From positions 1-64,000 of the forward strand of contig NZ_JACHFJ010000007.1 of assembly GCF_014201825.1 (NCBI RefSeq): a DNA stretch of 64,000 nucleotides. Reading direction: 5' to 3'. The notes beneath the pieces are model-generated. The model did no database searches. It was not told the origin of the DNA and saw nothing but the letters and a program-made list of their open reading frames with translations. Positions 1 through 64,000 of this stretch are shown here, piece by piece (within the stretch, counting starts at the first letter, position 1; each line of letters starts with the position of its first letter). A program made the position numbers and the translations under genes. The stretch is from Acidocella aromatica. GTDB taxonomy: Bacteria; Pseudomonadota; Alphaproteobacteria; Acetobacterales; Acetobacteraceae.

Positions 1-297
1 CTAACCAAAGTCAGATCCAGCAAGTCAGAGCAAAAACCCCAACCCGGAAACGCCACCAGCGTATCCCTTCCCAGCCTATGCAATTGTCAAACAACGAAGA
101 CTAATTCACCCTTGCCTCAGAGCTCTCACCCCGCAGCGAAGGCCAACCAGTCTAACCAACCAACCGTTCAGTTTCAAGTCCAAACGCCGTCGGTGGAGCA
201 GCTTCTATTCAATCAATCAAACACCGTCAACTCAGACGAACACAAAAAAAGTCATCGAAACCGAAACGCCCCACATAACAAACAAATAATCGATTGA
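1..297 (+). other. G-poor open stretch, possible 3' end of an unknown CDS
   Basis: One frame stays open from the first base of the window to a TGA-free stop at 295-297, about 98 codons. The encoded stretch is rich in Ser, Asn, Gln, Pro and Lys and resembles no family I know. The strand is dominated by A and C, and such a composition rarely forms stop codons, so the open frame may be chance. Base and codon use are unlike the GC-rich genes that follow. I see no start, ribosome-binding site or RNA gene up to 378. It could be the disordered tail of a gene beginning outside the window, or eroded non-coding DNA. Confidence 0.2.
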
Positions 298-378
298 AAT
301 ATAACAATAAAAAATCTTCATGCAGCTTCGGATGCTTCGCATCTAGCCAGCCGACCTCGCCAGAGCCCCCTCGTGGCC

Positions 379-409
379 AAAAAAAACGCCGGGCCATCAC
401 AGCCCGGCG
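379..409 (-). terminator. Rho-independent terminator of the gmhA-epimerase operon
   Basis: On the minus strand an 8-bp GC-only stem (402-409 with 387-394) closes a 7-nt loop and is followed by eight T residues. The TGA stop of the epimerase gene (397-399) lies in the hairpin loop, so the gene ends inside its own terminator. Confidence 0.8.
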
Positions 410-1365
410 CGTATTTCCCGCCATTTCAAGTACCACTCGACAAATCGCGGTATCCCCTCTTCCAGCGTGGTCGAAGGCACATAGCCGCACAGATCATGCA
501 GCGCTCTTACATCCGCGCAGGTCTCCACCGGGTCAGCCTCCGGCTTGGGCAAGCTCACCGTCACTGCCTCGCGGCCTAGCGAATCTTCCAGTAACCGTAC
601 GAGGTCTCGCACGTATTCCGCCCGGTGATTGCCAATATTGAACAGCCGATGCGGCTCGTCATCGCCCGGCAGGTGATCAAATACCCCAAGAATCCCGGCC
701 ACGATGTCGTCGATATACGTAAAATCCCGCTTCAGACCGCCGTTTTCGTATAACGTCACCGGCTCTCCAGCCATGATCGCCTCGGCGAACCCGAAATACG
801 CCATATCCGGCCGTCCCCACGGCCCGTACACGGTGAAGAAGCGCAGCCCGGTCTGCTTCAGCCCGAACAGATGCGTGTACGAAGCGCTCATCAGCTCATC
901 CGCCCGCTTGGTCGCGGCATAGAGCGAGGATGGCTTATCCGCCCGCTCGCTCTCGGCATAGGGCAGCACCGAACCGGTTCCGTAAACCGAGGACGAGCTG
1001 GCATAAATCAGATGCTTCACGCTCTTCGTGTGCCGCGCCAGTTCCAGCAGCGAGAGATGCCCCGTGAGATTGGATGCCGCATAAGCGAACGGGTTTTCCA
1101 GCGAGTAGCGCACCCCCGCTTGCGCCGCGACATGCACGATCACCTCCACGCCATCGCCCAGGCGCAGCACCGAAGCATGGTCGGCAATATCCAACTTATG
1201 GAAGGTAAACCCCTTACCAAGCCGGGCCAGCCGGGCCTGTTTCAGCCGCACATCATAATAGGTGTTGAGGTCATCCACCCCCACAACCTCGACGCCCCTG
1301 GCCAGCAGCGCCTGCGCTACGTGATAACCAACAAACCCGGCAACGCCAGTAACCAGGACACGCAT
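397..1365 (-). CDS. NAD-dependent epimerase, UDP-glucuronate 4-epimerase-like
   Basis: A 322-residue short-chain dehydrogenase/epimerase expected to interconvert UDP-glucuronate and UDP-galacturonate for surface polysaccharide. The Rossmann motif TGVAGFVG is at residues 6-13, the Ser cluster at 123-126 and the catalytic Tyr149-x3-Lys153. The stretches AAQAGVRYSLENP, FFTVYGPWGRPDMAYF and RDFTYIDDI are typical of the CapI/WbnF group. The ATG shares one base with the TGA of the upstream gmhA gene (TGATG), so the two are translationally coupled. Substrate is inferred from family resemblance only; a related nucleotide-sugar epimerase activity cannot be excluded. Confidence 0.85.
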   Translation of the reverse strand: MRVLVTGVAGFVGYHVAQALLARGVEVVGVDDLNTYYDVRLKQARLARLGKGFTFHKLDIADHASVLRLGDGVEVIVHVAAQAGVRYSLENPFAYAASNLTGHLSLLELARHTKSVKHLIYASSSSVYGTGSVLPYAESERADKPSSLYAATKRADELMSASYTHLFGLKQTGLRFFTVYGPWGRPDMAYFGFAEAIMAGEPVTLYENGGLKRDFTYIDDIVAGILGVFDHLPGDDEPHRLFNIGNHRAEYVRDLVRLLEDSLGREAVTVSLPKPEADPVETCADVRALHDLCGYVPSTTLEEGIPRFVEWYLKWREIRAGL

Positions 1366-1916
1366 CAGCCGACGAGCCTGTCTTCAAGCAGGGTAAGAAT
1401 CGCATGCCCCAGCGTGATGTGGCATTCCTGCACCCGCGCGGTATCGATCTCTGGAACCACAATCGCGAGGTCACAGAGAGGCAGCGCCAGCCCGCCATCG
1501 CCGCCCAGCAGCCCGACGCTGACAATGCCCATCTCCCGCGCCGCCCGCAGCGCCCCCAGTATATTGGCCGATTTGCCCGAGGTGGTAATGCCGAACAATA
1601 CATCCCCTGCCCGGCCCAGGCCGTGCAGGGGGCGAGCGAACATCTCCTCTACGCCGAAATCATTCACCGCCGCGGTCACCGCCGAGGTATCCAGCGCCAG
1701 CGTAATTGCAGGCCAGCTTTGGCGCGCCACCGCCCCGCGCAGGCGGATAACCAGCTCTGTCGCCAGATGCTGGGCATCCGCTGCCGACCCGCCGTTGCCG
1801 CAGAAAATCAACTTCCCCCCGGCCCGAATTGTCTTTTCACAGGCATCCACCACGGCCAGCACGGGGGCGGCGTTTTCCGCCAGGGCCAGCTTCAGCTCCG
1901 CCGAGCGCCGCAGCAT
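1365..1916 (-). CDS. gmhA: Phosphoheptose isomerase (SIS domain)
   Basis: Converts sedoheptulose 7-phosphate to D-glycero-D-manno-heptose 7-phosphate, the first step toward ADP-heptose for the LPS inner core. The SIS-fold phosphate-binding motif CGNGGSAADAQH is at residues 39-50 and TTSGKSAN at 111-118. Presumed metal ligands His50, Glu54, Gln163 and His171 reproduce the spacing of the E. coli ligands. At 183 residues it is slightly shorter than usual (about 190). The reading frame continues about 18 codons upstream of this ATG without another ATG, GTG or TTG before a stop, so the true start could be a rarer codon. First gene of a two-gene operon with the epimerase. Confidence 0.88.
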   Translation of the reverse strand: MLRRSAELKLALAENAAPVLAVVDACEKTIRAGGKLIFCGNGGSAADAQHLATELVIRLRGAVARQSWPAITLALDTSAVTAAVNDFGVEEMFARPLHGLGRAGDVLFGITTSGKSANILGALRAAREMGIVSVGLLGGDGGLALPLCDLAIVVPEIDTARVQECHITLGHAILTLLEDRLVG

Positions 1917-2003
1917 CGCGGCATAGCGCCCAGCCTCGGTTTCTTGCGTCGAAATACTAAACTCCCGCCCCTTGTTTCATGGGGCTTATACGTCAGCGCG
2001 CCG

Positions 2004-2789
2004 TTACTGCGCCACCCAGCCGCCATCCATGGAATGGGCCACGCCGGTCATGGTCTCCGCGCCCTCGGAGCACAGAAACACCGTCAGCGCGCCTAAATGC
2101 TCCGGCGTGGTAAATTTCAGCATCGGCTGCTTCTCGGCCAGAAGCTTCTTCTTCTCGGCCTCGACATCGGTGCCGTTGGCCGCCGCGCGGTCCTCCAGCT
2201 GCTTCTGCACCAGCGGGGTCAGCACCCAGCCAGGGCAGATGGCGTTCACGGTAACGCCGCTATTTGCCAGCTCGATCGCCGCCACCTTGGTCGCCCCCAG
2301 CACGCCATGCTTGGCGGCCACGTAGGCCACCTTATTGGCGCTGGCCACCAGCCCATGGGCCGAGGCGATGTTGATGATCCGCCCCCAGCCCTTGGCCTTC
2401 ATGCCTGGAATGGCTGCCTTCATTCCGTGGAACACGGCCGAAAGATTAAGGGCGATGATCGCATCCCATTTCGCGTCCGGGAAGTCTTCTACAGGCGCCG
2501 TGAACTGGATGCCTGCGTTATTGACCAGAACATCCAGCCCTCCCAGCGTCGCCTGCGTCTTGGCGACAAGCCCGGCAACCCCCTCCGCCTTGCTCAGATC
2601 CGCGCCGTCATAGCCCACTTTCACGGAAAATTCTTGGGCCAGCCCTACGCGCAGGGCCTCGATCTCCCCGGCATCGCCAAAACCGTTCAACATCACATCC
2701 GCGCCCTCTGCCGCCAGCGCCCGGGCGATCCCGAGGCCAATGCCGCTTGTCGAGCCGGTTACCAGAGCCACCTTGCCTTTTAACGCCAT
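2004..2789 (-). CDS. bdhA: 3-hydroxybutyrate dehydrogenase
   Basis: A 261-residue short-chain dehydrogenase that oxidises 3-hydroxybutyrate to acetoacetate with NAD, a step in poly-hydroxybutyrate breakdown. TGSTSGIG is at residues 11-18, NNAG at 90-93 and the Ser143, Tyr156, Lys160 triad is present. The C-terminal end GVAHSMDGGWVAQ is typical of BdhA. I start at 2789 (MALKGK), preceded by a GGGAG-like site, rather than at 2837, which would add 16 unusual residues. The gene is divergent from the patatin gene at 5552. The insertion element at 2853 lies 63 bases upstream of the start codon, so the native promoter is probably displaced. Confidence 0.92.
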   Translation of the reverse strand: MALKGKVALVTGSTSGIGLGIARALAAEGADVMLNGFGDAGEIEALRVGLAQEFSVKVGYDGADLSKAEGVAGLVAKTQATLGGLDVLVNNAGIQFTAPVEDFPDAKWDAIIALNLSAVFHGMKAAIPGMKAKGWGRIINIASAHGLVASANKVAYVAAKHGVLGATKVAAIELANSGVTVNAICPGWVLTPLVQKQLEDRAAANGTDVEAEKKKLLAEKQPMLKFTTPEHLGALTVFLCSEGAETMTGVAHSMDGGWVAQ

Positions 2790-2844
2790 CTCGAACACTC
2801 CCGTTTTGCCCTGCGGCAACAGCATCATGCGCCCCAACCCGCGT

Positions 2845-2852
2845 CAAGCATT
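2845..2852. repeat. 8-bp target-site duplication, left copy
   Basis: CAAGCATT directly abuts the left inverted repeat of the insertion element; the identical octamer abuts the right end at 5476-5483. Confidence 0.93.
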
Positions 2853-2872
2853 GGTAGTGTCTCAGTTTGAAA
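2853..2872 (+). repeat. Left terminal inverted repeat of the IS element
   Basis: Twenty bases identical to the reverse complement of 5456-5475; the match breaks at base 21. The transposase stop codon lies a few bases inside this end. Confidence 0.95.
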
Positions 2873-3755
2873 TTTCTGCCGCCGCTTTTTTGTAAACCGC
2901 CGGGCGGTTTGGTTTGGCGGCGCGAGCGTCGATCAGCTTCACCACGTCCTCCATGCTCCACAGCGTGGCGCTCAGGCCAGCCGCCATAGCCGGGGAGCAA
3001 CGCAGCGTCTTGTGCTGGCGGACGAAGTTGTACCAGACGGTATAAAGCGCCACCATGTCCGTGTGGCTTTCCACCTTCTTGGAGAAGCCATTGGTCAGCC
3101 GTGTGAACCGGCGCATGGACATGCGCATGGTGAGGTTCTGGCGCTCCACGTAGCTCGTGGAAACGTGCTTCTGATCCGGTTTGCCCTCAATGCGGGTTTT
3201 CTTGATGCCGGTGCATTCAGCCGGGCTGTAGCGCCCAGGGGCGGAGGTCGTCTCGCCGTACATTTTCACCAGCATGGCGTAATCGACATTGGCCCCGAAC
3301 GCATCCTCCACGGCGTCCAGATAGGCCTTGTGGCCGTCCGTGGTGAGTTGGACGCGATTAGCGAGGCGATCCGCCACGTCCAGCATGAACTCATGAGCAT
3401 AGCCAGCATCACGACCGCCCACCAAGAAGGCCACAATCAGCTTGCTGTCAGCATCCAGAGCGGTCCAGGTCCATACATCGCCCGCACCTTCTGGGGCAGC
3501 TTTAGCCGCCGCCACGTTTTTCTGCTTGGCGTAGCAGAAGGACCAAATCTCATCGCACTGCACACGCTTGGATCGGACATTCCGCACCGCCTCGTTGTGG
3601 AAGGCTTCACAAGCCGCGCCAGCATCGGCCAGCAGCTTCGCCACGGTGTTGATGCTCACATCCGCGATCCGCGACACGGAGCGCATGGACGAGCCCTCGC
3701 AAAGCATCGTGAGGATATTGGCGCGCTGGGCAATGCTGAGCTTGTTCATGCTCAT
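2862..3755 (-). CDS. IS1-family DDE transposase
   Basis: A 297-residue transposase that moves the surrounding element. An N-terminal helix-turn-helix (about residues 8-45) precedes the catalytic core, where the likely DDE triad is Asp68 (CDEIWSF), Asp140 (LTTDGH) and Glu204 ([10 protein letters not shown]). The C-terminal part contains the aromatic [12 protein letters not shown] stretch common to IS1-like enzymes. Unlike classical IS1 insA/insB, it is one uninterrupted reading frame, so no frameshift is needed. Start at ATGAGCATG; the Shine-Dalgarno is weak. A copy of the element-internal motif CGCTAAGCAT lies 16-25 bases upstream of the start. Only 35 bases separate it from the P63C gene, so co-transcription is likely. 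Confidence 0.92.
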
Positions 3756-3790
3756 TTTATATGAACTTTTATGCTTAGCGTCAAGGATAT

Positions 3791-4879
3791 TTACTCAGAT
3801 GCATCCACCTCTAGTTCGCCCAGAAATGATAGCTGCCGATTTTTGTCGAAAGTGCCAGGAAATGCCCGGTCAAATTTCTTAATAAACTCGTCCTTATCGT
3901 CACAAACTTTCATAATGTTGGTGACAACAGCTACTTGTTTTTCAAGATGCGGCTGGCCAATTTCCTTGCTTAAAAATTGGTGGTGACGGCTTCTTCTTTG
4001 CCATTTTTCGTCAGCCGGATTTTTCTGTTCGATCTCCTGAATAACTCCAACAGGAAGACGATCATATATCATCCATTTGGTGAGTTTTCCGGCGAATCTC
4101 GGCCCGCGTGTACCATTTGCCAGTCCGCCGGCCGGAGGCCATTGCCATCCCCACAACCGGAACATCTCTTTGTAGAACTCCTCTGGGAATCGCTGTGACC
4201 AAGGAAGAAGTTCTGGAGATATGTACGCAGATAATATCTTACGCAGCTCACTCCTGTCTCTTACTTCCTGATACCGGGTAGCTTCGTCAACCAGGGCAAT
4301 AATGCCCACATGGGCCAGGCCGCGCATAAGCGATTCGGCCCGTTCAGCGGCGGGCAATTGGGTTTTGCTCAGGGCTTTCGCTGCACGGGCTTTAAGCCAC
4401 ACGTCGCAAATATGCGGTATAAGCTCAGCGCGGATGCCGTGAGCCGTACCACCAGATCGAGACCCCGCAGTGTACAAGATTGGCTCAAACTCCATCAGCT
4501 CCATATCATTGATAATGAACGGTTTTAGGGCGCTGGCGGTCAAAAAATAAGGGAGTTGTCCAGCACCCTCAATGGATGCTCTTTTCCAGTCTTGTCCCCC
4601 AGGATTCCTTCCGAGGGCCTTTCCCATTCCGCGCATTGAAATAACCCTCGTCCCGTCATCCAAGACGGCACAAGGGATAACAGAATCGCCTATCTCCAAC
4701 TCTCCGAGAGCAATCGCTTGGCGAACATTTGGGGGTATCACCTCAGGCTCTACCGCGCCTCGCCACCGCGCCTTTGCAGCGGTCTTAGCAATCTCCCGCC
4801 GCTCTTCGGTAGTAAGTTTACTTGCACGCGCCTTGCCGCCGAGCGCTTGTGGAGATGGTGCGTTCTCATCACTGGACAA
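3791..4879 (-). CDS. P63C-domain passenger protein
   Basis: A 362-residue protein resembling P63C-domain proteins found in phages, plasmids and some insertion elements; its biochemical role is unknown to me. Residues 14-39 carry a GGKARASKL...RREIA...AAKARW motif that also occurs in the neighbouring 83-residue protein. The remainder includes GMGKALGR and a Trp-rich segment (RLWGWQWPP) typical of the family. The start is TTG at 4877-4879, with GGAG 7 bases upstream; no ATG or GTG lies near the N-terminus. The GGAG is inside the arm of a 16-bp perfect hairpin (4884-4930), so translation may be repressed unless the hairpin opens or is bound. Confidence 0.72.
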
Positions 4880-4883
4880 ATTG

Positions 4884-4930
4884 CGGCTCCATGCTTGCTG
4901 ATCATTCTCTGATTAGCAAGCATGGAGCCG
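4884..4930 (-). promoter_or_regulatory. 16-bp inverted repeat covering the P63C gene ribosome-binding site
   Basis: Arms at 4884-4899 and 4915-4930 are perfect inverted copies with a 15-nt loop. Read on the minus strand, the downstream arm contains ATGGAGCCG, which supplies the GGAG site for the TTG start at 4879. No T-run follows on the minus strand, so a terminator is unlikely. The core ATGCTTGCT recurs at 4935-4962. Confidence 0.65.
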
Positions 4931-4934
4931 GCCA

Positions 4935-4962
4935 AGCAAGCATTTATTTTTTTATGCTTGCT
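4935..4962. repeat. Second inverted pair of the ATGCTTGCT nonamer
   Basis: AGCAAGCAT at 4935-4943 and ATGCTTGCT at 4954-4962 form a second inverted pair with an A/T-only 10-base loop, overlapping the 3' end of the 83-residue gene. On the plus strand a T-run follows at 4964-4970. With the adjacent hairpin, the same nonamer occurs four times within 72 bases in alternating orientation. Confidence 0.6.
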
Positions 4963-5195
4963 GTTTTTTTCCATCTCTTTTCCGCCGCCTTTTTAGCAAT
5001 CTCTGCCCGACGTTCCGGCGGCATCTTCGCCGCCCGCGCCTTCCCGCCCAGCTTCCCCAGGGTAGCGGCAGCGGACGCGGGTGCGATGTCCTCGGTTTCC
5101 TCGCCAGTTGCGATTCTCATGACTTTCACGGCATTGCCGATCACATCAGCGGGGCGCTTCTCGCCTTTGGGGCCTTTAGGCATCCTCGTCACCAT
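4944..5195 (-). CDS. Small basic passenger protein with GGKARA motif
   Basis: An 83-residue, Lys/Ala/Arg-rich protein of unknown function inside the insertion element. Residues 50-75 (LGGKARAAKM, then ERRAEIAKKAAEKRW) closely match the N-terminus of the P63C protein next door, pointing to a shared ancestor or partner surface; the basic helical character suggests nucleic-acid binding, as inference. The gene overlaps the upstream 66-residue gene by 20 bases. Start 5195 is the first ATG; a second ATG at 5183 sits directly behind GACGAGG and is also possible. Confidence 0.6.
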   Translation of the reverse strand: MVTRMPKGPKGEKRPADVIGNAVKVMRIATGEETEDIAPASAAATLGKLGGKARAAKMPPERRAEIAKKAAEKRWKKTASIKK

Positions 5196-5376
5196 TTGTG
5201 GCGGTCTGCATATAATTGACGACTGAACTTTGATCGTTGGCCGCCAAGGTAAAGGCTTGCGCTAAATGCAGTCGAGCATCCATTAGCGTCCATGCGCCGC
5301 TTTTGTAGTTCTCCAGAACAGTATCAAGGTAACGGTCTAAGAGAATGTGTTGCTTTTCCGTCAATTCCAATGTCAC
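5176..5376 (-). CDS. Hypothetical passenger protein, 66 residues
   Basis: A 66-residue acidic helical protein without a recognised family, first gene of the minus-strand cargo of the element. The start is GTG at 5374-5376, preceded by a good AGGAG six bases away. That AGGAG begins within one arm of a 9-bp perfect inverted repeat (5385-5408). Its end overlaps the next gene by 20 bases. Coding status rests on the ribosome-binding site, the overlap and its position in the cargo. Confidence 0.5.
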   Translation of the reverse strand: MTLELTEKQHILLDRYLDTVLENYKSGAWTLMDARLHLAQAFTLAANDQSSVVNYMQTATNGDEDA

Positions 5377-5384
5377 GGCGTACT

Positions 5385-5408
5385 CCTATGCTTTCCGCTA
5401 AGCATAGG
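5385..5408 (-). promoter_or_regulatory. 9-bp inverted repeat at the start of the cargo operon
   Basis: CCTATGCTT (5385-5393) and AAGCATAGG (5400-5408) are perfect inverted copies with a 6-base spacer. On the minus strand the second arm runs into the AGGAG of the 66-residue gene. Its decamer CGCTAAGCAT (5396-5405, plus strand) also occurs in the opposite orientation at 3771-3780, in front of the transposase gene. Confidence 0.55.
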
Positions 5409-5455
5409 TCATCTGGCCCGGAAATGCACGGCCCAAGGAGTCTAACTCCTGAGAT

Positions 5456-5475
5456 TTTCAAACTGAGACACTACC
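5456..5475 (-). repeat. Right terminal inverted repeat of the IS element
   Basis: Perfect inverted copy of 2853-2872, ending at base 5475, after which the target duplication begins. Confidence 0.95.
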
Positions 5476-5483
5476 CAAGCATT
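5476..5483. repeat. 8-bp target-site duplication, right copy
   Basis: CAAGCATT, identical to 2845-2852; marks the insertion point between bdhA and the patatin gene. Confidence 0.93.
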
Positions 5484-5551
5484 CCGTGGGCGTTCCCTCC
5501 CGCCGCCTATATGAGTACAACCAAGCACAAAGAGGAGGAGTTTCCTGTCTC

Positions 5552-6724
5552 ATGGATATGCAGACCGACCCGCGTCACCCGCATCACGCCCCCCTGCCCC
5601 CGATGCCCAAAGTTCCCCGCCCCAAAGGATGCGAAGGTGTCGGCCTGGTGCTCCAGGGCGGCGGCGCGCTGGGCGCCTATCAGGCCGGGGTGTACCAGGC
5701 ACTGCACGAGGCGGGGCTGGAGCCGGACTGGATCGCCGGCATGTCCATCGGCGCCATCAACTCCGCCATCATCGCGGGTAACCCGCCAGAGCACCGCGTC
5801 GCCAAGTTGGAGAAATTCTGGCTCGATATCACGGCGCGCGATCCGTACACCGTCTGGCCCGAGGGCGACTACGCCCGCATGCTACGCAACATGGTCTCAG
5901 CCATGAACGGCGTGCTGTTCGGCCAGCCTGGCTTCTTCCGCCCCCGCCCCTTCTCCGGTTTCTTCGCCCCGCGCGGCTCGCGCGCCGCCACCGCATTGTA
6001 CGACACCGCCCCCTTGCGCCGCACGCTGGAGACCCTGGTCGATTTCGACCTGATCAACGACGGCCCGATACGCTTCGCGGTGGGCGCGGTGAATGTCGCC
6101 ACCGCCAATTTCCAGTATTTCGACAATCACGACGTGGAAATCGGTCCCGAGCACATCATGGCCTCGGGCGCCCTGCCCCCCGGCTTGCCGATGATCCGCA
6201 TCGGCCGCCACCGCTACTGGGATGGCGGGCTGGTCTCCAACACCCCGCTGCAACACTTGCTCGACCATATTGGCGGACGCAACATGCTGGTCTTCCAGGT
6301 CGATCTGTTCTCGGCTCAGGGTGATATCCCGCGCGACATGCCTGAGGTCCTGGCCCGCATGAAGGACATCCAGTACTCATCCCGCACCCGCACCACCACC
6401 GATCATTTCCTGCAAACTCACCGTTTGCAGCAGGACCTGCGCGAGGCCCTGCACATGGTGCCGCCGGAGTTGCTCACCGAGAAACAGCAGGAAATGAAGG
6501 CCGATCTCGAGCGCCTGCCCGAAATCAACATCATGCAGCTGATCTACCAACAGAAGGCTTATGAGGGCGACGCCAAGGATTACGAGTTCAGCCGCATCTC
6601 GATGAAGGAACACTGGCGCGCCGGCTATTACGACACGCGCAACACATTGGCCCATAGCGACTGGTTCACCTTCACGGGTGAGGGCGGCATCAACTCCTAC
6701 GACATCCACCGCATGGGCGAGTGA
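5552..6724 (+). CDS. Patatin-like phospholipase with DUF3734-type C-terminus
   Basis: A 390-residue patatin-family acyl hydrolase. The oxyanion motif GGGALGAY is at residues 36-43, the nucleophile elbow GMSIG at 63-67 (Ser65) and the catalytic Asp of the DGG motif at 224. The C-terminal third, with KDYEFSRISMKEHW and the final SYDIHRMG, matches the DUF3734 extension of this subgroup. Start 5552 follows an AGGAGG about 12 bases upstream; the first in-frame start (5486) lies only 3 bases beyond the target duplication and would add 22 unusual residues. In related bacteria patatin genes often neighbour bdhA, suggesting a lipid or poly-hydroxybutyrate link. Divergent from bdhA, now separated by the insertion element. 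Confidence 0.88.
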   Translation: MDMQTDPRHPHHAPLPPMPKVPRPKGCEGVGLVLQGGGALGAYQAGVYQALHEAGLEPDWIAGMSIGAINSAIIAGNPPEHRVAKLEKFWLDITARDPYTVWPEGDYARMLRNMVSAMNGVLFGQPGFFRPRPFSGFFAPRGSRAATALYDTAPLRRTLETLVDFDLINDGPIRFAVGAVNVATANFQYFDNHDVEIGPEHIMASGALPPGLPMIRIGRHRYWDGGLVSNTPLQHLLDHIGGRNMLVFQVDLFSAQGDIPRDMPEVLARMKDIQYSSRTRTTTDHFLQTHRLQQDLREALHMVPPELLTEKQQEMKADLERLPEINIMQLIYQQKAYEGDAKDYEFSRISMKEHWRAGYYDTRNTLAHSDWFTFTGEGGINSYDIHRMGE

Positions 6725-6787
6725 TCCCAAGCTCCCGGCAAAACCCTGCCAAGCCGGCGCCCTCCCCTTGCGCGCGGCGCGGCGGCC

Positions 6788-8797
<2,010 letters not shown>

Positions 8798-8811
8798 CGC
8801 ACAACAAAAAA

Positions 8812-8841
8812 CGGCTCCGGGCCGCCCCGGAGCCGTTTTTT
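8812..8841. terminator. Bidirectional terminator between parE and the HU gene
   Basis: A 9-bp stem (CGGCTCCGG at 8812-8820 with 8827-8835) is flanked by an A-run before and six T residues after it, so it can stop transcription from both convergent genes. Confidence 0.9.
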
Positions 8842-8862
8842 ACAATCCGTTAACGGATAAGG

Positions 8863-9132
8863 TCAGACCAGCTTCTTCAGCGTCGGAGAGGCCTTGAAGC
8901 GCACGGTCTTGCCGGCCTTCACCTTGATCTCCTCGCCAGTGCGCGGGTTCACGCCCTTGCGCGCCTTGGTCTTACGCACGGTGAAGGTGCCGAAGCTCGG
9001 CAGTGTAAACTTACCGTTCTTCTTCATCTCCTTAACAATCGCCTCGATCAGGTCGGTCGCGGCGCGGTTCGCGGCAACACCCGTAATTTCGGCGGAGTTC
9101 TGGATAACTTCAGCAATAAATGCCTTCGACAT
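8863..9132 (-). CDS. HU-family nucleoid DNA-binding protein
   Basis: An 89-residue histone-like protein that bends and compacts DNA as a dimer. The helical N-terminus (MSKAFIAEVIQ) is followed by the conserved LPSFGTF turn and the DNA-binding arm with RKGVNPRTGEEI. Length is exactly that of HU. Basic residues are clustered in the arm. An AGAGG lies about 9 bases upstream of the ATG. Convergent with parE, sharing its terminator. HU rather than IHF is favoured because IHF-specific features are absent, but subunit type (alpha or beta) cannot be assigned. Confidence 0.93.
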   Translation of the reverse strand: MSKAFIAEVIQNSAEITGVAANRAATDLIEAIVKEMKKNGKFTLPSFGTFTVRKTKARKGVNPRTGEEIKVKAGKTVRFKASPTLKKLV

Positions 9133-9328
9133 ATATATAAGCCTCTTTCCTGTTTACGCGGCCTGGGCGGGCTATTTTCGCCAAACCACTGTTCCTACCA
9201 GTCAAAAACGCTCCAGGCGCGACTGCGAACAGCCGGGCGCGTTGGCAAAATGTCTAGCCTGCACCTAGAAAAAACACCATAGCATTGCGCCGGGCGGCAT
9301 TAAAAATATTAGATGTGGGAAAGAAGAA

Positions 9329-9404
9329 TGGTGCCCAGGGGCGGAATCGAACCACCGACACTGCGATTTTCAGTCGCATGCTCTACCAACTGAGCTACCT
9401 GGGC
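9329..9404 (-). tRNA. tRNA-Phe (GAA)
   Basis: A 76-nt cloverleaf beginning GCCCAGG and ending CCTGGGC-A-CCA, with encoded CCA. The anticodon loop CTGAAAA gives anticodon GAA; the T-arm contains GGTTCGATTCC. Confidence 0.97.
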
Positions 9405-9453
9405 ACTTGGGTAGCGGGTGACTAGCCTAGGCTGTCCCCTGTTGCAAGTCCGC

Positions 9454-9528
9454 TGGTGCTGTCACTGGGAATTGAACCCAGGACCTCTTCATTACCAATG
9501 AAGTGCTCTACCCCTGAGCTATGACAGC
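9454..9528 (-). tRNA. tRNA-Thr (GGT)
   Basis: A 75-nt cloverleaf with acceptor stem GCTGTCA/TGACAGC, encoded CCA, D-arm TAGCTCAGGGGTAGAGCA and anticodon loop TTGGTAA (anticodon GGT). It lies 49 bases upstream of tRNA-Phe on the same strand, probably one transcript. Confidence 0.97.
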
Positions 9529-9627
9529 GTGCGGTGGGCGCCCCTATATTCAATCCTGCGGCGGGACGCAACATCCCACGGCGCATTAAGTTGACACTTT
9601 CTGCGCGAGGCGGTTTGAACAAGCCGC

Positions 9628-9795
9628 ATGAAAGCTCCGCAGACTCCTCCCAAACCAAGCCCGGCCGAGGCCTCCCGGGCCACGCGGGAGGCTGCCGAAG
9701 CCGCAGCCCTGCGGACGAATCTGCAGCGCCGCAAGGCCCAGGCGCGCGCCGCAGCCCCCCCCGCCCCCGAAAAGGAAGACGACAAATGCCGGTAA
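9628..9795 (+). CDS. Short basic ORF overlapping the start of dcd
   Basis: A 55-codon reading frame starting ATGAAAGCTCCG and ending TAA at 9793-9795. It overlaps the dcd start by ten bases, so dcd may be translationally coupled to it. The product is Ala/Pro/Arg/Lys-rich with a central [14 protein letters not shown] helix. Similar short proteins with an (A)LRxNLxRRKAQxRA core are, as far as I recall, common in alphaproteobacteria and unassigned. The ribosome-binding site is weak. It fills the gap between tRNA-Thr and dcd with GC-rich codon use like its neighbours. Moderately sure that it is translated; function unknown. Confidence 0.6.
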
Positions 9796-10340
9796 TGTCC
9801 GACCACTGGATTCGCCAGCAGGCCCAGCAGCATGGGATGATCGAGCCCTTCGTCGAGGCACAGAAGCGCGATGGCGTGGTCTCCTATGGCCTCTCCTCTT
9901 ATGGCTACGACGCCCGCTGCGCCGAGCATTTCAAGATCTTCACCAACGTCGATTCGGCGGTGGTGGACCCCAAGGAATTCAACCCGGCCAGCTTCGTGGA
10001 CCGCACCGGCCCCGTCTGCATCATTCCGCCCAACAGCTTCGCCCTGACCCACACGGTGGAATATTTCCGCATCCCGCGTGATGTTTTGGTGATTTGCCTT
10101 GGCAAATCCACCTATGCGCGCTGCGGCATCATCGTGAACGTCACGCCGCTGGAGCCCGAATGGGAAGGCCAGGTGACGATCGAGATTTCCAACACCACCC
10201 CGCTTCCGGCCAAGATCTACGCCGGCGAGGGCATCTGCCAGTTCCTGTTCCTCAAGGGCGAAAGCCCGTGCGAGATCTCCTATGCCGACAAGGCCGGCAA
10301 ATATATGGGCCAGCGCGGCGTCTCGCTGCCAAGGATGTAA
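9786..10340 (+). CDS. dcd: dCTP deaminase
   Basis: A 184-residue enzyme that deaminates dCTP to dUTP for thymidylate synthesis. The start [10 protein letters not shown] matches the conserved N-terminus of alphaproteobacterial Dcd, which chooses ATG 9786 over the longer frame from 9534. The phosphate and active-site motif GKSTYARCG and the segment [18 protein letters not shown] are intact. AAGGAAG precedes the start. It overlaps the short ORF at 9628 and is followed after six bases by murA, so these genes form an operon. Confidence 0.94.
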
Positions 10341-10346
10341 GATTAC

Positions 10347-11597
<1,251 letters not shown>

Positions 11598-11616
11598 ACT
11601 TCCCACATACCGGGGC

Positions 11617-12033
11617 ATGGACGCCTTCAAGCTGGACCGCTTCACCGCCGCCCAGGCCCCGGTTATCGACATTATCCGCCGCGAACTCGCGGACGGGCGC
11701 AAACGCTCGCACTGGATGTGGTTCATCTTCCCCCAGATTGAGGGGCTAGGCTTTTCCGCCATGTCGCAGCGTTACGCCATTTCCGGGCTGGAGGAGGCCA
11801 AAGCCTATCTCGCCCACCCGGTTCTCGGGCGGCGGCTGCTCGAATGCACCCGCCTCGCCATGCAATCCGGCAACAGCGCGCTGGACATCTTCGGCCCCAT
11901 CGACGCGCAGAAACTCCGCTCCTGCCTAACCCTCTTCGCCGCCGCCAGCGACGATCCGGTCTTCCCCCTGGCTTTGGCGCAATTCTTCAACGGCGAGCGG
12001 GACGACGCCACGCTGACCAAACTTACGGCGTAA
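11617..12033 (+). CDS. DUF1810 family protein
   Basis: A 138-residue member of the DUF1810 (sometimes called calpastatin-like) family of unknown function. The family core is visible: FxxAQ near the N-terminus, then GRKRSHWMWFIFPQ, GLGFSAMSQRYAI and the C-terminal DIFGPIDAQKLRSCLTLF. It follows murA by 19 bases on the same strand and may be its last operon gene. Its 3' end overlaps that of the convergent GNAT pseudogene by 11 bases. No catalytic role can be assigned. Confidence 0.85.
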   Translation: MDAFKLDRFTAAQAPVIDIIRRELADGRKRSHWMWFIFPQIEGLGFSAMSQRYAISGLEEAKAYLAHPVLGRRLLECTRLAMQSGNSALDIFGPIDAQKLRSCLTLFAAASDDPVFPLALAQFFNGERDDATLTKLTA

Positions 12034-12485
12034 GACGCAATTCCATATTCACTACCTCCACTGGCAACCCGCCGCGCGGATGGGTGTAAATCCCCCGCCC
12101 CACCTCCACAAAACCGCAACGCGCATAAAACGGAGCCGCATTCAGCGTCGCCTCCAGCCGCACCAGCCCGTCGAGCCGCGCCGCCGCCACGCCAATCTCC
12201 AGTAATCGCCGCCCCAGCCCGGCCCCGGCAGCCTCAGGGCGCACAAACAGCCGCGTCAACACGCCAGGCGCAGTATCCACAAAGCCGAGAATCATCCCAC
12301 CTGCCTCGGCCACGCGCACAGCGCCGCCGCCGATCACCTCTTCGTAATGCGCGGCATCGCGGCCATCCATCCAGGCAGTGATCTGCGCGGGGGCGTAATA
12401 TCCCGCCGCCCCCCCGAATCGCCGCCGCCGTCACATCATAGAGCGCCTGCCCCTCGCCCGCCCGCGCCGGACGGATGATGGGCAT
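12023..12485 (-). pseudogene. GNAT acetyltransferase split by a frameshift in a C7 tract
   Basis: Two overlapping frames together spell one acetyltransferase of about 154 residues. The first (from ATG 12485) gives [20 protein letters not shown] and then loses homology. The second continues with GYYAPAQITAW, the acetyl-CoA site RLFVRPEAAGAGLGRRLL and FYARCGFVEVGRGIY. The switch is at a run of seven C (12409-12415, plus strand); removing one base restores the frame as IRGAAGYYAP. This can be a sequencing error, a true null mutation or a phase-variable tract. The ATG shares one base with the rnd stop codon, so it is the downstream gene of an rnd operon. Confidence 0.82.
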
Positions 12486-13654
12486 CACCCGTTCAGCTCG
12501 ACGATCTTGATCCGCTTACCCTGGGTGGAGAGCGCGATCTCGCCCCGGATCAGCCGCAGCGCATCCTCGCCGAACATCTCCCGCCGCCAGCCTTCCAGGA
12601 TCGGGTTCGGCGCGGTCTCGTCCAGCGCCAGCGCCTCGATCTCCTCGCCGCTGGCCACCAGCCGCGCCGCCACGTTGTTCTGCTCGGCGGCGGCGTTCAG
12701 CAGCACCTTCAACAGCGCCACCAGAGCCGGAGAAGCGCGCGGCGTATCACGGGGCCGCTCGATGCGCGGCAAATCCGCTTCGCCCAGCGCCTTGGCCTCG
12801 GCAATCGCCGCCAGCAGCGAGACGCCCGATTTGCCATTGGCGAAGCCGGCGGAAATCCCGCGCGCCCGGGTCAGCGCCTCGGCGTTATCCGGCGCCAGCG
12901 CCGCCACTTCGGGGATCTGCTCATCCTTCAGCAACCGCCCGCGCGGGATGTTGACCCGCTGCGCCTCGCGCTCGCGCCACGCGGCGATGGCTTTCACCAG
13001 GGCCAGCTGGCGGCGGTTATTGGTGCGGATCTTCAGCCGCTCCCAGGCCCGGGCTGGGTCCACCCGATAGGTGTTCGGGTCCGCCAGCACTTCCATCTCC
13101 TGGCCCACCCACTCCAGCCGCCCTTCCACACGCAGCCGGGCGGAAAGCTTCTCGTACACGGTGCGCAGATGCGTCACATCGGCGGCGGCGTAGTCGATCT
13201 GCGCCTTGGTCAGCGGCCGGGCCGACCAGTCGGAGAAGCGGTATGTCTTATCTATATGCCCCCCGGTAAGCGACTGCACGAGCGAGTCATACCCCACCTG
13301 ATCGCCAAACCCGGCCACCATGGCCGCCACCTGGGTATCGAACAGATTGACCGGCACCGCCCCGAACAGCAGCAGAAAAATTTCCACATCCTGGCGGCAG
13401 GCATGGAACACCTTCACCGGCTCGGGCTTGGCCAGCAGCTCGCCCAGCGGGGCGAGATCAATGCCCTTGGCCATCGCGTCCACCACCGCCACGTCCTGCG
13501 TGCCCGCCAGCTGCACCAGGCACAGCTCCGGGTAATAGGTCTTCTCGCGCATGAACTCGGTGTCCACCGTGATGAACTCTTCCTCGGCCAGACGCGCGCA
13601 GAGGCTGGCCAGAGCCTCGGTGGTAGTGATGAACTGGGTTGGTATCTCGGTCAT
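12485..13654 (-). CDS. rnd: Ribonuclease D
   Basis: A 389-residue 3'-5' exoribonuclease of the DEDDy class acting on tRNA and other stable RNA 3' ends. Catalytic acidic residues are visible as Asp31-x-Glu33 (TVDTEF), Asp89 (HACRQDVE) and Tyr155/Asp159 ([10 protein letters not shown]). An HRDC-type helical domain follows (about 205-290, [19 protein letters not shown]...[10 protein letters not shown]). AGGGAGGG precedes the ATG. It is divergent from aspS across 60 bases and ends overlapping the GNAT start. Confidence 0.93.
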
Positions 13655-13714
13655 ATCCCTCCCTTAACTCCCTACCGGCTTGACAGGAAGCAGCCCCCGG
13701 TTTCTTTGCCCGCC

Positions 13715-15511
13715 ATGGAACAGATTCACGCCTATCGCTCTCATAATTGCGCCGCCCTGCGCAGCTCCGACATCGGTAAAACCGCCCGGCTTTCCGGCTG
13801 GGTGCATGCCAAGCGCGACCATGGCGGTCTGTTGTTCATCGATCTGCGCGACCATTACGGCCTGACGCAATGCGTGTTCGCCTCCGGCACCCCGGCCTTC
13901 GCCGCCGCCGAGACCGCGCGCGTCGAGTCGGTCATCACCGTCACCGGCAACGTAGTCGAGCGCGCTCCCGGCACCACCAACCCCAAGCTCCCCACCGGCG
14001 AAATCGAGCTGCGCGTGGACACGCTGGAGGTCCAGGGCCCGTCGGATGTTCTGCCCATCCAGGTGGCGGGCAACGAGAACTACCCGGACGAGCTGCGCCT
14101 GAAATACCGCTTCCTCGATTTGCGCCGCGAGCAGGTGCACAAGAACATCATGCTGCGCGCGGGCGTCATCGCCTCCTTCCGCCGCCGCATGATCGAGTCC
14201 GGCTTCACCGAGTTCCAGACGCCGATCCTCACCGCCTCCAGCCCCGAGGGCGCGCGCGACTTCCTGGTTCCCGCCCGCAACCATCCGGGCAAGTTCTACG
14301 CCCTGCCCCAGGCCCCGCAGCAGTTCAAGCAGTTGCTCATGGTCGCCGGGTTCGACCGTTACTTCCAGATCGCCCCCTGCTTCCGCGACGAAGCCTCCCG
14401 CGCCGATCGCTCCCCGGGCGAGTTCTACCAGCTCGACTTCGAGATGAGCTTCGTCACCCAGGAGGACGTGTTCAACACCATCGAGCCGATCCTGCACGGC
14501 GTGTTCGACGAGTTCGCCAATGGCCGCGATGTCGGCAAGCCGCCCTTCGAGCGCATCCCCTACGATGTGTCGATGCTGAAATACGGCTCCGACAAGCCGG
14601 ATTTGCGCAACCCGATCGTGATCTCGGACGTCACCGACGCCTTCCGTGACTCGAGCTTCGGCCTGTTCGCCCGCATCATCGAGGGCGGCGGCATCGTCCG
14701 CGCCATCCCCGCCCCGGGCGCTGGCGGCAATCCCCGCTCGTTCTTCGACAAGCTGAACGAATGGGCGCGCGCCGAAGGCGCTGGCGGCCTTGGCTACATC
14801 ACCTTCTCCGAAGCCGGTCCGCAGGGCCCCATCGCCAAGAACCTCTCGCCCGAGCGCGCCGAGGCCATCCGCGAGATCTGCGGCCTGAAGGCGGGCGACG
14901 CCGTATTCTTCGCCGCCGGTAAGGAACTGGACGCCGCCAAGTTCGCAGGCTCCGTACGCACCAAGCTCGGCAACGATCTCGGCCTGATCAAGGCGGGCGA
15001 GTTCAAGTTCTGCTGGATCGTCGATTTCCCGATGTACGAGTACGACGAGGAACTGAAGCAGGTCGTGTTCAGCCACAACCCGTTCTCCATGCCGCAGGGC
15101 GGAATGGAAGCGCTGGAGGGCCAGGACCCGCTGACCATCAAGGCCTTCCAGTACGACATCGTCTGTAATGGCATCGAACTGTCGTCGGGGGCCATCCGTA
15201 ACCACCGCCCGGACATCATGCTGAAGGCCTTCGAGATCGCCGGTTACGGCCCGGAAGAGGTGGAAGCCCGCTTTGGCGGCATGCTCAACGCCTTCCGCTA
15301 TGGCGCCCCGCCGCATGGCGGCTCCGCCCCGGGCATCGACCGTATCGTCATGCTCCTGGCCGACGAGCCGAACATCCGCGAAGTCATCGCCTTCCCGCTC
15401 AACCAACAGGGTGAAGATTTGATGATGGGCGCTCCCGCCCCTGTACCCGCCGCGCGGCTCAAGGAACTCTCCATCGCTCTGGCGATGCCGCCAAAGCCCG
15501 TTAAATCCTAA
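13715..15511 (+). CDS. aspS: Aspartyl-tRNA synthetase
   Basis: A 598-residue class II synthetase charging tRNA-Asp (possibly also tRNA-Asn in bacteria lacking AsnRS). The N-terminal OB-fold anticodon domain includes [20 protein letters not shown]; class II motif 2 is [11 protein letters not shown] and motif 3 is [10 protein letters not shown], with a bacterial insertion domain between. The start [16 protein letters not shown] at 13715 fits the family; the open frame continues upstream to 13169 only as the antisense of rnd. A terminator follows. Confidence 0.95.
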
Positions 15512-15519
15512 GCCTTTCC

Positions 15520-15553
15520 CGGCCAAGCGGCTGCCCCGCTTGGCCGTTTTTTT
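15520..15553 (+). terminator. Rho-independent terminator of aspS
   Basis: An 11-bp stem (15520-15530 with 15536-15546), 5-nt loop and a T7 run. Confidence 0.92.
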
Positions 15554-15597
15554 ATCCGGCGGGCTGCCCCGGCAGCTCCGCTTCAAGAATCCCCTTC

Positions 15598-15637
15598 CTG
15601 TCACAAAAGCTTCACGCTACCGTCACAGCACTGTCAC
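15598..15637 (+). promoter_or_regulatory. Two tandem Pho boxes (PhoB binding sites)
   Basis: Four 7-base repeats, CTGTCAC, GCTTCAC, CCGTCAC and CTGTCAC, start at 15598, 15609, 15620 and 15631. Each is separated by exactly four bases, giving an 11-base period. This is the direct-repeat arrangement of PhoB sites; four units make two adjacent boxes. They lie 24 bases upstream of the pstB start, so phosphate limitation should activate this operon, including phoB itself. Confidence 0.88.
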
Positions 15638-15660
15638 GGAACGCGCCTAAGGAAGCGCTC

Positions 15661-16491
15661 ATGGAAATAGCGAGTCATCAAAATATGTCATCCGACATGG
15701 GGCTGCCCGACGCCCTCCGCCAAGCTACCCGCAGCAGCGATGCGCGCGTCTCCATCCGCAACCTGAATTTCTATTACGGCGAGACGCACGCCCTCAAGAA
15801 CGTCTCGATCGACTTCCCCGACCGGCAGACCACGGCCATGATTGGCCCCTCCGGCTGCGGCAAGTCGACGCTTCTGCGCGTCCTCAACCGTATGTACGAC
15901 CTCTATCCCGGCCAGCGCGCCGAGGGCGAGGTGCTGATCAACGGCCAGAACATTGTCGCTCCCGGCCAGGATTTGAACCAGCTTCGCCGCCGCGTCGGCA
16001 TGGTGTTCCAGAAACCCACCCCGTTCCCCAAATCCATCTACGAGAACGTGCTCTTCGGCGTGCGCCTGCACGAGAAGCTCTCCAAGGCCGAGCTGGATGA
16101 GCGCGTGGAATGGGCCCTCACCCGCGCCGCCCTCTGGAACGAGGTGAAGGACCGCCTGAACAGCTCGGCCCTGGGCCTCTCCGGTGGCCAGCAGCAGCGC
16201 CTGTGCATCGCCCGCTCCATCGCCGTCCGCCCGGACGTGCTGCTGCTCGACGAGCCCACCTCCGCGCTGGACCCGATCAGCACGCTCAAGATCGAGGAGT
16301 TGGTGGACGAGTTGAAGCGGGATTTCTGCATCGTCATCGTTACCCACAACATGCAGCAGGCCGGTCGTTGCGCCGATCAGGTGGCGTTCTTCTATCTCGG
16401 CGAGCTGGTCGAGGTCGGGCCGTCGAGCCAGATCTTCACCGCCCCGCGCGAGCGCAAGACGCAAGAATACATCACCGGCCGCTTCGGCTGA
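15661..16491 (+). CDS. pstB: Phosphate ABC transporter ATP-binding protein
   Basis: A 276-residue ATPase that powers high-affinity phosphate import by PstSCAB at the inner membrane. Walker [10 protein letters not shown] is at 62-70, the Q-loop in VFQKPTPFP (115-123), the signature LSGGQQQR at 173-180 and Walker [14 protein letters not shown] from 193. [14 protein letters not shown] is diagnostic for PstB. AAGGAAG precedes the ATG. It is followed by phoU after 16 bases. The permease and binding-protein genes (pstS, pstC, pstA) are not in this window, so the locus is split. Confidence 0.95.
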
Positions 16492-16507
16492 GCAAGGGAT
16501 CCGCACC

Positions 16508-17227
16508 ATGGCCGACGAGCCGAAACACATCGTATCCTCTTTCGAATCGGATCTGAAGAAGCTTCACGACATGATCGCGATGATGGGCGGTCTGGTTGAG
16601 CGCGCCGTCGCCGATGGCTCGTCAGCCCTGCTGGACCACGACCCGGATCTGGCCGCCCGCGTGATCGAGCACGACCCGAAGATCAACGCCGAGCAGCATA
16701 ATGTCGAGCTGTTCGCGGTGCGCCTGCTGGCCCTGCGCCAGCCGGTGGCGGACGATCTGCGCCAGGTCATCCAGGCGCTGAAGGTGGTTACCGACCTTGA
16801 GCGCATTGGCGATCTCGCAGCCAATATCGCCAAGCGCAGCATCGTCATCAACCAGGTGGCCAGCAGCTTCTCGCTCTCCAGCCTGGGCCAGATGGCCACG
16901 CTGGTGCAGCAGAACCTTAAATCCTGCATCGACAGCGTCGGCGAGGCCAACCCGCAGAAGGCCGTCGCCGTATGGCGTGCCGATCAGGCGGTGGATGACC
17001 TCTACAACGCCATCTTCCGCGAGCTGATCACCTACATGATGGAAGACGCGCGCAACATTACCGCCTGCACGCATCTGCTGTTCATCGCCAAGAACCTCGA
17101 GCGCATCGGCGACCACACCACCAACATCGCCGAGCTGACCTATTACGCCGTCACTGGCGAAAGCCTGCCGGATTTCCGTCCCAAGGGCGACAATACCGCC
17201 GCCTACATGCCCTCCAACGCCGGTTAA
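16508..17227 (+). CDS. phoU: Phosphate signalling regulator
   Basis: A 239-residue protein of two PhoU three-helix repeats that represses the PhoR-PhoB response when phosphate is ample, probably by contacting PstB and PhoR. Repeat signatures RQPVADDLRQVIQALKVVTD and NITACTHLLFIAKNLERIGDH, each with the metal-cluster E/DxxxD pattern, lie in the two halves. The stop codon is one base from the phoB start, so the pair is tightly coupled. Confidence 0.95.
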   Translation: MADEPKHIVSSFESDLKKLHDMIAMMGGLVERAVADGSSALLDHDPDLAARVIEHDPKINAEQHNVELFAVRLLALRQPVADDLRQVIQALKVVTDLERIGDLAANIAKRSIVINQVASSFSLSSLGQMATLVQQNLKSCIDSVGEANPQKAVAVWRADQAVDDLYNAIFRELITYMMEDARNITACTHLLFIAKNLERIGDHTTNIAELTYYAVTGESLPDFRPKGDNTAAYMPSNAG

Positions 17228-17228
17228 G

Positions 17229-17942
17229 ATGTCCGATCTGAACAAACCTTACATCCTCATCGTCGAAGACGAAGCGCCGCTGGTCACGCTGCTGCGCTAC
17301 AATCTTGAGAAACAGGGTTTCCGTGTCGAGGACACCGGCGACGGCGGTGAGGCGCTGACCCGCATTACCGAGGCGCCGCCCGACCTGCTGCTGCTGGACT
17401 GGATGCTGCCGACCATGTCGGGCATTGAGTTGTGCCGCCAATTGCGCCGCCGCCCGGCTACGCGCGCGCTTCCCATCATCATGCTCACCGCCCGCGCCGA
17501 AGAGCAGGATGCCGTGCGCGGCCTGGATACGGGGGCCGACGACTACATTACCAAGCCCTTCTCCACCGAAGCGCTGATCGCCCGCATCCGGGCCCTGCTG
17601 CGCCGCTCCGGCTCGGTGCCGCAGAAGCTGAAGCTAAATTTCCACGATATCTCGCTGGACCCGGCCTCACACCGCGTCATCCGCAACGGCCGCGCCCTGC
17701 ATCTCGGCCCCACCGAGTTCCGCCTGCTGGAATTCTTCCTGCGCCACCCCAAGCGCGTATTCTCGCGCGAGGATGTGCTGAACGCCGTCTGGGGACGGGA
17801 CATCCATGTCGAGCCCCGCACCGTGGACGTGCATATCCGCCGCCTGCGCAAGGCCATCAACGGCCCAGGCGAAGTTGATATCGTCCGCACCGTGCGCGCC
17901 GCCGGTTACGCACTGGACCTGGATCTGGGCGAGGTCGCCTAA
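17229..17942 (+). CDS. phoB: Phosphate regulon response regulator
   Basis: A 237-residue OmpR-type response regulator that activates phosphate-starvation genes. The receiver domain has acidic pocket Glu13-Asp14, phosphoacceptor Asp57 (LLLLDWMLP), Thr in MLTAR and Lys in YITKPF. A winged-helix domain follows (LGPTEFRLLEFFLRHP...VDVHIRRLRKAI). Placement behind pstB-phoU under Pho boxes identifies PhoB and implies positive autoregulation. No phoR kinase gene is present in this operon. Confidence 0.94.
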   Translation: MSDLNKPYILIVEDEAPLVTLLRYNLEKQGFRVEDTGDGGEALTRITEAPPDLLLLDWMLPTMSGIELCRQLRRRPATRALPIIMLTARAEEQDAVRGLDTGADDYITKPFSTEALIARIRALLRRSGSVPQKLKLNFHDISLDPASHRVIRNGRALHLGPTEFRLLEFFLRHPKRVFSREDVLNAVWGRDIHVEPRTVDVHIRRLRKAINGPGEVDIVRTVRAAGYALDLDLGEVA

Positions 17943-17946
17943 CTAA

Positions 17947-17983
17947 TTTGGTGGAGCCCTTATTGAAAAATGGCTCCACCAAA
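17947..17983. terminator. Terminator between phoB and the dauA-like gene
   Basis: A perfect 12-bp stem (TTTGGTGGAGCC at 17947-17958 with 17972-17983) and a 13-nt loop between two convergent genes. The T-run is short on both strands. Confidence 0.75.
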
Positions 17984-17991
17984 AATTTCTG

Positions 17992-19101
17992 TTATTTTCT
18001 GAACCGCATCGGGTCGATGGCCGGGATAATGGCACCAGCCGGGCCCGGGTCCTCACCCTTCACCATCGCCGTCACCAGCACACTGGCGGCGGGCGCGGTC
18101 TGGATACCATAGCCCCCCTGCCCCACACACCAGAAGAAGCCGGGCGTCGCATTGTCCCAGCCAAAGGCAAGTGAGCGGTCCTGCGTGAAGGTGCGTAAGC
18201 CCGCCCAGCTATGCTCCACGCGCCGCACCTCGATGTTCAGCGCGTGCTGCATGCGGTCAATGCCGATCGCCACGTCCAACTCATCCGGCTGCACGTCATG
18301 CGGGGTATCCGGCGTCTCGTCGCAGGGTGTCACCATCAGCTTGGTCCGCGCCTCTGTGCGCACGTACCAGTCATGCCCGGCCGACTGCACCATCGGCCAA
18401 TGCTCCACCTCGTAGGGGGCGGGGTCGATGATCGCGGCGGTACGACGGCACGGCACCAGCCCGATGGGCTGCAGCCCGGCGATTTTCGCCACCTCGTCGC
18501 CCCAGGCGCCAGCGGCGTTGATCACGATCGGCGCGGTGATTACCACATCGCCCGAGGTCTCCACCTCCCACACGCCGTTCTTGCGCTCAATCCGCGCGGC
18601 CCGGTTGCGCAGCATCAGCTGCCCGCCCGTCTGGCGCACCCGGCGCAGATAGAACTGGTGCAGCGCCGCCACATCCATGTCGAACCCATCCGACTCCAGC
18701 CCGGCGCGCACGGCGTAACCGTCGATGAGCGCGGGACAGAGCACCTTGGCCTTGGCCATGGAGATTTCCTCGATCCCCAGCCCCTGGCCGATCAGCGCAT
18801 CCAGCGCCTCGGTCTGGTCGGCGGGGGCAAGGTAGAGGATCTCGCGCCCCACAGCGAGCTTGTCGGTGCCAATATCGGCGGGCGGGTCCTGGTAGAAATC
18901 GTAGGAGAGCCCGGTCAGCAACCGCACGTCGGGCGGGCCGTAATTGCGGATCCAGATTGCCGCCGACCGCCCGGTGGTGTGAAATCCCGCCTGCTCCTCC
19001 TGCTCCAGCAGCGCCACCTTATGCGTGGCCCCCAGCCCAGCGGCGGCGGAGGCGCCAACAATCCCGGCGCCGATGACAATGACATCGAAATGCGCGCTCA
19101 T
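17992..19101 (-). CDS. FAD-dependent D-amino acid dehydrogenase, DauA-like
   Basis: A 369-residue DAO-fold flavoenzyme. The dinucleotide motif GAGIVGAS is at 11-18, and HTTGRSAA at 41-48 is typical of D-arginine dehydrogenase-like oxidoreductases. The C-terminal FWCVGQGGYGIQTAPA is the second FAD-contact region. It probably oxidises a D-amino acid to a 2-oxo acid; the substrate is not decided by sequence. Its ATG overlaps the stop of the upstream hydrolase gene by four bases (ATGA), so the two are co-translated. Confidence 0.83.
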   Translation of the reverse strand: MSAHFDVIVIGAGIVGASAAAGLGATHKVALLEQEEQAGFHTTGRSAAIWIRNYGPPDVRLLTGLSYDFYQDPPADIGTDKLAVGREILYLAPADQTEALDALIGQGLGIEEISMAKAKVLCPALIDGYAVRAGLESDGFDMDVAALHQFYLRRVRQTGGQLMLRNRAARIERKNGVWEVETSGDVVITAPIVINAAGAWGDEVAKIAGLQPIGLVPCRRTAAIIDPAPYEVEHWPMVQSAGHDWYVRTEARTKLMVTPCDETPDTPHDVQPDELDVAIGIDRMQHALNIEVRRVEHSWAGLRTFTQDRSLAFGWDNATPGFFWCVGQGGYGIQTAPAASVLVTAMVKGEDPGPAGAIIPAIDPMRFRK

Positions 19102-19868
19102 AATCCAAAAAACTCCTGCAGGCTGGCCAGAACCTCGGCCGGTTTATCGGCGTGCAGCCAGTGCGCGGCACCCTCGATGCGCTGGCGCATGGCGTTGGGG
19201 AACAGGCGGCGGATCGGTTCGTCAGCCTCCGCCCCCACATAGTCGGACAGCGCCCCCGAAAGGAACAGCGCCGGAGCCGTGAAGGGCTGGCATCCTGGCG
19301 GATCCACCCAGTTCAGCATATCCGGCATCGCGGCCTGTATCTCCTTGAGCCCCACGCGCCAATGCGGGTTGGCCCCCAGCACCAGATTATTGAGCAGAAA
19401 GGCCCGCATCGGTGCCGCCTTCACCGTCTGCGCCAGAGCCTGCTCCGCTACAGCACGAGTGAGGCCGGGATGCAGCTCGATGGCCAACATCGCCGCGACG
19501 TAATCGTCATAATCATGGTCGTAGGCGATGGGCGCGATATCCATCACCACCAGCTTCTCCACCAACTCCGGGCGGGTCAGCGCCAGGGCCATGGCCGTCT
19601 TGCCGCCCAGCGAGTGCCCGGCCAGCTTCACGCGCTCCAGCCCCAGATACGCCAACGTCTCCGCCACATCCGCCGCCATGGTCACGAAATCCATCGGCAG
19701 GCCGTGCGGGCTCTCCCCGTGGTTGCGCAGATCCAGCGCGATGACACGCGCCTTCCCGCTCAGTCCCCGGCTCAGCACGCCGAGATTCCGCGCCGCGCCG
19801 AACAGCCCATGCAGCAGCACGAGCGGCTCACCTTCCCCCATCTGGGTCGCGTTTAATATCATAGACAT
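19098..19868 (-). CDS. Alpha/beta hydrolase, YbfF-like esterase
   Basis: A 256-residue alpha/beta hydrolase. The oxyanion region LLHGLFG is near residue 18, the nucleophile elbow GHSLGG has Ser86, and the likely catalytic His is in GAAHWLHADKP near the C-terminus. ALDLRNHGESPH is typical of the YbfF/ABHD11 group. Start ATGTCTATG at 19868 has only a weak ribosome-binding site. It is first gene of a two-gene unit with the DauA-like oxidase; the physiological substrate is unknown. Confidence 0.82.
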   Translation of the reverse strand: MSMILNATQMGEGEPLVLLHGLFGAARNLGVLSRGLSGKARVIALDLRNHGESPHGLPMDFVTMAADVAETLAYLGLERVKLAGHSLGGKTAMALALTRPELVEKLVVMDIAPIAYDHDYDDYVAAMLAIELHPGLTRAVAEQALAQTVKAAPMRAFLLNNLVLGANPHWRVGLKEIQAAMPDMLNWVDPPGCQPFTAPALFLSGALSDYVGAEADEPIRRLFPNAMRQRIEGAAHWLHADKPAEVLASLQEFFGL

Positions 19869-19932
19869 AGTTCATCACCCGCCTTGGTAAAAATCTCAAG
19901 CGCCAAGACGCGAATCCAGCTATGAGCGCAAC

Positions 19933-21144
19933 ATGATTCCCGCTTTGGTTGCCGTCGCCGCATTGTGCTTCCTGGGGTTGATCTTCTATTTCCCTCAAGC
20001 CACGGCGCTGCTCTGGGTGCTGGCGCTGGAAACCTCCCCCGATGCCTGGCTGGCTCAACTCATCGGCGGACACGAGACGATCATCGCCCTCATCAAGGCC
20101 TCCGGTATCGGGCTGGCGCTGGTGCTGGCCATCCGCCAAGGCGTTCGCTGGGACCGCTTCAATCCAGCCTTCGCCTTCGCCACCATGTTTCTCATTGGGC
20201 TGATGCACGGGCTCTATCCCGGCCTTAGCCTGGTCGACTCGCTGCGCTCGCTCATCGGCTCCTGCGCGCCGTTCCTGTTCTCCTTCGTCCGCCTGCCGCC
20301 CAACATCATCCGCTCCGTCATCCGAGCCGCCATCTGGGGGCCGCTATTCACGGTTGGCTTCGGCGCGCTGCTGGCGCTTACGGGGCTGGGGCATATGTAT
20401 GTGGTGGAACAAGGGGCGCTGCGCCTTGGCGCTTCCGGTGAGCCCCCCTTCCTCGCCGGTTTTGCGCTGATTGGCATCTATGCCGGGCTAATGGAGAGCC
20501 TCGCCGCCGCCAACGCCACAACCACGTTCATGGTCGCGGTCAATTTCTGCATCGTCCTGCTCACCGGGGCGCGCACGCCGCTGTTCCTGGCCGCGCTCAA
20601 CATCCTGGCCGTGCTGATCATGCAGCGCCGCCTGTATCTGCTGGCACTGGCGGGTGCGCTGGGCAGTGCCGCCATCCTCTTCGCCAAGGGGCTTACCTTC
20701 ATCCGCGTCGTCGGCCTCACCGAGCTGGACGAAGCCGCCAACCTCTCCAACCGTGGCCTCGTCTGGCCCTATTTCCAGCAGGCCCTGCTCCACTCGCCCG
20801 TGTTCGGCTGGGGTGTTGGGGCGGGCAAGGTCATCATCCCCGTCACCTCCATCCTGGACCAAATGATCGGCACCAACGCCGCGCATGACGAATACTTACG
20901 CATTGGCGCCGAGGGCGGGTTCTTCGGGCTGGCTTTGCTCATCGGGCTGATGACGCTCTGGATGCTACGCGGCACCGCTGGCCTGCCACGGCCACAGCGT
21001 CATCTCATGCGACTAATTTTCATTAGCTTCGCCGTGCATTCTACCATGGACAACACCCTCATCGCCACCACCGCATCTGTATTTTTCCTTTGGATAAGCT
21101 GCATCTTCGCAAACACGGAAAATGGGACTACACCGGCCGCATGA
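19933..21144 (+). CDS. O-antigen ligase / Wzy-like polytopic membrane protein
   Basis: A 403-residue inner-membrane protein with about ten hydrophobic segments. The loop NRGLVWPYFQQALLHSPVFGWGVGAG followed by NAAHDEYLRIGAEGGFFG is the hallmark of the O-antigen ligase/polymerase (Wzy_C) superfamily, which joins lipid-linked glycans to acceptors on the periplasmic side. Whether it is a WaaL ligase, a polymerase or an exopolysaccharide protein cannot be told. It overlaps the following beta-propeller gene by four bases. No other polysaccharide cluster genes adjoin. Confidence 0.78.
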   Translation: MIPALVAVAALCFLGLIFYFPQATALLWVLALETSPDAWLAQLIGGHETIIALIKASGIGLALVLAIRQGVRWDRFNPAFAFATMFLIGLMHGLYPGLSLVDSLRSLIGSCAPFLFSFVRLPPNIIRSVIRAAIWGPLFTVGFGALLALTGLGHMYVVEQGALRLGASGEPPFLAGFALIGIYAGLMESLAAANATTTFMVAVNFCIVLLTGARTPLFLAALNILAVLIMQRRLYLLALAGALGSAAILFAKGLTFIRVVGLTELDEAANLSNRGLVWPYFQQALLHSPVFGWGVGAGKVIIPVTSILDQMIGTNAAHDEYLRIGAEGGFFGLALLIGLMTLWMLRGTAGLPRPQRHLMRLIFISFAVHSTMDNTLIATTASVFFLWISCIFANTENGTTPAA

Positions 21145-22124
21145 TCACGCGCCGCACCGCTCTCGCCCTTCCCTTCGGCCTGCTTGCTCCCGCCGCTTAC
21201 GGCGACACGCCGCCTCCGATCTGCGTGGTGATGAACTCCGGCGCGGCCTCAATCTCGGTGATCGACATGAACACCCGCCAGATCATCGCCACCGAGCCCG
21301 CCTTCCGCGAGCCAAGCCACTGGGCACTGACCCCGGACCGCAAGACCCTGTACGTGTGCGATGCCGGTGGCAACGCCTTCTTTGCCTTCGACCCGGTAAC
21401 CGCTGCCCCGCTCGGCCATTGCACGATCGCCGACCCCTACCAGCTCGCCTACTCGCCGGACGGCAAATACCTCGTCGTCAACGCCCTGCGCCTGAACCAT
21501 GTGGACGTGTACGACGCCGCCAGCCTCTCTCTGGTGAAGCGTTTCAAGGCCGGCGAGATGCCGAGCCATCTGGACTTCTCGCCCGATGGCCGCTGGTGCT
21601 TCAGCTCCCAGCAGAAAACCAACGCGCTCTTCTCCTTCGACGTGCAGACCCTGGAGCCGCGCTGGACCGTGCCCATCGGCAATACCCCAGCCGGCGTGCT
21701 CTGGCTCAACGATAAGATCATCGTCTGCATCATGGGCGAGAACGGCATCATCGAAGTCGATCCGGTGGATGGCCGCATCACCCGCCGCATCGAAACCGGA
21801 CCCGGCGCGCATAACGTGTTCTACGACGAGGACAACAAGATCCTCTACATCTCCAACCGCGGCCCGGGCGACACCTCGCTCGCCGCCCTCGACCCCGAGA
21901 CGCTGGAGATCAAGCGCATCTACAAGATCCCGGGCGGGCCGGACGACATCGAGATCGCCCCGGACGGCAAGATCTGGATCGCGCGGCGCTTCGCTGAGGC
22001 GGTCGCCATCCTCGACCCCGTGACCGGCGAATACGACTCCATCCCCGTCGGCCGCTCACCGCACGGCATCTATCTCAGCACCTGCCTCGCCCGTAAGGGC
22101 AAGCTCACGGCGGAGATCATCTAA
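21141..22124 (+). CDS. YncE/YVTN-type beta-propeller protein with RR signal peptide
   Basis: A 327-residue predicted periplasmic beta-propeller. The N-terminus MITRRTALALPFGLLAPAAYG has twin Arg at 4-5 and a hydrophobic core, suggesting Tat export. Repeated blade motifs follow: SPDGKYLVV, SPDGRWCFS, ISNRGPGDTSLAALDPETLEI and APDGKIWIA. The ATG overlaps the ligase-like gene stop (ATGA), and the sterol-desaturase gene follows after 12 bases, so the three form an operon. Ligand or partner is unknown. I exclude the upstream start at 21090, which lies inside the ligase gene. Confidence 0.8.
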   Translation: MITRRTALALPFGLLAPAAYGDTPPPICVVMNSGAASISVIDMNTRQIIATEPAFREPSHWALTPDRKTLYVCDAGGNAFFAFDPVTAAPLGHCTIADPYQLAYSPDGKYLVVNALRLNHVDVYDAASLSLVKRFKAGEMPSHLDFSPDGRWCFSSQQKTNALFSFDVQTLEPRWTVPIGNTPAGVLWLNDKIIVCIMGENGIIEVDPVDGRITRRIETGPGAHNVFYDEDNKILYISNRGPGDTSLAALDPETLEIKRIYKIPGGPDDIEIAPDGKIWIARRFAEAVAILDPVTGEYDSIPVGRSPHGIYLSTCLARKGKLTAEII

Positions 22125-22136
22125 GGAGATTCAGCA

Positions 22137-23099
22137 ATGAGTCTGGACCGTCTCTTCTCGAATCTCGCCGGCTACATGGACCAGTACGCCGTGCTGCCCA
22201 TCCTCTACCATTTCCACTGGATGGAATGGGATGAGCTGTCCTTCGACTGGTGCCTCGTCTGCATCTACGGCCTGTTCGCGGTCATCGTCACCTACGCCGT
22301 GTGCCTGCCCATGGAGCGCTGGCGCCCCGTGGAGCATTGGCCGGACCAGAAGGCCGTGCTGACGGATGTGTTCTATACCCTGCTCAACCGCGTGGGCGTG
22401 ATTCCGGTCATTACCTTCCTGCTGTTCTACCAGGCGCAGACCTGGTTCACCGGCTGGGTGGTGGATATGGGCTTCATCCCGCCCACGCTGGACTCGCTGG
22501 TCCCCGGCCTGTTCGGCCACCCGATCATCACTTTCTGGATCTACGCGCTGATCCTGGACTGCGCCGATTACTGGCGCCACCGGCTCTCGCACAGCTTCCG
22601 CGCCTGGTACGCGCTGCACGCCCTGCACCACGCCCAGCGGCAGATGAGCTTCTGGTCCGACGACCGCAACCATATCTTCGACGATTTCATCACCTTCGTA
22701 TGGTTCTTCGTTATCGGCCTGCTCATCGGCATCCCGCCGCTGCAATTCCCGCTGCTGATGCTGGGGCTGCGCTTCATCGAGAGCTTCTCCCACGCGAATA
22801 TCCGCATGTCCTTCGGCCCGCTGGAGCCCATCCTGGTCTCGCCGCGCTTCCACCGGCTGCACCACGCCCTGCGCGCCGCCGGGCGGGGGTCTTGCAACTA
22901 TGCGGGCGTATTCTCCATCTGGGATGTGATCTTCGGCACCGCCGACTTCTCCAACGCTTACCTGCCCACCGGCGACGCCAAAGCCCCCGAGGCCCTGGCC
23001 ACCGGCACCTACCTGGAGCAGCAACTTTGCGGGGCGAAGATGTTCTTCCAGTCGCTGGCCAAATCCTGGCATGCCCTTGGCAGCCGCCGCCCGACGTAA
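22137..23099 (+). CDS. Sterol desaturase / fatty acid hydroxylase family protein
   Basis: A 320-residue membrane-bound di-iron oxygenase. Four hydrophobic segments flank histidine boxes HRLSH (148-152), HALHH (161-165) and HRLHH (239-243). The family introduces hydroxyls or double bonds into lipids, sterols or hopanoids; the substrate here is not evident. An AAGGAG site lies ideally before the ATG. It follows the beta-propeller gene, and argG starts 15 bases downstream, so all four may share transcripts. Confidence 0.86.
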   Translation: MSLDRLFSNLAGYMDQYAVLPILYHFHWMEWDELSFDWCLVCIYGLFAVIVTYAVCLPMERWRPVEHWPDQKAVLTDVFYTLLNRVGVIPVITFLLFYQAQTWFTGWVVDMGFIPPTLDSLVPGLFGHPIITFWIYALILDCADYWRHRLSHSFRAWYALHALHHAQRQMSFWSDDRNHIFDDFITFVWFFVIGLLIGIPPLQFPLLMLGLRFIESFSHANIRMSFGPLEPILVSPRFHRLHHALRAAGRGSCNYAGVFSIWDVIFGTADFSNAYLPTGDAKAPEALATGTYLEQQLCGAKMFFQSLAKSWHALGSRRPT

Positions 23100-23114
23100 T
23101 AACGGATCGAAACC

Positions 23115-24341
<1,227 letters not shown>

Positions 24342-24356
24342 GCCTCCCCAAAAATC

Positions 24357-24389
24357 AAAAGGGCGCTCCCGCAAGGAGCGCCCTTTTTT
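24357..24389. terminator. Bidirectional terminator after argG
   Basis: A 13-bp stem (AAAAGGGCGCTCC with 24375-24387), 5-nt loop and T-run; the upstream A-run also serves the convergent GFA gene, whose stop codon is two bases away. Confidence 0.92.
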
Positions 24390-24390
24390 G

Positions 24391-24819
24391 TTACTCGGCG
24401 ACCATCTCGCCAGAACCGCCCAGCTCGGCGGGGAAATCCTTCAGCTTCGGCAGCCCATCCTTCATCGGCAGCACGGTCTCGGCATAATTCACATGCACCG
24501 CCGCCTTGAAGGGCAACTCCGGCAGCGTGGCCGCGAACACGTCGATCAGCCCGAAGCCGGGATGCACCGTCATCAGATGCCCACCGCATTTGCGGCAATA
24601 TTGCCGCTCGCTGGCCGGGGTCTTGGCGAAGCTGGCGATCTCTTCCTCGCCCTGCGTCACCCGCACAGCCTCAGGCTTCCACAGGGTAAAGGCGTTCACC
24701 GGCCCGGCGGACCAGGACCGGCAGGAGCGGCAATGGCAATAGCCCATCGCCTCGGGCGCGCCGGTGGCTTCCAACGTCACGGCTCCACAGAAACAGGCAC
24801 CCTTATAGGTTTGTGTCAT
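24391..24819 (-). CDS. GFA (CENP-V/Gfa-like) zinc-binding protein
   Basis: A 142-residue member of the glutathione-dependent formaldehyde-activating enzyme fold. Zinc ligands are visible as Cys9-x-Cys11, Cys28-x-Cys30-x2-Cys33 and Cys75-x2-Cys78. Start 24819 (MTQTYKG) has GAGGAA six bases upstream; the TTG at 24834 is less likely. Family members have varied or unknown substrates, so a true Gfa role is not established. Convergent with argG. Confidence 0.82.
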   Translation of the reverse strand: MTQTYKGACFCGAVTLEATGAPEAMGYCHCRSCRSWSAGPVNAFTLWKPEAVRVTQGEEEIASFAKTPASERQYCRKCGGHLMTVHPGFGLIDVFAATLPELPFKAAVHVNYAETVLPMKDGLPKLKDFPAELGGSGEMVAE

Positions 24820-24940
24820 GGCATTCCTCAGCAATTTTTGTTGTAGCTTGCGCAGGATGGTGACGGACTCGCCAAGCTGTCAAACCCTGTTCCAGAATGG
24901 ATCAGCCCTGCGCCAAAGGATTTGCCCATCAGCGTCCCGC

Positions 24941-24973
24941 GCTATAAGATGCATTTTTAATGCACCTTATAGC
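24941..24973 (+). promoter_or_regulatory. NsrR-like operator before the truncated hemoglobin gene
   Basis: A 15-bp inverted repeat (24941-24955 with 24959-24973, one mismatch, 3-base centre) contains AAGATGCATTT and its partner, matching the 11-1-11 layout of NsrR sites. It ends 11 bases before the ATG and overlaps the possible -10 sequence TATAAG. Repression relieved by nitric oxide is inferred. Confidence 0.7.
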
Positions 24974-24984
24974 AGGAGCTGGCC

Positions 24985-25365
24985 ATGCCCGCATCCCCTG
25001 AACTCACCGACACACAACTGCGCGAGTTGGTCGAGCGTTTCTACGCCCGCGTCCGGCAAGATCCAAACCTTGGCCCGATCTTCAACGACGTCATCCATGA
25101 CTGGCCGGAGCATCTCACCAAGCTGACCGATTTCTGGAGTTCGGTGATGCTGACCACCGGGCGCTACCACGGCAACCCGATGCAGGTCCATTTCCGGCAG
25201 AAATACCGCCTCACCCCGGCCTTGTTCGAGCGCTGGCTGGAGCTCTGGCGCGAAACCAGCACCGAAACCCTCCCGCCCGCCTATGCTGCAGCCATCCAGG
25301 CCAAGGCCGCGCGCATGGCCGAGAATTTGCAGCGTGGTTGCGGCCTGCTGCCCGCGAATTGGTAA
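24985..25365 (+). CDS. Group III truncated hemoglobin
   Basis: A 126-residue heme protein. The segments FYARVRQDPNLGPIF, HLTKLTDFWSSVMLTTGRYHGNPM and the proximal His69 (NPMQVH) identify the trHbIII class, which binds O2 or NO and has been linked to NO stress in other bacteria. AGGAG lies 7 bases before the ATG. The inverted repeat immediately upstream looks like an NsrR operator, supporting an NO-related role. Single-gene unit, divergent from the GFA gene. Confidence 0.9.
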   Translation: MPASPELTDTQLRELVERFYARVRQDPNLGPIFNDVIHDWPEHLTKLTDFWSSVMLTTGRYHGNPMQVHFRQKYRLTPALFERWLELWRETSTETLPPAYAAAIQAKAARMAENLQRGCGLLPANW

Positions 25366-25409
25366 AGCTTCGTGCGTTGAAGGCGAATATTAAGTAAGAA
25401 GCTATCGGC

Positions 25410-25424
25410 GAACAAAAAACGAAC
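25410..25424 (+). promoter_or_regulatory. LexA (SOS) box of recA, GAAC-N7-GAAC type
   Basis: GAAC, seven bases, GAAC: the direct-repeat LexA site of alphaproteobacteria. It lies 89 bases upstream of the recA start. A weaker inverse copy (GTTG-N7-GTTC, one mismatch) is at 25442-25456. Confidence 0.85.
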
Positions 25425-25512
25425 AAATAGTTAACAAACATGTTGTCGTTTTGTTCTCTCTGTGTCAGCTTGATTTTAACGAATCACTCTGGCCTTTGAG
25501 GGAAAACACGCT

Positions 25513-26655
<1,143 letters not shown>

Positions 26656-26738
26656 CCGCCAGCGTAAATTTGCTTGACCCCTGGCGCCAGCTGGCTTCTA
26701 CGTTACGGCCGCTAACAACCGGGGGGCTAGCGGGCTTA

Positions 26739-28343
26739 ATGTATAACCTGTTGCTACGCCTGCGGGAACGCGCCTGGGCGGGCTACAGCATCGCGATCTG
26801 CACGTGCCTGCTGGCGCTGGCCATCCGCCTCGCCATCGGCCACCTTGTCTCCGCCCCCTTCTTCACGTTTGTCCCCGCTATCATCCTGTCCACCCTGGCC
26901 GGAGGCTTTGGGCCGGGCCTGCTGTGTTCGTTCCTTACCGCCGCCCTGGTTGCCCATTTTCTTCCTCCCTTGGCCAGCTATGGCATCCACTGGCCGAGCC
27001 AGCGGATGATGACCCTCCTCTTCCTTGTCGCGGCGGGCCTTATCGTCACCCTCACGGAACTCAGCATGCGGGCTAGCATCCGCTTTGCCCGTGCCACGGA
27101 GCAGCTCCATACCGCCAACGAGGCGCTGGAAGCCCGCATCGCCGCCCGCACGGCGGAGCTGATGGAAACAGAGCAGCAATTGCGCCAAGCGCGAAAAATG
27201 GAGGCGCTCGGGCATCTCTGCGGCGGCATCGCGCATGATTTCAGCAATCTGCTTACCGGCATCACCGGCAGCCTGGACGTGCTGCAACTGCGGCTACTGG
27301 AAGGCAGGCTGGACAATCTGGACCGCCACATAACCGCCGCGCGCGATGCCGCCAGCCGTGCCACGCGCCTCACGCAACGACTGCTGGACTTCTCCCGCAA
27401 CCACCCGCTGGAACCACATGTCACCGATATCAACTTCCTGATTACCGGCATGGAGGAGCTGATCGCCCAGGCCATCGGCCCCGGCGTGGTGCGTAGGCTG
27501 GAGCTGGTGCCGGACATGCACACCACGCTGGTGGACCCCAACCAGCTCGAACACGCGCTGCTCAACCTGTGCATCAACGCATCAGACGCCATGCCCCAGG
27601 GCGGCACGCTCACCATCGCCACGGAGAATGTCACCCTCAGCACGCCGCATGCCACGGCGCTCAATCTGCCGCCCGGTGATTACGTCACCCTCTCCGTAGC
27701 CGACACCGGCACCGGCATGACACCGGACGTGCTGGCCCGCGCCTTCCACCCCTTCTTCACCACCAAGCCCGCGGGCAAAGGCACCGGCCTCGGGCTCTCC
27801 ATGCTCTACGGCTTCGCCCGCCAATCGGGCGGTCATGTGGACATTCACTCAAACCCGGGCGACGGCACCACGGTCACGCTGTACCTGCCCCGGCACGACG
27901 GCGCCGCCAAAACGCTGCCCGGCACGGACAGCGCCTGGCCTCCGCCACGTAACTGTCAGGCGCGCGGCTGCATCCTGATCGCCGACGACGAAGCCAGCAT
28001 CCGCGACTTGGTCGCCGAGGTGCTGAGGGACCAGGGCTACACCGTTGAACAGGCCGCGGACGCCCACAGCGCGCTCGACCTCCTGCTCAACGGCACCCCG
28101 GTAAACCTGCTGATCACAGACCTCCGCCTGCCCGGCATGAGCGGCCAGGAGCTTGCCGCCGCCGCCCGCGCCATGCGCCCCTGCCTCAGAGTCCTGTTCA
28201 TGACCGGCTATGCGGAGAGGGCGGCAATTCCCTTCCAGGACACCCGCATCCTCGCCAAACCATTCTCCATGGCCACCCTGCCACCGCTGGTGGCTGAAAT
28301 GCTGTCAACGCCCGTACTTGGCGAAAACCCTGCGGCCCTGTAA
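26739..28343 (+). CDS. Hybrid histidine kinase with membrane N-terminus
   Basis: A 534-residue sensor. Four hydrophobic helices in residues 15-108 resemble a DUF4118-type membrane domain, followed by a short coiled coil (about 115-155). The HisKA box GGIAHDFSN carries His166; HATPase motifs [18 protein letters not shown] and [10 protein letters not shown] follow. A C-terminal receiver domain has DDE and phosphoacceptor Asp in [11 protein letters not shown], with Lys in ILAKPFS. No separate partner regulator adjoins. The start is uncertain: a TTG at 26670 would add 23 residues. It lies between recA and alaS on the same strand. Confidence 0.85.
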
Positions 28344-28353
28344 TTCAGCCTGC

Positions 28354-30984
28354 ATGGTCACCAGTAACGATATCCGCGCCACCTTCCTCAACTACTTCGC
28401 CCGTAACGGGCACCAGATCGTGCCGAGCGCGCCCCTAGTGCCGCGCAACGACCCGACGCTGCTTTTCACCAATGCCGGCATGGTGCCGTTCAAGAGCGTG
28501 TTCACCGGGCAGGAGAAGCGCCCGTATGTGCGCGCCACCTCGGCCCAGAAATGCGTACGCGCGGGCGGCAAGCATAACGACCTGGATAATGTGGGCTACA
28601 CCGCTCGCCACCACACCTTCTTCGAGATGCTGGGGAATTTCTCCTTCGGCGATTATTTCAAGGAACAGGCAATCTTCCATGCCTGGACCCTGCTGACCAA
28701 GGATTTCGGCCTGCCCAAGGACAAGCTGCTGGTCACCGTGTACCACACGGACGACGAGGCGGCCGCCCTGTGGAAGAAGATCGCGGGCCTGAGCGATGAG
28801 AAGATCATCCGCATCCCCACCGACGATAATTTCTGGCGCATGGGCGATACCGGCCCCTGCGGCCCCTGCTCGGAAATCTTCTACGACCATGGCGATAAGA
28901 TCGCCGGTGGCCCGCCCGGCTCCCCGGACGAGGATGGCGACCGCTTCATCGAGATCTGGAACCTCGTGTTCATGCAGTACGAGGAAGGCCCGCCCGGCAC
29001 GCGCACCCCGCTGCCGCGTCCTTCCATCGACACCGGCATGGGCCTGGAGCGCTTCGCCGCCATCCTGCAAGGCAAGCACGACAATTACGACACCGACACC
29101 CTGCGCGCCCTGATCCTGGCCTCGTCCGAGGCCACCGGCCAGGACCCGGACGGCCAGTTCCGCGTCAGCCATCGCGTGGTGGCCGACCATTTGCGCTCCT
29201 CCGCCTTCCTGATGGCCGATGGCGTGCTGCCCTCCAACGAGGGCCGTGGCTATGTGCTCCGCCGCATCATGCGCCGCGCCATGCGCCACGCGCACATGAT
29301 GGGCGCGAAGGAGCCGCTGATGCACCGGCTCGTCCCCGCACTCACCCGCCAGATGGGCCAAGCCTACCCCGAGCTGAACCAAGCCGAGGCGCTGATCACT
29401 GAGACGCTGCAGCTTGAGGAAGCCCGTTTCCGCTCGCTGCTGGACCGCGGCATCTCGCTCCTGCGCGAAGAATCCGAGACTATTCCCGCCGGCGGCTCCC
29501 TGCCCGGCGCCGTGGCCTTCAAGCTCTACGACACTTACGGCTTCCCGCTGGACCTGACGCAGGACGCCCTGCGTGAGGAAGGCAAGGCCGTGGACGTGGA
29601 CGGTTTCAACGCCGCCATGGCCGAGCAGAAGGCCCGCGCCCGCGCCGCCTGGGCCGGTTCAGGCGAGGCCGCGACCGAGTCCGTTTGGTTCGAGCTGGAG
29701 CAGCAGATCGGCGCCACCGAATTCTTGGGCTACAGCACCGAAACCGCCGAGGCCGCAATTTCCGCTCTGGTGGTTGACGGCAAGCCGACCGACGAGGCGC
29801 TGCTGGAGCAGACCGTCTATGTGCTGCTGAACCAGACGCCCTTCTACGCCGAGAGCGGCGGTCAGGTGGGTGATACCGGCTTCATCACCGGACCGGATAA
29901 TCTGCGCATCCGCATCACCGACACGCAGAAGAAGCTCGGCGGGCTGTTCGTGCACGTCGGCGTGGTCGAGGCCGGTACGGCCCGCGTCGGCCAGCCCGTG
30001 CTGGCCGAGGTAAACCACGCCCGCCGCGGCAAGATCCGCGCGCACCACTCCGCCACTCATCTGCTGCACGAGGCACTGCGCCGCGCGCTTGGCGCGCATG
30101 TCACGCAAAAAGGCTCGCTCAACGCGCCGGACCGCCTGCGTTTCGACATCTCCCAGCCCCGCCCGATCACGGCGGAGGAACTGGCTCAGGTGGCGCGGGA
30201 CGTGAACGCCCGCATCCGCGAGAACACCGAGGTCACCACCCGGCTAATGACGCCGGACGAAGCGGTGAAGCTCGGCGCGATGGCGCTGTTCGGCGAGAAA
30301 TACGGCGATGAGGTGCGCGTCGTCTCCATGGGCAACGCGCAGGAGGATAAAGCCGCCTGGTCGATCGAGCTGTGCGGCGGCACGCATGTCTCCCGCACCG
30401 GCGATATCGGTCTGTTCCGCATCGTCTCCGAGGGCGCGGTCTCGGCCGGCATCCGCCGCATCGAGGCGCTGGCCGGCGAAGCCGCCGTTGCCGAGGTCGA
30501 GGGCGAATCCCGCCTGCTGGCCGAAGCCGCCGCCACGCTGAAGGCCCAGCCCGCCGAGTTGCCCGGGCGCATCACCGCGCTGCAAGAGGACAAGAAGCGC
30601 CTGGAGCGCCAGGTGGCCGAGTTGCAGAAGAAACTGGTGCTGGCCACCGCCACCCAGTTCGAGGACGTGAACGGGGTGAAGGCCATCCTGCGCAACGTCG
30701 GCGATGTCTCACCCAAGGAACTGCGCCCCATCGCCACCGAACTGCTGAAGACACTGGAGACCGGCATCGTTGCCCTCGTCTCCACCGCCGAACAAAAGGC
30801 CGCCATCGTGGTTGCGGTGTCCGACGGCCTGCCGCACAGCGCGGTGGAGCTGGTGCGCGCCGCGGCGGCCGCCGTGGGCGGCCAGGGCGGCGGCGGCAAC
30901 AAGGCTGTGGCTCAGGCGGGGGGCCCCAATGCTGGGCAAGCCAGCGCGGCGCTGGCGGCTATCAAGACTGGGATCGGGGCTTAA
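28354..30984 (+). CDS. alaS: Alanyl-tRNA synthetase
   Basis: An 876-residue class II synthetase with editing domain. [28 protein letters not shown]-like motif region, [10 protein letters not shown] and [10 protein letters not shown] mark the catalytic domain; [13 protein letters not shown] supplies the editing-site HxxxH, and CGGTH the third zinc ligand group. The C-Ala domain ends with the [13 protein letters not shown] motif. Start [12 protein letters not shown] at 28354, 11 bases after the kinase stop; the upstream extension to 28210 lies inside the kinase gene. Confidence 0.96.
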
Positions 30985-30995
30985 GCCTCCAAACC

Positions 30996-31022
30996 AAAAG
31001 GGCCCCAAACGGGGCCCTTTTT
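30996..31022. terminator. Bidirectional terminator after alaS
   Basis: An 11-bp A/G-C stem (30996-31006 with 31011-31021), 4-nt loop and T-run, between convergent alaS and the glycosyltransferase gene. Confidence 0.92.
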
Positions 31023-31032
31023 CATGTCCATC

Positions 31033-31971
31033 TCAACCGTTCCAGCGCGGAATGGCGAGATAGGCGAGGCGCTTGGCCTCCTTACGGGCGCGGGCCACGG
31101 AGTCGAGGATCAGGCCGCAGGTGAAGCTGAGCATCGCGATCATGATGACGCCCGTAGCCAGCACGGCGGTGGGCAAACGCGGCACCAGCCCGGTGTGTAG
31201 GTAGGTGATCACCACCGGCAGGCCGAGCCCAATCCCCAACAGCAACAGCACCACCCCAGCGGCGCAGAAGAATTGCAGCGGCCGCTCCTCCTTCACCAGC
31301 ACCACAACGGTGCGCAGAATGCGCAGGCCATCGGAATAGGTCCGCAGCTTGGAGACCGAGCCAACAGGACGCTCCCGGTACGCCACCGGCATTTCGGCCA
31401 GGGGCATCATCAGGTCCAGCGCATGGATGGTGAATTCCGTCTCCGTCTCGAACCCCGAGGCCAAAGCCGGGAAAGTTTTCACGAAGCGGCGGGAGAAAAC
31501 GCGAAAGCCGGAGAGCATATCCTGGATACGGTCGCCAAACACGGCCCGCACCAAACCAGAGAGCACAAGGTTACCCGTGCGGTGCCCACGCCGGTAGGCG
31601 CCGATCGGCCCCTCCCCCGCCTGCTCGATGCGCTGGCCGTTCACCATGTCCAGTTGTTCATCCAGCAGACGGCGCACCATCTCCGGCGCGGGGCTCGCGT
31701 CATAGGTATCGTCGCCATCCACCAGCACGTAGGCGTCGGCCTCGATATCGGCGAACATCCGCCGCACCACATGCCCCTTGCCTTGCAGCATTTCGTGCCG
31801 CACCACCGCCCCAGCCGCCTGCGCCGCCGCCGCCGTATTGTCGCGCGAGTTGTTGTCGTAAACAAAGACATCAGCCCCCGGCAGCGCTGCACGGAAATCG
31901 GCCACCACCTTGGAGATGGCGACCTCCTCGTTGAAGCAGGGGATCAGGACGGCGATGCGCGGCGCGGACAT
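31033..31971 (-). CDS. Family 2 glycosyltransferase with C-terminal membrane anchor
   Basis: A 312-residue DPM1/GtrB-like transferase. The GT-A core shows VLIPCFNEEVAIS, DNNSRDNT and the metal-binding DGDDTYD (85-91). Two strong transmembrane helices lie in 235-300. Such proteins usually make polyprenyl-phosphate sugars for flippase/GT-C systems. The neighbouring upstream DUF2142 membrane protein, 10 bases away on the same strand, is a plausible GT-C-like partner. Sugar donor unknown. Confidence 0.86.
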   Translation of the reverse strand: MSAPRIAVLIPCFNEEVAISKVVADFRAALPGADVFVYDNNSRDNTAAAAQAAGAVVRHEMLQGKGHVVRRMFADIEADAYVLVDGDDTYDASPAPEMVRRLLDEQLDMVNGQRIEQAGEGPIGAYRRGHRTGNLVLSGLVRAVFGDRIQDMLSGFRVFSRRFVKTFPALASGFETETEFTIHALDLMMPLAEMPVAYRERPVGSVSKLRTYSDGLRILRTVVVLVKEERPLQFFCAAGVVLLLLGIGLGLPVVITYLHTGLVPRLPTAVLATGVIMIAMLSFTCGLILDSVARARKEAKRLAYLAIPRWNG

Positions 31972-31981
31972 CCTGGTCGTC

Positions 31982-33427
31982 CTAATGCAGATAATAGCTG
32001 TTCAGCAGGCACATCGGGATATAGCCAATATCGTAGAGCCCCAGCAGAACCACCGGCAGCGCGGGCAACAGCGGCGGTATATGCCAACGCGGGCGCAAGC
32101 TGGGGACGGCATAGAGCAGAAACGGCAATAGCGGCAAAAGATAGCGCCCCTGCATTCCCTCGATATGATCAAAGCCCACGCCAGTCCAACTGATATAGGA
32201 TGCCACAAGGATCAGCACGAAATTGCCGAATAGAAGCGCCGTGGTCCATACGAGGTTCACCGCTTGCGTGCCAACAGGCAATAGCTTCGGCCTCTTGCTG
32301 AACAATAGCCCCGCCAGCACCACGATACCCGCCGCTGACCACAACCCGTAATACCAGTCCGGCAAAATAATCCGCAAAGGCCCAAGCACCCCGATGGTGG
32401 AAGCCAGTGTTGCAGCGGCACCGCGCACCATCTCGTGCAGGGGCATGGTAATGAACCGCAAGGGCTGGGCCAGCAGGATATTCAGATTGGCTGCCGGATC
32501 GACATGGTCGAGCAATACCGTTCGGTCCCCCAAAAAGAGAGGCCCGGGGTGATACGGTGCCTTGCCGAACGGCACGGCGACGAAAACGGCAACCACACCG
32601 GCCCAAATCAGCACCGGCAGCACAGCCAGCACTACGTCCCGCAAACGCCAAAGTAAACCCGGCGCGAAGAGCGGCAGCAGGAACACGCCAAGCAATGGCA
32701 GATAAGGCGGAATAGTCAGCAGCAGCACTACAAGCGCCAAAAGTCCGAACCACCGGAAACCGCGCGTGAGAGCGGCAGCGCTCAGGCAGGCAAGGCCGAT
32801 CAGCACCCCATCCACGTTCACCGTACCAGCCAAAAACAGGCTCATTGGCAGCAGCAGCACGGTCAGCAGCAGCGCCTCGCCATAGGCGGCAACCCTAAGC
32901 GCCAGCAAGCCCAGCGCCAGAAACGCCGTGAGCATGCCAAAACGCGCCAGCATGAAGCAAACGAACGGCTTGCCGCCCGCGAACAGCATGCCCAGCGCCA
33001 ACCCCAGCGTGGCCGGCAGATAGGCCAACGGGAAATATCTGCCGGTATTGGGAATATCGTTGAACACTCGCCCCGGCTGCGGCGGCTGCGTTAGCATCTC
33101 CTCGGCATCGTCCGCCGTTACTACTAAACGGCTGCCAAGCTGAGTGCTAACACCGATGGCCGCGCTCATGATTCCCGGGTTTACCTTTACGCCGGAGAGC
33201 ATCTCCATCTGGCCGGTGTTGGGGTCCAGCACCGGCTTGCGTACGGCCAGTATCGCGCCGTGCAGCAGCCCGGCAGCGCGGGCAACATGGGCCGGCTCAT
33301 CTGGGCTTTGCCCCGGAGGGGTGAACAACGCGGTAAGCACGGTGACCGGCAAGGCGCACAACAAAAACAGCGCCATAACGGCTGACTTGCCGCTATAGCG
33401 CTGAAATACCTCAAACCAGTCAGACAT
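31982..33427 (-). CDS. DUF2142 polytopic membrane protein
   Basis: A 481-residue inner-membrane protein with about eleven hydrophobic segments. The N-terminal loop PPGQSPDEPAHVARA, the periplasmic N-terminal region and the late GMQGRYLLPLLPF motif are typical of DUF2142 proteins, which resemble GT-C glycosyltransferases. It precedes the GT2 gene, so the pair probably decorates an envelope glycan. No direct evidence for the acceptor. Confidence 0.8.
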   Translation of the reverse strand: MSDWFEVFQRYSGKSAVMALFLLCALPVTVLTALFTPPGQSPDEPAHVARAAGLLHGAILAVRKPVLDPNTGQMEMLSGVKVNPGIMSAAIGVSTQLGSRLVVTADDAEEMLTQPPQPGRVFNDIPNTGRYFPLAYLPATLGLALGMLFAGGKPFVCFMLARFGMLTAFLALGLLALRVAAYGEALLLTVLLLPMSLFLAGTVNVDGVLIGLACLSAAALTRGFRWFGLLALVVLLLTIPPYLPLLGVFLLPLFAPGLLWRLRDVVLAVLPVLIWAGVVAVFVAVPFGKAPYHPGPLFLGDRTVLLDHVDPAANLNILLAQPLRFITMPLHEMVRGAAATLASTIGVLGPLRIILPDWYYGLWSAAGIVVLAGLLFSKRPKLLPVGTQAVNLVWTTALLFGNFVLILVASYISWTGVGFDHIEGMQGRYLLPLLPFLLYAVPSLRPRWHIPPLLPALPVVLLGLYDIGYIPMCLLNSYYLH

Positions 33428-33505
33428 TCACGCCCCGATTCCGCAGCCTCTTACCGCTGGCTCTAGCCGGATTGCGGTAAGAGGGACAAGACCAGGGCGG
33501 AAAGA

Positions 33506-35092
33506 TCAGAACGCCAGCGTGGTCGCCTGCATCACCAGCGGCAGGGCGCGCACCTGGGCCAGCACCGCGTCCGGGGTCTCGCCGTCGGTGGAGACGAGGC
33601 AGATCGCATCCTCGCCCTCGGCCGCGCGGCCCAGGTGGAAAGTGGCGATGTTCACGCCCGCCTCGGCCAGCAGCGTGCCGAAACGGCCGATGAAGCCCGG
33701 CTTGTCCTTGTTGGTGACGTAGAGCATGTGCGGGGCGAAATCCGCCTCGACCTTGATGCCCTTGATCTCGACCAGACGCGGACGGCCATTGCCGATGAGC
33801 GTGCCAGCCACGGCGCGGGTGCCCTTCTCGGTGGTCACGCTGATGCGCACCAGGGTCTGGTAGTCGCCGGTACGGTCGGTGGAGGCTTCCGCCACCTCGA
33901 TCCCGTGGTCACGCGCCAGCACCGGGGCGTTCACCATGTTCACGCCTTCCATCACCGGGCCAAGCAGACCGGCCAGGGCGGCGGCATTCAGCGGGCGGTG
34001 GTTCAGCTTGGCCACCGCGCCCTCGTACTCCACCAGCACCTTCTTGATCTCGCCGTCCTGGGCGCGGGTCATCTGCCCGGCGAAGGCGCCCAGCAGACGG
34101 CACAGATCCATATACGGGCGCAGGCGCGGAGCTTCCTCGGCGGTGACGCTCGGCATGTTCAGCGCGTTGGTCACGGAGCCGGTGAGCAGGAAGTCGGAGA
34201 TCTGCTCAGCCACCTGCAAGGCCACGTTCTCCTGGGCCTCGTTGGTGGAGGCGCCCAGGTGCGGGGTGCAGACCACGTTCTCCAGCTCGAAGAGCGGGCT
34301 CTCCTTGGCGGGCTCGACCTCGAACACGTCCAGCGCCGCACCGGCGACATGGCCGGACTTCAGCGCGTCGTACAGCGCCGCCTCGTCCACCAGACCGCCG
34401 CGGGCGCAGTTGATGATGCGCACGCCCTTCTTGGTCTTGGCCAGGGCCTCGCGCGAGATGATGTTGCGGGTCGCCTCGATGAGCGGGGTGTGCAGGGTGA
34501 TGAAATCGGCCTTGGCCAGCACGGTGTCCAGATCGGCCTTCTCCACGCCCAGCTCCACGGCGCGGGCTTCGGTCAGGTACGGGTCATAGGCCAGCACCTT
34601 CATCTTCAGCCCCACGGCGCGGTCCGCCACGATGGAGCCGATATTGCCGCAGCCGATCAGGCCGAGGATCTTGCCGGTGACTTCCACGCCCATGAAACGG
34701 TTCTTCTCCCACTTGCCGGCCTTGGTGGAGGCAGTGGCCTCCGGCAGCTGGCGGGCGAGCGCGAACATCATGGCGATGGCATGCTCGGCGGTGGTGATGG
34801 CGTTGCCGTTCGGGGTGTTCATCACCACCACACCGCGCGAGGTGGCGTTCTTCACGTCCACATTGTCCACGCCGATACCGGCGCGGCCGACCACCTTGAG
34901 GTTGGTGGCGACGTCCAGCACTTCCTTCGTCACCTTGGTGGCGGAGCGGATGGCGAGGCCGTCATACTGCCCGATGATCTCGCGCAGCTCGGCGGGGGTG
35001 AGACCGGTCTTCACGTCAACTTCGACGCCGCGCTCCTTGAAAATCTCGATGGCGGCGGGGGACAGCTTATCCGAGATAAGAACTTTGACCAT
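33506..35092 (-). CDS. serA: D-3-phosphoglycerate dehydrogenase
   Basis: Oxidises 3-phosphoglycerate to 3-phosphohydroxypyruvate, first step of serine synthesis. The 528-residue long form has the NAD motif LGLIGCGNIGS, active-site RGGLVDE and CTPHLGAST, then an intermediate domain and a C-terminal ACT domain (about 450-528) for serine feedback. Start MVKVLISDKLSP at 35092; the upstream extension to 35146 includes a hairpin region and is unlikely. It lies 111 bases downstream of serC with two strong hairpins between them. Confidence 0.95.
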   Translation of the reverse strand: MVKVLISDKLSPAAIEIFKERGVEVDVKTGLTPAELREIIGQYDGLAIRSATKVTKEVLDVATNLKVVGRAGIGVDNVDVKNATSRGVVVMNTPNGNAITTAEHAIAMMFALARQLPEATASTKAGKWEKNRFMGVEVTGKILGLIGCGNIGSIVADRAVGLKMKVLAYDPYLTEARAVELGVEKADLDTVLAKADFITLHTPLIEATRNIISREALAKTKKGVRIINCARGGLVDEAALYDALKSGHVAGAALDVFEVEPAKESPLFELENVVCTPHLGASTNEAQENVALQVAEQISDFLLTGSVTNALNMPSVTAEEAPRLRPYMDLCRLLGAFAGQMTRAQDGEIKKVLVEYEGAVAKLNHRPLNAAALAGLLGPVMEGVNMVNAPVLARDHGIEVAEASTDRTGDYQTLVRISVTTEKGTRAVAGTLIGNGRPRLVEIKGIKVEADFAPHMLYVTNKDKPGFIGRFGTLLAEAGVNIATFHLGRAAEGEDAICLVSTDGETPDAVLAQVRALPLVMQATTLAF

Positions 35093-35119
35093 GTGAGGAA
35101 TTTCCTGTGAGGATTTATT

Positions 35120-35195
35120 GCCGCTTTTTGAAAAAAGCGGCGCCAAAAGCTTTTATGAGTTGAGCCTGGGGCGGCTCAAAAGTCAGCGCCCCAGG
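35120..35195 (-). promoter_or_regulatory. Two hairpins in the serC-serA gap
   Basis: Perfect inverted repeats at 35165-35173/35187-35195 (9 bp) and 35120-35129/35132-35141 (10 bp, 2-nt loop). In transcription order they lie between the serC stop and the serA ribosome-binding site. Neither has a clean T-run, so they may be processing or mRNA-stability elements or weak attenuators. Confidence 0.55.
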
Positions 35196-35203
35196 AGCAA
35201 AAA

Positions 35204-36376
35204 TCAGAACTCGGCCGCGACGGTGTCGATGGCGTAGTCGATCCACGGCAGCAGGGCCACGATGTCGGAAGTCTCGACAGTCGCGCCGCCCCAGATACGC
35301 AGGCCCGGAGGCGCGTCGCGATACGCACCGGCGTCCAGCGCCACGTTTTCCTTCTCCAGCAGCGCGGCGACAGCCTTGGCGGCCTTGGCCTGCCCTTCGG
35401 CATCCAGCTTCTGGAACCAGGGGGCGTCGATGGCGATGCAAATGGACGTGTTGGAGCGGGTTTCCGGCTTCTCGGCCAGGAAGCGCACGCGCTCATTGCC
35501 CTCGACCCAGTCGGCCACGGCCTTCAGGTTGGCGTTGGAGCGGGCGATCAGCCCCTGCAGCCCGCCGATGCCCTCGGCCCAGCGCAGCCCGTCCAGCGCG
35601 TCCTCGACGCAGAGCATGGACGGAGTGTTGATCGTCTCGCCGACAAAAATACCCTCGCTCAACTTGCCGCCGGAGGTCAGGCGGAAGATCTTCGGCAGCG
35701 GCCAGGCGGGCTTGTAGGTAAGCAGACGCTCAACAGCGCGCGGGCTCAGCGCAAGCATGCCATGCGCGCCCTCGCCGCCCAGCACCTTCTGCCAGGACCA
35801 GGTCACGACGTCGAACTTGTCCCAGGGCAGATCCATGGCGAAGGCCGCCGAGGTGGAGTCCGCGATTACCAGACCTTCACGGTCGGCGGGGATGAAATCG
35901 CCATTGGGGAAGCGCACACCGGAGGTCGTGCCGTTCCAGGCCAGCACCACGTCGTGGCTGAAATCGATCTGGGTGAGATCCGGCAGTTGGCCATAGGGGG
36001 CCTTCAGCACGCGGGCATCTGCCAGCTTGAGCTGCTTCACCACGTCGGTCGCCCAGGCTTCAGAGAAGCTCTCATGCGCCAGCACATCAACCGGGCGGGC
36101 GCCGAGCAGCGACCACAGGGCCATCTCCACCGCGCCGGTGTCGGAAGCGGGAACGATGCCCAGGCGCCAATCGGCGGGCATGTCCAGGATCTGCTTGGAG
36201 CGGGTGATAACCTCGGCGAGCTTCGCCTTCGGGCCCTTGGCGCGATGCGAACGGCCCAGCAGCGCGCCTTCAAGCGCGGCGAGGGTGAAGCCAGGGCGCT
36301 TGGCGCACGGGCCGGACGAGAAATTAGGATTTTGCGGACGAACGGACGGCTTGGCGGCCGGAGAAAAATCTGCCAT
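35204..36376 (-). CDS. serC: Phosphoserine aminotransferase
   Basis: A 390-residue PLP enzyme transferring an amino group from glutamate to 3-phosphohydroxypyruvate, second step of serine synthesis. [14 protein letters not shown] near the N-terminus and the PLP-binding Lys197 in [15 protein letters not shown] identify the alphaproteobacterial SerC type. GGGAGAGG lies just before the ATG. It is upstream of serA on the same strand, and divergent from an Lrp-family regulator. Confidence 0.94.
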
Positions 36377-36390
36377 AAAACCTCTCCCTT

Positions 36391-36420
36391 ACAGAAGAAA
36401 AGCGCCCCGGTGGGGGGGCG
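36391..36420 (-). promoter_or_regulatory. GC-rich hairpin with pyrimidine tail in the serC leader
   Basis: On the minus strand a 6-bp CGCCCC/GGGGCG stem with 6-nt loop is followed by CTTTTCTTCT, 26-45 bases before serC. This resembles a weak attenuator. A conserved serC leader RNA is known in alphaproteobacteria; whether this is it cannot be decided by eye. Confidence 0.35.
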
Positions 36421-36492
36421 TGACCCGGAAAGCCCTCTAGCCTAATTCCTCCACCGCCGCAATACTCATTTCGCCCTCTTTCCGAGACAGCC

Positions 36493-36948
36493 ATGCCCGA
36501 ACTCGACAATATCGACCGCGCCATCCTCCGCCTCCTGGCCGCCGACGCCTCGCTCTCTCTCAACGACATCGCCGACAAGGTCGGGCTGACCGCCACGCCG
36601 TGCTGGAAGCGCATCAAGCGCATGGAGGAGGTGGGCATCATCAAGGGCCGCGTCGCGGTGCTGGATGCCGACAAGCTCGGCCTGCCCGTCTCGGTCTTCG
36701 TCTCGGTGGAAACCTCCGACCATTCCGCGGAATGGCTGGCGCGCTTCGCCCTGGCCATCGCCGAGACCCCCGAAATCGTCGGCGCCTGGCGCATGAGCGG
36801 GGATGTGGACTACCTGCTGCATGTGGTGGTGCAGGATATCGCGGCTTACGACTCGTTCTACCGCAAGCTCATCGCCGCCGTGCCGCTGCGCAACGTCTCC
36901 TCGCGCTTCGCCATGGAGCGGATGAAGGACGGCGCTCTGCCAATCTAG
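36493..36948 (+). CDS. Lrp/AsnC family transcriptional regulator
   Basis: A 151-residue regulator with an N-terminal helix-turn-helix (LDNIDRAILRLLAADASLSLNDIADKVGLTATPCWKRIKRME, about residues 4-45, described here by its ends LDNIDR and KRIKRME) and a RAM ligand-binding domain (60-145, VVVQDIAAYDSFYRKL). Such proteins bind amino acids as octamers. It is divergent from serC across 116 bases, so control of serine genes is plausible but unproven. Confidence 0.88.
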   Translation: MPELDNIDRAILRLLAADASLSLNDIADKVGLTATPCWKRIKRMEEVGIIKGRVAVLDADKLGLPVSVFVSVETSDHSAEWLARFALAIAETPEIVGAWRMSGDVDYLLHVVVQDIAAYDSFYRKLIAAVPLRNVSSRFAMERMKDGALPI

Positions 36949-37172
36949 CGTTTTTCGTTTTCATAAAGAAATAACAACCTGACAATCCATGGTTTTGCTT
37001 CCTTCTCACGACGAAGACCACAAAGCCGCATGGCAGGCGCGCGAGAATTCGAAAATGCAGCATAAAATCCGCACTATTCATTCTCCTTAAAGCGGTGTAA
37101 CCCGCGCGTAAGCACAGGTTAAGAAACATGAGGTTTCCTGGCCTTTTTTGTTTTTGTCAGGAGACTTGAGTC

Positions 37173-37577
37173 ATGGCCGATCTCGCCACCACCATCAGCA
37201 AAGCCATCACCACCATTCCCGAATGCCTCGCCGCCGGCGTGGTCGACGTCGCTTCGGGACTGCTGCTCGACATCAAGACCGTCGATTCCCACCCGAACGA
37301 GGTGATCGACCTGCTTGCCGCCGCCACCTCCGATCTGTTCCAGGGGCCGAATGTCGTCGCCGTCGAGAACCTCTTCAAGAAGGCCCGTGGCATCGAGACC
37401 AACGAGCACTACTTCGAAGAAATTATCGTGAACAGCAAGAACCTGCTGCACGTGTTCATCCGCGGCCGCCGCAACCAGGACTACGTGGTGTGCTTCATCT
37501 GCCGCAAGACTGTGAACCTCGGCATGGCGCTCACCAAGGCGCGTGGCAGCATGCCGGAAATCGAAATGGCGATCTGA
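37173..37577 (+). CDS. Roadblock/LC7-like small protein
   Basis: A 134-residue single-domain protein. The predicted order of helix, strand pair (CLAAGVVDVASGLLLDI), long helix (NEVIDLLAAATSDLF), then strands FEEIIVNSKNLLHVFIRG and DYVVCFICRKTVNLGM fits a Roadblock/LC7 fold, as in MglB-type regulators of small GTPases. This is a fold judgement, not a sequence match I can prove. AGGAG is 10 bases upstream of the ATG and a strong terminator follows, so it is a single-gene unit. Two further Roadblock-like domains occur at 59494-61413. Confidence 0.6.
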   Translation: MADLATTISKAITTIPECLAAGVVDVASGLLLDIKTVDSHPNEVIDLLAAATSDLFQGPNVVAVENLFKKARGIETNEHYFEEIIVNSKNLLHVFIRGRRNQDYVVCFICRKTVNLGMALTKARGSMPEIEMAI

Positions 37578-37595
37578 GACACATCGCCGTCCACG

Positions 37596-37623
37596 AAAAA
37601 GCCGCCTGAAAAGGCGGCTTTTT
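37596..37623. terminator. Terminator after the Roadblock-like gene
   Basis: A 12-bp stem (37596-37607 with 37612-37623) with 4-nt loop; A-run before and T-run after make it usable in both directions, serving the convergent reductase gene too. Confidence 0.92.
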
Positions 37624-37650
37624 ATTTTTAACAGAATGTTAGAGCCGCTT

Positions 37651-38664
37651 TCAGCCCGGCACACCCTTGGTCGTGGAATACTCGAAATGCAGCGCCGTAT
37701 CGGGGTTCACGATACCGTAGATGGAATGCGCGGCCACCGCGCCCTCGGCAAAGCCCTGCAGGATGAGCTTGAGCTTGCCGGGATAGGTGACGATATCACC
37801 CACCGCGAACACGCCGGGAAGAGACGTTTCCATCGTCGCGGACGTGACCGTCACGTGATTTTTCTGCGTCAGTTCCATCCCCCATTCGGCAATCGGCCCC
37901 AGCTCCATCGCCAGCCCGAAGAAGGGCAGCAGCACATCGGCCTCCAGCTTGCGGGTGTTACCATCCAAGTCCGCGACCTCCACCGCCTCCAACACGCCGC
38001 CCTGCCCGTGCAGCGCGTGCAGCTGGTACGGGATCACCATCTCCACCTTGCCCGCTTCGGCCAGGGCATCGAGCTGCGCGGCGCTCTCGGGGGCGGCGCG
38101 GAACTTCGCCCGGCGATGCACCACGGCGATGTGCGCGGCCACGCCTTGCAAGGCCAGCGCCCAGTCCACGGCGGAGTCGCCGCCACCGGCGATGACCACG
38201 CGCTTACCACGCAGATCCTCTCGCTTCTTCACGTAATACCGCACCGCACCGGCGGCCTCGTAGGCGGAGAGCCCCTCGAGCGGCGGGCGGTTCGGCCCGA
38301 ACGCCCCGGCGCCAGCCGCCAGAATCACGGCCTTGGCGGTAACCTTGTCCCCCGCGCTGGTGGTCAGGGTGAAATTGCCCTTGGCACCGTCCAGCCCAGT
38401 CACTTGGCGGCCAAGCAGCTTCACACAGTCGAACGGCGCGATCTGCTGCTCCAGCTGCGCGATCAGCGCCGCGCCCTCGATGGCCGGGTGGGCTGGAATG
38501 TCGTAGATCGGCTTTTCCGGGTACAGCGCCACGCACTGCCCGCCCAGCTCATCGAGCGCGTCGATCAGCACGCAGGACATTTTCAACATCCCGCATTCGA
38601 ACACCGCAAACATGCCAGCCGGGCCGGCGCCAATAATCGCGACATCGGTAGAAATCTGTTCCAT
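37651..38664 (-). CDS. Ferredoxin-NADP reductase, thioredoxin-reductase-like type
   Basis: A 337-residue flavoprotein. The FAD motif GAGPAG is at 12-17, the NADPH motif GGGDSAVDWA around 166, and GVFAVGDI near the C-terminus. No CxxC redox pair of thioredoxin reductase is present between the motifs, and ELGGQCVALYPEKPIYDIPAHP is typical of YumC-type ferredoxin-NADP reductases. Start 38664 (MEQISTDVAIIGAG); the longer frame to 38757 overlaps tsaE. Divergent from tsaE. Confidence 0.88.
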   Translation of the reverse strand: MEQISTDVAIIGAGPAGMFAVFECGMLKMSCVLIDALDELGGQCVALYPEKPIYDIPAHPAIEGAALIAQLEQQIAPFDCVKLLGRQVTGLDGAKGNFTLTTSAGDKVTAKAVILAAGAGAFGPNRPPLEGLSAYEAAGAVRYYVKKREDLRGKRVVIAGGGDSAVDWALALQGVAAHIAVVHRRAKFRAAPESAAQLDALAEAGKVEMVIPYQLHALHGQGGVLEAVEVADLDGNTRKLEADVLLPFFGLAMELGPIAEWGMELTQKNHVTVTSATMETSLPGVFAVGDIVTYPGKLKLILQGFAEGAVAAHSIYGIVNPDTALHFEYSTTKGVPG

Positions 38665-38723
38665 GGAGGCTGGTCTGCCGCAGCGCCCTTCCACAATCAA
38701 GCGCGTACAGGCAAAACGCCCCC

Positions 38724-39161
38724 ATGAGACTCCGCCTGCCCGATGATGCCGCCACACAGGACCTCGGCCGCCGCTTGGCCGCCAAGGCTCGCCCTGGCGA
38801 CGCGCTGCTGCTGGAAGGCCCGCTCGGCGCGGGCAAATCCACGCTGGCGCGGGCCTTTATCCGCGCCTTGCTGCGCGATGAGCGGCTCACCGTACCCAGC
38901 CCGACCTTCACTTTGGTGCAGAGCTACACCACGCCGGAGGGGCTGGAGATCTGGCATTACGATCTGTGGCGGCTGGATGGCCCTTCGGGACTGGAGGAGT
39001 TGGGCTGGGACGAGGCGCAGGCGGGAATCGTGCTGGTGGAATGGCCGGACCGGCTTGGGCCACTCACGCCGCGCCACGCGTTGCGCCTCACACTCTCGCA
39101 TGACGGTGCCGGACGCATGATAGACATGTCCGGCGATGAAAGGTGGTTCGATGCATCCTGA
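38724..39161 (+). CDS. tsaE: tRNA threonylcarbamoyladenosine ATPase
   Basis: A 145-residue P-loop protein of the t6A-synthesis complex TsaBDE. Walker A GPLGAGKST is at 32-40; VPSPTFTLVQSY and the HYDLWRL segment are family hallmarks. First gene of a run tsaE-murU-addB-addA with overlapping ends; its stop lies eight bases inside the following gene. Confidence 0.92.
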   Translation: MRLRLPDDAATQDLGRRLAAKARPGDALLLEGPLGAGKSTLARAFIRALLRDERLTVPSPTFTLVQSYTTPEGLEIWHYDLWRLDGPSGLEELGWDEAQAGIVLVEWPDRLGPLTPRHALRLTLSHDGAGRMIDMSGDERWFDAS

Positions 39162-39876
39162 TACGGCGGTGATTCTGTGCGCGGGGCTTGGCACGCGCAT
39201 GCGCCCCCTCACCCTTACCACGCCCAAGCCGCTGCTGGCGCTCGATGGCCAGCCGATCCTGGCGCACACGCTGGCGCAACTGCGCGCGGCTGGCATCAAA
39301 CGCTGCATCGTCAACACGCATTATCTGGCCGGGCAGTTCGATGACTTCCTGCGCACCTATCCCGAGGTGACGATCACCCATGAGGATGAGTTGCTGGACA
39401 CGGGCGGCGCGGTGGCTTCCATGGCGGCCAAGGGGCTGCTGCCGAAGGCACCGTTCTACATCGTGAACGGCGACAGCTACTGGGTGGATGGCCCCTGCCC
39501 GACTCTGGCGCGGATGTCCAACGCCTTCGACCCGGCACGCATGGACACGATGCTGCTCCTGGCCCGCGCCGCCGGGGCGGTGGCGGATACCGGCAAGGGC
39601 GACTTCATCTGGCCGCGCGATGGCGCCCTGGCCCGGCGCGGCGAACGAGATGTGGCGCCCTTCGTCTATGCCGGTGTGCAGCTTGCCACCCCCGCCCTGT
39701 TCACCGGAGCGCCGGAAGGAGCGTTCAGCCTGAACCTGCTCTGGGACAAGGCGCTGGAAACCGGGCGGCTGAACGCCATCGTACATGACGGCGTGTGGTT
39801 CCATCTTTCCACGCCCGACGACCTGGACCGCGCCGAGGCCGTGCTACAGGCGCGGGAAGTGGGCAACACGACTTGA
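39151..39876 (+). CDS. murU: N-acetylmuramate 1-phosphate uridylyltransferase-like nucleotidyltransferase
   Basis: A 241-residue nucleotidyltransferase. The NTP site AGLGTRMRPLT is at 11-21, KPLL and NGDSYWVDG follow, and FVYAGVQL is typical of MurU-type proteins that convert MurNAc-1-phosphate to UDP-MurNAc in peptidoglycan recycling. ATG 39151 has AAAGGTGG four bases upstream; ATG 39136 is possible. In many relatives the MurNAc kinase gene amgK sits between tsaE and murU, but here it is absent. Overlaps tsaE and addB. Confidence 0.8.
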   Translation: MHPDTAVILCAGLGTRMRPLTLTTPKPLLALDGQPILAHTLAQLRAAGIKRCIVNTHYLAGQFDDFLRTYPEVTITHEDELLDTGGAVASMAAKGLLPKAPFYIVNGDSYWVDGPCPTLARMSNAFDPARMDTMLLLARAAGAVADTGKGDFIWPRDGALARRGERDVAPFVYAGVQLATPALFTGAPEGAFSLNLLWDKALETGRLNAIVHDGVWFHLSTPDDLDRAEAVLQAREVGNTT

Positions 39877-42758
39877 AAATCGGCGCTTTTTCTCCTGAAG
39901 CGCCATTTCTTCCCGCCCTCGCCCGGCTCTGGCTGGCGGGCGAGGGCAGCCCGCATGACGGGCTGATCATCCTGCCCAGCCGCCGCGCGGCCCAGGCGCT
40001 GGCGGGCGCCTTTCTGGAAGCCAATGGCGGACAGGCGCTGCTGCTGCCGCGCATCGTGGCGCTGGGCAATATCGACGAAGCCGGGCTGCTCCTCAGCACT
40101 GGGTTTGCCCTCCCCCCCGCCATCGCTGATTCGCGCCGTCAGGCGCTGCTGTCCCGGCTGATCCTGGCCCTGAACGGTGAGAGCGGCGCACCCACGCGCC
40201 TCGGTCCGGCCTGGGCGCTGGCGGCGGAGCTGGCCTCGCTGCTCGACGAGGCCGACCACGCGGAAATAGACCTCGCCACCACATTGCCCAATGTGGTGGC
40301 GGCGGAGCTGGCCTCGCACTGGCAGAAGACACTGCAATTTTTGCAGATCGTTACCCATGCCTGGCCAGACTACCTTACCGATAACGGACTACTGAACCCG
40401 GCGCGGCGCCTGGTAAAGCTCATCGACGCCCAAGCCGAAGCTTGGCGCGCCGCCCCGCCGCCGCACCGAGTATGGATGGTCGCCGCCGAGGGCACGCCTG
40501 CGATTTGCCGCATGGCCCGCGTGGTGGCCGAATTGCCGCAAGGCATGCTGATCCTGCCGGGCTTCGACCCCGCGCTCAAGGACGAAGCCTGGGACGCGCT
40601 GGATGACAGCCACGCCCAAGGAGGCATCGCCAAGCTGCTGGCGTCCATCGGGGCACGGCGGGACGAGGTCGTGTTCCTCCCCGCCCCGTCCTCCGCCCCC
40701 CCCGCCAAGCGGGGGACCGTGCTCTCCCGCGCACTACTGCCGGCCGAATCCCTGGATGTGTGGCAGTCGGAAGAGGCGCTGAACATCACCGGCCTCGCTC
40801 GGCTGGAAGCGCCCGACGAAGCCCAGAACGCCACGGCCATCGCCATGATCCTGCGTGGCGCGCTGGAAGTCCCCGGCACCACCGCGGCGCTCATCACGCC
40901 GGACCGCGGGCTGGCCGCGCTGGTGGCGGCGGCGCTGAAGCGCTTCGGCATCACCGCCGATGACAGCGCCGGCGAGCCCCTGGCCCAGACACCCCCCGCC
41001 ACCTTCCTGCGCCTGCTGGCCCGTGCCGCCGTGGAGGATTACGCGCCCCTGCCGCTGCTCTGCCTGCTCAAGCATCCGCTCGCTGCCGGAGGCATGCCGC
41101 CGCAGGATTTCCGCGACCTCGCCCGGCGGCTGGAAATCCTCAGCCTGCGCGGCCCACGGCCCTCGCCGGGGTTCGGCGGGCTGAAATTCCGCCTCAAGAC
41201 CGAGCGCCAAGCGGAGCGGGATTTCCTCGACCGGCTGGAGCACCTGCTGCGCCCCCTTGCCTTGCCGGAAACGCTACCCCCCACCGAGGCGCTGCGCTGC
41301 CTCATCACCGCCGCCGAATCCCTCGCCGCCACGCCTGAAGCCACGGGGGCCTCCATATTGTGGTCCGGTGAGGCTGGGATGGCGCTCTCCGAACTGCTGC
41401 TGGAGATGCTCGGCGCGCTGGAAGACATGCACGAGATCCGCCGTGACGAGTTGGCGGAGCTGCTGGACGAGTTGCTGCAAGGCGCGGTGGTCCGCCGCCC
41501 CCGGGCCAAGGACGGGCATCCGCGCATCGCCATCTGGGGCATCCAGGAGGCGGCGCTGCAAAGCGTGGACGTCGCCGTGCTCGGCGGGCTGGTGGAAGGC
41601 GTCTGGCCCGCCCCGGCGGAACCCGGCCCCTGGCTCTCGCGCCCCATGCGCAAGCTGGCGGGCCTGCCCTCGCCGGAGCAAAAGATCGGCCAAGCGGCGC
41701 ATCATTTCTTCTCCCTGGCCAGCGCCTGCCGCGATGTGGTGCTCGCCGCCCCACTGCGGCGCGAGCGCGCCCCCGCCGTTCCCGCGCGCTGGCTTACCCG
41801 GCTGGAGGCGATGCTGGCCGGAAGCAAGCTGGCACTCCCCCGCCACGACGCGGCCAGCTGGGCAGCGCAGCTCGACCTGCCGCAAGCCCGCCAGCGCCGG
41901 ACGAAACCCCGCCCCACCCCGCCCGTAGCCGCGCGCCCGAATACGCTCTCAATCTCGGATGTCGCCACGCTGATGGCCGACCCATATGCGCTCTATTGCC
42001 GCAAGATCCTGGCGCTGAAGGAGCTGGACCCGCTGGACGAGGAGAGCGACCAAAGCCTGTTCGGCGACATCGTGCATGCCGGGCTGGCCAGCTTTTTTGC
42101 CGATAAGAACGCCGCCGCCCGCCCCAATGCCGCGCAGGCGCTCACCGCCTCGTTGCTGGCCGAGATGCGCCAGCAACGCCCGCGCGCGGCGCTGGAACAA
42201 TGGTGGGCGGCACGGCTGGAGCGCATCGCCGCCTGGGTGATCGGCGAGGAACAAGCCCGCCGCGCGGCGAACGGCGCGCCCAAGGCGCTGCTGCATGAGG
42301 TGAGCGGCGAGCTGCGTCTGGGCCACTTCACGCTGAAAGGCCGGGCCGACCGCATCGAACTGGGTGCCAACGATATGGTTAGCATCATCGACTACAAGAC
42401 CGGCACGGTGCCAAACGCGAAGGCGGTGAAAAGCGGCGGCGCGCCGCAGCTGCCGTTGGAAGCGGTGATGGCCGAGGCAGGTGCGTTCGGCGAGGAATTC
42501 CGCGCCAAGGTGGCGGAACTGGCCTATTTCAAGCTCTCCGGCCGGGCCGAGGCGGGCGAGGAAACCCGTCCCTTCAAGAGCGCTGAAGAGATCGCCGAGG
42601 CCATCGCCAAAGCAGGCGAGGCGCTGCCGGAGCTGTTCGCAAAATTCGCCCGCGCCAGCACGGCGTATCTGGCCAGCCCGCATCCCTCGCGCACCAACCA
42701 ATACGATGCCTATGCCGGGATCTCCCGCCGCGCGGAATGGGAGGATGAGCCGGAATGA
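39873..42758 (+). CDS. addB: Double-strand break repair protein AddB
   Basis: A 961-residue partner of AddA in the RecBCD-like helicase-nuclease that processes DNA ends. The N-terminal inactivated helicase-like region begins IGAFSPEAPFLPALARLWL; the C-terminal RecB-type nuclease shows the GRADRIE and IIDYKTG metal-binding segments. The start is taken as TTG 39873, which overlaps the murU stop (TTGA); upstream frame to 39795 lies inside murU. It overlaps addA by four bases. Confidence 0.9.
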   Translation: MKIGAFSPEAPFLPALARLWLAGEGSPHDGLIILPSRRAAQALAGAFLEANGGQALLLPRIVALGNIDEAGLLLSTGFALPPAIADSRRQALLSRLILALNGESGAPTRLGPAWALAAELASLLDEADHAEIDLATTLPNVVAAELASHWQKTLQFLQIVTHAWPDYLTDNGLLNPARRLVKLIDAQAEAWRAAPPPHRVWMVAAEGTPAICRMARVVAELPQGMLILPGFDPALKDEAWDALDDSHAQGGIAKLLASIGARRDEVVFLPAPSSAPPAKRGTVLSRALLPAESLDVWQSEEALNITGLARLEAPDEAQNATAIAMILRGALEVPGTTAALITPDRGLAALVAAALKRFGITADDSAGEPLAQTPPATFLRLLARAAVEDYAPLPLLCLLKHPLAAGGMPPQDFRDLARRLEILSLRGPRPSPGFGGLKFRLKTERQAERDFLDRLEHLLRPLALPETLPPTEALRCLITAAESLAATPEATGASILWSGEAGMALSELLLEMLGALEDMHEIRRDELAELLDELLQGAVVRRPRAKDGHPRIAIWGIQEAALQSVDVAVLGGLVEGVWPAPAEPGPWLSRPMRKLAGLPSPEQKIGQAAHHFFSLASACRDVVLAAPLRRERAPAVPARWLTRLEAMLAGSKLALPRHDAASWAAQLDLPQARQRRTKPRPTPPVAARPNTLSISDVATLMADPYALYCRKILALKELDPLDEESDQSLFGDIVHAGLASFFADKNAAARPNAAQALTASLLAEMRQQRPRAALEQWWAARLERIAAWVIGEEQARRAANGAPKALLHEVSGELRLGHFTLKGRADRIELGANDMVSIIDYKTGTVPNAKAVKSGGAPQLPLEAVMAEAGAFGEEFRAKVAELAYFKLSGRAEAGEETRPFKSAEEIAEAIAKAGEALPELFAKFARASTAYLASPHPSRTNQYDAYAGISRRAEWEDEPE

Positions 42759-45700
42759 ACGCGACCGACATCGCCAATAACGAGCAGCGCAAAGCTTCCG
42801 ACCCGCTGGTCTCGGCCTTTGTCGCCGCCTCGGCGGGCTCTGGCAAGACCAAGCTGCTCACCGACCGTCTGCTGCGCCTGATGCTCGCCGGCACCGCGCC
42901 GGACAAGATCCTCTGCCTGACCTACACCAAGGCCGCGGCGGCGGAGATGCGCATCCGCCTGAACAAGCGCCTGGGCGAATGGGTGGTGAAGGACGATGCA
43001 AGCCTGCGCGCCGACCTCGCCGCGCTGAACGTGCCTGTGAACCCAGAGCCCCTGGGCCTCGCGCGGAAACTCTTCGCCAATGTGCTGGATCTGCCAGGCG
43101 GAATGCGCATCGAGACCATCCATGCCTTCTGCCAATCGCTGCTGCGGCGCTTTCCGCTGGAAGCCGGGCTGTCGCCTCATTTCGAGGTGGCTGATGACGA
43201 GCAATCCGCCCGCCGCCTGCGCGAGGCGCGCGAGGCCGCCCTGGCCGACCCGGCGGTGCGCGATGCGGTGCGGGCTTTGGCGGCCGAGACCAACGAACAG
43301 GATTTCGCGGCACTCACGCAGGTTTTCGTGCAGGAAGCACCCGCGGAGTTGCTGCGCGATGCCGCCCTCGCGCAGCTGATCGCCCGGCAGCGCGGCGCGC
43401 TGGGCGCGGGCGAGAAAACATCCGATGAGATTCTTACAGGTTCGGTCAGCATCTCCCGCGAGACGCAACTGCGTGAAATACTACACCAGATCGCCGAGCG
43501 CGGCACCGCGACCGGCGCCAAGAACGCCTATCCGCTGCTCGACTGGCTTTCCCTGCCGCCGCAGGAGCGCGCTGCCAGATGGGAGGTCTGGGCCAACGGC
43601 TTCCTCACCAGCGGCAAGGCCCGCACCTTCAAGGGCTATTGCGGCCCAAAGCTGAAAGCCGAAGAGGACAGCTTCAAGGATGAGCTGATCGCCGAGAGCC
43701 AGCGCATCCGCGCCGTGCAGGAGATGTTGAAAGCCGCGAAACTCGCCGAGCTGAACGACCATCTGCTGACATTGCTGCTGCCCATCGCCTCGCAGGACCA
43801 TAACGAGAAAACCCTCGCCTCGCATCTCTCCTACACCGACCTCGTCACCCATACCGGCCAGCTTCTTATCGACCCTGGCGCCGCCTGGGTGCTTTACAAG
43901 CTCGATGGCGGCATCGAGCATCTGCTACTGGACGAGGTGCAGGACACGGCCCCCGCGCAATGGGAAATCGCCAATGCACTGGCCGCGGAGTTCTTCGCGG
44001 GCGAAGGCGCGCGCGAAGCAAGCCGCAGCATCTTCGCGGTGGGCGACGCCAAACAGTCGATCTTCTCCTTCCAGGGAGCGGATCTGAAAAGCTTTGAGGC
44101 CTACAGGAAAAAATTCAAAGCCCAGGCCGTGGGTGCGGGGCGGAACTGGCTCGATGGCCAGCTCTCCGTCTCCTTCCGCTCCACCGCCCCCGTGCTGGCG
44201 CTTACCGATGCCGTGTTCGCCGAAGGTCTGGCGCGCGACGGCGTGATTGCCCGCGATGACACGCTGCGCCACGAGGTCAGCCGCGCGGGCCAAGCCGGAC
44301 GGGTGACGCTCTGGCCCCTCACCCAACCGCGCGAGGCCGCCGAACTGCCCGATTGGGGCCTGGCCGAGGATTACGAAAGTGCCGATTCAGCCAAGGCCGT
44401 GCTGGCGCGGGACATTGCTGACTGGATCGCGGCGCGGCTAAAACGCCCCCTGCCCTCGCATAACCGCCCGGCCCGGCCTGGGGATTTCCTGATCCTGGTG
44501 CGCCGTCGCGACGATCTGCTGAGCGCCATCACCGCCGAGCTGAAGGCGCGCGGCATCCCCGTGGCGGGGCTAGACCGCATGGTGCTAACCGAACAGCAAG
44601 CGGTGAGCGATCTGCTGGCTTTGTGCGACGCGCTGCTGCTGCCCGACGACGATCTCGCCTTCGGGCAATTCCTCGTCTCGCCGCTCGGCGGACTTACCGA
44701 TGCCAGCCTGATGGACCTCGCTTTGGGCCGGGGCCAGAAGCGGCTGGTGCAGGCGCTCTACGCCAGGGCCCTTGAACGCGCGGATTGGGCCGAGGCAAAA
44801 ACCTTCTTCGAGGCCCTGCGCTCAAAGGCGGATTTCTACGCCCCCTACAATCTTCTGGCCGAAGCGCTGGGGCCGCTGGGCGGACGTGCCAAGCTGCTGC
44901 GCCGTTTGGGCCCGGAGGCGGCGGAGCCCATCGACGAATTCCTCGCCGAGGCACTGACCTTCGCCGGACGCGAACCCGGCTCGCTCCAGGCTTTCGTGTT
45001 CGCGCTGCGCCAGACGGGCGCCTCCATCAAGCGTGAGGCCGAGGCCGGGGGCGACGAGGTGCGGATGATGACCGTGCACGGCGCCAAGGGGCTGCAGGCC
45101 CCCATCGTCATCATGCCCGACACCACCACCCTGCCCAAGAACGAGCGCCGCCTGTTCTGGCTTGATATGCCGCAGGAGGAGGTGGCGGTACCTGTCTTCT
45201 GCCCACGCGCCGATCTGCGCTCGGAAGCGGTGGAGGATGCCGCCACAGCCGTCAAAGAAGCCACGCGCCAGGAATATAACCGGCTACTCTACGTGGCCCT
45301 CACCCGCGCCGAGGACGAACTGCTAATCTGCGGCGCCGCCGGCAAGAATGCCCCGCCCGAGACCTGCTGGTACGAGGCCGTGCGGCGCGGCTTCGCCTTG
45401 CTGGAAACGCGCGAGGAAAACGGCGCGCTGGTGCATGATTGCGAACAGGTGGCCAAGCCCGACCGCGTCTCCACCCATGCCGAAACCGCCCTTGCCCCCC
45501 TGCCCGCCTGGCTCTCCGGCGCGCCGCTCTGGCAGGCCAGCTTGCCGCCCAAGGAAGCCGCCAAGCCGGAGCGCATCGTCCCCAGCCGGAGTACCGAGAA
45601 AGAGGCCAAGCGCGTCATTGCCACGAGCCCGTTGGCCCCCGAACCCGAAGCCGCCCAGGCGCTCCGGGCGGCGGCGATGGAAAAGGGCATCGCCGTGCAT

Positions 45701-46162
45701 GCTCTGCTGCAACACCTGCCGGACCTGCCTGCCCCGGTGCGCGCCCAGGCGGCCCTGGCTTACCTTGCCACCCAGCCTGCTTTAGTCTCGCAAGCCGAGG
45801 CGCTGCGCGACGCCGTGCTCGCCATTCTGGAGGCTCCCGCCCTCGCCCCTCTGTTCAGCCCCAGCTCGCGCGCCGAGGTGCCTCTGGCTGGCGTGGTGGG
45901 GGATAAGGAAATCGGCGGCATCGTGGATCGTCTGGCCGTGACGGACGAAGCCATCTGGCTCGCCGATTACAAGACAGACCGCGCACCGCCCGCCGATTCT
46001 TCCGGGATTCCACCCAAATATCTAAGTCAGCTCGCCGCCTACCGGGCGATCCTGCGGCAGGTGTACCCCAACCGCCCCGTGCGCACCCTGCTGGTCTGGA
46101 CGCAGAGCGCCACCGCCATGGATGTGCCGCCCGCGATGCTGGATAGCGCCACCCCGGCTTGA
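42755..46162 (+). CDS. addA: Double-strand break repair helicase AddA
   Basis: A 1135-residue UvrD-like helicase with C-terminal nuclease. Walker [10 protein letters not shown] is at 25-33, motif [11 protein letters not shown], motif [17 protein letters not shown], motif [12 protein letters not shown] and motif [13 protein letters not shown]. The nuclease domain ends with IVDRLAV and [12 protein letters not shown] overlap with addB means the subunits are made together. The RecBCD alternative is excluded by the addB partner. Confidence 0.95.
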
Positions 46163-46218
46163 TCCTGGGCGGGTTCGCCTCCATGTTGTGGTGCATTGCA
46201 AATAAGTCTGGGTGTATC

Positions 46219-46536
46219 ATGACCAAAGCCGTTACCGACGAAACCTTCGAGACCGATGTACTGAAATCCAGTGCCCCCGTGCTGGTGGATTTCTGGGCCG
46301 AGTGGTGCGGGCCGTGCCGGTCCATCGCCCCCTCGCTCGAGGATCTGGCCAAGGAATATGAAGGCAAGCTCGAGGTGGTGAAGGTGAACATCGACGAGAA
46401 CCCGATGACGCCGACCAATTTCGGCGTGCGCGGGATCCCGACCCTGATCATCTTCAAGGACGGCAAGCCGGCCGCCACCCAGGTGGGCGCCGCGCCGAAA
46501 TCCGTGCTGAAGGCCTGGATCGAGAAGAGCCTCTAA
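46219..46536 (+). CDS. trxA: Thioredoxin
   Basis: A 105-residue thioredoxin that reduces protein disulfides in the cytoplasm. The active site WCGPC is at 29-33 and the cis-Pro segment GIPTLIIF follows. Start [10 protein letters not shown] at 46219, 57 bases after addA; the frame from 46159 would add an untypical 20 residues. Confidence 0.95.
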
Positions 46537-46539
46537 GCC

Positions 46540-46935
46540 ATGCTCGAGACTGTTGCGGAACACCCGCCCGAGGGCGTGCCGATGGTGCGCGTCATCGCCA
46601 TGCCTGCCGACACCAACGTGAATGGTGACATCTTCGGCGGCTGGCTGATGAGCCAGATGGACCTTGCCGCCGGCAATCTCGCCTCACGCACCTCTCACGG
46701 GCGCTGTGTCACCGTCTCGGTGGATGCGATGAGCTTCCTGCGCCCGGTGAAGGTGGGAGATGAGGTGAGCGTGTATTGCGAGCTGATGTCCTCCGGCCGG
46801 ACCTCGATGAAGATCGCGGTGGAAGCTTGGCGGCGCGCGCGTGTCGAGCAAGAGGAATACCGCGTGACCAAGGCGGTGTTCACCTTCGTGGCCATCGATT
46901 CCGAGGGCAAGCCGCGCCCGATCAAGGAACACTAA
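46540..46935 (+). CDS. Acyl-CoA thioesterase, YciA-like
   Basis: A 131-residue hotdog-fold enzyme hydrolysing acyl-CoA esters. TNVNGDIFGGWLMSQMDLAAG carries the family Asn/Asp active-site region, and SFLRPVKVGDEV is typical of the YciA/acyl-CoA hydrolase group. It follows trxA by three bases. Its end overlaps the end of the convergent hydrolase gene by 14 bases. Preferred chain length unknown. Confidence 0.88.
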   Translation: MLETVAEHPPEGVPMVRVIAMPADTNVNGDIFGGWLMSQMDLAAGNLASRTSHGRCVTVSVDAMSFLRPVKVGDEVSVYCELMSSGRTSMKIAVEAWRRARVEQEEYRVTKAVFTFVAIDSEGKPRPIKEH

Positions 46936-47899
46936 GAAAGACCGTCGCTTGGCTGGGGGCGCCGGATGGCAGCCCCCGCCCCTCGATGAACGCCAAAATA
47001 TCAGCATCCGGCACCGCCCGCTCCAAGTCGCGCGGGATCAGATGATAATCGGGCGGATAATAAGCCAGCGTCACCGGCGCATCCTGCGGGATCGCCTCCC
47101 AGCAGCGTCGCATCGCCGCCTTCGGGATCAGCTCGTCATGCCCACCATATAAGATGAGCGCATGCTGGTGGAAGCCGCCGCAGGCGGCCTGGGCTTGGCT
47201 CATCAGATCCACCACACCGGCCAGATGATCCACGCGTGGCGCATGGATGGTCAGCGGATCCTCGCCAAAGGCGATCAGCGCCGCCCGGTTATCGGACGCC
47301 TTGATATGCATCCCGCGCCCGGTGAGCCGCTTGGCCGGCGCAAGGAGGGCCGTGACCCGCAGCGTGGCTTTATAGAACGGGTTCATCGCCGGGCCGCCCC
47401 ACACCGCCGGGGCGGTAAGGATATAGCCATCCACCAGCGGCGGGTTGGGCTGCGCCCCCAGCAGCAGACCGATGCCCCCCCCCATGCTCTCGCCCATGAC
47501 AAACAGCTTCACCCCCGGATACTGGGTGCGCAACTGCACAGCCTCGTCTCGCGCCTCATCCACCAGCGTCTGCGTACCGGGCCAATGGCCGCGGTTCTTC
47601 GTGGCGCCGAAACTCGACTGGTCAGGGGCATAAATGGCGATGCCATGCGGGGTCAGGTAGTTCGCCAGCATCTCCCAGCCGTCGCGGCTGTCGGTGTAGC
47701 CATGCAATGCGAGAATGACGGCCTTCACCTGCCCCTGGGCCGGGTAGAGCCTGTAAGGCAGGCGGGCGCCATCCGGCAGGGCGAAATAGCCGCTTGTAAT
47801 AATGGGATGTCCCGGTTTGCCCTGCGGCACGCCGAAGGGGATGGGCGTGCAGGCCGCCAGCACCAGCGCCGGGAGCAAGACCAAGGCCAGCTTGGGCAA
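46922..47899 (-). CDS. Alpha/beta hydrolase lipoprotein, monoglyceride-lipase-like
   Basis: A predicted outer-envelope lipoprotein of about 325 residues. A TTG start at 47899 gives MPKLALVLLPALVLAAC, a complete lipobox signal with the modified Cys at 17. The hydrolase domain shows LALHGYTDS, nucleophile elbow GESMGGG, and late GGHDELIP and YHLIPRDLER segments as in serine aminopeptidase S33 / monoglyceride lipases. The frame runs on upstream with an ATG near 47999, but that would overlap the divergent Zn-ribbon gene and bury the signal peptide. The start is thus uncertain. Confidence 0.78.
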   Translation of the reverse strand: MPKLALVLLPALVLAACTPIPFGVPQGKPGHPIITSGYFALPDGARLPYRLYPAQGQVKAVILALHGYTDSRDGWEMLANYLTPHGIAIYAPDQSSFGATKNRGHWPGTQTLVDEARDEAVQLRTQYPGVKLFVMGESMGGGIGLLLGAQPNPPLVDGYILTAPAVWGGPAMNPFYKATLRVTALLAPAKRLTGRGMHIKASDNRAALIAFGEDPLTIHAPRVDHLAGVVDLMSQAQAACGGFHQHALILYGGHDELIPKAAMRRCWEAIPQDAPVTLAYYPPDYHLIPRDLERAVPDADILAFIEGRGLPSGAPSQATVFLSVP

Positions 47900-47953
47900 T
47901 GCGCGGAATGCCGTTATGATGCCCCCGAGTGTGACCAGAAAAGGCAGGATGCG

Positions 47954-48148
47954 ATGAGCGTGCAGACAGAAGCGGTGAATGCGACCGAGATCATTCATGT
48001 GAAAACCCCTGCGATCTCCTGCGATGGCGGCGTCGGCCCGCTTGGCCACCCGCGTGTTTACCTGCGAATCTTGGATAAGCAAATCGCCTGCCCGTATTGC
48101 TCGCGCATCTACGTGCTGGAAGAGGGCGCGGTGGACCACAGCCATTGA
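47954..48148 (+). CDS. Small zinc-ribbon protein
   Basis: A 64-residue protein with Cys23, GHPRVYL, then CPYCSRIYVL near the C-terminus, the pattern of the zinc-finger family related to the NDUFS6 (13 kDa) subunit of mitochondrial complex I. In alphaproteobacteria it may help complex I assembly or activity; that is family inference. An AGGATGCG precedes the ATG. Its TGA is overlapped by the presumed TTG start of polA. Divergent from the lipoprotein hydrolase gene. Confidence 0.82.
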   Translation: MSVQTEAVNATEIIHVKTPAISCDGGVGPLGHPRVYLRILDKQIACPYCSRIYVLEEGAVDHSH

Positions 48149-50847
48149 GGCTGGTTCTCGTCGACGGCTCGGGCTTCATCTTCCGGGCCTTCCACGCCCT
48201 GCCCGACATGACACGTCCCGATGGGGTGCATGTGAACGCCGTATTCGGCTTCTGCAACATGCTGGCAAGGCTGTTGAAGGAGCATACCGGCACGCATCTG
48301 GCCGTGGTGTTCGATGCCGGGCGGCATACCTTCCGCAACCGGCTCTACGATAATTACAAGGCCCACCGGCCCGAACCGCCGCCGGAGCTGGTGCCACAAT
48401 TTGGGCTGATCCGCGAGGCGACGCGCGCCTTTGGCCTGCCGGCCATCGAACTGGCCGACTGGGAGGCGGACGATCTGATCGCCGCCTACGCCAAGGCCGC
48501 CACCGAGGCCGGGGGCGAGGCGGTCATCGTCTCCTCCGACAAGGATTTGATGCAACTGCTCCGCCCCGGCGTGACCATGCTGGACCCGATGAAGAACGTC
48601 CCCATCGGCCTGGCCGAAGTGGAAGCGAAATTCGGGGTGCCGCCGGAGAAGGTGGTCGAGGTGCAGGCGCTGATCGGCGACTCCGTGGACAACGTGCCGG
48701 GCGTGCCAGGCATCGGCCCCAAGGGCGCTGCGGCGCTGATCAACGAATACGGCACGTTGGAGAAGGTATTGGAGGCGGCCCCCTCCATGAAGCCAAGCAA
48801 GCGGCGCGACGCGCTGATCGAGCATGCCGACAAGGCGCGGCTCTCCAAGCAACTCGTGATATTGCGCGACGACTCCCCCCTGCCCGCCCCGCTGGACAGC
48901 TTCGTGGTGAAGCCCTGGGACCCGGCAGTGCTGCGGGATTTCCTGGTCCAGAACAATTTCAAGAGCCTGCGCCACCGCTTGGGGCTGGAGGGCGAGCCCG
49001 AAGAGGAAGCGCCGCCACCCGTGAGCGCCGCTGAATTCGGCCCCTATACGGCCGTTGCCACGCGCGAGGCCCTGGAAGCCGTCTGCGCCCAGGCACGCAC
49101 CGCCGGGATGATCGCCATCTCGGTGCAGACCGACGCGCCCGCCGCGCTGCATGGCAATCTGGTGGGGCTGGGGCTGGCCACCGCGCCGGGGCAGAGCACC
49201 TACCTGCCACTCGCCCACAACCTCGCCCTGGATGACACGCCACAGCTGAAACTGGCGGATGTCATTTCGGTTCTGGCTCCACTCCTCGCCGCCCCCGGCG
49301 TTTTGAAGATTTTCCATGACGCCAAGCAGGGCCTGGAAGCTTTGCACCGCGCTGGGCTTGAGAATATTGCGCCCATCGACGACGTGATGCTGATCTCCTA
49401 CGCGCAAGATGCGGGGAATTTCGCGCATGACGCGCCGACGCTGGCGCGTGTGCATCTGAACCACACGGCCAAGAGCGTGGACGAGGTGACCGGCAGCGGC
49501 CGCGCCCGCCTCGGCTTCGCCAGCGCGCCGCTGGACAAAGTCACCGCCTACGCCGCCGAGGCCGCCGATCTTTCGCTCCGGCTCTGGCAGAATCTTAAGC
49601 CGATGCTGCGCGTGCATAAATCGCTGGCGCTGTACGAGCTGGTCGAAAAACCTCTCATCCCCGTGCTCGCCGAGATGGAAGCCTATGGCGTGATGGTGGA
49701 CCGCAACGATCTTTCCGCCATGTCCGCCGAGTTCGAGAGGCGCATGGCCGAGATCGAAACGGATATCCACCGCCTCGCGGGCCAGACCTTCAATGTCGGC
49801 AGCCCGAAGCAGCTCGGCGAGATCCTGTTCGAGACGATGCAGCTCCCAGGAGGAAAAAAGGGAAAGACTGGCGCCTGGGGCACGGATTCCTCGGTGCTGG
49901 AAACGCTGGCTGAACAGGGCGTGGAAATCGCCCAGCGCGTGATGGACTGGCGCCAGCTCGCCAAGCTGAAAAGCACCTATGCCGATGCGCTGATCGGGCA
50001 GATCGACCCGAATACGGGCCGAGTTCATACCAGCTTCCAGATGGCCGCAACCACCACGGGCCGCCTCTCCTCCACCGACCCGAATTTGCAGAACATCCCC
50101 ATCAGGACACAGGAAGGTGCACGCATCCGCAAGACCTTCATCGCCGCTCCCGGCCATAGCCTGATCTCGGCGGATTACTCGCAGATCGAGCTGCGCCTGC
50201 TCGCGCATGTGGCGAATATTCCAGCGCTGAAGGACAGCTTCGCTAAAGGCGAGGACATCCACGCCCGCACCGCCTCCGAAGTGTTCGGCGTGCCGATGGA
50301 AGGCATGGACGCGCTGACCCGCCGGCGCGCCAAGGCGATCAATTTCGGCATCATCTACGGCATCTCCGCCTTCGGCCTCGCGCGCCAGCTCGGCATCGCC
50401 CCTGGCGAGGCGCGCACCTATATCGACGCCTATTTCAAGCGCTACCCCGAAATCCGCGCCTATATGGAAGAGACGAAGGAGCAAGCACGCACGCATGGCT
50501 TCGTGCTCACCCCGTTCGGGCGGCGCTGCTGGGTGCCGCGCATCAAGGACAAAATCCCGAGCCTTCGCGCCTATGCCGAGCGTCAGGCCATCAACGCCCC
50601 GCTGCAAGGGGGCGGCGCGGACATCATCAAGCACGCCATGGTCAAGCTGCCCGCAGCCCTGCGCGAGGCTGGGCTTAAGACGCGGTTAATTTTGCAGGTT
50701 CATGACGAATTGCTGTTCGAGGCACCGGATGCCGAGGCCGAAACGGCCGCCGCGCTGGCGCAAAAGGTTATGCAGAACGCCGCCGAACTTTCCGTGCCGC
50801 TGGTGGTGGAAACCGGCATCGGTAAAAACTGGGGAGATGCGCACTAG
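48145..50847 (+). CDS. polA: DNA polymerase I with degenerate 3'-5' exonuclease site
   Basis: A 900-residue polymerase for gap filling and Okazaki maturation. The 5'-3' exonuclease domain (1-290) has LVLVDGSGFIFRAFHAL, EADDLI and GDSVDNVPGVPGIGP. The polymerase domain has DYSQIELR and VHDELLFE. The middle 3'-5' exonuclease domain has lost its acids: ISVQTDA (about 325-331) in place of the usual DTET motif, KQG (394-396) where K-x-D is expected, and YAAEA (469-473) for YAAED. Proofreading is therefore probably absent, as in Taq polymerase. I start at TTG 48145, overlapping the Zn-ribbon stop; an in-frame start at 48097 would add 16 residues. Confidence 0.93.
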   Translation: MRLVLVDGSGFIFRAFHALPDMTRPDGVHVNAVFGFCNMLARLLKEHTGTHLAVVFDAGRHTFRNRLYDNYKAHRPEPPPELVPQFGLIREATRAFGLPAIELADWEADDLIAAYAKAATEAGGEAVIVSSDKDLMQLLRPGVTMLDPMKNVPIGLAEVEAKFGVPPEKVVEVQALIGDSVDNVPGVPGIGPKGAAALINEYGTLEKVLEAAPSMKPSKRRDALIEHADKARLSKQLVILRDDSPLPAPLDSFVVKPWDPAVLRDFLVQNNFKSLRHRLGLEGEPEEEAPPPVSAAEFGPYTAVATREALEAVCAQARTAGMIAISVQTDAPAALHGNLVGLGLATAPGQSTYLPLAHNLALDDTPQLKLADVISVLAPLLAAPGVLKIFHDAKQGLEALHRAGLENIAPIDDVMLISYAQDAGNFAHDAPTLARVHLNHTAKSVDEVTGSGRARLGFASAPLDKVTAYAAEAADLSLRLWQNLKPMLRVHKSLALYELVEKPLIPVLAEMEAYGVMVDRNDLSAMSAEFERRMAEIETDIHRLAGQTFNVGSPKQLGEILFETMQLPGGKKGKTGAWGTDSSVLETLAEQGVEIAQRVMDWRQLAKLKSTYADALIGQIDPNTGRVHTSFQMAATTTGRLSSTDPNLQNIPIRTQEGARIRKTFIAAPGHSLISADYSQIELRLLAHVANIPALKDSFAKGEDIHARTASEVFGVPMEGMDALTRRRAKAINFGIIYGISAFGLARQLGIAPGEARTYIDAYFKRYPEIRAYMEETKEQARTHGFVLTPFGRRCWVPRIKDKIPSLRAYAERQAINAPLQGGGADIIKHAMVKLPAALREAGLKTRLILQVHDELLFEAPDAEAETAAALAQKVMQNAAELSVPLVVETGIGKNWGDAH

Positions 50848-50966
50848 GCCCCTGACAGCCGCGAGGGGCGCTTAAAACCAATACCCGCTCTGCCGAGGCC
50901 GTATATGAGGTCTGGAACGAGCAGGCTATAACGCTAACGCCTTCAACAAGATCAGGATGTAACATC

Positions 50967-52442
50967 ATGAGTGCTAGTGCCGTAACGAGCCCGAAGACCA
51001 AAGTCACAGCTTTGCCGGGGGATGGCATCGGCCCCGAGGTGATGGCCGCCACCATCCGCATCCTGGATGCCGCCGGCGCCCCGATCGAGTGGGAATACGC
51101 CGAGGCTGGCGCCGAGGCATTCAAAAAAGGCGTTATTACCGGCGTGCCGCGCGAGACGCTGGACAGCATCTCCACCAACAAGCTGGCGCTGAAGAGCCCG
51201 CTGGAGACCCCGATCGGCTATGGCGGTAAGTCCGCCAACGTGACCATGCGTAAGTTCTTCGAGCTGTACGCCAACATCCGCCCGGTGCGCGAGCTGCCCG
51301 GCATCACCACCCCGTTCTCGGGTCGCGGGATCGACATGGTGATCGTGCGCGAGAACGTCGAAGACGTGTACGCCGGCATCGAGCACATGCAGACCACCAC
51401 CGTCGCGCAGTGCCTCAAGCTGATGACCGCCCCGGGCTGCGAGCGCATCATCCGCGCCGCCTACGGCCTGGCCCAGGCGGAAGAGCGCAAGGGCGTGACC
51501 GTCGCCACCAAGGCGAACATCATGAAGCTCACCGAGGGCATGATGAAGCGCATGGGCGAGAAGGTCGCCGCCGAGTTCCCGGACATCAAGCCCGGCCACA
51601 TCATCATCGATAACTGCGCCCACCAGCTCGTCATCAAGCCGGAAGCGTTCGATGTCATCGTCACTTCCAACATGAACGGCGACATCATCTCCGACCTCGC
51701 GGCCGGTCTGGTCGGCGGTCTGGGCATCGCCCCCTCCTCCAACCTCGGCGACCACGCCGCCATGTTTGAAGCCGTGCACGGCTCCGCGCCGGACATCGCC
51801 GGCAAGGGTCTGGCCAACCCCACCGCCCTGCTCTCCGCCTCGATCATGCTGCTGCGCCACATCGCTGCATTCGACGTGGCTGAGAAGGTCGAGCAGGCGC
51901 TGTTCATCACCCTGGCCGAGGGCAAGAACCTCACCGGCGACCTCGCCCCGCGCGGCCATGGCGTCGGCACCGCCGCCTTCACTGACCAGGTCATCGCCAA
52001 TCTGGGCCGTTCCTCGGCGATGAAGTCCCGCACCTACAAGAAGTTCGAGCTGAAGACCTGGCCCGAGCTGACCGCCCACTCCGAGCCCACCACCCGCGAG
52101 CTGGTCGGTATCGACGTGTTCCTGGAGACCGATCTCGGCTCCGAGGAACTGGGCAAGACGCTGGAAGCCATCGCCCAGGACAGCCCCTTCACCCTATCCG
52201 GCATCTCCAACCGCGGCGTGCAGGTCTATCCCCCCACGGGCGGCTACACCTTCCTGGTGGATCACTTCGCCTGCCGCTTCATGTTCAAGAACCCGATCTC
52301 CCTGACCGACTCCACCAGCAGCGGCCAGCCGGAGATCAGCTACCTGGTGCAGCGCCTCGGCGCCAAGTTCACCTGGATGCACATTGAGAAGCTGCAGCGC
52401 TTCGACGGCAAAGATGCCTTCGAGCGTCCGCAGGGCGCGTAA
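50967..52442 (+). CDS. icd: NADP-dependent isocitrate dehydrogenase
   Basis: A 491-residue TCA-cycle enzyme of the long, Thermus/Rickettsia-like type with a C-terminal extension. LPGDGIGPEVM opens the fold, the substrate-phosphate region KSANVTMRKFFELYANIRPVR and the dinucleotide region NMNGDIISDL and EAVHGSAPDIAGKG follow. The extra C-terminal domain (about 360-491) is ACT-like in appearance. AGGA lies nine bases before the ATG. A terminator follows. Confidence 0.92.
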   Translation: MSASAVTSPKTKVTALPGDGIGPEVMAATIRILDAAGAPIEWEYAEAGAEAFKKGVITGVPRETLDSISTNKLALKSPLETPIGYGGKSANVTMRKFFELYANIRPVRELPGITTPFSGRGIDMVIVRENVEDVYAGIEHMQTTTVAQCLKLMTAPGCERIIRAAYGLAQAEERKGVTVATKANIMKLTEGMMKRMGEKVAAEFPDIKPGHIIIDNCAHQLVIKPEAFDVIVTSNMNGDIISDLAAGLVGGLGIAPSSNLGDHAAMFEAVHGSAPDIAGKGLANPTALLSASIMLLRHIAAFDVAEKVEQALFITLAEGKNLTGDLAPRGHGVGTAAFTDQVIANLGRSSAMKSRTYKKFELKTWPELTAHSEPTTRELVGIDVFLETDLGSEELGKTLEAIAQDSPFTLSGISNRGVQVYPPTGGYTFLVDHFACRFMFKNPISLTDSTSSGQPEISYLVQRLGAKFTWMHIEKLQRFDGKDAFERPQGA

Positions 52443-52456
52443 CGCCTCCCAAACGG

Positions 52457-52487
52457 AAAAGCCCGGACCAAGGTCCGGGCTTTTTTT
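52457..52487. terminator. Terminator after icd
   Basis: A 13-bp stem with 2-nt loop followed by seven T residues; the A-run on the other side may also serve the convergent ferritin-like gene. Confidence 0.92.
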
Positions 52488-52512
52488 ATTGCAGGAGCTT
52501 TGGCCCCGAGCC

Positions 52513-53052
52513 TTAGTGGCGATACGTCGCGAGCAGGTCTTCCATATCGCTGGCATGGGCTTCCTCGTCCTCAGCGATCTCGCTCAGCAGCGCGGCGGAG
52601 TCCGGGTCTGTGCTCTCGAAATGCGCGACCAGCTCGCGGTACAGCTCCATGACGCAGCGTTCCGCGGCCAGGTTCTCCTCCAGCCGCTTGGCCAGCGCGC
52701 CCTCGGCGGCATCCGGCGAGACATGGCGCGAGAACAGCCCCGCCGGGGCGTAATCCGGCTTGCCGCCCAGCGCCAGAATCCGCCCGGCAATGCGCTGCAC
52801 ATGCACGCGCTCGTCAGCAGCCTGGGCCTGAAACTCGGTCCCGGCCCAATTCGACTCCAACCCCTCGCGCGAGATCGACATCATGCTGTAGCGCAGTACG
52901 CAGGCAATCTCGGCGGTCAACAGCGTCTGCAACAGTGCCACGCTATGCTCCGGCCCGGTTCCTCCCGCCTGCAAACAAGCCTGCGCCGCCGCGTACTGGC
53001 CCTCAATGTCCTGAAGGAAGTAACTTTCCCTGGTGGCGGCCTCTTCGAACAT
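52513..53052 (-). CDS. Ferritin-like diiron protein
   Basis: A 179-residue four-helix-bundle protein. Helix motifs with candidate iron ligands are TAEIACVLRY, ADERVHVQRI, AAERCVMELY and EIAEDEEAHASD, spaced as in bacterioferritin/ferritin-like families. A heme-ligand Met cannot be fixed by eye, so true bacterioferritin is not asserted. An AGAATTATTCT palindrome lies 33-43 bases upstream of the start, suggesting iron-dependent control by Irr or Fur. Divergent from trpB, convergent with icd. Confidence 0.8.
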   Translation of the reverse strand: MFEEAATRESYFLQDIEGQYAAAQACLQAGGTGPEHSVALLQTLLTAEIACVLRYSMMSISREGLESNWAGTEFQAQAADERVHVQRIAGRILALGGKPDYAPAGLFSRHVSPDAAEGALAKRLEENLAAERCVMELYRELVAHFESTDPDSAALLSEIAEDEEAHASDMEDLLATYRH

Positions 53053-53081
53053 GGCGCTGGTCTTTCCGGCTGGCGATGTAA

Positions 53082-53100
53082 TTAAGAATTATTCTCATTA
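53082..53100 (-). promoter_or_regulatory. Irr/Fur-like iron operator
   Basis: TTAAGAATTATTCTCATTA with central inverted repeat AGAA-TTA-TTCT. It resembles the iron-control element TTTAGAA-N3-TTCTAAA of alphaproteobacteria with several mismatches, in a rare AT-rich gap upstream of the ferritin-like gene. Confidence 0.5.
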
Positions 53101-53197
53101 AATATAAGCAGAAATTCCTGCTATACTCAAGCCTCACCACGCCTGCGCGCCTAGGATGGACCTTTATCCCCGCCTGGGGTTCAGCTAAAGCCGGGTA

Positions 53198-54415
53198 ATG
53201 ACCACGGTACTCCCCAACACATTGCGTAACGGCCCGGATGGGCGCGGGCGGTTCGGCGAATTCGGCGGGCGCTTCGTCGCCGAGACACTCATGCCGCTGA
53301 TCCTGGAGCTGGAAGCCGCCTACGAGGCGGCGAAGGCCGATCCGTCCTTCCAGGCCGAGCTTGATTATTATCTCAAGCACTATGTGGGGCGGCCGAGCGC
53401 GCTGTGGCATGCCGAGCGGCTGAGCCGCGAGCTTGGGGGAGCCAAGATCTACTTCAAGCGCGATGAGCTGAACCATACCGGCGCACACAAGATCAACAAC
53501 TGCCTGGGCCAGATTCTGCTGGCCAAGCGCATGGGCAAGACCCGCATCATCGCCGAGACCGGCGCCGGACAGCACGGCGTGGCCACCGCCACGGTGTGCG
53601 CGCTCTTCGGCCTGCCCTGCACCGTATACATGGGCGCGGTGGACGTGGAACGGCAGAAGCCGAACGTGTTCCGCATGAAGCTGCTGGGGGCCGAGGTCGT
53701 ACCGGTCAGCTCCGGTGCCGGCACGCTGAAGGACGCCATGAACGACGCCATGCGCGACTGGGTCGCCAATGTGCAGGACACGTTCTACATCATCGGCACA
53801 GCCGCCGGGCCGCACCCCTACCCGGCCATGGTGCGCGACTTCCAGTGCGTCATCGGCGAGGAAGCCAAGGCCCAGATGCTGGAGGCCGAAGGCCGCCTGC
53901 CGGATGTGGCCGTGGCGGCGATCGGCGGCGGCTCCAACGCCATCGGGCTGTTTCACCCGTTCCTCGACGACACGTCCGTGCGCCTCATCGGCGTGGAAGC
54001 CGCCGGCCACGGGCTGGACAGCAACGAGCACGCGGCTTCGCTCAGCCGTGGCCGCCCTGGCGTGCTGCACGGCAACCGCACCTATCTGCTGCAAGACGAT
54101 GACGGACAGATCCTGGAAGCCCACTCCATCTCCGCCGGGCTGGATTATCCGGGCATCGGGCCCGAACATAGTTGGCTGCATGATATCGGCCGGGTGGAAT
54201 ACGTGGCGGCGACGGACAAGGAAGCCCTGGCCGCCTTCCAGCTCTGCACCCGTACCGAGGGCATCATCCCGGCGCTGGAGCCGAGCCACGCGCTCGCCCA
54301 TGTCACCAAGATCGCCCCGAAGATGAGCAAGGACGAGATCATCCTGATGAATCTCTGCGGCCGTGGGGACAAGGACATCTTCTCTGTGGCGAAGCACCTG
54401 GGAGTGGAACTGTGA
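53198..54415 (+). CDS. trpB: Tryptophan synthase beta subunit
   Basis: A 405-residue PLP enzyme condensing indole and serine. The PLP Lys98 lies in [22 protein letters not shown] and [13 protein letters not shown] bind substrate and phosphate. [15 protein letters not shown] is the standard N-terminus. GTGA overlap couples it to trpA. The usual alphaproteobacterial trpF is not upstream. Confidence 0.96.
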
Positions 54416-55215
54416 GCCGTATTGCTGGTGTGTTCGCCGGACTGAAAACGCAGGGCCGCGCGGCGCTGATCCCCTTCGTCGAGGCTTATGACCCGAACCG
54501 CGAGACCTCGCTGGCGCTGCTGCGCGGCATGGCCGAGAACGGGGCGGACATCATCGAGATCGGCATGCCCTTCACCGACCCGATGGCCGATGGCCCGACC
54601 ATCCAGGCCGCCGGGCGGCGCGGGCTGCTGGCCGGGGCCAGCCTGCACGGCGTGCTCGGGCTGGTGGAGGAGTTCCGCCGCACCAACAACCACACCCCGC
54701 TGGTGCTGATGGGCTATCTCAATCCCATCCTCTCCTACGGTGTGGAGAAATTCTGCGCCGACGCCGCGCGTCTGGGTGTGGACGGGCTGATCGTGGTGGA
54801 CCTCCCGACCGAGGAAGCCGATCTGCTGCTGCCCGACGCTGGCAAGAACGGGTTGGACGTGATCCGCCTCGTCGCCCCCACCACTTCCGACGCCCGCCTG
54901 CCCTTGGTGCTCGAGGGCTCGTCCGGCTTCGTTTATTACGTCAGCATCACCGGCATCACCGGCACACGCACCGCCTCGGCAGCCGACCTCGCCCGCGACA
55001 TCCCGCGCATCCGCGCAGCCACCAGCCTGCCCATCGCCGTGGGCTTCGGCGTGCGCACGCCCGAACAGGCCGCTGTGGTGGCCCAGCATGCCGACGCCGC
55101 GATCGTCGCCTCCGCGCTGATCGAAACGCTGCAGCGTGAAAATGTGGACGCCGTGCTGCGCGACGTGAAAGCGCTGTCCGCAGGCGTGCGCGGGGCGCGC
55201 CAGAAGGCGGCCTGA
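54412..55215 (+). CDS. trpA: Tryptophan synthase alpha subunit
   Basis: A 267-residue TIM-barrel subunit cleaving indole-3-glycerol phosphate. Catalytic Glu in [15 protein letters not shown] and the Asp further on are conserved; [12 protein letters not shown] and GFGVRTPEQ bind phosphate. Start GTG at 54412 overlaps the trpB stop by four bases. Confidence 0.96.
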
Positions 55216-55227
55216 GCGGATACTAAA

Positions 55228-55265
55228 ACACCGCCCCTGATTTGGAGGGGCGGTGTCTGTTTTTA
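55228..55265. terminator. Terminator after trpBA
   Basis: An 11-bp stem (ACACCGCCCCT at 55228-55238 with 55246-55256), 7-nt loop, then CTGTTTTT; lies between convergent trpA and the lipoprotein gene. Confidence 0.85.
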
Positions 55266-55267
55266 CC

Positions 55268-55804
55268 TTACTGATTATGCTGCCAGGGCGATCCGTTGCC
55301 ATGGTCCTGGTTCTCCGGGGGGCGCTGTTCCCCGCCGCCCCGGGGCTGTTGCCCGCCACCTTGCTCCTGCCAGCCGCCACCGCCGCCTTGTTGCTGGTGT
55401 CCCTGCCAGGCATTGCCACCGTTTTGCTGGTAGCCGCCGCCTTGCTGCTGGTGCCCCTGCCAACCGCCATTACCCTGCTGGTGGTAGCCGCCGTCTCCAC
55501 CTTGCTGGTATCCACCGCCGCCCTGCCCCGGATGGCCCTGCCAACCACCACCACCGTGATCGCCATCACGGCCCTGCCAGCCGCTACCGCCGTGGTCGTG
55601 GTCGTCGTCGTGGCCATGCCAACCACCACCACCGCCACCAATATAGACGCCGCCGCTATAGGCCGGCTCGGCGTAATACCCGCCGCCACCGTAATAGCCG
55701 TCACCGCCGCCATAATAGCCGTCGCTGCCATACACGCAGCCGGTGAGGGCCAAGCCAAGAACCGCCAAGGGGGCAATAAGGAGCTTTTTCATGATGGGCT
55801 TCAT
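55268..55804 (-). CDS. Gly/Gln/His-rich repeat lipoprotein
   Basis: A 178-residue predicted lipoprotein. MKPIMKKLLIAPLAVLGLALTGC is its signal peptide (in two parts: basic start, then hydrophobic core ending in lipobox LTGC). The mature part is low-complexity: YYGGGDGYYGGGGYY, an Asp/His run, and WQGH-QQQGG-type repeats (WQGRDGD, WQGHPGQGG, WQGHQQQGG twice). ATG 55804 has AGGA five bases upstream; ATG 55792 is possible. No family is recognised; His-rich repeats may bind metal. Codon use is still GC-rich. Confidence 0.7.
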   Translation of the reverse strand: MKPIMKKLLIAPLAVLGLALTGCVYGSDGYYGGGDGYYGGGGYYAEPAYSGGVYIGGGGGGWHGHDDDHDHGGSGWQGRDGDHGGGGWQGHPGQGGGGYQQGGDGGYHQQGNGGWQGHQQQGGGYQQNGGNAWQGHQQQGGGGGWQEQGGGQQPRGGGEQRPPENQDHGNGSPWQHNQ

Positions 55805-55918
55805 GCTCGTCCTGCACCGTGGCGGCAATACGGCAGGATTGGCACATGATAACGTCGCTTCTGCTCCGCTATTCGCATGTTTCAGACCTTCGGCGTTCCC
55901 GCCTCCGGGCATCACGCT

Positions 55919-56674
55919 CTAGCGCAATCCCCAGACAAAGAAATCCGGATTTTCCCAACCTGGCTTGCCATAACGCAGGGGGGCGCCGTCACGGGTCAAC
56001 ACGCAGCCACCCGCCGCCTCCAGCACAGCCTGCGGGGCGGCGGTGTCCCACTCCATGGTGCGGCCAAGGCGCGGATAAAAATCCGCCTCCCCCTCCGCCA
56101 CGCGCAGGAATTTCAGCGCAGAGCCGATATTGGTGAGCGAGGCGATCCTGTACCCGGCCAAAAACTCCGCCAAACGCGGATCATTGGCATAATGGCGCGA
56201 GGCCATCACCGCCAGTCCCTCGGGCGGGGGGCGGCGGGCTGCAATCTTCTCCTCCACCCCAGCTCGGCGGCGCCAAGCCCCCTGCCCGACAATGCCGAAA
56301 TGCACCTCCCCCAGAGCCGGTGAGGCGACCGCCCCCAGCACTGGCGCACCGCGCTCGATCAGCCCGATATTCACCGCGAACTCATCCCGCCCGGCGGCGA
56401 ATTCGCGCGTGCCGTCCAGCGGGTCGACCAGCCAGTAGCGCTCACTCGGCGCGGTGATGCGCCCGGCGGCCACCTCCTCCTCGGCAATCACCGGTATCTC
56501 GGGTGCGGCAGCGCGCAGCCGAGCAACGATCAGCGCCTCGGCACGGGTATCCGCCACCGTCACCGGCGTCGCATCCGCCTTGGCGTCCACGGCGAAGCCC
56601 GCCGCCCGTACCGCCGTAATCACGGCAGCCGCTTCTTCCACCAGCTTTACCGCCAGTTCCAACAGTTCGCGCAT
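55919..56674 (-). CDS. cysQ: 3'(2'),5'-bisphosphate nucleotidase (CysQ/inositol monophosphatase family)
   Basis: A 251-residue Mg-dependent phosphatase. The metal sites are Glu65-66 (IAEEEV) and DPLDGTREF (84-92), with EWDTAAPQAVLEAAGG near the C-terminus, as in the FIG superfamily. TREFAAGRDEFAVNIGLI is closer to CysQ, which recycles PAP from sulfate assimilation, than to inositol monophosphatase. Start 56674 lies directly behind AGGGGAG; the extension to 56896 would overlap pepA in antisense. Confidence 0.88.
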   Translation of the reverse strand: MRELLELAVKLVEEAAAVITAVRAAGFAVDAKADATPVTVADTRAEALIVARLRAAAPEIPVIAEEEVAAGRITAPSERYWLVDPLDGTREFAAGRDEFAVNIGLIERGAPVLGAVASPALGEVHFGIVGQGAWRRRAGVEEKIAARRPPPEGLAVMASRHYANDPRLAEFLAGYRIASLTNIGSALKFLRVAEGEADFYPRLGRTMEWDTAAPQAVLEAAGGCVLTRDGAPLRYGKPGWENPDFFVWGLR

Positions 56675-56760
56675 GGCTCCCCTGTAGCCCGCCTGCCAGC
56701 CCTGGCAAAGCCGCCCCGGTTTGTTATGGTCATGACCAGAAGATGACAGAGGAACACGCA

Positions 56761-58257
56761 ATGCTGGAGATCTCTTTCGCCAAGCCCGAGCTGCCGAAAT
56801 CGGGCGTGCTGGTGCTGCCCGTGGCCGAGGGCGCGGCGCTCGCGGGACACGCCGCGGCGCTGGACAAGACGCTCGATGGCGGACTAACCCGCGCACTGGA
56901 GGCTGCCGAGTTCAAGGGCAAGAAGGGCAGCCAAGCCAGCCTGCTGGCACCTAAGGGTTATAAGCGCGTGCTGGTGCTGGGTACCGGCAAGGGCGAGGCG
57001 CCGCAGGGCGCGGAAGCTCTGGGCGGGACCATTGCCGCCACACTGACGCGCGAGAGCGATGCCGCCGTGCTGGCCGAGGGCTTCACCCCCGAGCAGGCGG
57101 CTGCCATCGGCTTCGGCGCCCGGCTGCGCGCCTACCGGTTCGACAAATACCGCACCACGCAGAAGGATGACGAGAAGCAGAAGCTGCGCCATCTCACCAT
57201 CTTCACCCCCGAGCCGCGCAAGGCCGAGACCGCTTATGAGCGCCTCGAAGCCCTGGCCAGCGGCGTGGAGTTGACGCGCGACCTGGTGACCGAGCCCGCC
57301 AACACCCTCTACCCGGCGGAATTCGCCGACCGCACCGAGGAGCTGAAAAAGCTGGGGCTGAAGGTTGAAGTATTCGACGAGGACGATCTCAAGAAGCTTG
57401 GCTTCGGCTCGCTGCTCGCCGTGGCCCAGGGCAGTGTGCGCCCGGCACGCATGGTGGTGCTGCAATGGCTCGGCGCCTCGGGCCATGACGACGGCAAAAA
57501 GCAGAAGAAGCCCAAGGACCCGCTGGTGTTCGTCGGCAAGGGCGTGACCTTCGATACCGGCGGCATCTCGATCAAGCCCGCCGCCGGGATGGAGGACATG
57601 AAGTGGGACATGGCCGGTGCCGGCACCGTGGTCGGGCTGATGGCTGCACTCGCCGGGCGCAAGGCCAAGGTGGATGCGGTCGGGCTCGTCGGGCTGGTGG
57701 AGAACATGCCCTCGGGCAGCGCCACCCGCCCGGGCGACGTGGTGAAGAGCTATTCCGGCCAAACCATCGAGATCCTGAACACCGACGCCGAAGGCCGCCT
57801 CGTGCTGGCCGACGTGCTGTACTACGCCCAATCCCGCTTCGCGCCCAAGCTGATGGTGGACCTCGCCACCCTCACCGGCGCGATCATCATCGGCCTTGGG
57901 CATGAATATGCCGGGCTGTTCGCCAATGACGACGATCTCGCCGCCAAGCTCACCGCGGCGGGCAAGGCGGTGGACGAGAAACTCTGGCGCATGCCGCTGG
58001 TGGGCCTGGGCGAGAGCTACGACAAGGAGCTGAACTCCCCGATCGCGGATGTGAAAAATATAGGCGGCGGGCGCGCTGGCGGCTCCATCACCGCCGCACA
58101 GTTCCTGCAACGCTTCGTCAACGGCAAGCCCTGGGCGCATCTGGACATCGCGGGCATGGCCTGGGCCTCCAAGGACTCCGCCATCACCCCGAAAGGCGCC
58201 ACCGGCTTCGGCGTGCGGCTGCTCGACCGCTTCGTGCAGGATAATTACGAGGACTGA
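56761..58257 (+). CDS. pepA: Leucyl aminopeptidase
   Basis: A 498-residue M17 metallopeptidase, normally hexameric, removing N-terminal residues from peptides. Metal and catalytic motifs FVGKGVTFDTGGISIKP (Lys/Asp), DMAGAG and NTDAEGRLVLAD are intact. Start 56761 is preceded by AGAGGA with seven-base spacing, better than ATG 56743. Divergent from cysQ. Confidence 0.94.
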   Translation: MLEISFAKPELPKSGVLVLPVAEGAALAGHAAALDKTLDGGLTRALEAAEFKGKKGSQASLLAPKGYKRVLVLGTGKGEAPQGAEALGGTIAATLTRESDAAVLAEGFTPEQAAAIGFGARLRAYRFDKYRTTQKDDEKQKLRHLTIFTPEPRKAETAYERLEALASGVELTRDLVTEPANTLYPAEFADRTEELKKLGLKVEVFDEDDLKKLGFGSLLAVAQGSVRPARMVVLQWLGASGHDDGKKQKKPKDPLVFVGKGVTFDTGGISIKPAAGMEDMKWDMAGAGTVVGLMAALAGRKAKVDAVGLVGLVENMPSGSATRPGDVVKSYSGQTIEILNTDAEGRLVLADVLYYAQSRFAPKLMVDLATLTGAIIIGLGHEYAGLFANDDDLAAKLTAAGKAVDEKLWRMPLVGLGESYDKELNSPIADVKNIGGGRAGGSITAAQFLQRFVNGKPWAHLDIAGMAWASKDSAITPKGATGFGVRLLDRFVQDNYED

Positions 58258-58301
58258 CCCTATAACCGGGCAGGCCATTCCCCGGCCTGCCCGTCTCGCC
58301 T

Positions 58302-58535
58302 CTACGCCATCGGCACCAGGGCAATCCGCCGCCCCTCGCCCGTCACGCTGACAATCCGCCCGCCCTCGGTGCTGGTCAGCATCACCATATCCCCCTCGCA
58401 CAGCAAATCCGCCGCATCGGCAAAATACCCGGCCTCGGCGGCGCGGCTGAAATTGTCGTTCCCCGCCTTGTAGTGCCACAGCGTGAAGCCGTTGGCGTAG
58501 GCGAGAACCGAGAGGTTGCGGAGCGAGAAAGCCAT
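58302..58535 (-). CDS. Small conserved-looking protein, unknown function
   Basis: A 77-residue protein beginning MAFSLRNLSVLAYANGFTLW and continuing HYKAG, with a later GYFADAADLLCEGDMVML segment and a beta-rich end. I recall similar short proteins in alphaproteobacteria, sometimes near phage-like genes, but know no function. AAAGGA precedes the ATG, inside a 7-bp inverted repeat (58539-58557). It is divergent from the S24-type repressor gene, so that regulator may control it. Confidence 0.62.
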   Translation of the reverse strand: MAFSLRNLSVLAYANGFTLWHYKAGNDNFSRAAEAGYFADAADLLCEGDMVMLTSTEGGRIVSVTGEGRRIALVPMA

Positions 58536-58728
58536 GGAGTTTTTCCTTTTGAAAAACCTAAGGTTGTAGAGACGAGAGGCTTATATTCCTACACAAAGAA
58601 CATAACAAGAACTTTCTGTCTGGTTAACGCATTTTTCTCCACGTTTTTCGGACAAAATTCCTATTCCTCCTTGGCTGACTCATCAAAGCCAGATAAGATT
58701 TTGAGATTACAGTATCGGCAACAAGGGC

Positions 58729-59370
58729 ATGCGGCACGACGACATCTGGCGCGCGATCGACACCCTGGCGGCGGAGCATGGGCTCTCGCCCTCCGGTTTA
58801 GCGCGCAAGGCCGGGCTGGACCCGACCAGCTTCAACATGTCCAAGCGCCGTACGGCGGATGGACGGCTCCGCTGGCCTTCCACCGAGAGCCTGGCGAAAA
58901 TCTTTGCCGCCACCGGGGCGGGAATCGAGGAGTTCACTGCCCTCGTCACGGGCGCGCGCGCCATGCCGGAACTGCGCAAAGGCCGCACCTGGATTCCGTT
59001 AATAGGCATGGCCCAGGCCGGGGCCGAGGGCTTTTTCGACGATGGCGGCTACCCTGCGGGAGCCGGGTGGGACGAGGTGGAAATGCCCGCCACCGCCGAT
59101 GTGAACGCTTATGCCCTAAGCATAAGCGGCGACTCCATGGAGCCGGTGTACCGCGAGGGCGACACCATCATCGTCTCCCCCGCCGCTCCGGTACGCGTGG
59201 GCGACCGCGTGGTGGCCCGTACCACCGAGGGCGCGGTAATGGCCAAGCAGCTCGTCCGCCGCACGGCCACGCGCATCGAGCTGGCCAGCATGAACCCCGC
59301 TTACCCGGAACTGCGCTTCGGAGCGGGCGAAATTCTGTGGATGCACCGCATCATCTGGGCCAGCCAGTAG
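58729..59370 (+). CDS. XRE-type repressor with S24 peptidase domain
   Basis: A 213-residue LexA/CI-like regulator. An N-terminal helix-turn-helix (about 8-62, LSPSGLARKAGLDPTSFN) is followed by a cleavage-type Ala97-Gly98 and an S24 fold with Ser136 (SGDSMEP) and Lys173 (GAVMAKQ). Such proteins self-cleave on RecA activation in phages, but this one has no phage genes around it. It lies divergent from the small 58302 gene and 123 bases before the Roadblock-protoglobin pair on the same strand, so it could control either. Confidence 0.86.
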   Translation: MRHDDIWRAIDTLAAEHGLSPSGLARKAGLDPTSFNMSKRRTADGRLRWPSTESLAKIFAATGAGIEEFTALVTGARAMPELRKGRTWIPLIGMAQAGAEGFFDDGGYPAGAGWDEVEMPATADVNAYALSISGDSMEPVYREGDTIIVSPAAPVRVGDRVVARTTEGAVMAKQLVRRTATRIELASMNPAYPELRFGAGEILWMHRIIWASQ

Positions 59371-59437
59371 CGTTAAATCATCCTACAAATTATTGTTGCT
59401 ATTTCGTGAGAAATCAGCCATCTTAACCTAAGATTAA

Positions 59438-59443
59438 TATAAT
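59438..59443 (+). promoter_or_regulatory. Possible -10 element before the Roadblock-protoglobin genes
   Basis: TATAAT in an AT-rich gap (59371-59493) that contrasts with GC-rich flanks. No convincing -35 is seen. Confidence 0.35.
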
Positions 59444-59493
59444 TTTTTATTAGCCAGTTAACCGAGTAGTTAATTTTTAGAGGAGCCAATAAG

Positions 59494-60378
59494 GTGCACA
59501 ACGCCCATGTAAACGGCGTGTTGCAAGCACTGGTCACCAACACGCCCAGTATCCAGGGCGCCGCCGTCATCCAGGGCGATGGCCAGCTTGTCGCCTGCCA
59601 CCTGCCTCAGAATTTCGACGAATCACGGATCAGCGCCACGGTAACGGCAATGCTGCCCCGCGGGCTGGACCTTGCCGCCGCGCTAAAATGCGGCAAGCTG
59701 GAACAACTGTTGCTAACGGGCGAAATCGGCCATGTGCTGCTGCGCGAGGCAGGCCCGCAGACCATGCTGTGCACGCTGGCTGGCCCGACTGTGCAGATGG
59801 ACACACTGCTCCAGGCCACAGGCAACGCGGCCTCCCGCATCTCCCGCATGCTGTCGTCAATTTCCTTCACGGCTCCATCAACCGGCACACGCAGCCCGGA
59901 GGCGCTGTACGAAGCCGCAGGGTTCACCGAGGCTGACCAGACGCTTGTTACCCAAATCTGGCCCTATGTCCGCACCGCCCTGCCGGGAATCGCCGACCGG
60001 TTCTATCAGGTCCTGGGTGCCGAGCCGCAAATGGCGGCGCTGCTGGCCGGGCGTGTGGAGTCGCTGAAGCGGACTCATCTGACTTGGCTGGAGAGCCTGT
60101 TCTCCGGCGATTACGGGCCGGATTTCATCCGCCGCCAGGAGGAAATCGGCAAGGCGCATACCCGTGCCGGCGTTACCCCGGTGTTCTTTGCCGCCAGCAT
60201 GGCGTTTCTGCGTTCGGTCTTTCCGCCCGCATTGCACGCCTGCATGCCAAGCGAGGAATCGGCCAAGGCCGCAACGGGTGCCGTGCTCCGGCTGCTCACC
60301 TTTTGCCAGCAAATCGTCGACGGAAAATACGCGCAGACGCTCATCCGCCTGGACGAGACCATGGCGAAAGCCAAATAA
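59494..60378 (+). CDS. Roadblock/LC7 - protoglobin fusion protein 1
   Basis: A 294-residue two-domain protein. Residues 5-120 (VLQALVTNTPSIQGAAVIQGDGQL...LEQLLLTGEIGHVLLREAG) look like an MglB-type Roadblock/LC7 domain. Residues 146-285 form a protoglobin/globin-coupled-sensor domain: PGIADRFYQVL, LKRTHLTWLESLFSGDYG, then IGKAHTRAGVTPVFF with likely proximal heme ligand His222. No output enzyme (cyclase, kinase, methyl-accepting domain) is fused. The start is GTG behind AGAGGAG. A paralogue follows after a hairpin. The inferred role is O2, NO or CO sensing relayed to a Roadblock partner, possibly a small GTPase; no such GTPase gene is in the window. Confidence 0.75.
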   Translation: MHNAHVNGVLQALVTNTPSIQGAAVIQGDGQLVACHLPQNFDESRISATVTAMLPRGLDLAAALKCGKLEQLLLTGEIGHVLLREAGPQTMLCTLAGPTVQMDTLLQATGNAASRISRMLSSISFTAPSTGTRSPEALYEAAGFTEADQTLVTQIWPYVRTALPGIADRFYQVLGAEPQMAALLAGRVESLKRTHLTWLESLFSGDYGPDFIRRQEEIGKAHTRAGVTPVFFAASMAFLRSVFPPALHACMPSEESAKAATGAVLRLLTFCQQIVDGKYAQTLIRLDETMAKAK

Positions 60379-60380
60379 TG

Positions 60381-60413
60381 GGCGTTCAGCTCCCGTAGAG
60401 GAGGCTGAGCGCC
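60381..60413 (+). promoter_or_regulatory. Hairpin between the two fusion genes
   Basis: GGCGTTCAGC (60381-60390) pairs with GCTGAGCGCC (60404-60413) with one mismatch, extended by TCC/GGA inside. No T-run follows, so it is more likely an mRNA-processing or stability element than a terminator. Confidence 0.5.
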
Positions 60414-60498
60414 TATTACGTGTCCTCACATTAAAAAAACATTACTGGAAGATAAAAATGACTTCCATCACTTCGAAAATCGCGAATAAATTCGTGAC

Positions 60499-61413
60499 AT
60501 GTCTGTTACACCCCAGAATGCGCTCATACCCCCGGCCGAGATAATCGCCGTCCTCCAGGATCTCATCAGCAGCTCAAGCGCCATTGAGGCCGCAGCCGTC
60601 GTTGCCCGCGACGGAAGGATCGTTGCCCGTGCAACACGCCGTGACGCGGAGGCAGATGCGCTGCATGCCGCCATCGCGGAGCTGCTGGCCCCCGATTCGA
60701 CGGCCATGCGCCAAGTCGCGCTGGGCACGCTGGGGCAGGTTGTGCTCTCGGCGGCGGCGCGGCGGGTGATGATCCGGCAAAGCGGTCCCAACGCGCTGAT
60801 CTGCACGCTCACCGGCGGCCATGGGCGTGGCGGATCGCAAATGCCCTCCATCAGCGGTGCCGCGGCCAAGCTTGCCGACATGGTGCCCGAGCCCCCGGCG
60901 GAACCACGCCCCGTATTCGGGACCAAGCTCGTCCCCGCCGCCACTGCCGTTCCCGAATGCCCGCTCAGCGCCGATGAGCTGTCGCGAATCGTTGCCCTGC
61001 GCCCCTATGTCATCGGCATTCTACCAAGCGTGACCGACAAGGTTTACAACGCCATCGAAGCCGAACCGCAAATGGCCAAGTTCATGGCGAACGGCACCGC
61101 CCGGCTGCGGCAAATGCATCTGGTGTGGCTGGAGAGCCTGTTCTCAGGCGAATACGGACCGGCTTTCGTCCAGCGCCAGCAGGATATCGGCCGCGCCCAC
61201 AGCTTGGCTGGTATTCCACCTGTGCTGTTCGCCGCCAACATGGCGTATCTGCGGGCAATCTTCCCCACCGCCCTGCGAACCTGCCTGGGCGAGGGTGTTC
61301 TAGCGGAAAACGCTATCGGTACCGTGATGCGACTCGTCGATTTCGCCCATGATCTGATCGACACAACATCCGCTGGTTTGATTGCGCGCCTCGGTACACC
61401 GCGCCGGGTTTGA
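60499..61413 (+). CDS. Roadblock/LC7 - protoglobin fusion protein 2
   Basis: A 304-residue paralogue of the preceding gene with the same order: Roadblock-like domain at about 12-105 (IIAVLQDLISSSSAIEAAAV, then VARDGRIVARA), a Pro-rich linker (128-155), and a protoglobin domain at 160-295 with MHLVWLESLFSGEYG and IGRAHSLAGIPPVLF, likely proximal His234. The globin parts of the two proteins are much more alike than the linkers. ATG 60499 has no good Shine-Dalgarno; a 28-codon frame from ATG 60458, with GGAAG upstream, overlaps it and may aid translation. The next feature is tRNA-Val on the other strand. Confidence 0.74.
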   Translation: MSVTPQNALIPPAEIIAVLQDLISSSSAIEAAAVVARDGRIVARATRRDAEADALHAAIAELLAPDSTAMRQVALGTLGQVVLSAAARRVMIRQSGPNALICTLTGGHGRGGSQMPSISGAAAKLADMVPEPPAEPRPVFGTKLVPAATAVPECPLSADELSRIVALRPYVIGILPSVTDKVYNAIEAEPQMAKFMANGTARLRQMHLVWLESLFSGEYGPAFVQRQQDIGRAHSLAGIPPVLFAANMAYLRAIFPTALRTCLGEGVLAENAIGTVMRLVDFAHDLIDTTSAGLIARLGTPRRV

Positions 61414-61473
61414 AATCAGGCTGCTTGCGCATGGCTGCTATTTTAGCCAATCCTCTGATTTCTTTAGTGGATA

Positions 61474-61548
61474 TGGTGGGCGCTACAGGGATTGAACCTG
61501 TGACCCCCACCATGTCAAGGTGATGCTCTACCGCTGAGCTAAGCGCCC
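61474..61548 (-). tRNA. tRNA-Val (GAC)
   Basis: A 75-nt cloverleaf with acceptor stem GGGCGCT/AGCGCCC, encoded CCA, D-arm TAGCTCAGCGGTAGAGCA and anticodon loop CTTGACA (anticodon GAC). Confidence 0.97.
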
Positions 61549-61571
61549 ATATCCACGCGGGCTTACTAGCG

Positions 61572-62915
61572 ATGTTGAGGCAAAGAGGCAAGAGCTTGGC
61601 TGACAAAGAAAAGAGATGGCGGCGCAGATTATGGCGCTCCTGGCGGTTATGGTCGCGTCGGCTGGCATTCTGGTGCGGGGCCCTGGTGGTTGGCGGGGTC
61701 AGCATCGCCTTCGCCAAGCTGGCGGACTGGGCCCAGAATACCTTCCTCACCGCGTCTCACAACTTCTGGGCGCTGCCGCTGTTACTCACCCCGGCTGGCT
61801 TCGTCCTCAGCGCCTGGGCGGCACGGGAACTCTTCCCCGGCGCGCAGGGCAGCGGCATTCCGCAAGCCATCGCCGCCCGCCAGATGCCACGCGGCATGGC
61901 GCTGCAACGCCTGCTCTCCCTGAAAATCTGCTTCGGCAAGATCGGCCTGACCGTGCTCGGCCTGCTCACCGGCGCCTCTGTGGGGCGCGAGGGGCCGACC
62001 GTGCAGGTGGGAGCGGCGCTGATGCTGCAGGTCTCGCGCATCGAGTCGCTGGCCAATGAGAGCGGGCTGATCCTGGCCGGGTCCGCCGCCGGTATCGCCG
62101 CCGCCTTCAACGCGCCGCTGGCCGGGGTGGTGTTCGCCATCGAGGAAATGAGCCGTTCCTTCGAGGTCCGCACCAATGGGCTGGTGCTCACCACCGTCAT
62201 CATATCCGGCCTGGTCTCGCTGGGCGTCACCGGCAATTACACCTATTTCGGCATCACCCATGCCGCCGTGGTGCATCCGCGCGATTGGCTGCTCACCGTG
62301 GCCTGCGGCGGGCTGGGCGGGCTGGCAGGCGGCGCGTTCTCGCGGCTGATGCTGGAGGGCTCGCGTTTCGCGAGCCGGTGGATCGCCGCCCACGACTCGC
62401 GCCGACGTTTCATCTTCCCCCTGCTCTGCGGCCTCGTGGTAGCGGGCATCGGCGTGGCCACGCATGGCGCCACCTTCGGCACCGGCTATGCCCAGGCCCG
62501 CGCCGCCGTGGAGGGCCACGCCCCAGGCTGGGATTTCTGGCTGGCCAAATTCGCGGCCACGCTGGTCACCGCCATCTCGGGCCTGCCGGGCGGTATCTTC
62601 GCGCCATCACTGGCTGTGGGGGCTGGCTTGGGGGCCTGGATCGCCGGGGCCAGCGGCGCCAGCCTGGGTGCGGTGCTGGGCATGGCCGGGTATTTCGCGG
62701 GCGTGGTGCAGTCGCCCATGACCGCCTTCGTCATCATCATGGAAATGACCGGCAACCACGCCAATGTCATCCCGCTGATGCTGGCCTCGATGCTCGGCCT
62801 TGGCGCTTCCAAGCTGATCGCGCGTGAGCCGCTTTATCACGCGCTCTCACACAATTTCCTCAGACCTTCGGCTGATACCGCGGATCGCCCGTCCGCCACA
62901 GCACAAACGCCATGA
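61572..62915 (+). CDS. ClC-family chloride channel/transporter
   Basis: A 447-residue polytopic inner-membrane protein. The ion-path motifs are GSGIPQ, GREGPTVQ and GGIFAPSLAVGAGLG, as in ClC H+/Cl- exchangers and channels; a basic N-terminus (RWRRRLWRSWRLWSRR) precedes the first helix. There is no C-terminal CBS pair. ATG 61572 lacks a ribosome-binding site; TTG 61596, behind AGAGG, is an alternative. Its 3' end overlaps the convergent peptidase gene by 56 bases. Confidence 0.88.
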   Translation: MLRQRGKSLADKEKRWRRRLWRSWRLWSRRLAFWCGALVVGGVSIAFAKLADWAQNTFLTASHNFWALPLLLTPAGFVLSAWAARELFPGAQGSGIPQAIAARQMPRGMALQRLLSLKICFGKIGLTVLGLLTGASVGREGPTVQVGAALMLQVSRIESLANESGLILAGSAAGIAAAFNAPLAGVVFAIEEMSRSFEVRTNGLVLTTVIISGLVSLGVTGNYTYFGITHAAVVHPRDWLLTVACGGLGGLAGGAFSRLMLEGSRFASRWIAAHDSRRRFIFPLLCGLVVAGIGVATHGATFGTGYAQARAAVEGHAPGWDFWLAKFAATLVTAISGLPGGIFAPSLAVGAGLGAWIAGASGASLGAVLGMAGYFAGVVQSPMTAFVIIMEMTGNHANVIPLMLASMLGLGASKLIAREPLYHALSHNFLRPSADTADRPSATAQTP

Positions 62916-64000
62916 TGTCGGCGGTTTCCTGATCGCGCTGGGCGCGGGTGGAGCCGATCCCGTGCCCGGCATCCGTGTCCACGCGCAGCAGCACCGGATT
63001 GCCCGAGGCCGTGGCCGCCTGTAGCCGCGCCGCCATCTTGGCGGGCTCCCAGGGCGCCACGCGCGGATCGTTCATCCCGGTGGTCAGCAGCACGGACGGG
63101 TATTTCACCTTGTCATGCACATGCTGGTAGGCATCCATCGCCAGCAGGTCGTGGAACCCCTCTTCGGTTTTCACCGTGCCGAATTCAGGGATGTTCGGCG
63201 GGCCGTTGGGCGAGAACTCGCTGCGCAGCGCATCTGAAACGCCGACCATGTCGATCACCGCCGCCACCAACTCCGGGCGCTCGGTGAGCAGCCGCCCCAC
63301 GGTGATGCCGCCCGCCGAGCCGCCGATCACCGCCACGCGCCGGTGCGAGGTGTATCCAGCCTCGATAAGATGCAGCACGCAATCCTCGGCATCCTGCCAT
63401 GTATGGTATTTCTCCGCCTTCTGCCCTGCCAGATGCCATTCCTCTCCCAGCTCCCCACCGCCGCGCACATGCGCCACGGCGAACACCCCACCGGCATCGA
63501 GAAACGGCAGCCAGCGCGCCAGAAAAACCGGATCGAGCGTGATGCCGTAAGCACCGTATGCTTCCATCAGCAGCGGCTCGGCCCCGTCCCGCTTCACTCC
63601 TTTGCGATAGACAATGGAGAGCGGCACGCGCGCACCATCCCGCGCGGTGGCGAACACCTCTTCCGAGACATAGGGGGAAACGTCGATCTCCGGCCGGGGG
63701 GCGATGTCCGTTTGCATCACCCCGCCATCGGGTGCCACATGGCAGATCACCTGCGGCCGCACCCAGGATTCCAGGCCGAACCACGCACCGCCATGCAGCG
63801 TGTCGGCGTAGAAGCTGTCCTCATCGATGGCGCCGGAAAACGGCAGCGCCACCTGGGTGATCTTGCCGTCCGCGCCCAAGTGCCGCAGCCCGGCCAGCCC
63901 GGCATCGAGTTCGCGGATATACAAGCCATCCCGCGCCGCCGCGATGGCGCGGATCACCGCCATGCTCTGCGGCACCACCTCCACGGCATTGGCGATTTGC
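62860..64000 (-). CDS. Prolyl oligopeptidase family S9 peptidase, 5' end outside the window
   Basis: The C-terminal part (at least 374 residues) of an S9A peptidase. The catalytic Ser lies in GGSAGG, Asp in TTGMNDPRV and His in DAGHGIGS; the end of the beta-propeller domain is at the window edge. MEAYGAYGITLDP and RGGGELGEEWHLAG are family hallmarks. The start lies beyond base 64000, so length and any signal peptide cannot be judged. Confidence 0.9.
   Translation of the reverse strand, partial: QIANAVEVVPQSMAVIRAIAAARDGLYIRELDAGLAGLRHLGADGKITQVALPFSGAIDEDSFYADTLHGGAWFGLESWVRPQVICHVAPDGGVMQTDIAPRPEIDVSPYVSEEVFATARDGARVPLSIVYRKGVKRDGAEPLLMEAYGAYGITLDPVFLARWLPFLDAGGVFAVAHVRGGGELGEEWHLAGQKAEKYHTWQDAEDCVLHLIEAGYTSHRRVAVIGGSAGGITVGRLLTERPELVAAVIDMVGVSDALRSEFSPNGPPNIPEFGTVKTEEGFHDLLAMDAYQHVHDKVKYPSVLLTTGMNDPRVAPWEPAKMAARLQAATASGNPVLLRVDTDAGHGIGSTRAQRDQETADIMAFVLWRTGDPRYQPKV

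Follow-up and report, generated by a model that had tools for sequence, protein, structure and literature searches.

Roadblock/LC7 (RL) domains are modules that often work with small GTPases, and to our knowledge no input signal has been established for most of the bacterial Roadblock proteins or the small GTPases that they serve. The Cvn conservons of actinobacteria comprise a kinase, a Roadblock protein, a DUF742 protein and a GTPase. Known globin-coupled sensors, for their part, carry a kinase, cyclase or chemotaxis output C-terminal to the globin domain.

A globin joined to a Roadblock domain has been described as HGbRL of Methylacidiphilum infernorum, an organism that grows at pH 2 (PMC4476040). 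According to that paper, HGbRL has 274 amino acids and is a proposed heme sensor that relays to its Roadblock/LC7 domain. Its N-terminal globin clusters with HGbI and the flavohaemoglobin-type globins, its operon includes a methyltransferase, and the host genome holds a separate MglB-MglA-like gene pair; the paper calls HGbRL unique to Methylacidiphilum. A preliminary description of the locus studied here knew of no reported heme sensor with a Roadblock output; HGbRL shows that such a combination had been described. The Myxococcus kinase NmpU, which has a protoglobin domain, was considered as a Roadblock-protoglobin precedent and set aside, as the word "roadblock" does not occur in the text examined (PMC6211767).

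In searches of the open PMC literature, a body that mostly excludes subscription papers, we found no description of a protoglobin-Roadblock fusion, nothing on protoglobin with MglB, nothing on Roadblock and GTPases in Acidithiobacillus, and nothing on globin-coupled sensors in Acidocella. Here we analyze two such fusion genes, A and B, in a window of 64,000 nucleotides from Acidocella aromatica, a member of an acidophilic genus.

Results

Tandem Roadblock-protoglobin genes in A. aromatica

Genes A and B follow one another on the same strand (Table 1) and encode proteins that are 35% identical across residues 4-286 of A, in keeping with the tandem duplication put forward in the preliminary description. 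Its domain calls, Roadblock at the N terminus and protoglobin (PG) at the C terminus of both proteins, agree with Pfam and, for A, with Foldseek as well. Pfam assigns residues 10-96 of A to Robl_LC7 (E 1.7e-9, 37.7 bits against a cut-off of 23) and residues 140-282 to Protoglobin (E 2.7e-22, 79.9 bits against a cut-off of 25). The corresponding regions of B are residues 19-104, where the RL match is marginally above the cut-off (E 3.9e-5, 23.7 bits against 23), and residues 156-287 (E 2.1e-16, 60.7 bits against 25). In both proteins, therefore, N-terminal residues 5-120 contain an RL profile match above the Pfam cut-off. Neither protein matched NCBIfam at E 1. In the A. aromatica genome, A and B are the only two RL matches at E 0.001 and account for two of three PG matches. 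The third PG domain (L034:1489-2997) lies within a 502-amino-acid protein that we read as a chemotaxis receptor.

Table 1. Coordinates of genes A and B, their domains, heme-pocket residues and neighbors in the window
Feature	Position	Strand	Basis or remark
S24/LexA-like repressor, neighbor outside the system	58729-59370	+	Pfam
Gene A, Roadblock/LC7-protoglobin fusion	59494-60378	+	294 aa, GTG start; Pfam, AF2, Foldseek
A Roadblock/LC7 (RL) domain	59518-59781	+	PF03259, E 7.3e-10 (profile search, A. aromatica genome)
A protoglobin (PG) domain	59911-60339	+	PF11563, E 1.2e-22 (A. aromatica genome); Foldseek to 2w31
A Tyr171, counterpart of GsGCS TyrB10	60004-60006	+	Alignment
A His195, counterpart of the distal HisE11 of GsGCS	60076-60078	+	Alignment
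A His222 (F8), predicted to ligate heme proximally	60157-60159	+	Alignment with GsGCS
Gene B, Roadblock/LC7-protoglobin fusion	60499-61413	+	304 aa, ATG start; Pfam, AF2
B Roadblock/LC7 domain, weaker match	60553-60810	+	PF03259, E 1.0e-5 (A. aromatica genome)
B protoglobin domain	60964-61359	+	PF11563, E 9.2e-17 (profile search, A. aromatica genome)
B Tyr183, counterpart of GsGCS TyrB10	61045-61047	+	Alignment
B His207, counterpart of the distal HisE11 of GsGCS	61117-61119	+	Alignment
B His234 (F8), predicted to ligate heme proximally	61198-61200	+	Alignment with GsGCS
tRNA-Val (GAC), downstream border	61474-61548	-	tRNA between the pair and the ClC channel gene

Structure models of both proteins (AF2; pLDDT 81.7 for A and 78.5 for B) show a helix, two strands, helices, three strands and a helix, which is the Roadblock order, followed by an all-helical domain; the orientation of the domains is uncertain in both models (pTM 0.56 and 0.49, respectively). 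A Foldseek fold search, run with the A model, matched the Roadblock structures 9jue (TMt 0.83) and MglB 1j3w (TMt 0.72) as well as the globin sensors 2w31 (TMt 0.88) and HemAT 1or4 (TMt 0.82). A sequence search of the PDB likewise matched A to the globin sensors 2w31, 8h17, 5ohe and HemAT and to the Roadblock proteins 9jue and 7f8m, and B more weakly to 2w31, 9jue and 8h17. The best PDB match of B, a WD-40 repeat protein, was taken as spurious because no stretch passes alone.

The pair sits between the S24 repressor gene and tRNA-Val. The S24 gene was found in 32 of the 37 genus genomes searched, some of them without an RL/PG locus, so we do not regard the repressor as a dedicated partner; the ClC channel was set aside as a candidate partner, with the opposite-strand tRNA-Val intervening. 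Among S24 loci taken with 1.5-kb flanks (n = 30), four contain tRNA-Val. In two of these (L071 and L078) the tRNA lies less than 200 bases after the S24 gene, with no match to A or B, in L089 it lies ∼1.2 kb from the S24 gene, again with no match, and in L067 an RL-PG gene stands between the two. Given these arrangements with and without RL-PG in relatives, the spot between the S24 gene and tRNA-Val looks like an insertion site. At E 0.01, A and B had no PHROGs or PADLOC match that would point to a phage or defense origin. A scan of viral contigs with A only, which reaches no further than close relatives, confirmed none of six candidates, and tblastn against plasmids gave nine records with A, none covering 80% of it, and one weak match with the PG protein of locus L112 (below). 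Promoter-like sites were not enriched (1, against a shuffle mean of 1.4) and terminator-like sites numbered 6 (shuffle mean 2.6); no conclusion rests on these.

Heme-pocket residues and selection

Both proteins have a tyrosine and two histidines that align with GsGCS (2w31) at positions that we take to be B10, E11 and F8. The proximal histidines proposed in the preliminary description, His222 of A and His234 of B, both align with HisF8. Across 27 PG domains of Acidocella, the F8 histidine is present in 21, the E11 histidine in 26 and the B10 tyrosine in 26. In the six domains that lack HisF8, the residue reads as lysine in four, although conservation in that part of the alignment is poor, as tyrosine in one (L038_5) and as phenylalanine in one (L051_10). 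Each of the four lysine copies belongs to a pair whose other copy retains HisF8 (L039, L041, L043 and L045). Heme is thus not required by every member. GsGCS is bis-histidyl, going by the title of a work cited in PMC4476040. The nearest relative of A (L037_3, 80% identical) has tyrosine at E11, so bis-histidyl coordination would not be a fixed trait of A.

Compared with their nearest relatives, which is one species pair, A and B have dN/dS ratios of 0.16 and 0.15. By domain, in the same species pair, the ratios are 0.12 (RL) and 0.15 (PG) for A, and 0.24 (RL) and 0.08 (PG) for B. This purifying selection argues that both genes are in use.

Distribution and layouts in Acidocella

Genes in the loci fetched for comparison were called with our own ORF scripts rather than taken from annotation. 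We read an RL/PG locus in 16 of 38 genus genomes, A. aromatica included; G030 is excluded from the 16, as its B-type gene is truncated at a contig end, and L051_10 is counted as a fusion, with weak Pfam RL and PG matches that are both under the cut-off. Layouts vary: RL and PG occur as tandem fusions, as fusions with a long linker, and as separate neighboring genes, in several orientations. The units are mostly paired, whether fused or split. Two PG domains are present in 11 of the 16 loci, and at least two RL domains stand side by side in 15 (one of these RL matches being under the Pfam cut-off). This recurrent adjacency makes a heteromeric sensor formed by A and B plausible. A gene for a chemoreceptor zinc-binding (CZB) domain protein adjoins one RL-PG cluster (L049:10638-11045, - strand).

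The architecture noted in the preliminary description thus recurs as RL-PG fusions in other Acidocella genomes, but it was not seen beyond the genus in an order-wide sample. There, a search with an RL-PG alignment at E 1e-12 matched 12 of 299 genomes, 11 of them Acidocella; the remaining one, from another genus, has an RL match only.

PG, RL and GTPase genes in other lineages

In a phylum-wide sample (398 genomes, E 1e-9, with scoring limited to four candidates in each genome), PG genes of stand-alone size were found outside Acidocella in seven genomes (G397, G442, G474, G407, G478, G669 and G650). An RL gene lies within ∼1.2 kb of PG in five of the seven, four of which are from one genus. By a rough estimate, the probability that a PG gene falls by chance within 1.2 kb of one of the few RL genes in a 3-Mb genome is well below 1%.

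Outside Acidocella, PG and RL were found next to each other at six loci, four of them from one genus, and in five of the six an MglA-like GTPase is less than 2 kb from PG. These five represent three lineages. In the first (L112, L113 and L114, one genus), the order is ODP, RL, PG, a protein of 209-234 amino acids and a small GTPase, where ODP is a member of the oxygen-binding diiron protein family (PF19583) and adjoins RL; at L112, the RL and PG genes run RL-PG-RL-PG-RL, and the PDB matches of the GTPase are Arf-like GTPases and MglA. The other two lineages have the orders GTPase, RL, PG (L121, from G650) and GTPase, a 233-amino-acid protein with no Pfam match, PG, RL (L104, from "Ca. Thiodiazotropha" and added by a separate scan). 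The remaining locus, L115 of the L112 genus, has PG and RL with no GTPase in 16 kb.

RL and GTPase genes also occur together without PG, in three loci of the L112 genus (L116, L126 and L127) and at L119, L123 and L124. Such loci are at least as common among those we fetched, and most genomes of the L112 genus in the phylum-wide sample have RL matches without a stand-alone PG. The PG gene seems to be an optional extra at RL-GTPase loci, and its proximity to the GTPase may simply follow from its proximity to RL.

Other arrangements were seen as well. At L117 (an 11-kb contig), a PG gene without RL or GTPase stands beside two genes that we read by eye as methyltransferases (L117:3095-5519). G669 has three PG genes in a row and a distant RL match. 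Arrays of three protoglobins are found at L105:4410-6537 (Marinobacterium) and L118:7924-10045, and their copies pair between the two arrays in a tree, two pairs being well supported and one having a support of 0.73. In another lineage (L120:7713-8970), a Roadblock domain without a globin match lies beside a relative of the ODP-family gene (60% identical).

GTPase search in Acidocella

The A. aromatica assembly is given as 100% complete and has 29 contigs. Searched with PF00025, it gave one match above the cut-off, a 909-amino-acid frame that we read as translation factor IF-2; PF03029 gave no match at E 0.01, and neither the L112 GTPase nor an Acidocella GTPase matched as a query. The latter query also had no match in 13 of the 16 genomes with an RL/PG locus. 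Three of the 38 genus genomes (G007, G017 and G021) do have a GTPase, found with the L112 and Acidocella queries and with PF03029, which is above its cut-off in two of the three. PF00025 at E 1e-6 matched none of the 38 genomes, compared with 4 of 14 control genomes, so this profile alone would miss these GTPases. In all three species, the MglA-like GTPase (loci L131, L132 and L133) is on a different contig from the RL-PG genes and has small RL-like genes nearby, one of which reaches Robl_LC7 (E 0.0015, under the cut-off); L133 also has a histidine kinase as a neighbor.

Discussion

Our preferred reading, to which we give about an even chance, is that A and B form a heme-based gas or redox sensor pair with a Roadblock dimer as its output, descended from a globin-Roadblock-GTPase ancestor and now acting independently of a GTPase. 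Both proteins would be soluble sensors in which the protoglobin domain holds heme by HisF8 and, like GsGCS, has TyrB10 and HisE11 facing the heme distally. When the heme ligand or oxidation state changes, the signal would cross the short linker and reach the Roadblock domain at the N terminus. These Roadblock domains would dimerize, as homodimers or as a heterodimer, perhaps of A with B, and the dimer would serve as the output surface. Gene order in other lineages suggests that a small MglA-like GTPase was the original target, served by separate globin and Roadblock genes from which the fusions would derive. We favor, with moderate confidence, a GTPase-independent output today because the GTPase is absent or unrecognizable in the A. 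aromatica genome; the present dimer is most likely a switch or scaffold that acts on another partner.

An alternative is that a small Ras-like GTPase of this cell is under the direct control of A and B, as MglA is under that of MglB. The GTPase link made in the preliminary description is strengthened in general, as far as gene order can tell, by the PG-RL-GTPase arrangement in three other lineages, and an MglA-like GTPase is encoded by three Acidocella species. For A. aromatica itself, however, two profiles and two GTPase protein queries found no cognate MglA-like GTPase of the kind that membership in an MglA/MglB system implies, and most Acidocella genomes with an RL/PG locus lack a match as well. 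The partner would then have to be too divergent, located in a gap, or one of the universal GTPases, and we consider direct GTPase control unlikely.

Two further explanations dispense with a signaling pair. The globin might handle or store O2 or NO, with the Roadblock domain merely holding the pair together, and the lack of a dedicated partner gene beside the pair in the window would fit this, as would the F8 histidine retained in most copies. Yet most protoglobin domains that are joined to a further domain serve as sensors, and elsewhere PG and RL accompany GTPase and ODP genes, which makes a role limited to gas handling quite improbable. Alternatively, B or its RL part could be a decaying duplicate that leaves A as the working copy; the marginal Roadblock match of B points this way, as does the loss of HisF8 from one member of the pair in four relatives. 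B nonetheless retains all three pocket residues, and its dN/dS is low overall and lowest in the globin domain, though higher in RL, so that decay of B seems very improbable.

More broadly, PG, RL and an MglA-like GTPase may constitute a recurrent module of the Pseudomonadota, in which the globin would sense gas or redox state, the Roadblock domain transmit and the GTPase act. Acidocella would have fused and duplicated the PG-RL part into sensor pairs, some species having a partner that is probably heme free, and several species, A. aromatica among them, would later have turned the output away from the GTPase. We advance this wider scheme tentatively and think it somewhat doubtful as a whole. 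Even so, a likely heme sensor joined to Roadblock, with split versions near GTPase and ODP-family genes, offers a concrete and testable input for such systems. The split, fused and paired forms, those with a partner that lacks the heme histidine, and those with and without a GTPase make up a natural series for studying how a sensor is coupled to, or uncoupled from, a GTPase.

How, then, does the pair compare with known systems? With GsGCS it shares the globin fold, HisF8 and HisE11, but in GsGCS, HemAT and AfGcHK the known outputs are C-terminal to the globin, whereas the Roadblock domain of A and B is N-terminal. The MglB/MglA systems of Thermus and Myxococcus have the Roadblock fold in common with A and B, and an MglA-matching GTPase lies near RL-PG in another genus; in A and B, by contrast, RL is fused to a globin, and the A. 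aromatica genome yielded no such GTPase. The three Acidocella species with a GTPase and small RL-like genes, together with the kinase at L133, recall the Cvn conservons, although the RL likeness is weak, and the GTPase locus shows no linkage to RL-PG and gave no match in A. aromatica. HGbRL, as described in PMC4476040, resembles A and B in size and in having one globin and one Roadblock/LC7 domain. A proposed globin-Roadblock heme sensor is thus already on record. Neither A nor B, however, has the HGbRL-type layout of an N-terminal globin of the flavohaemoglobin group and a C-terminal Roadblock domain; what sets the Acidocella pair apart is its protoglobin class, its reversed domain order and its two genes in tandem.
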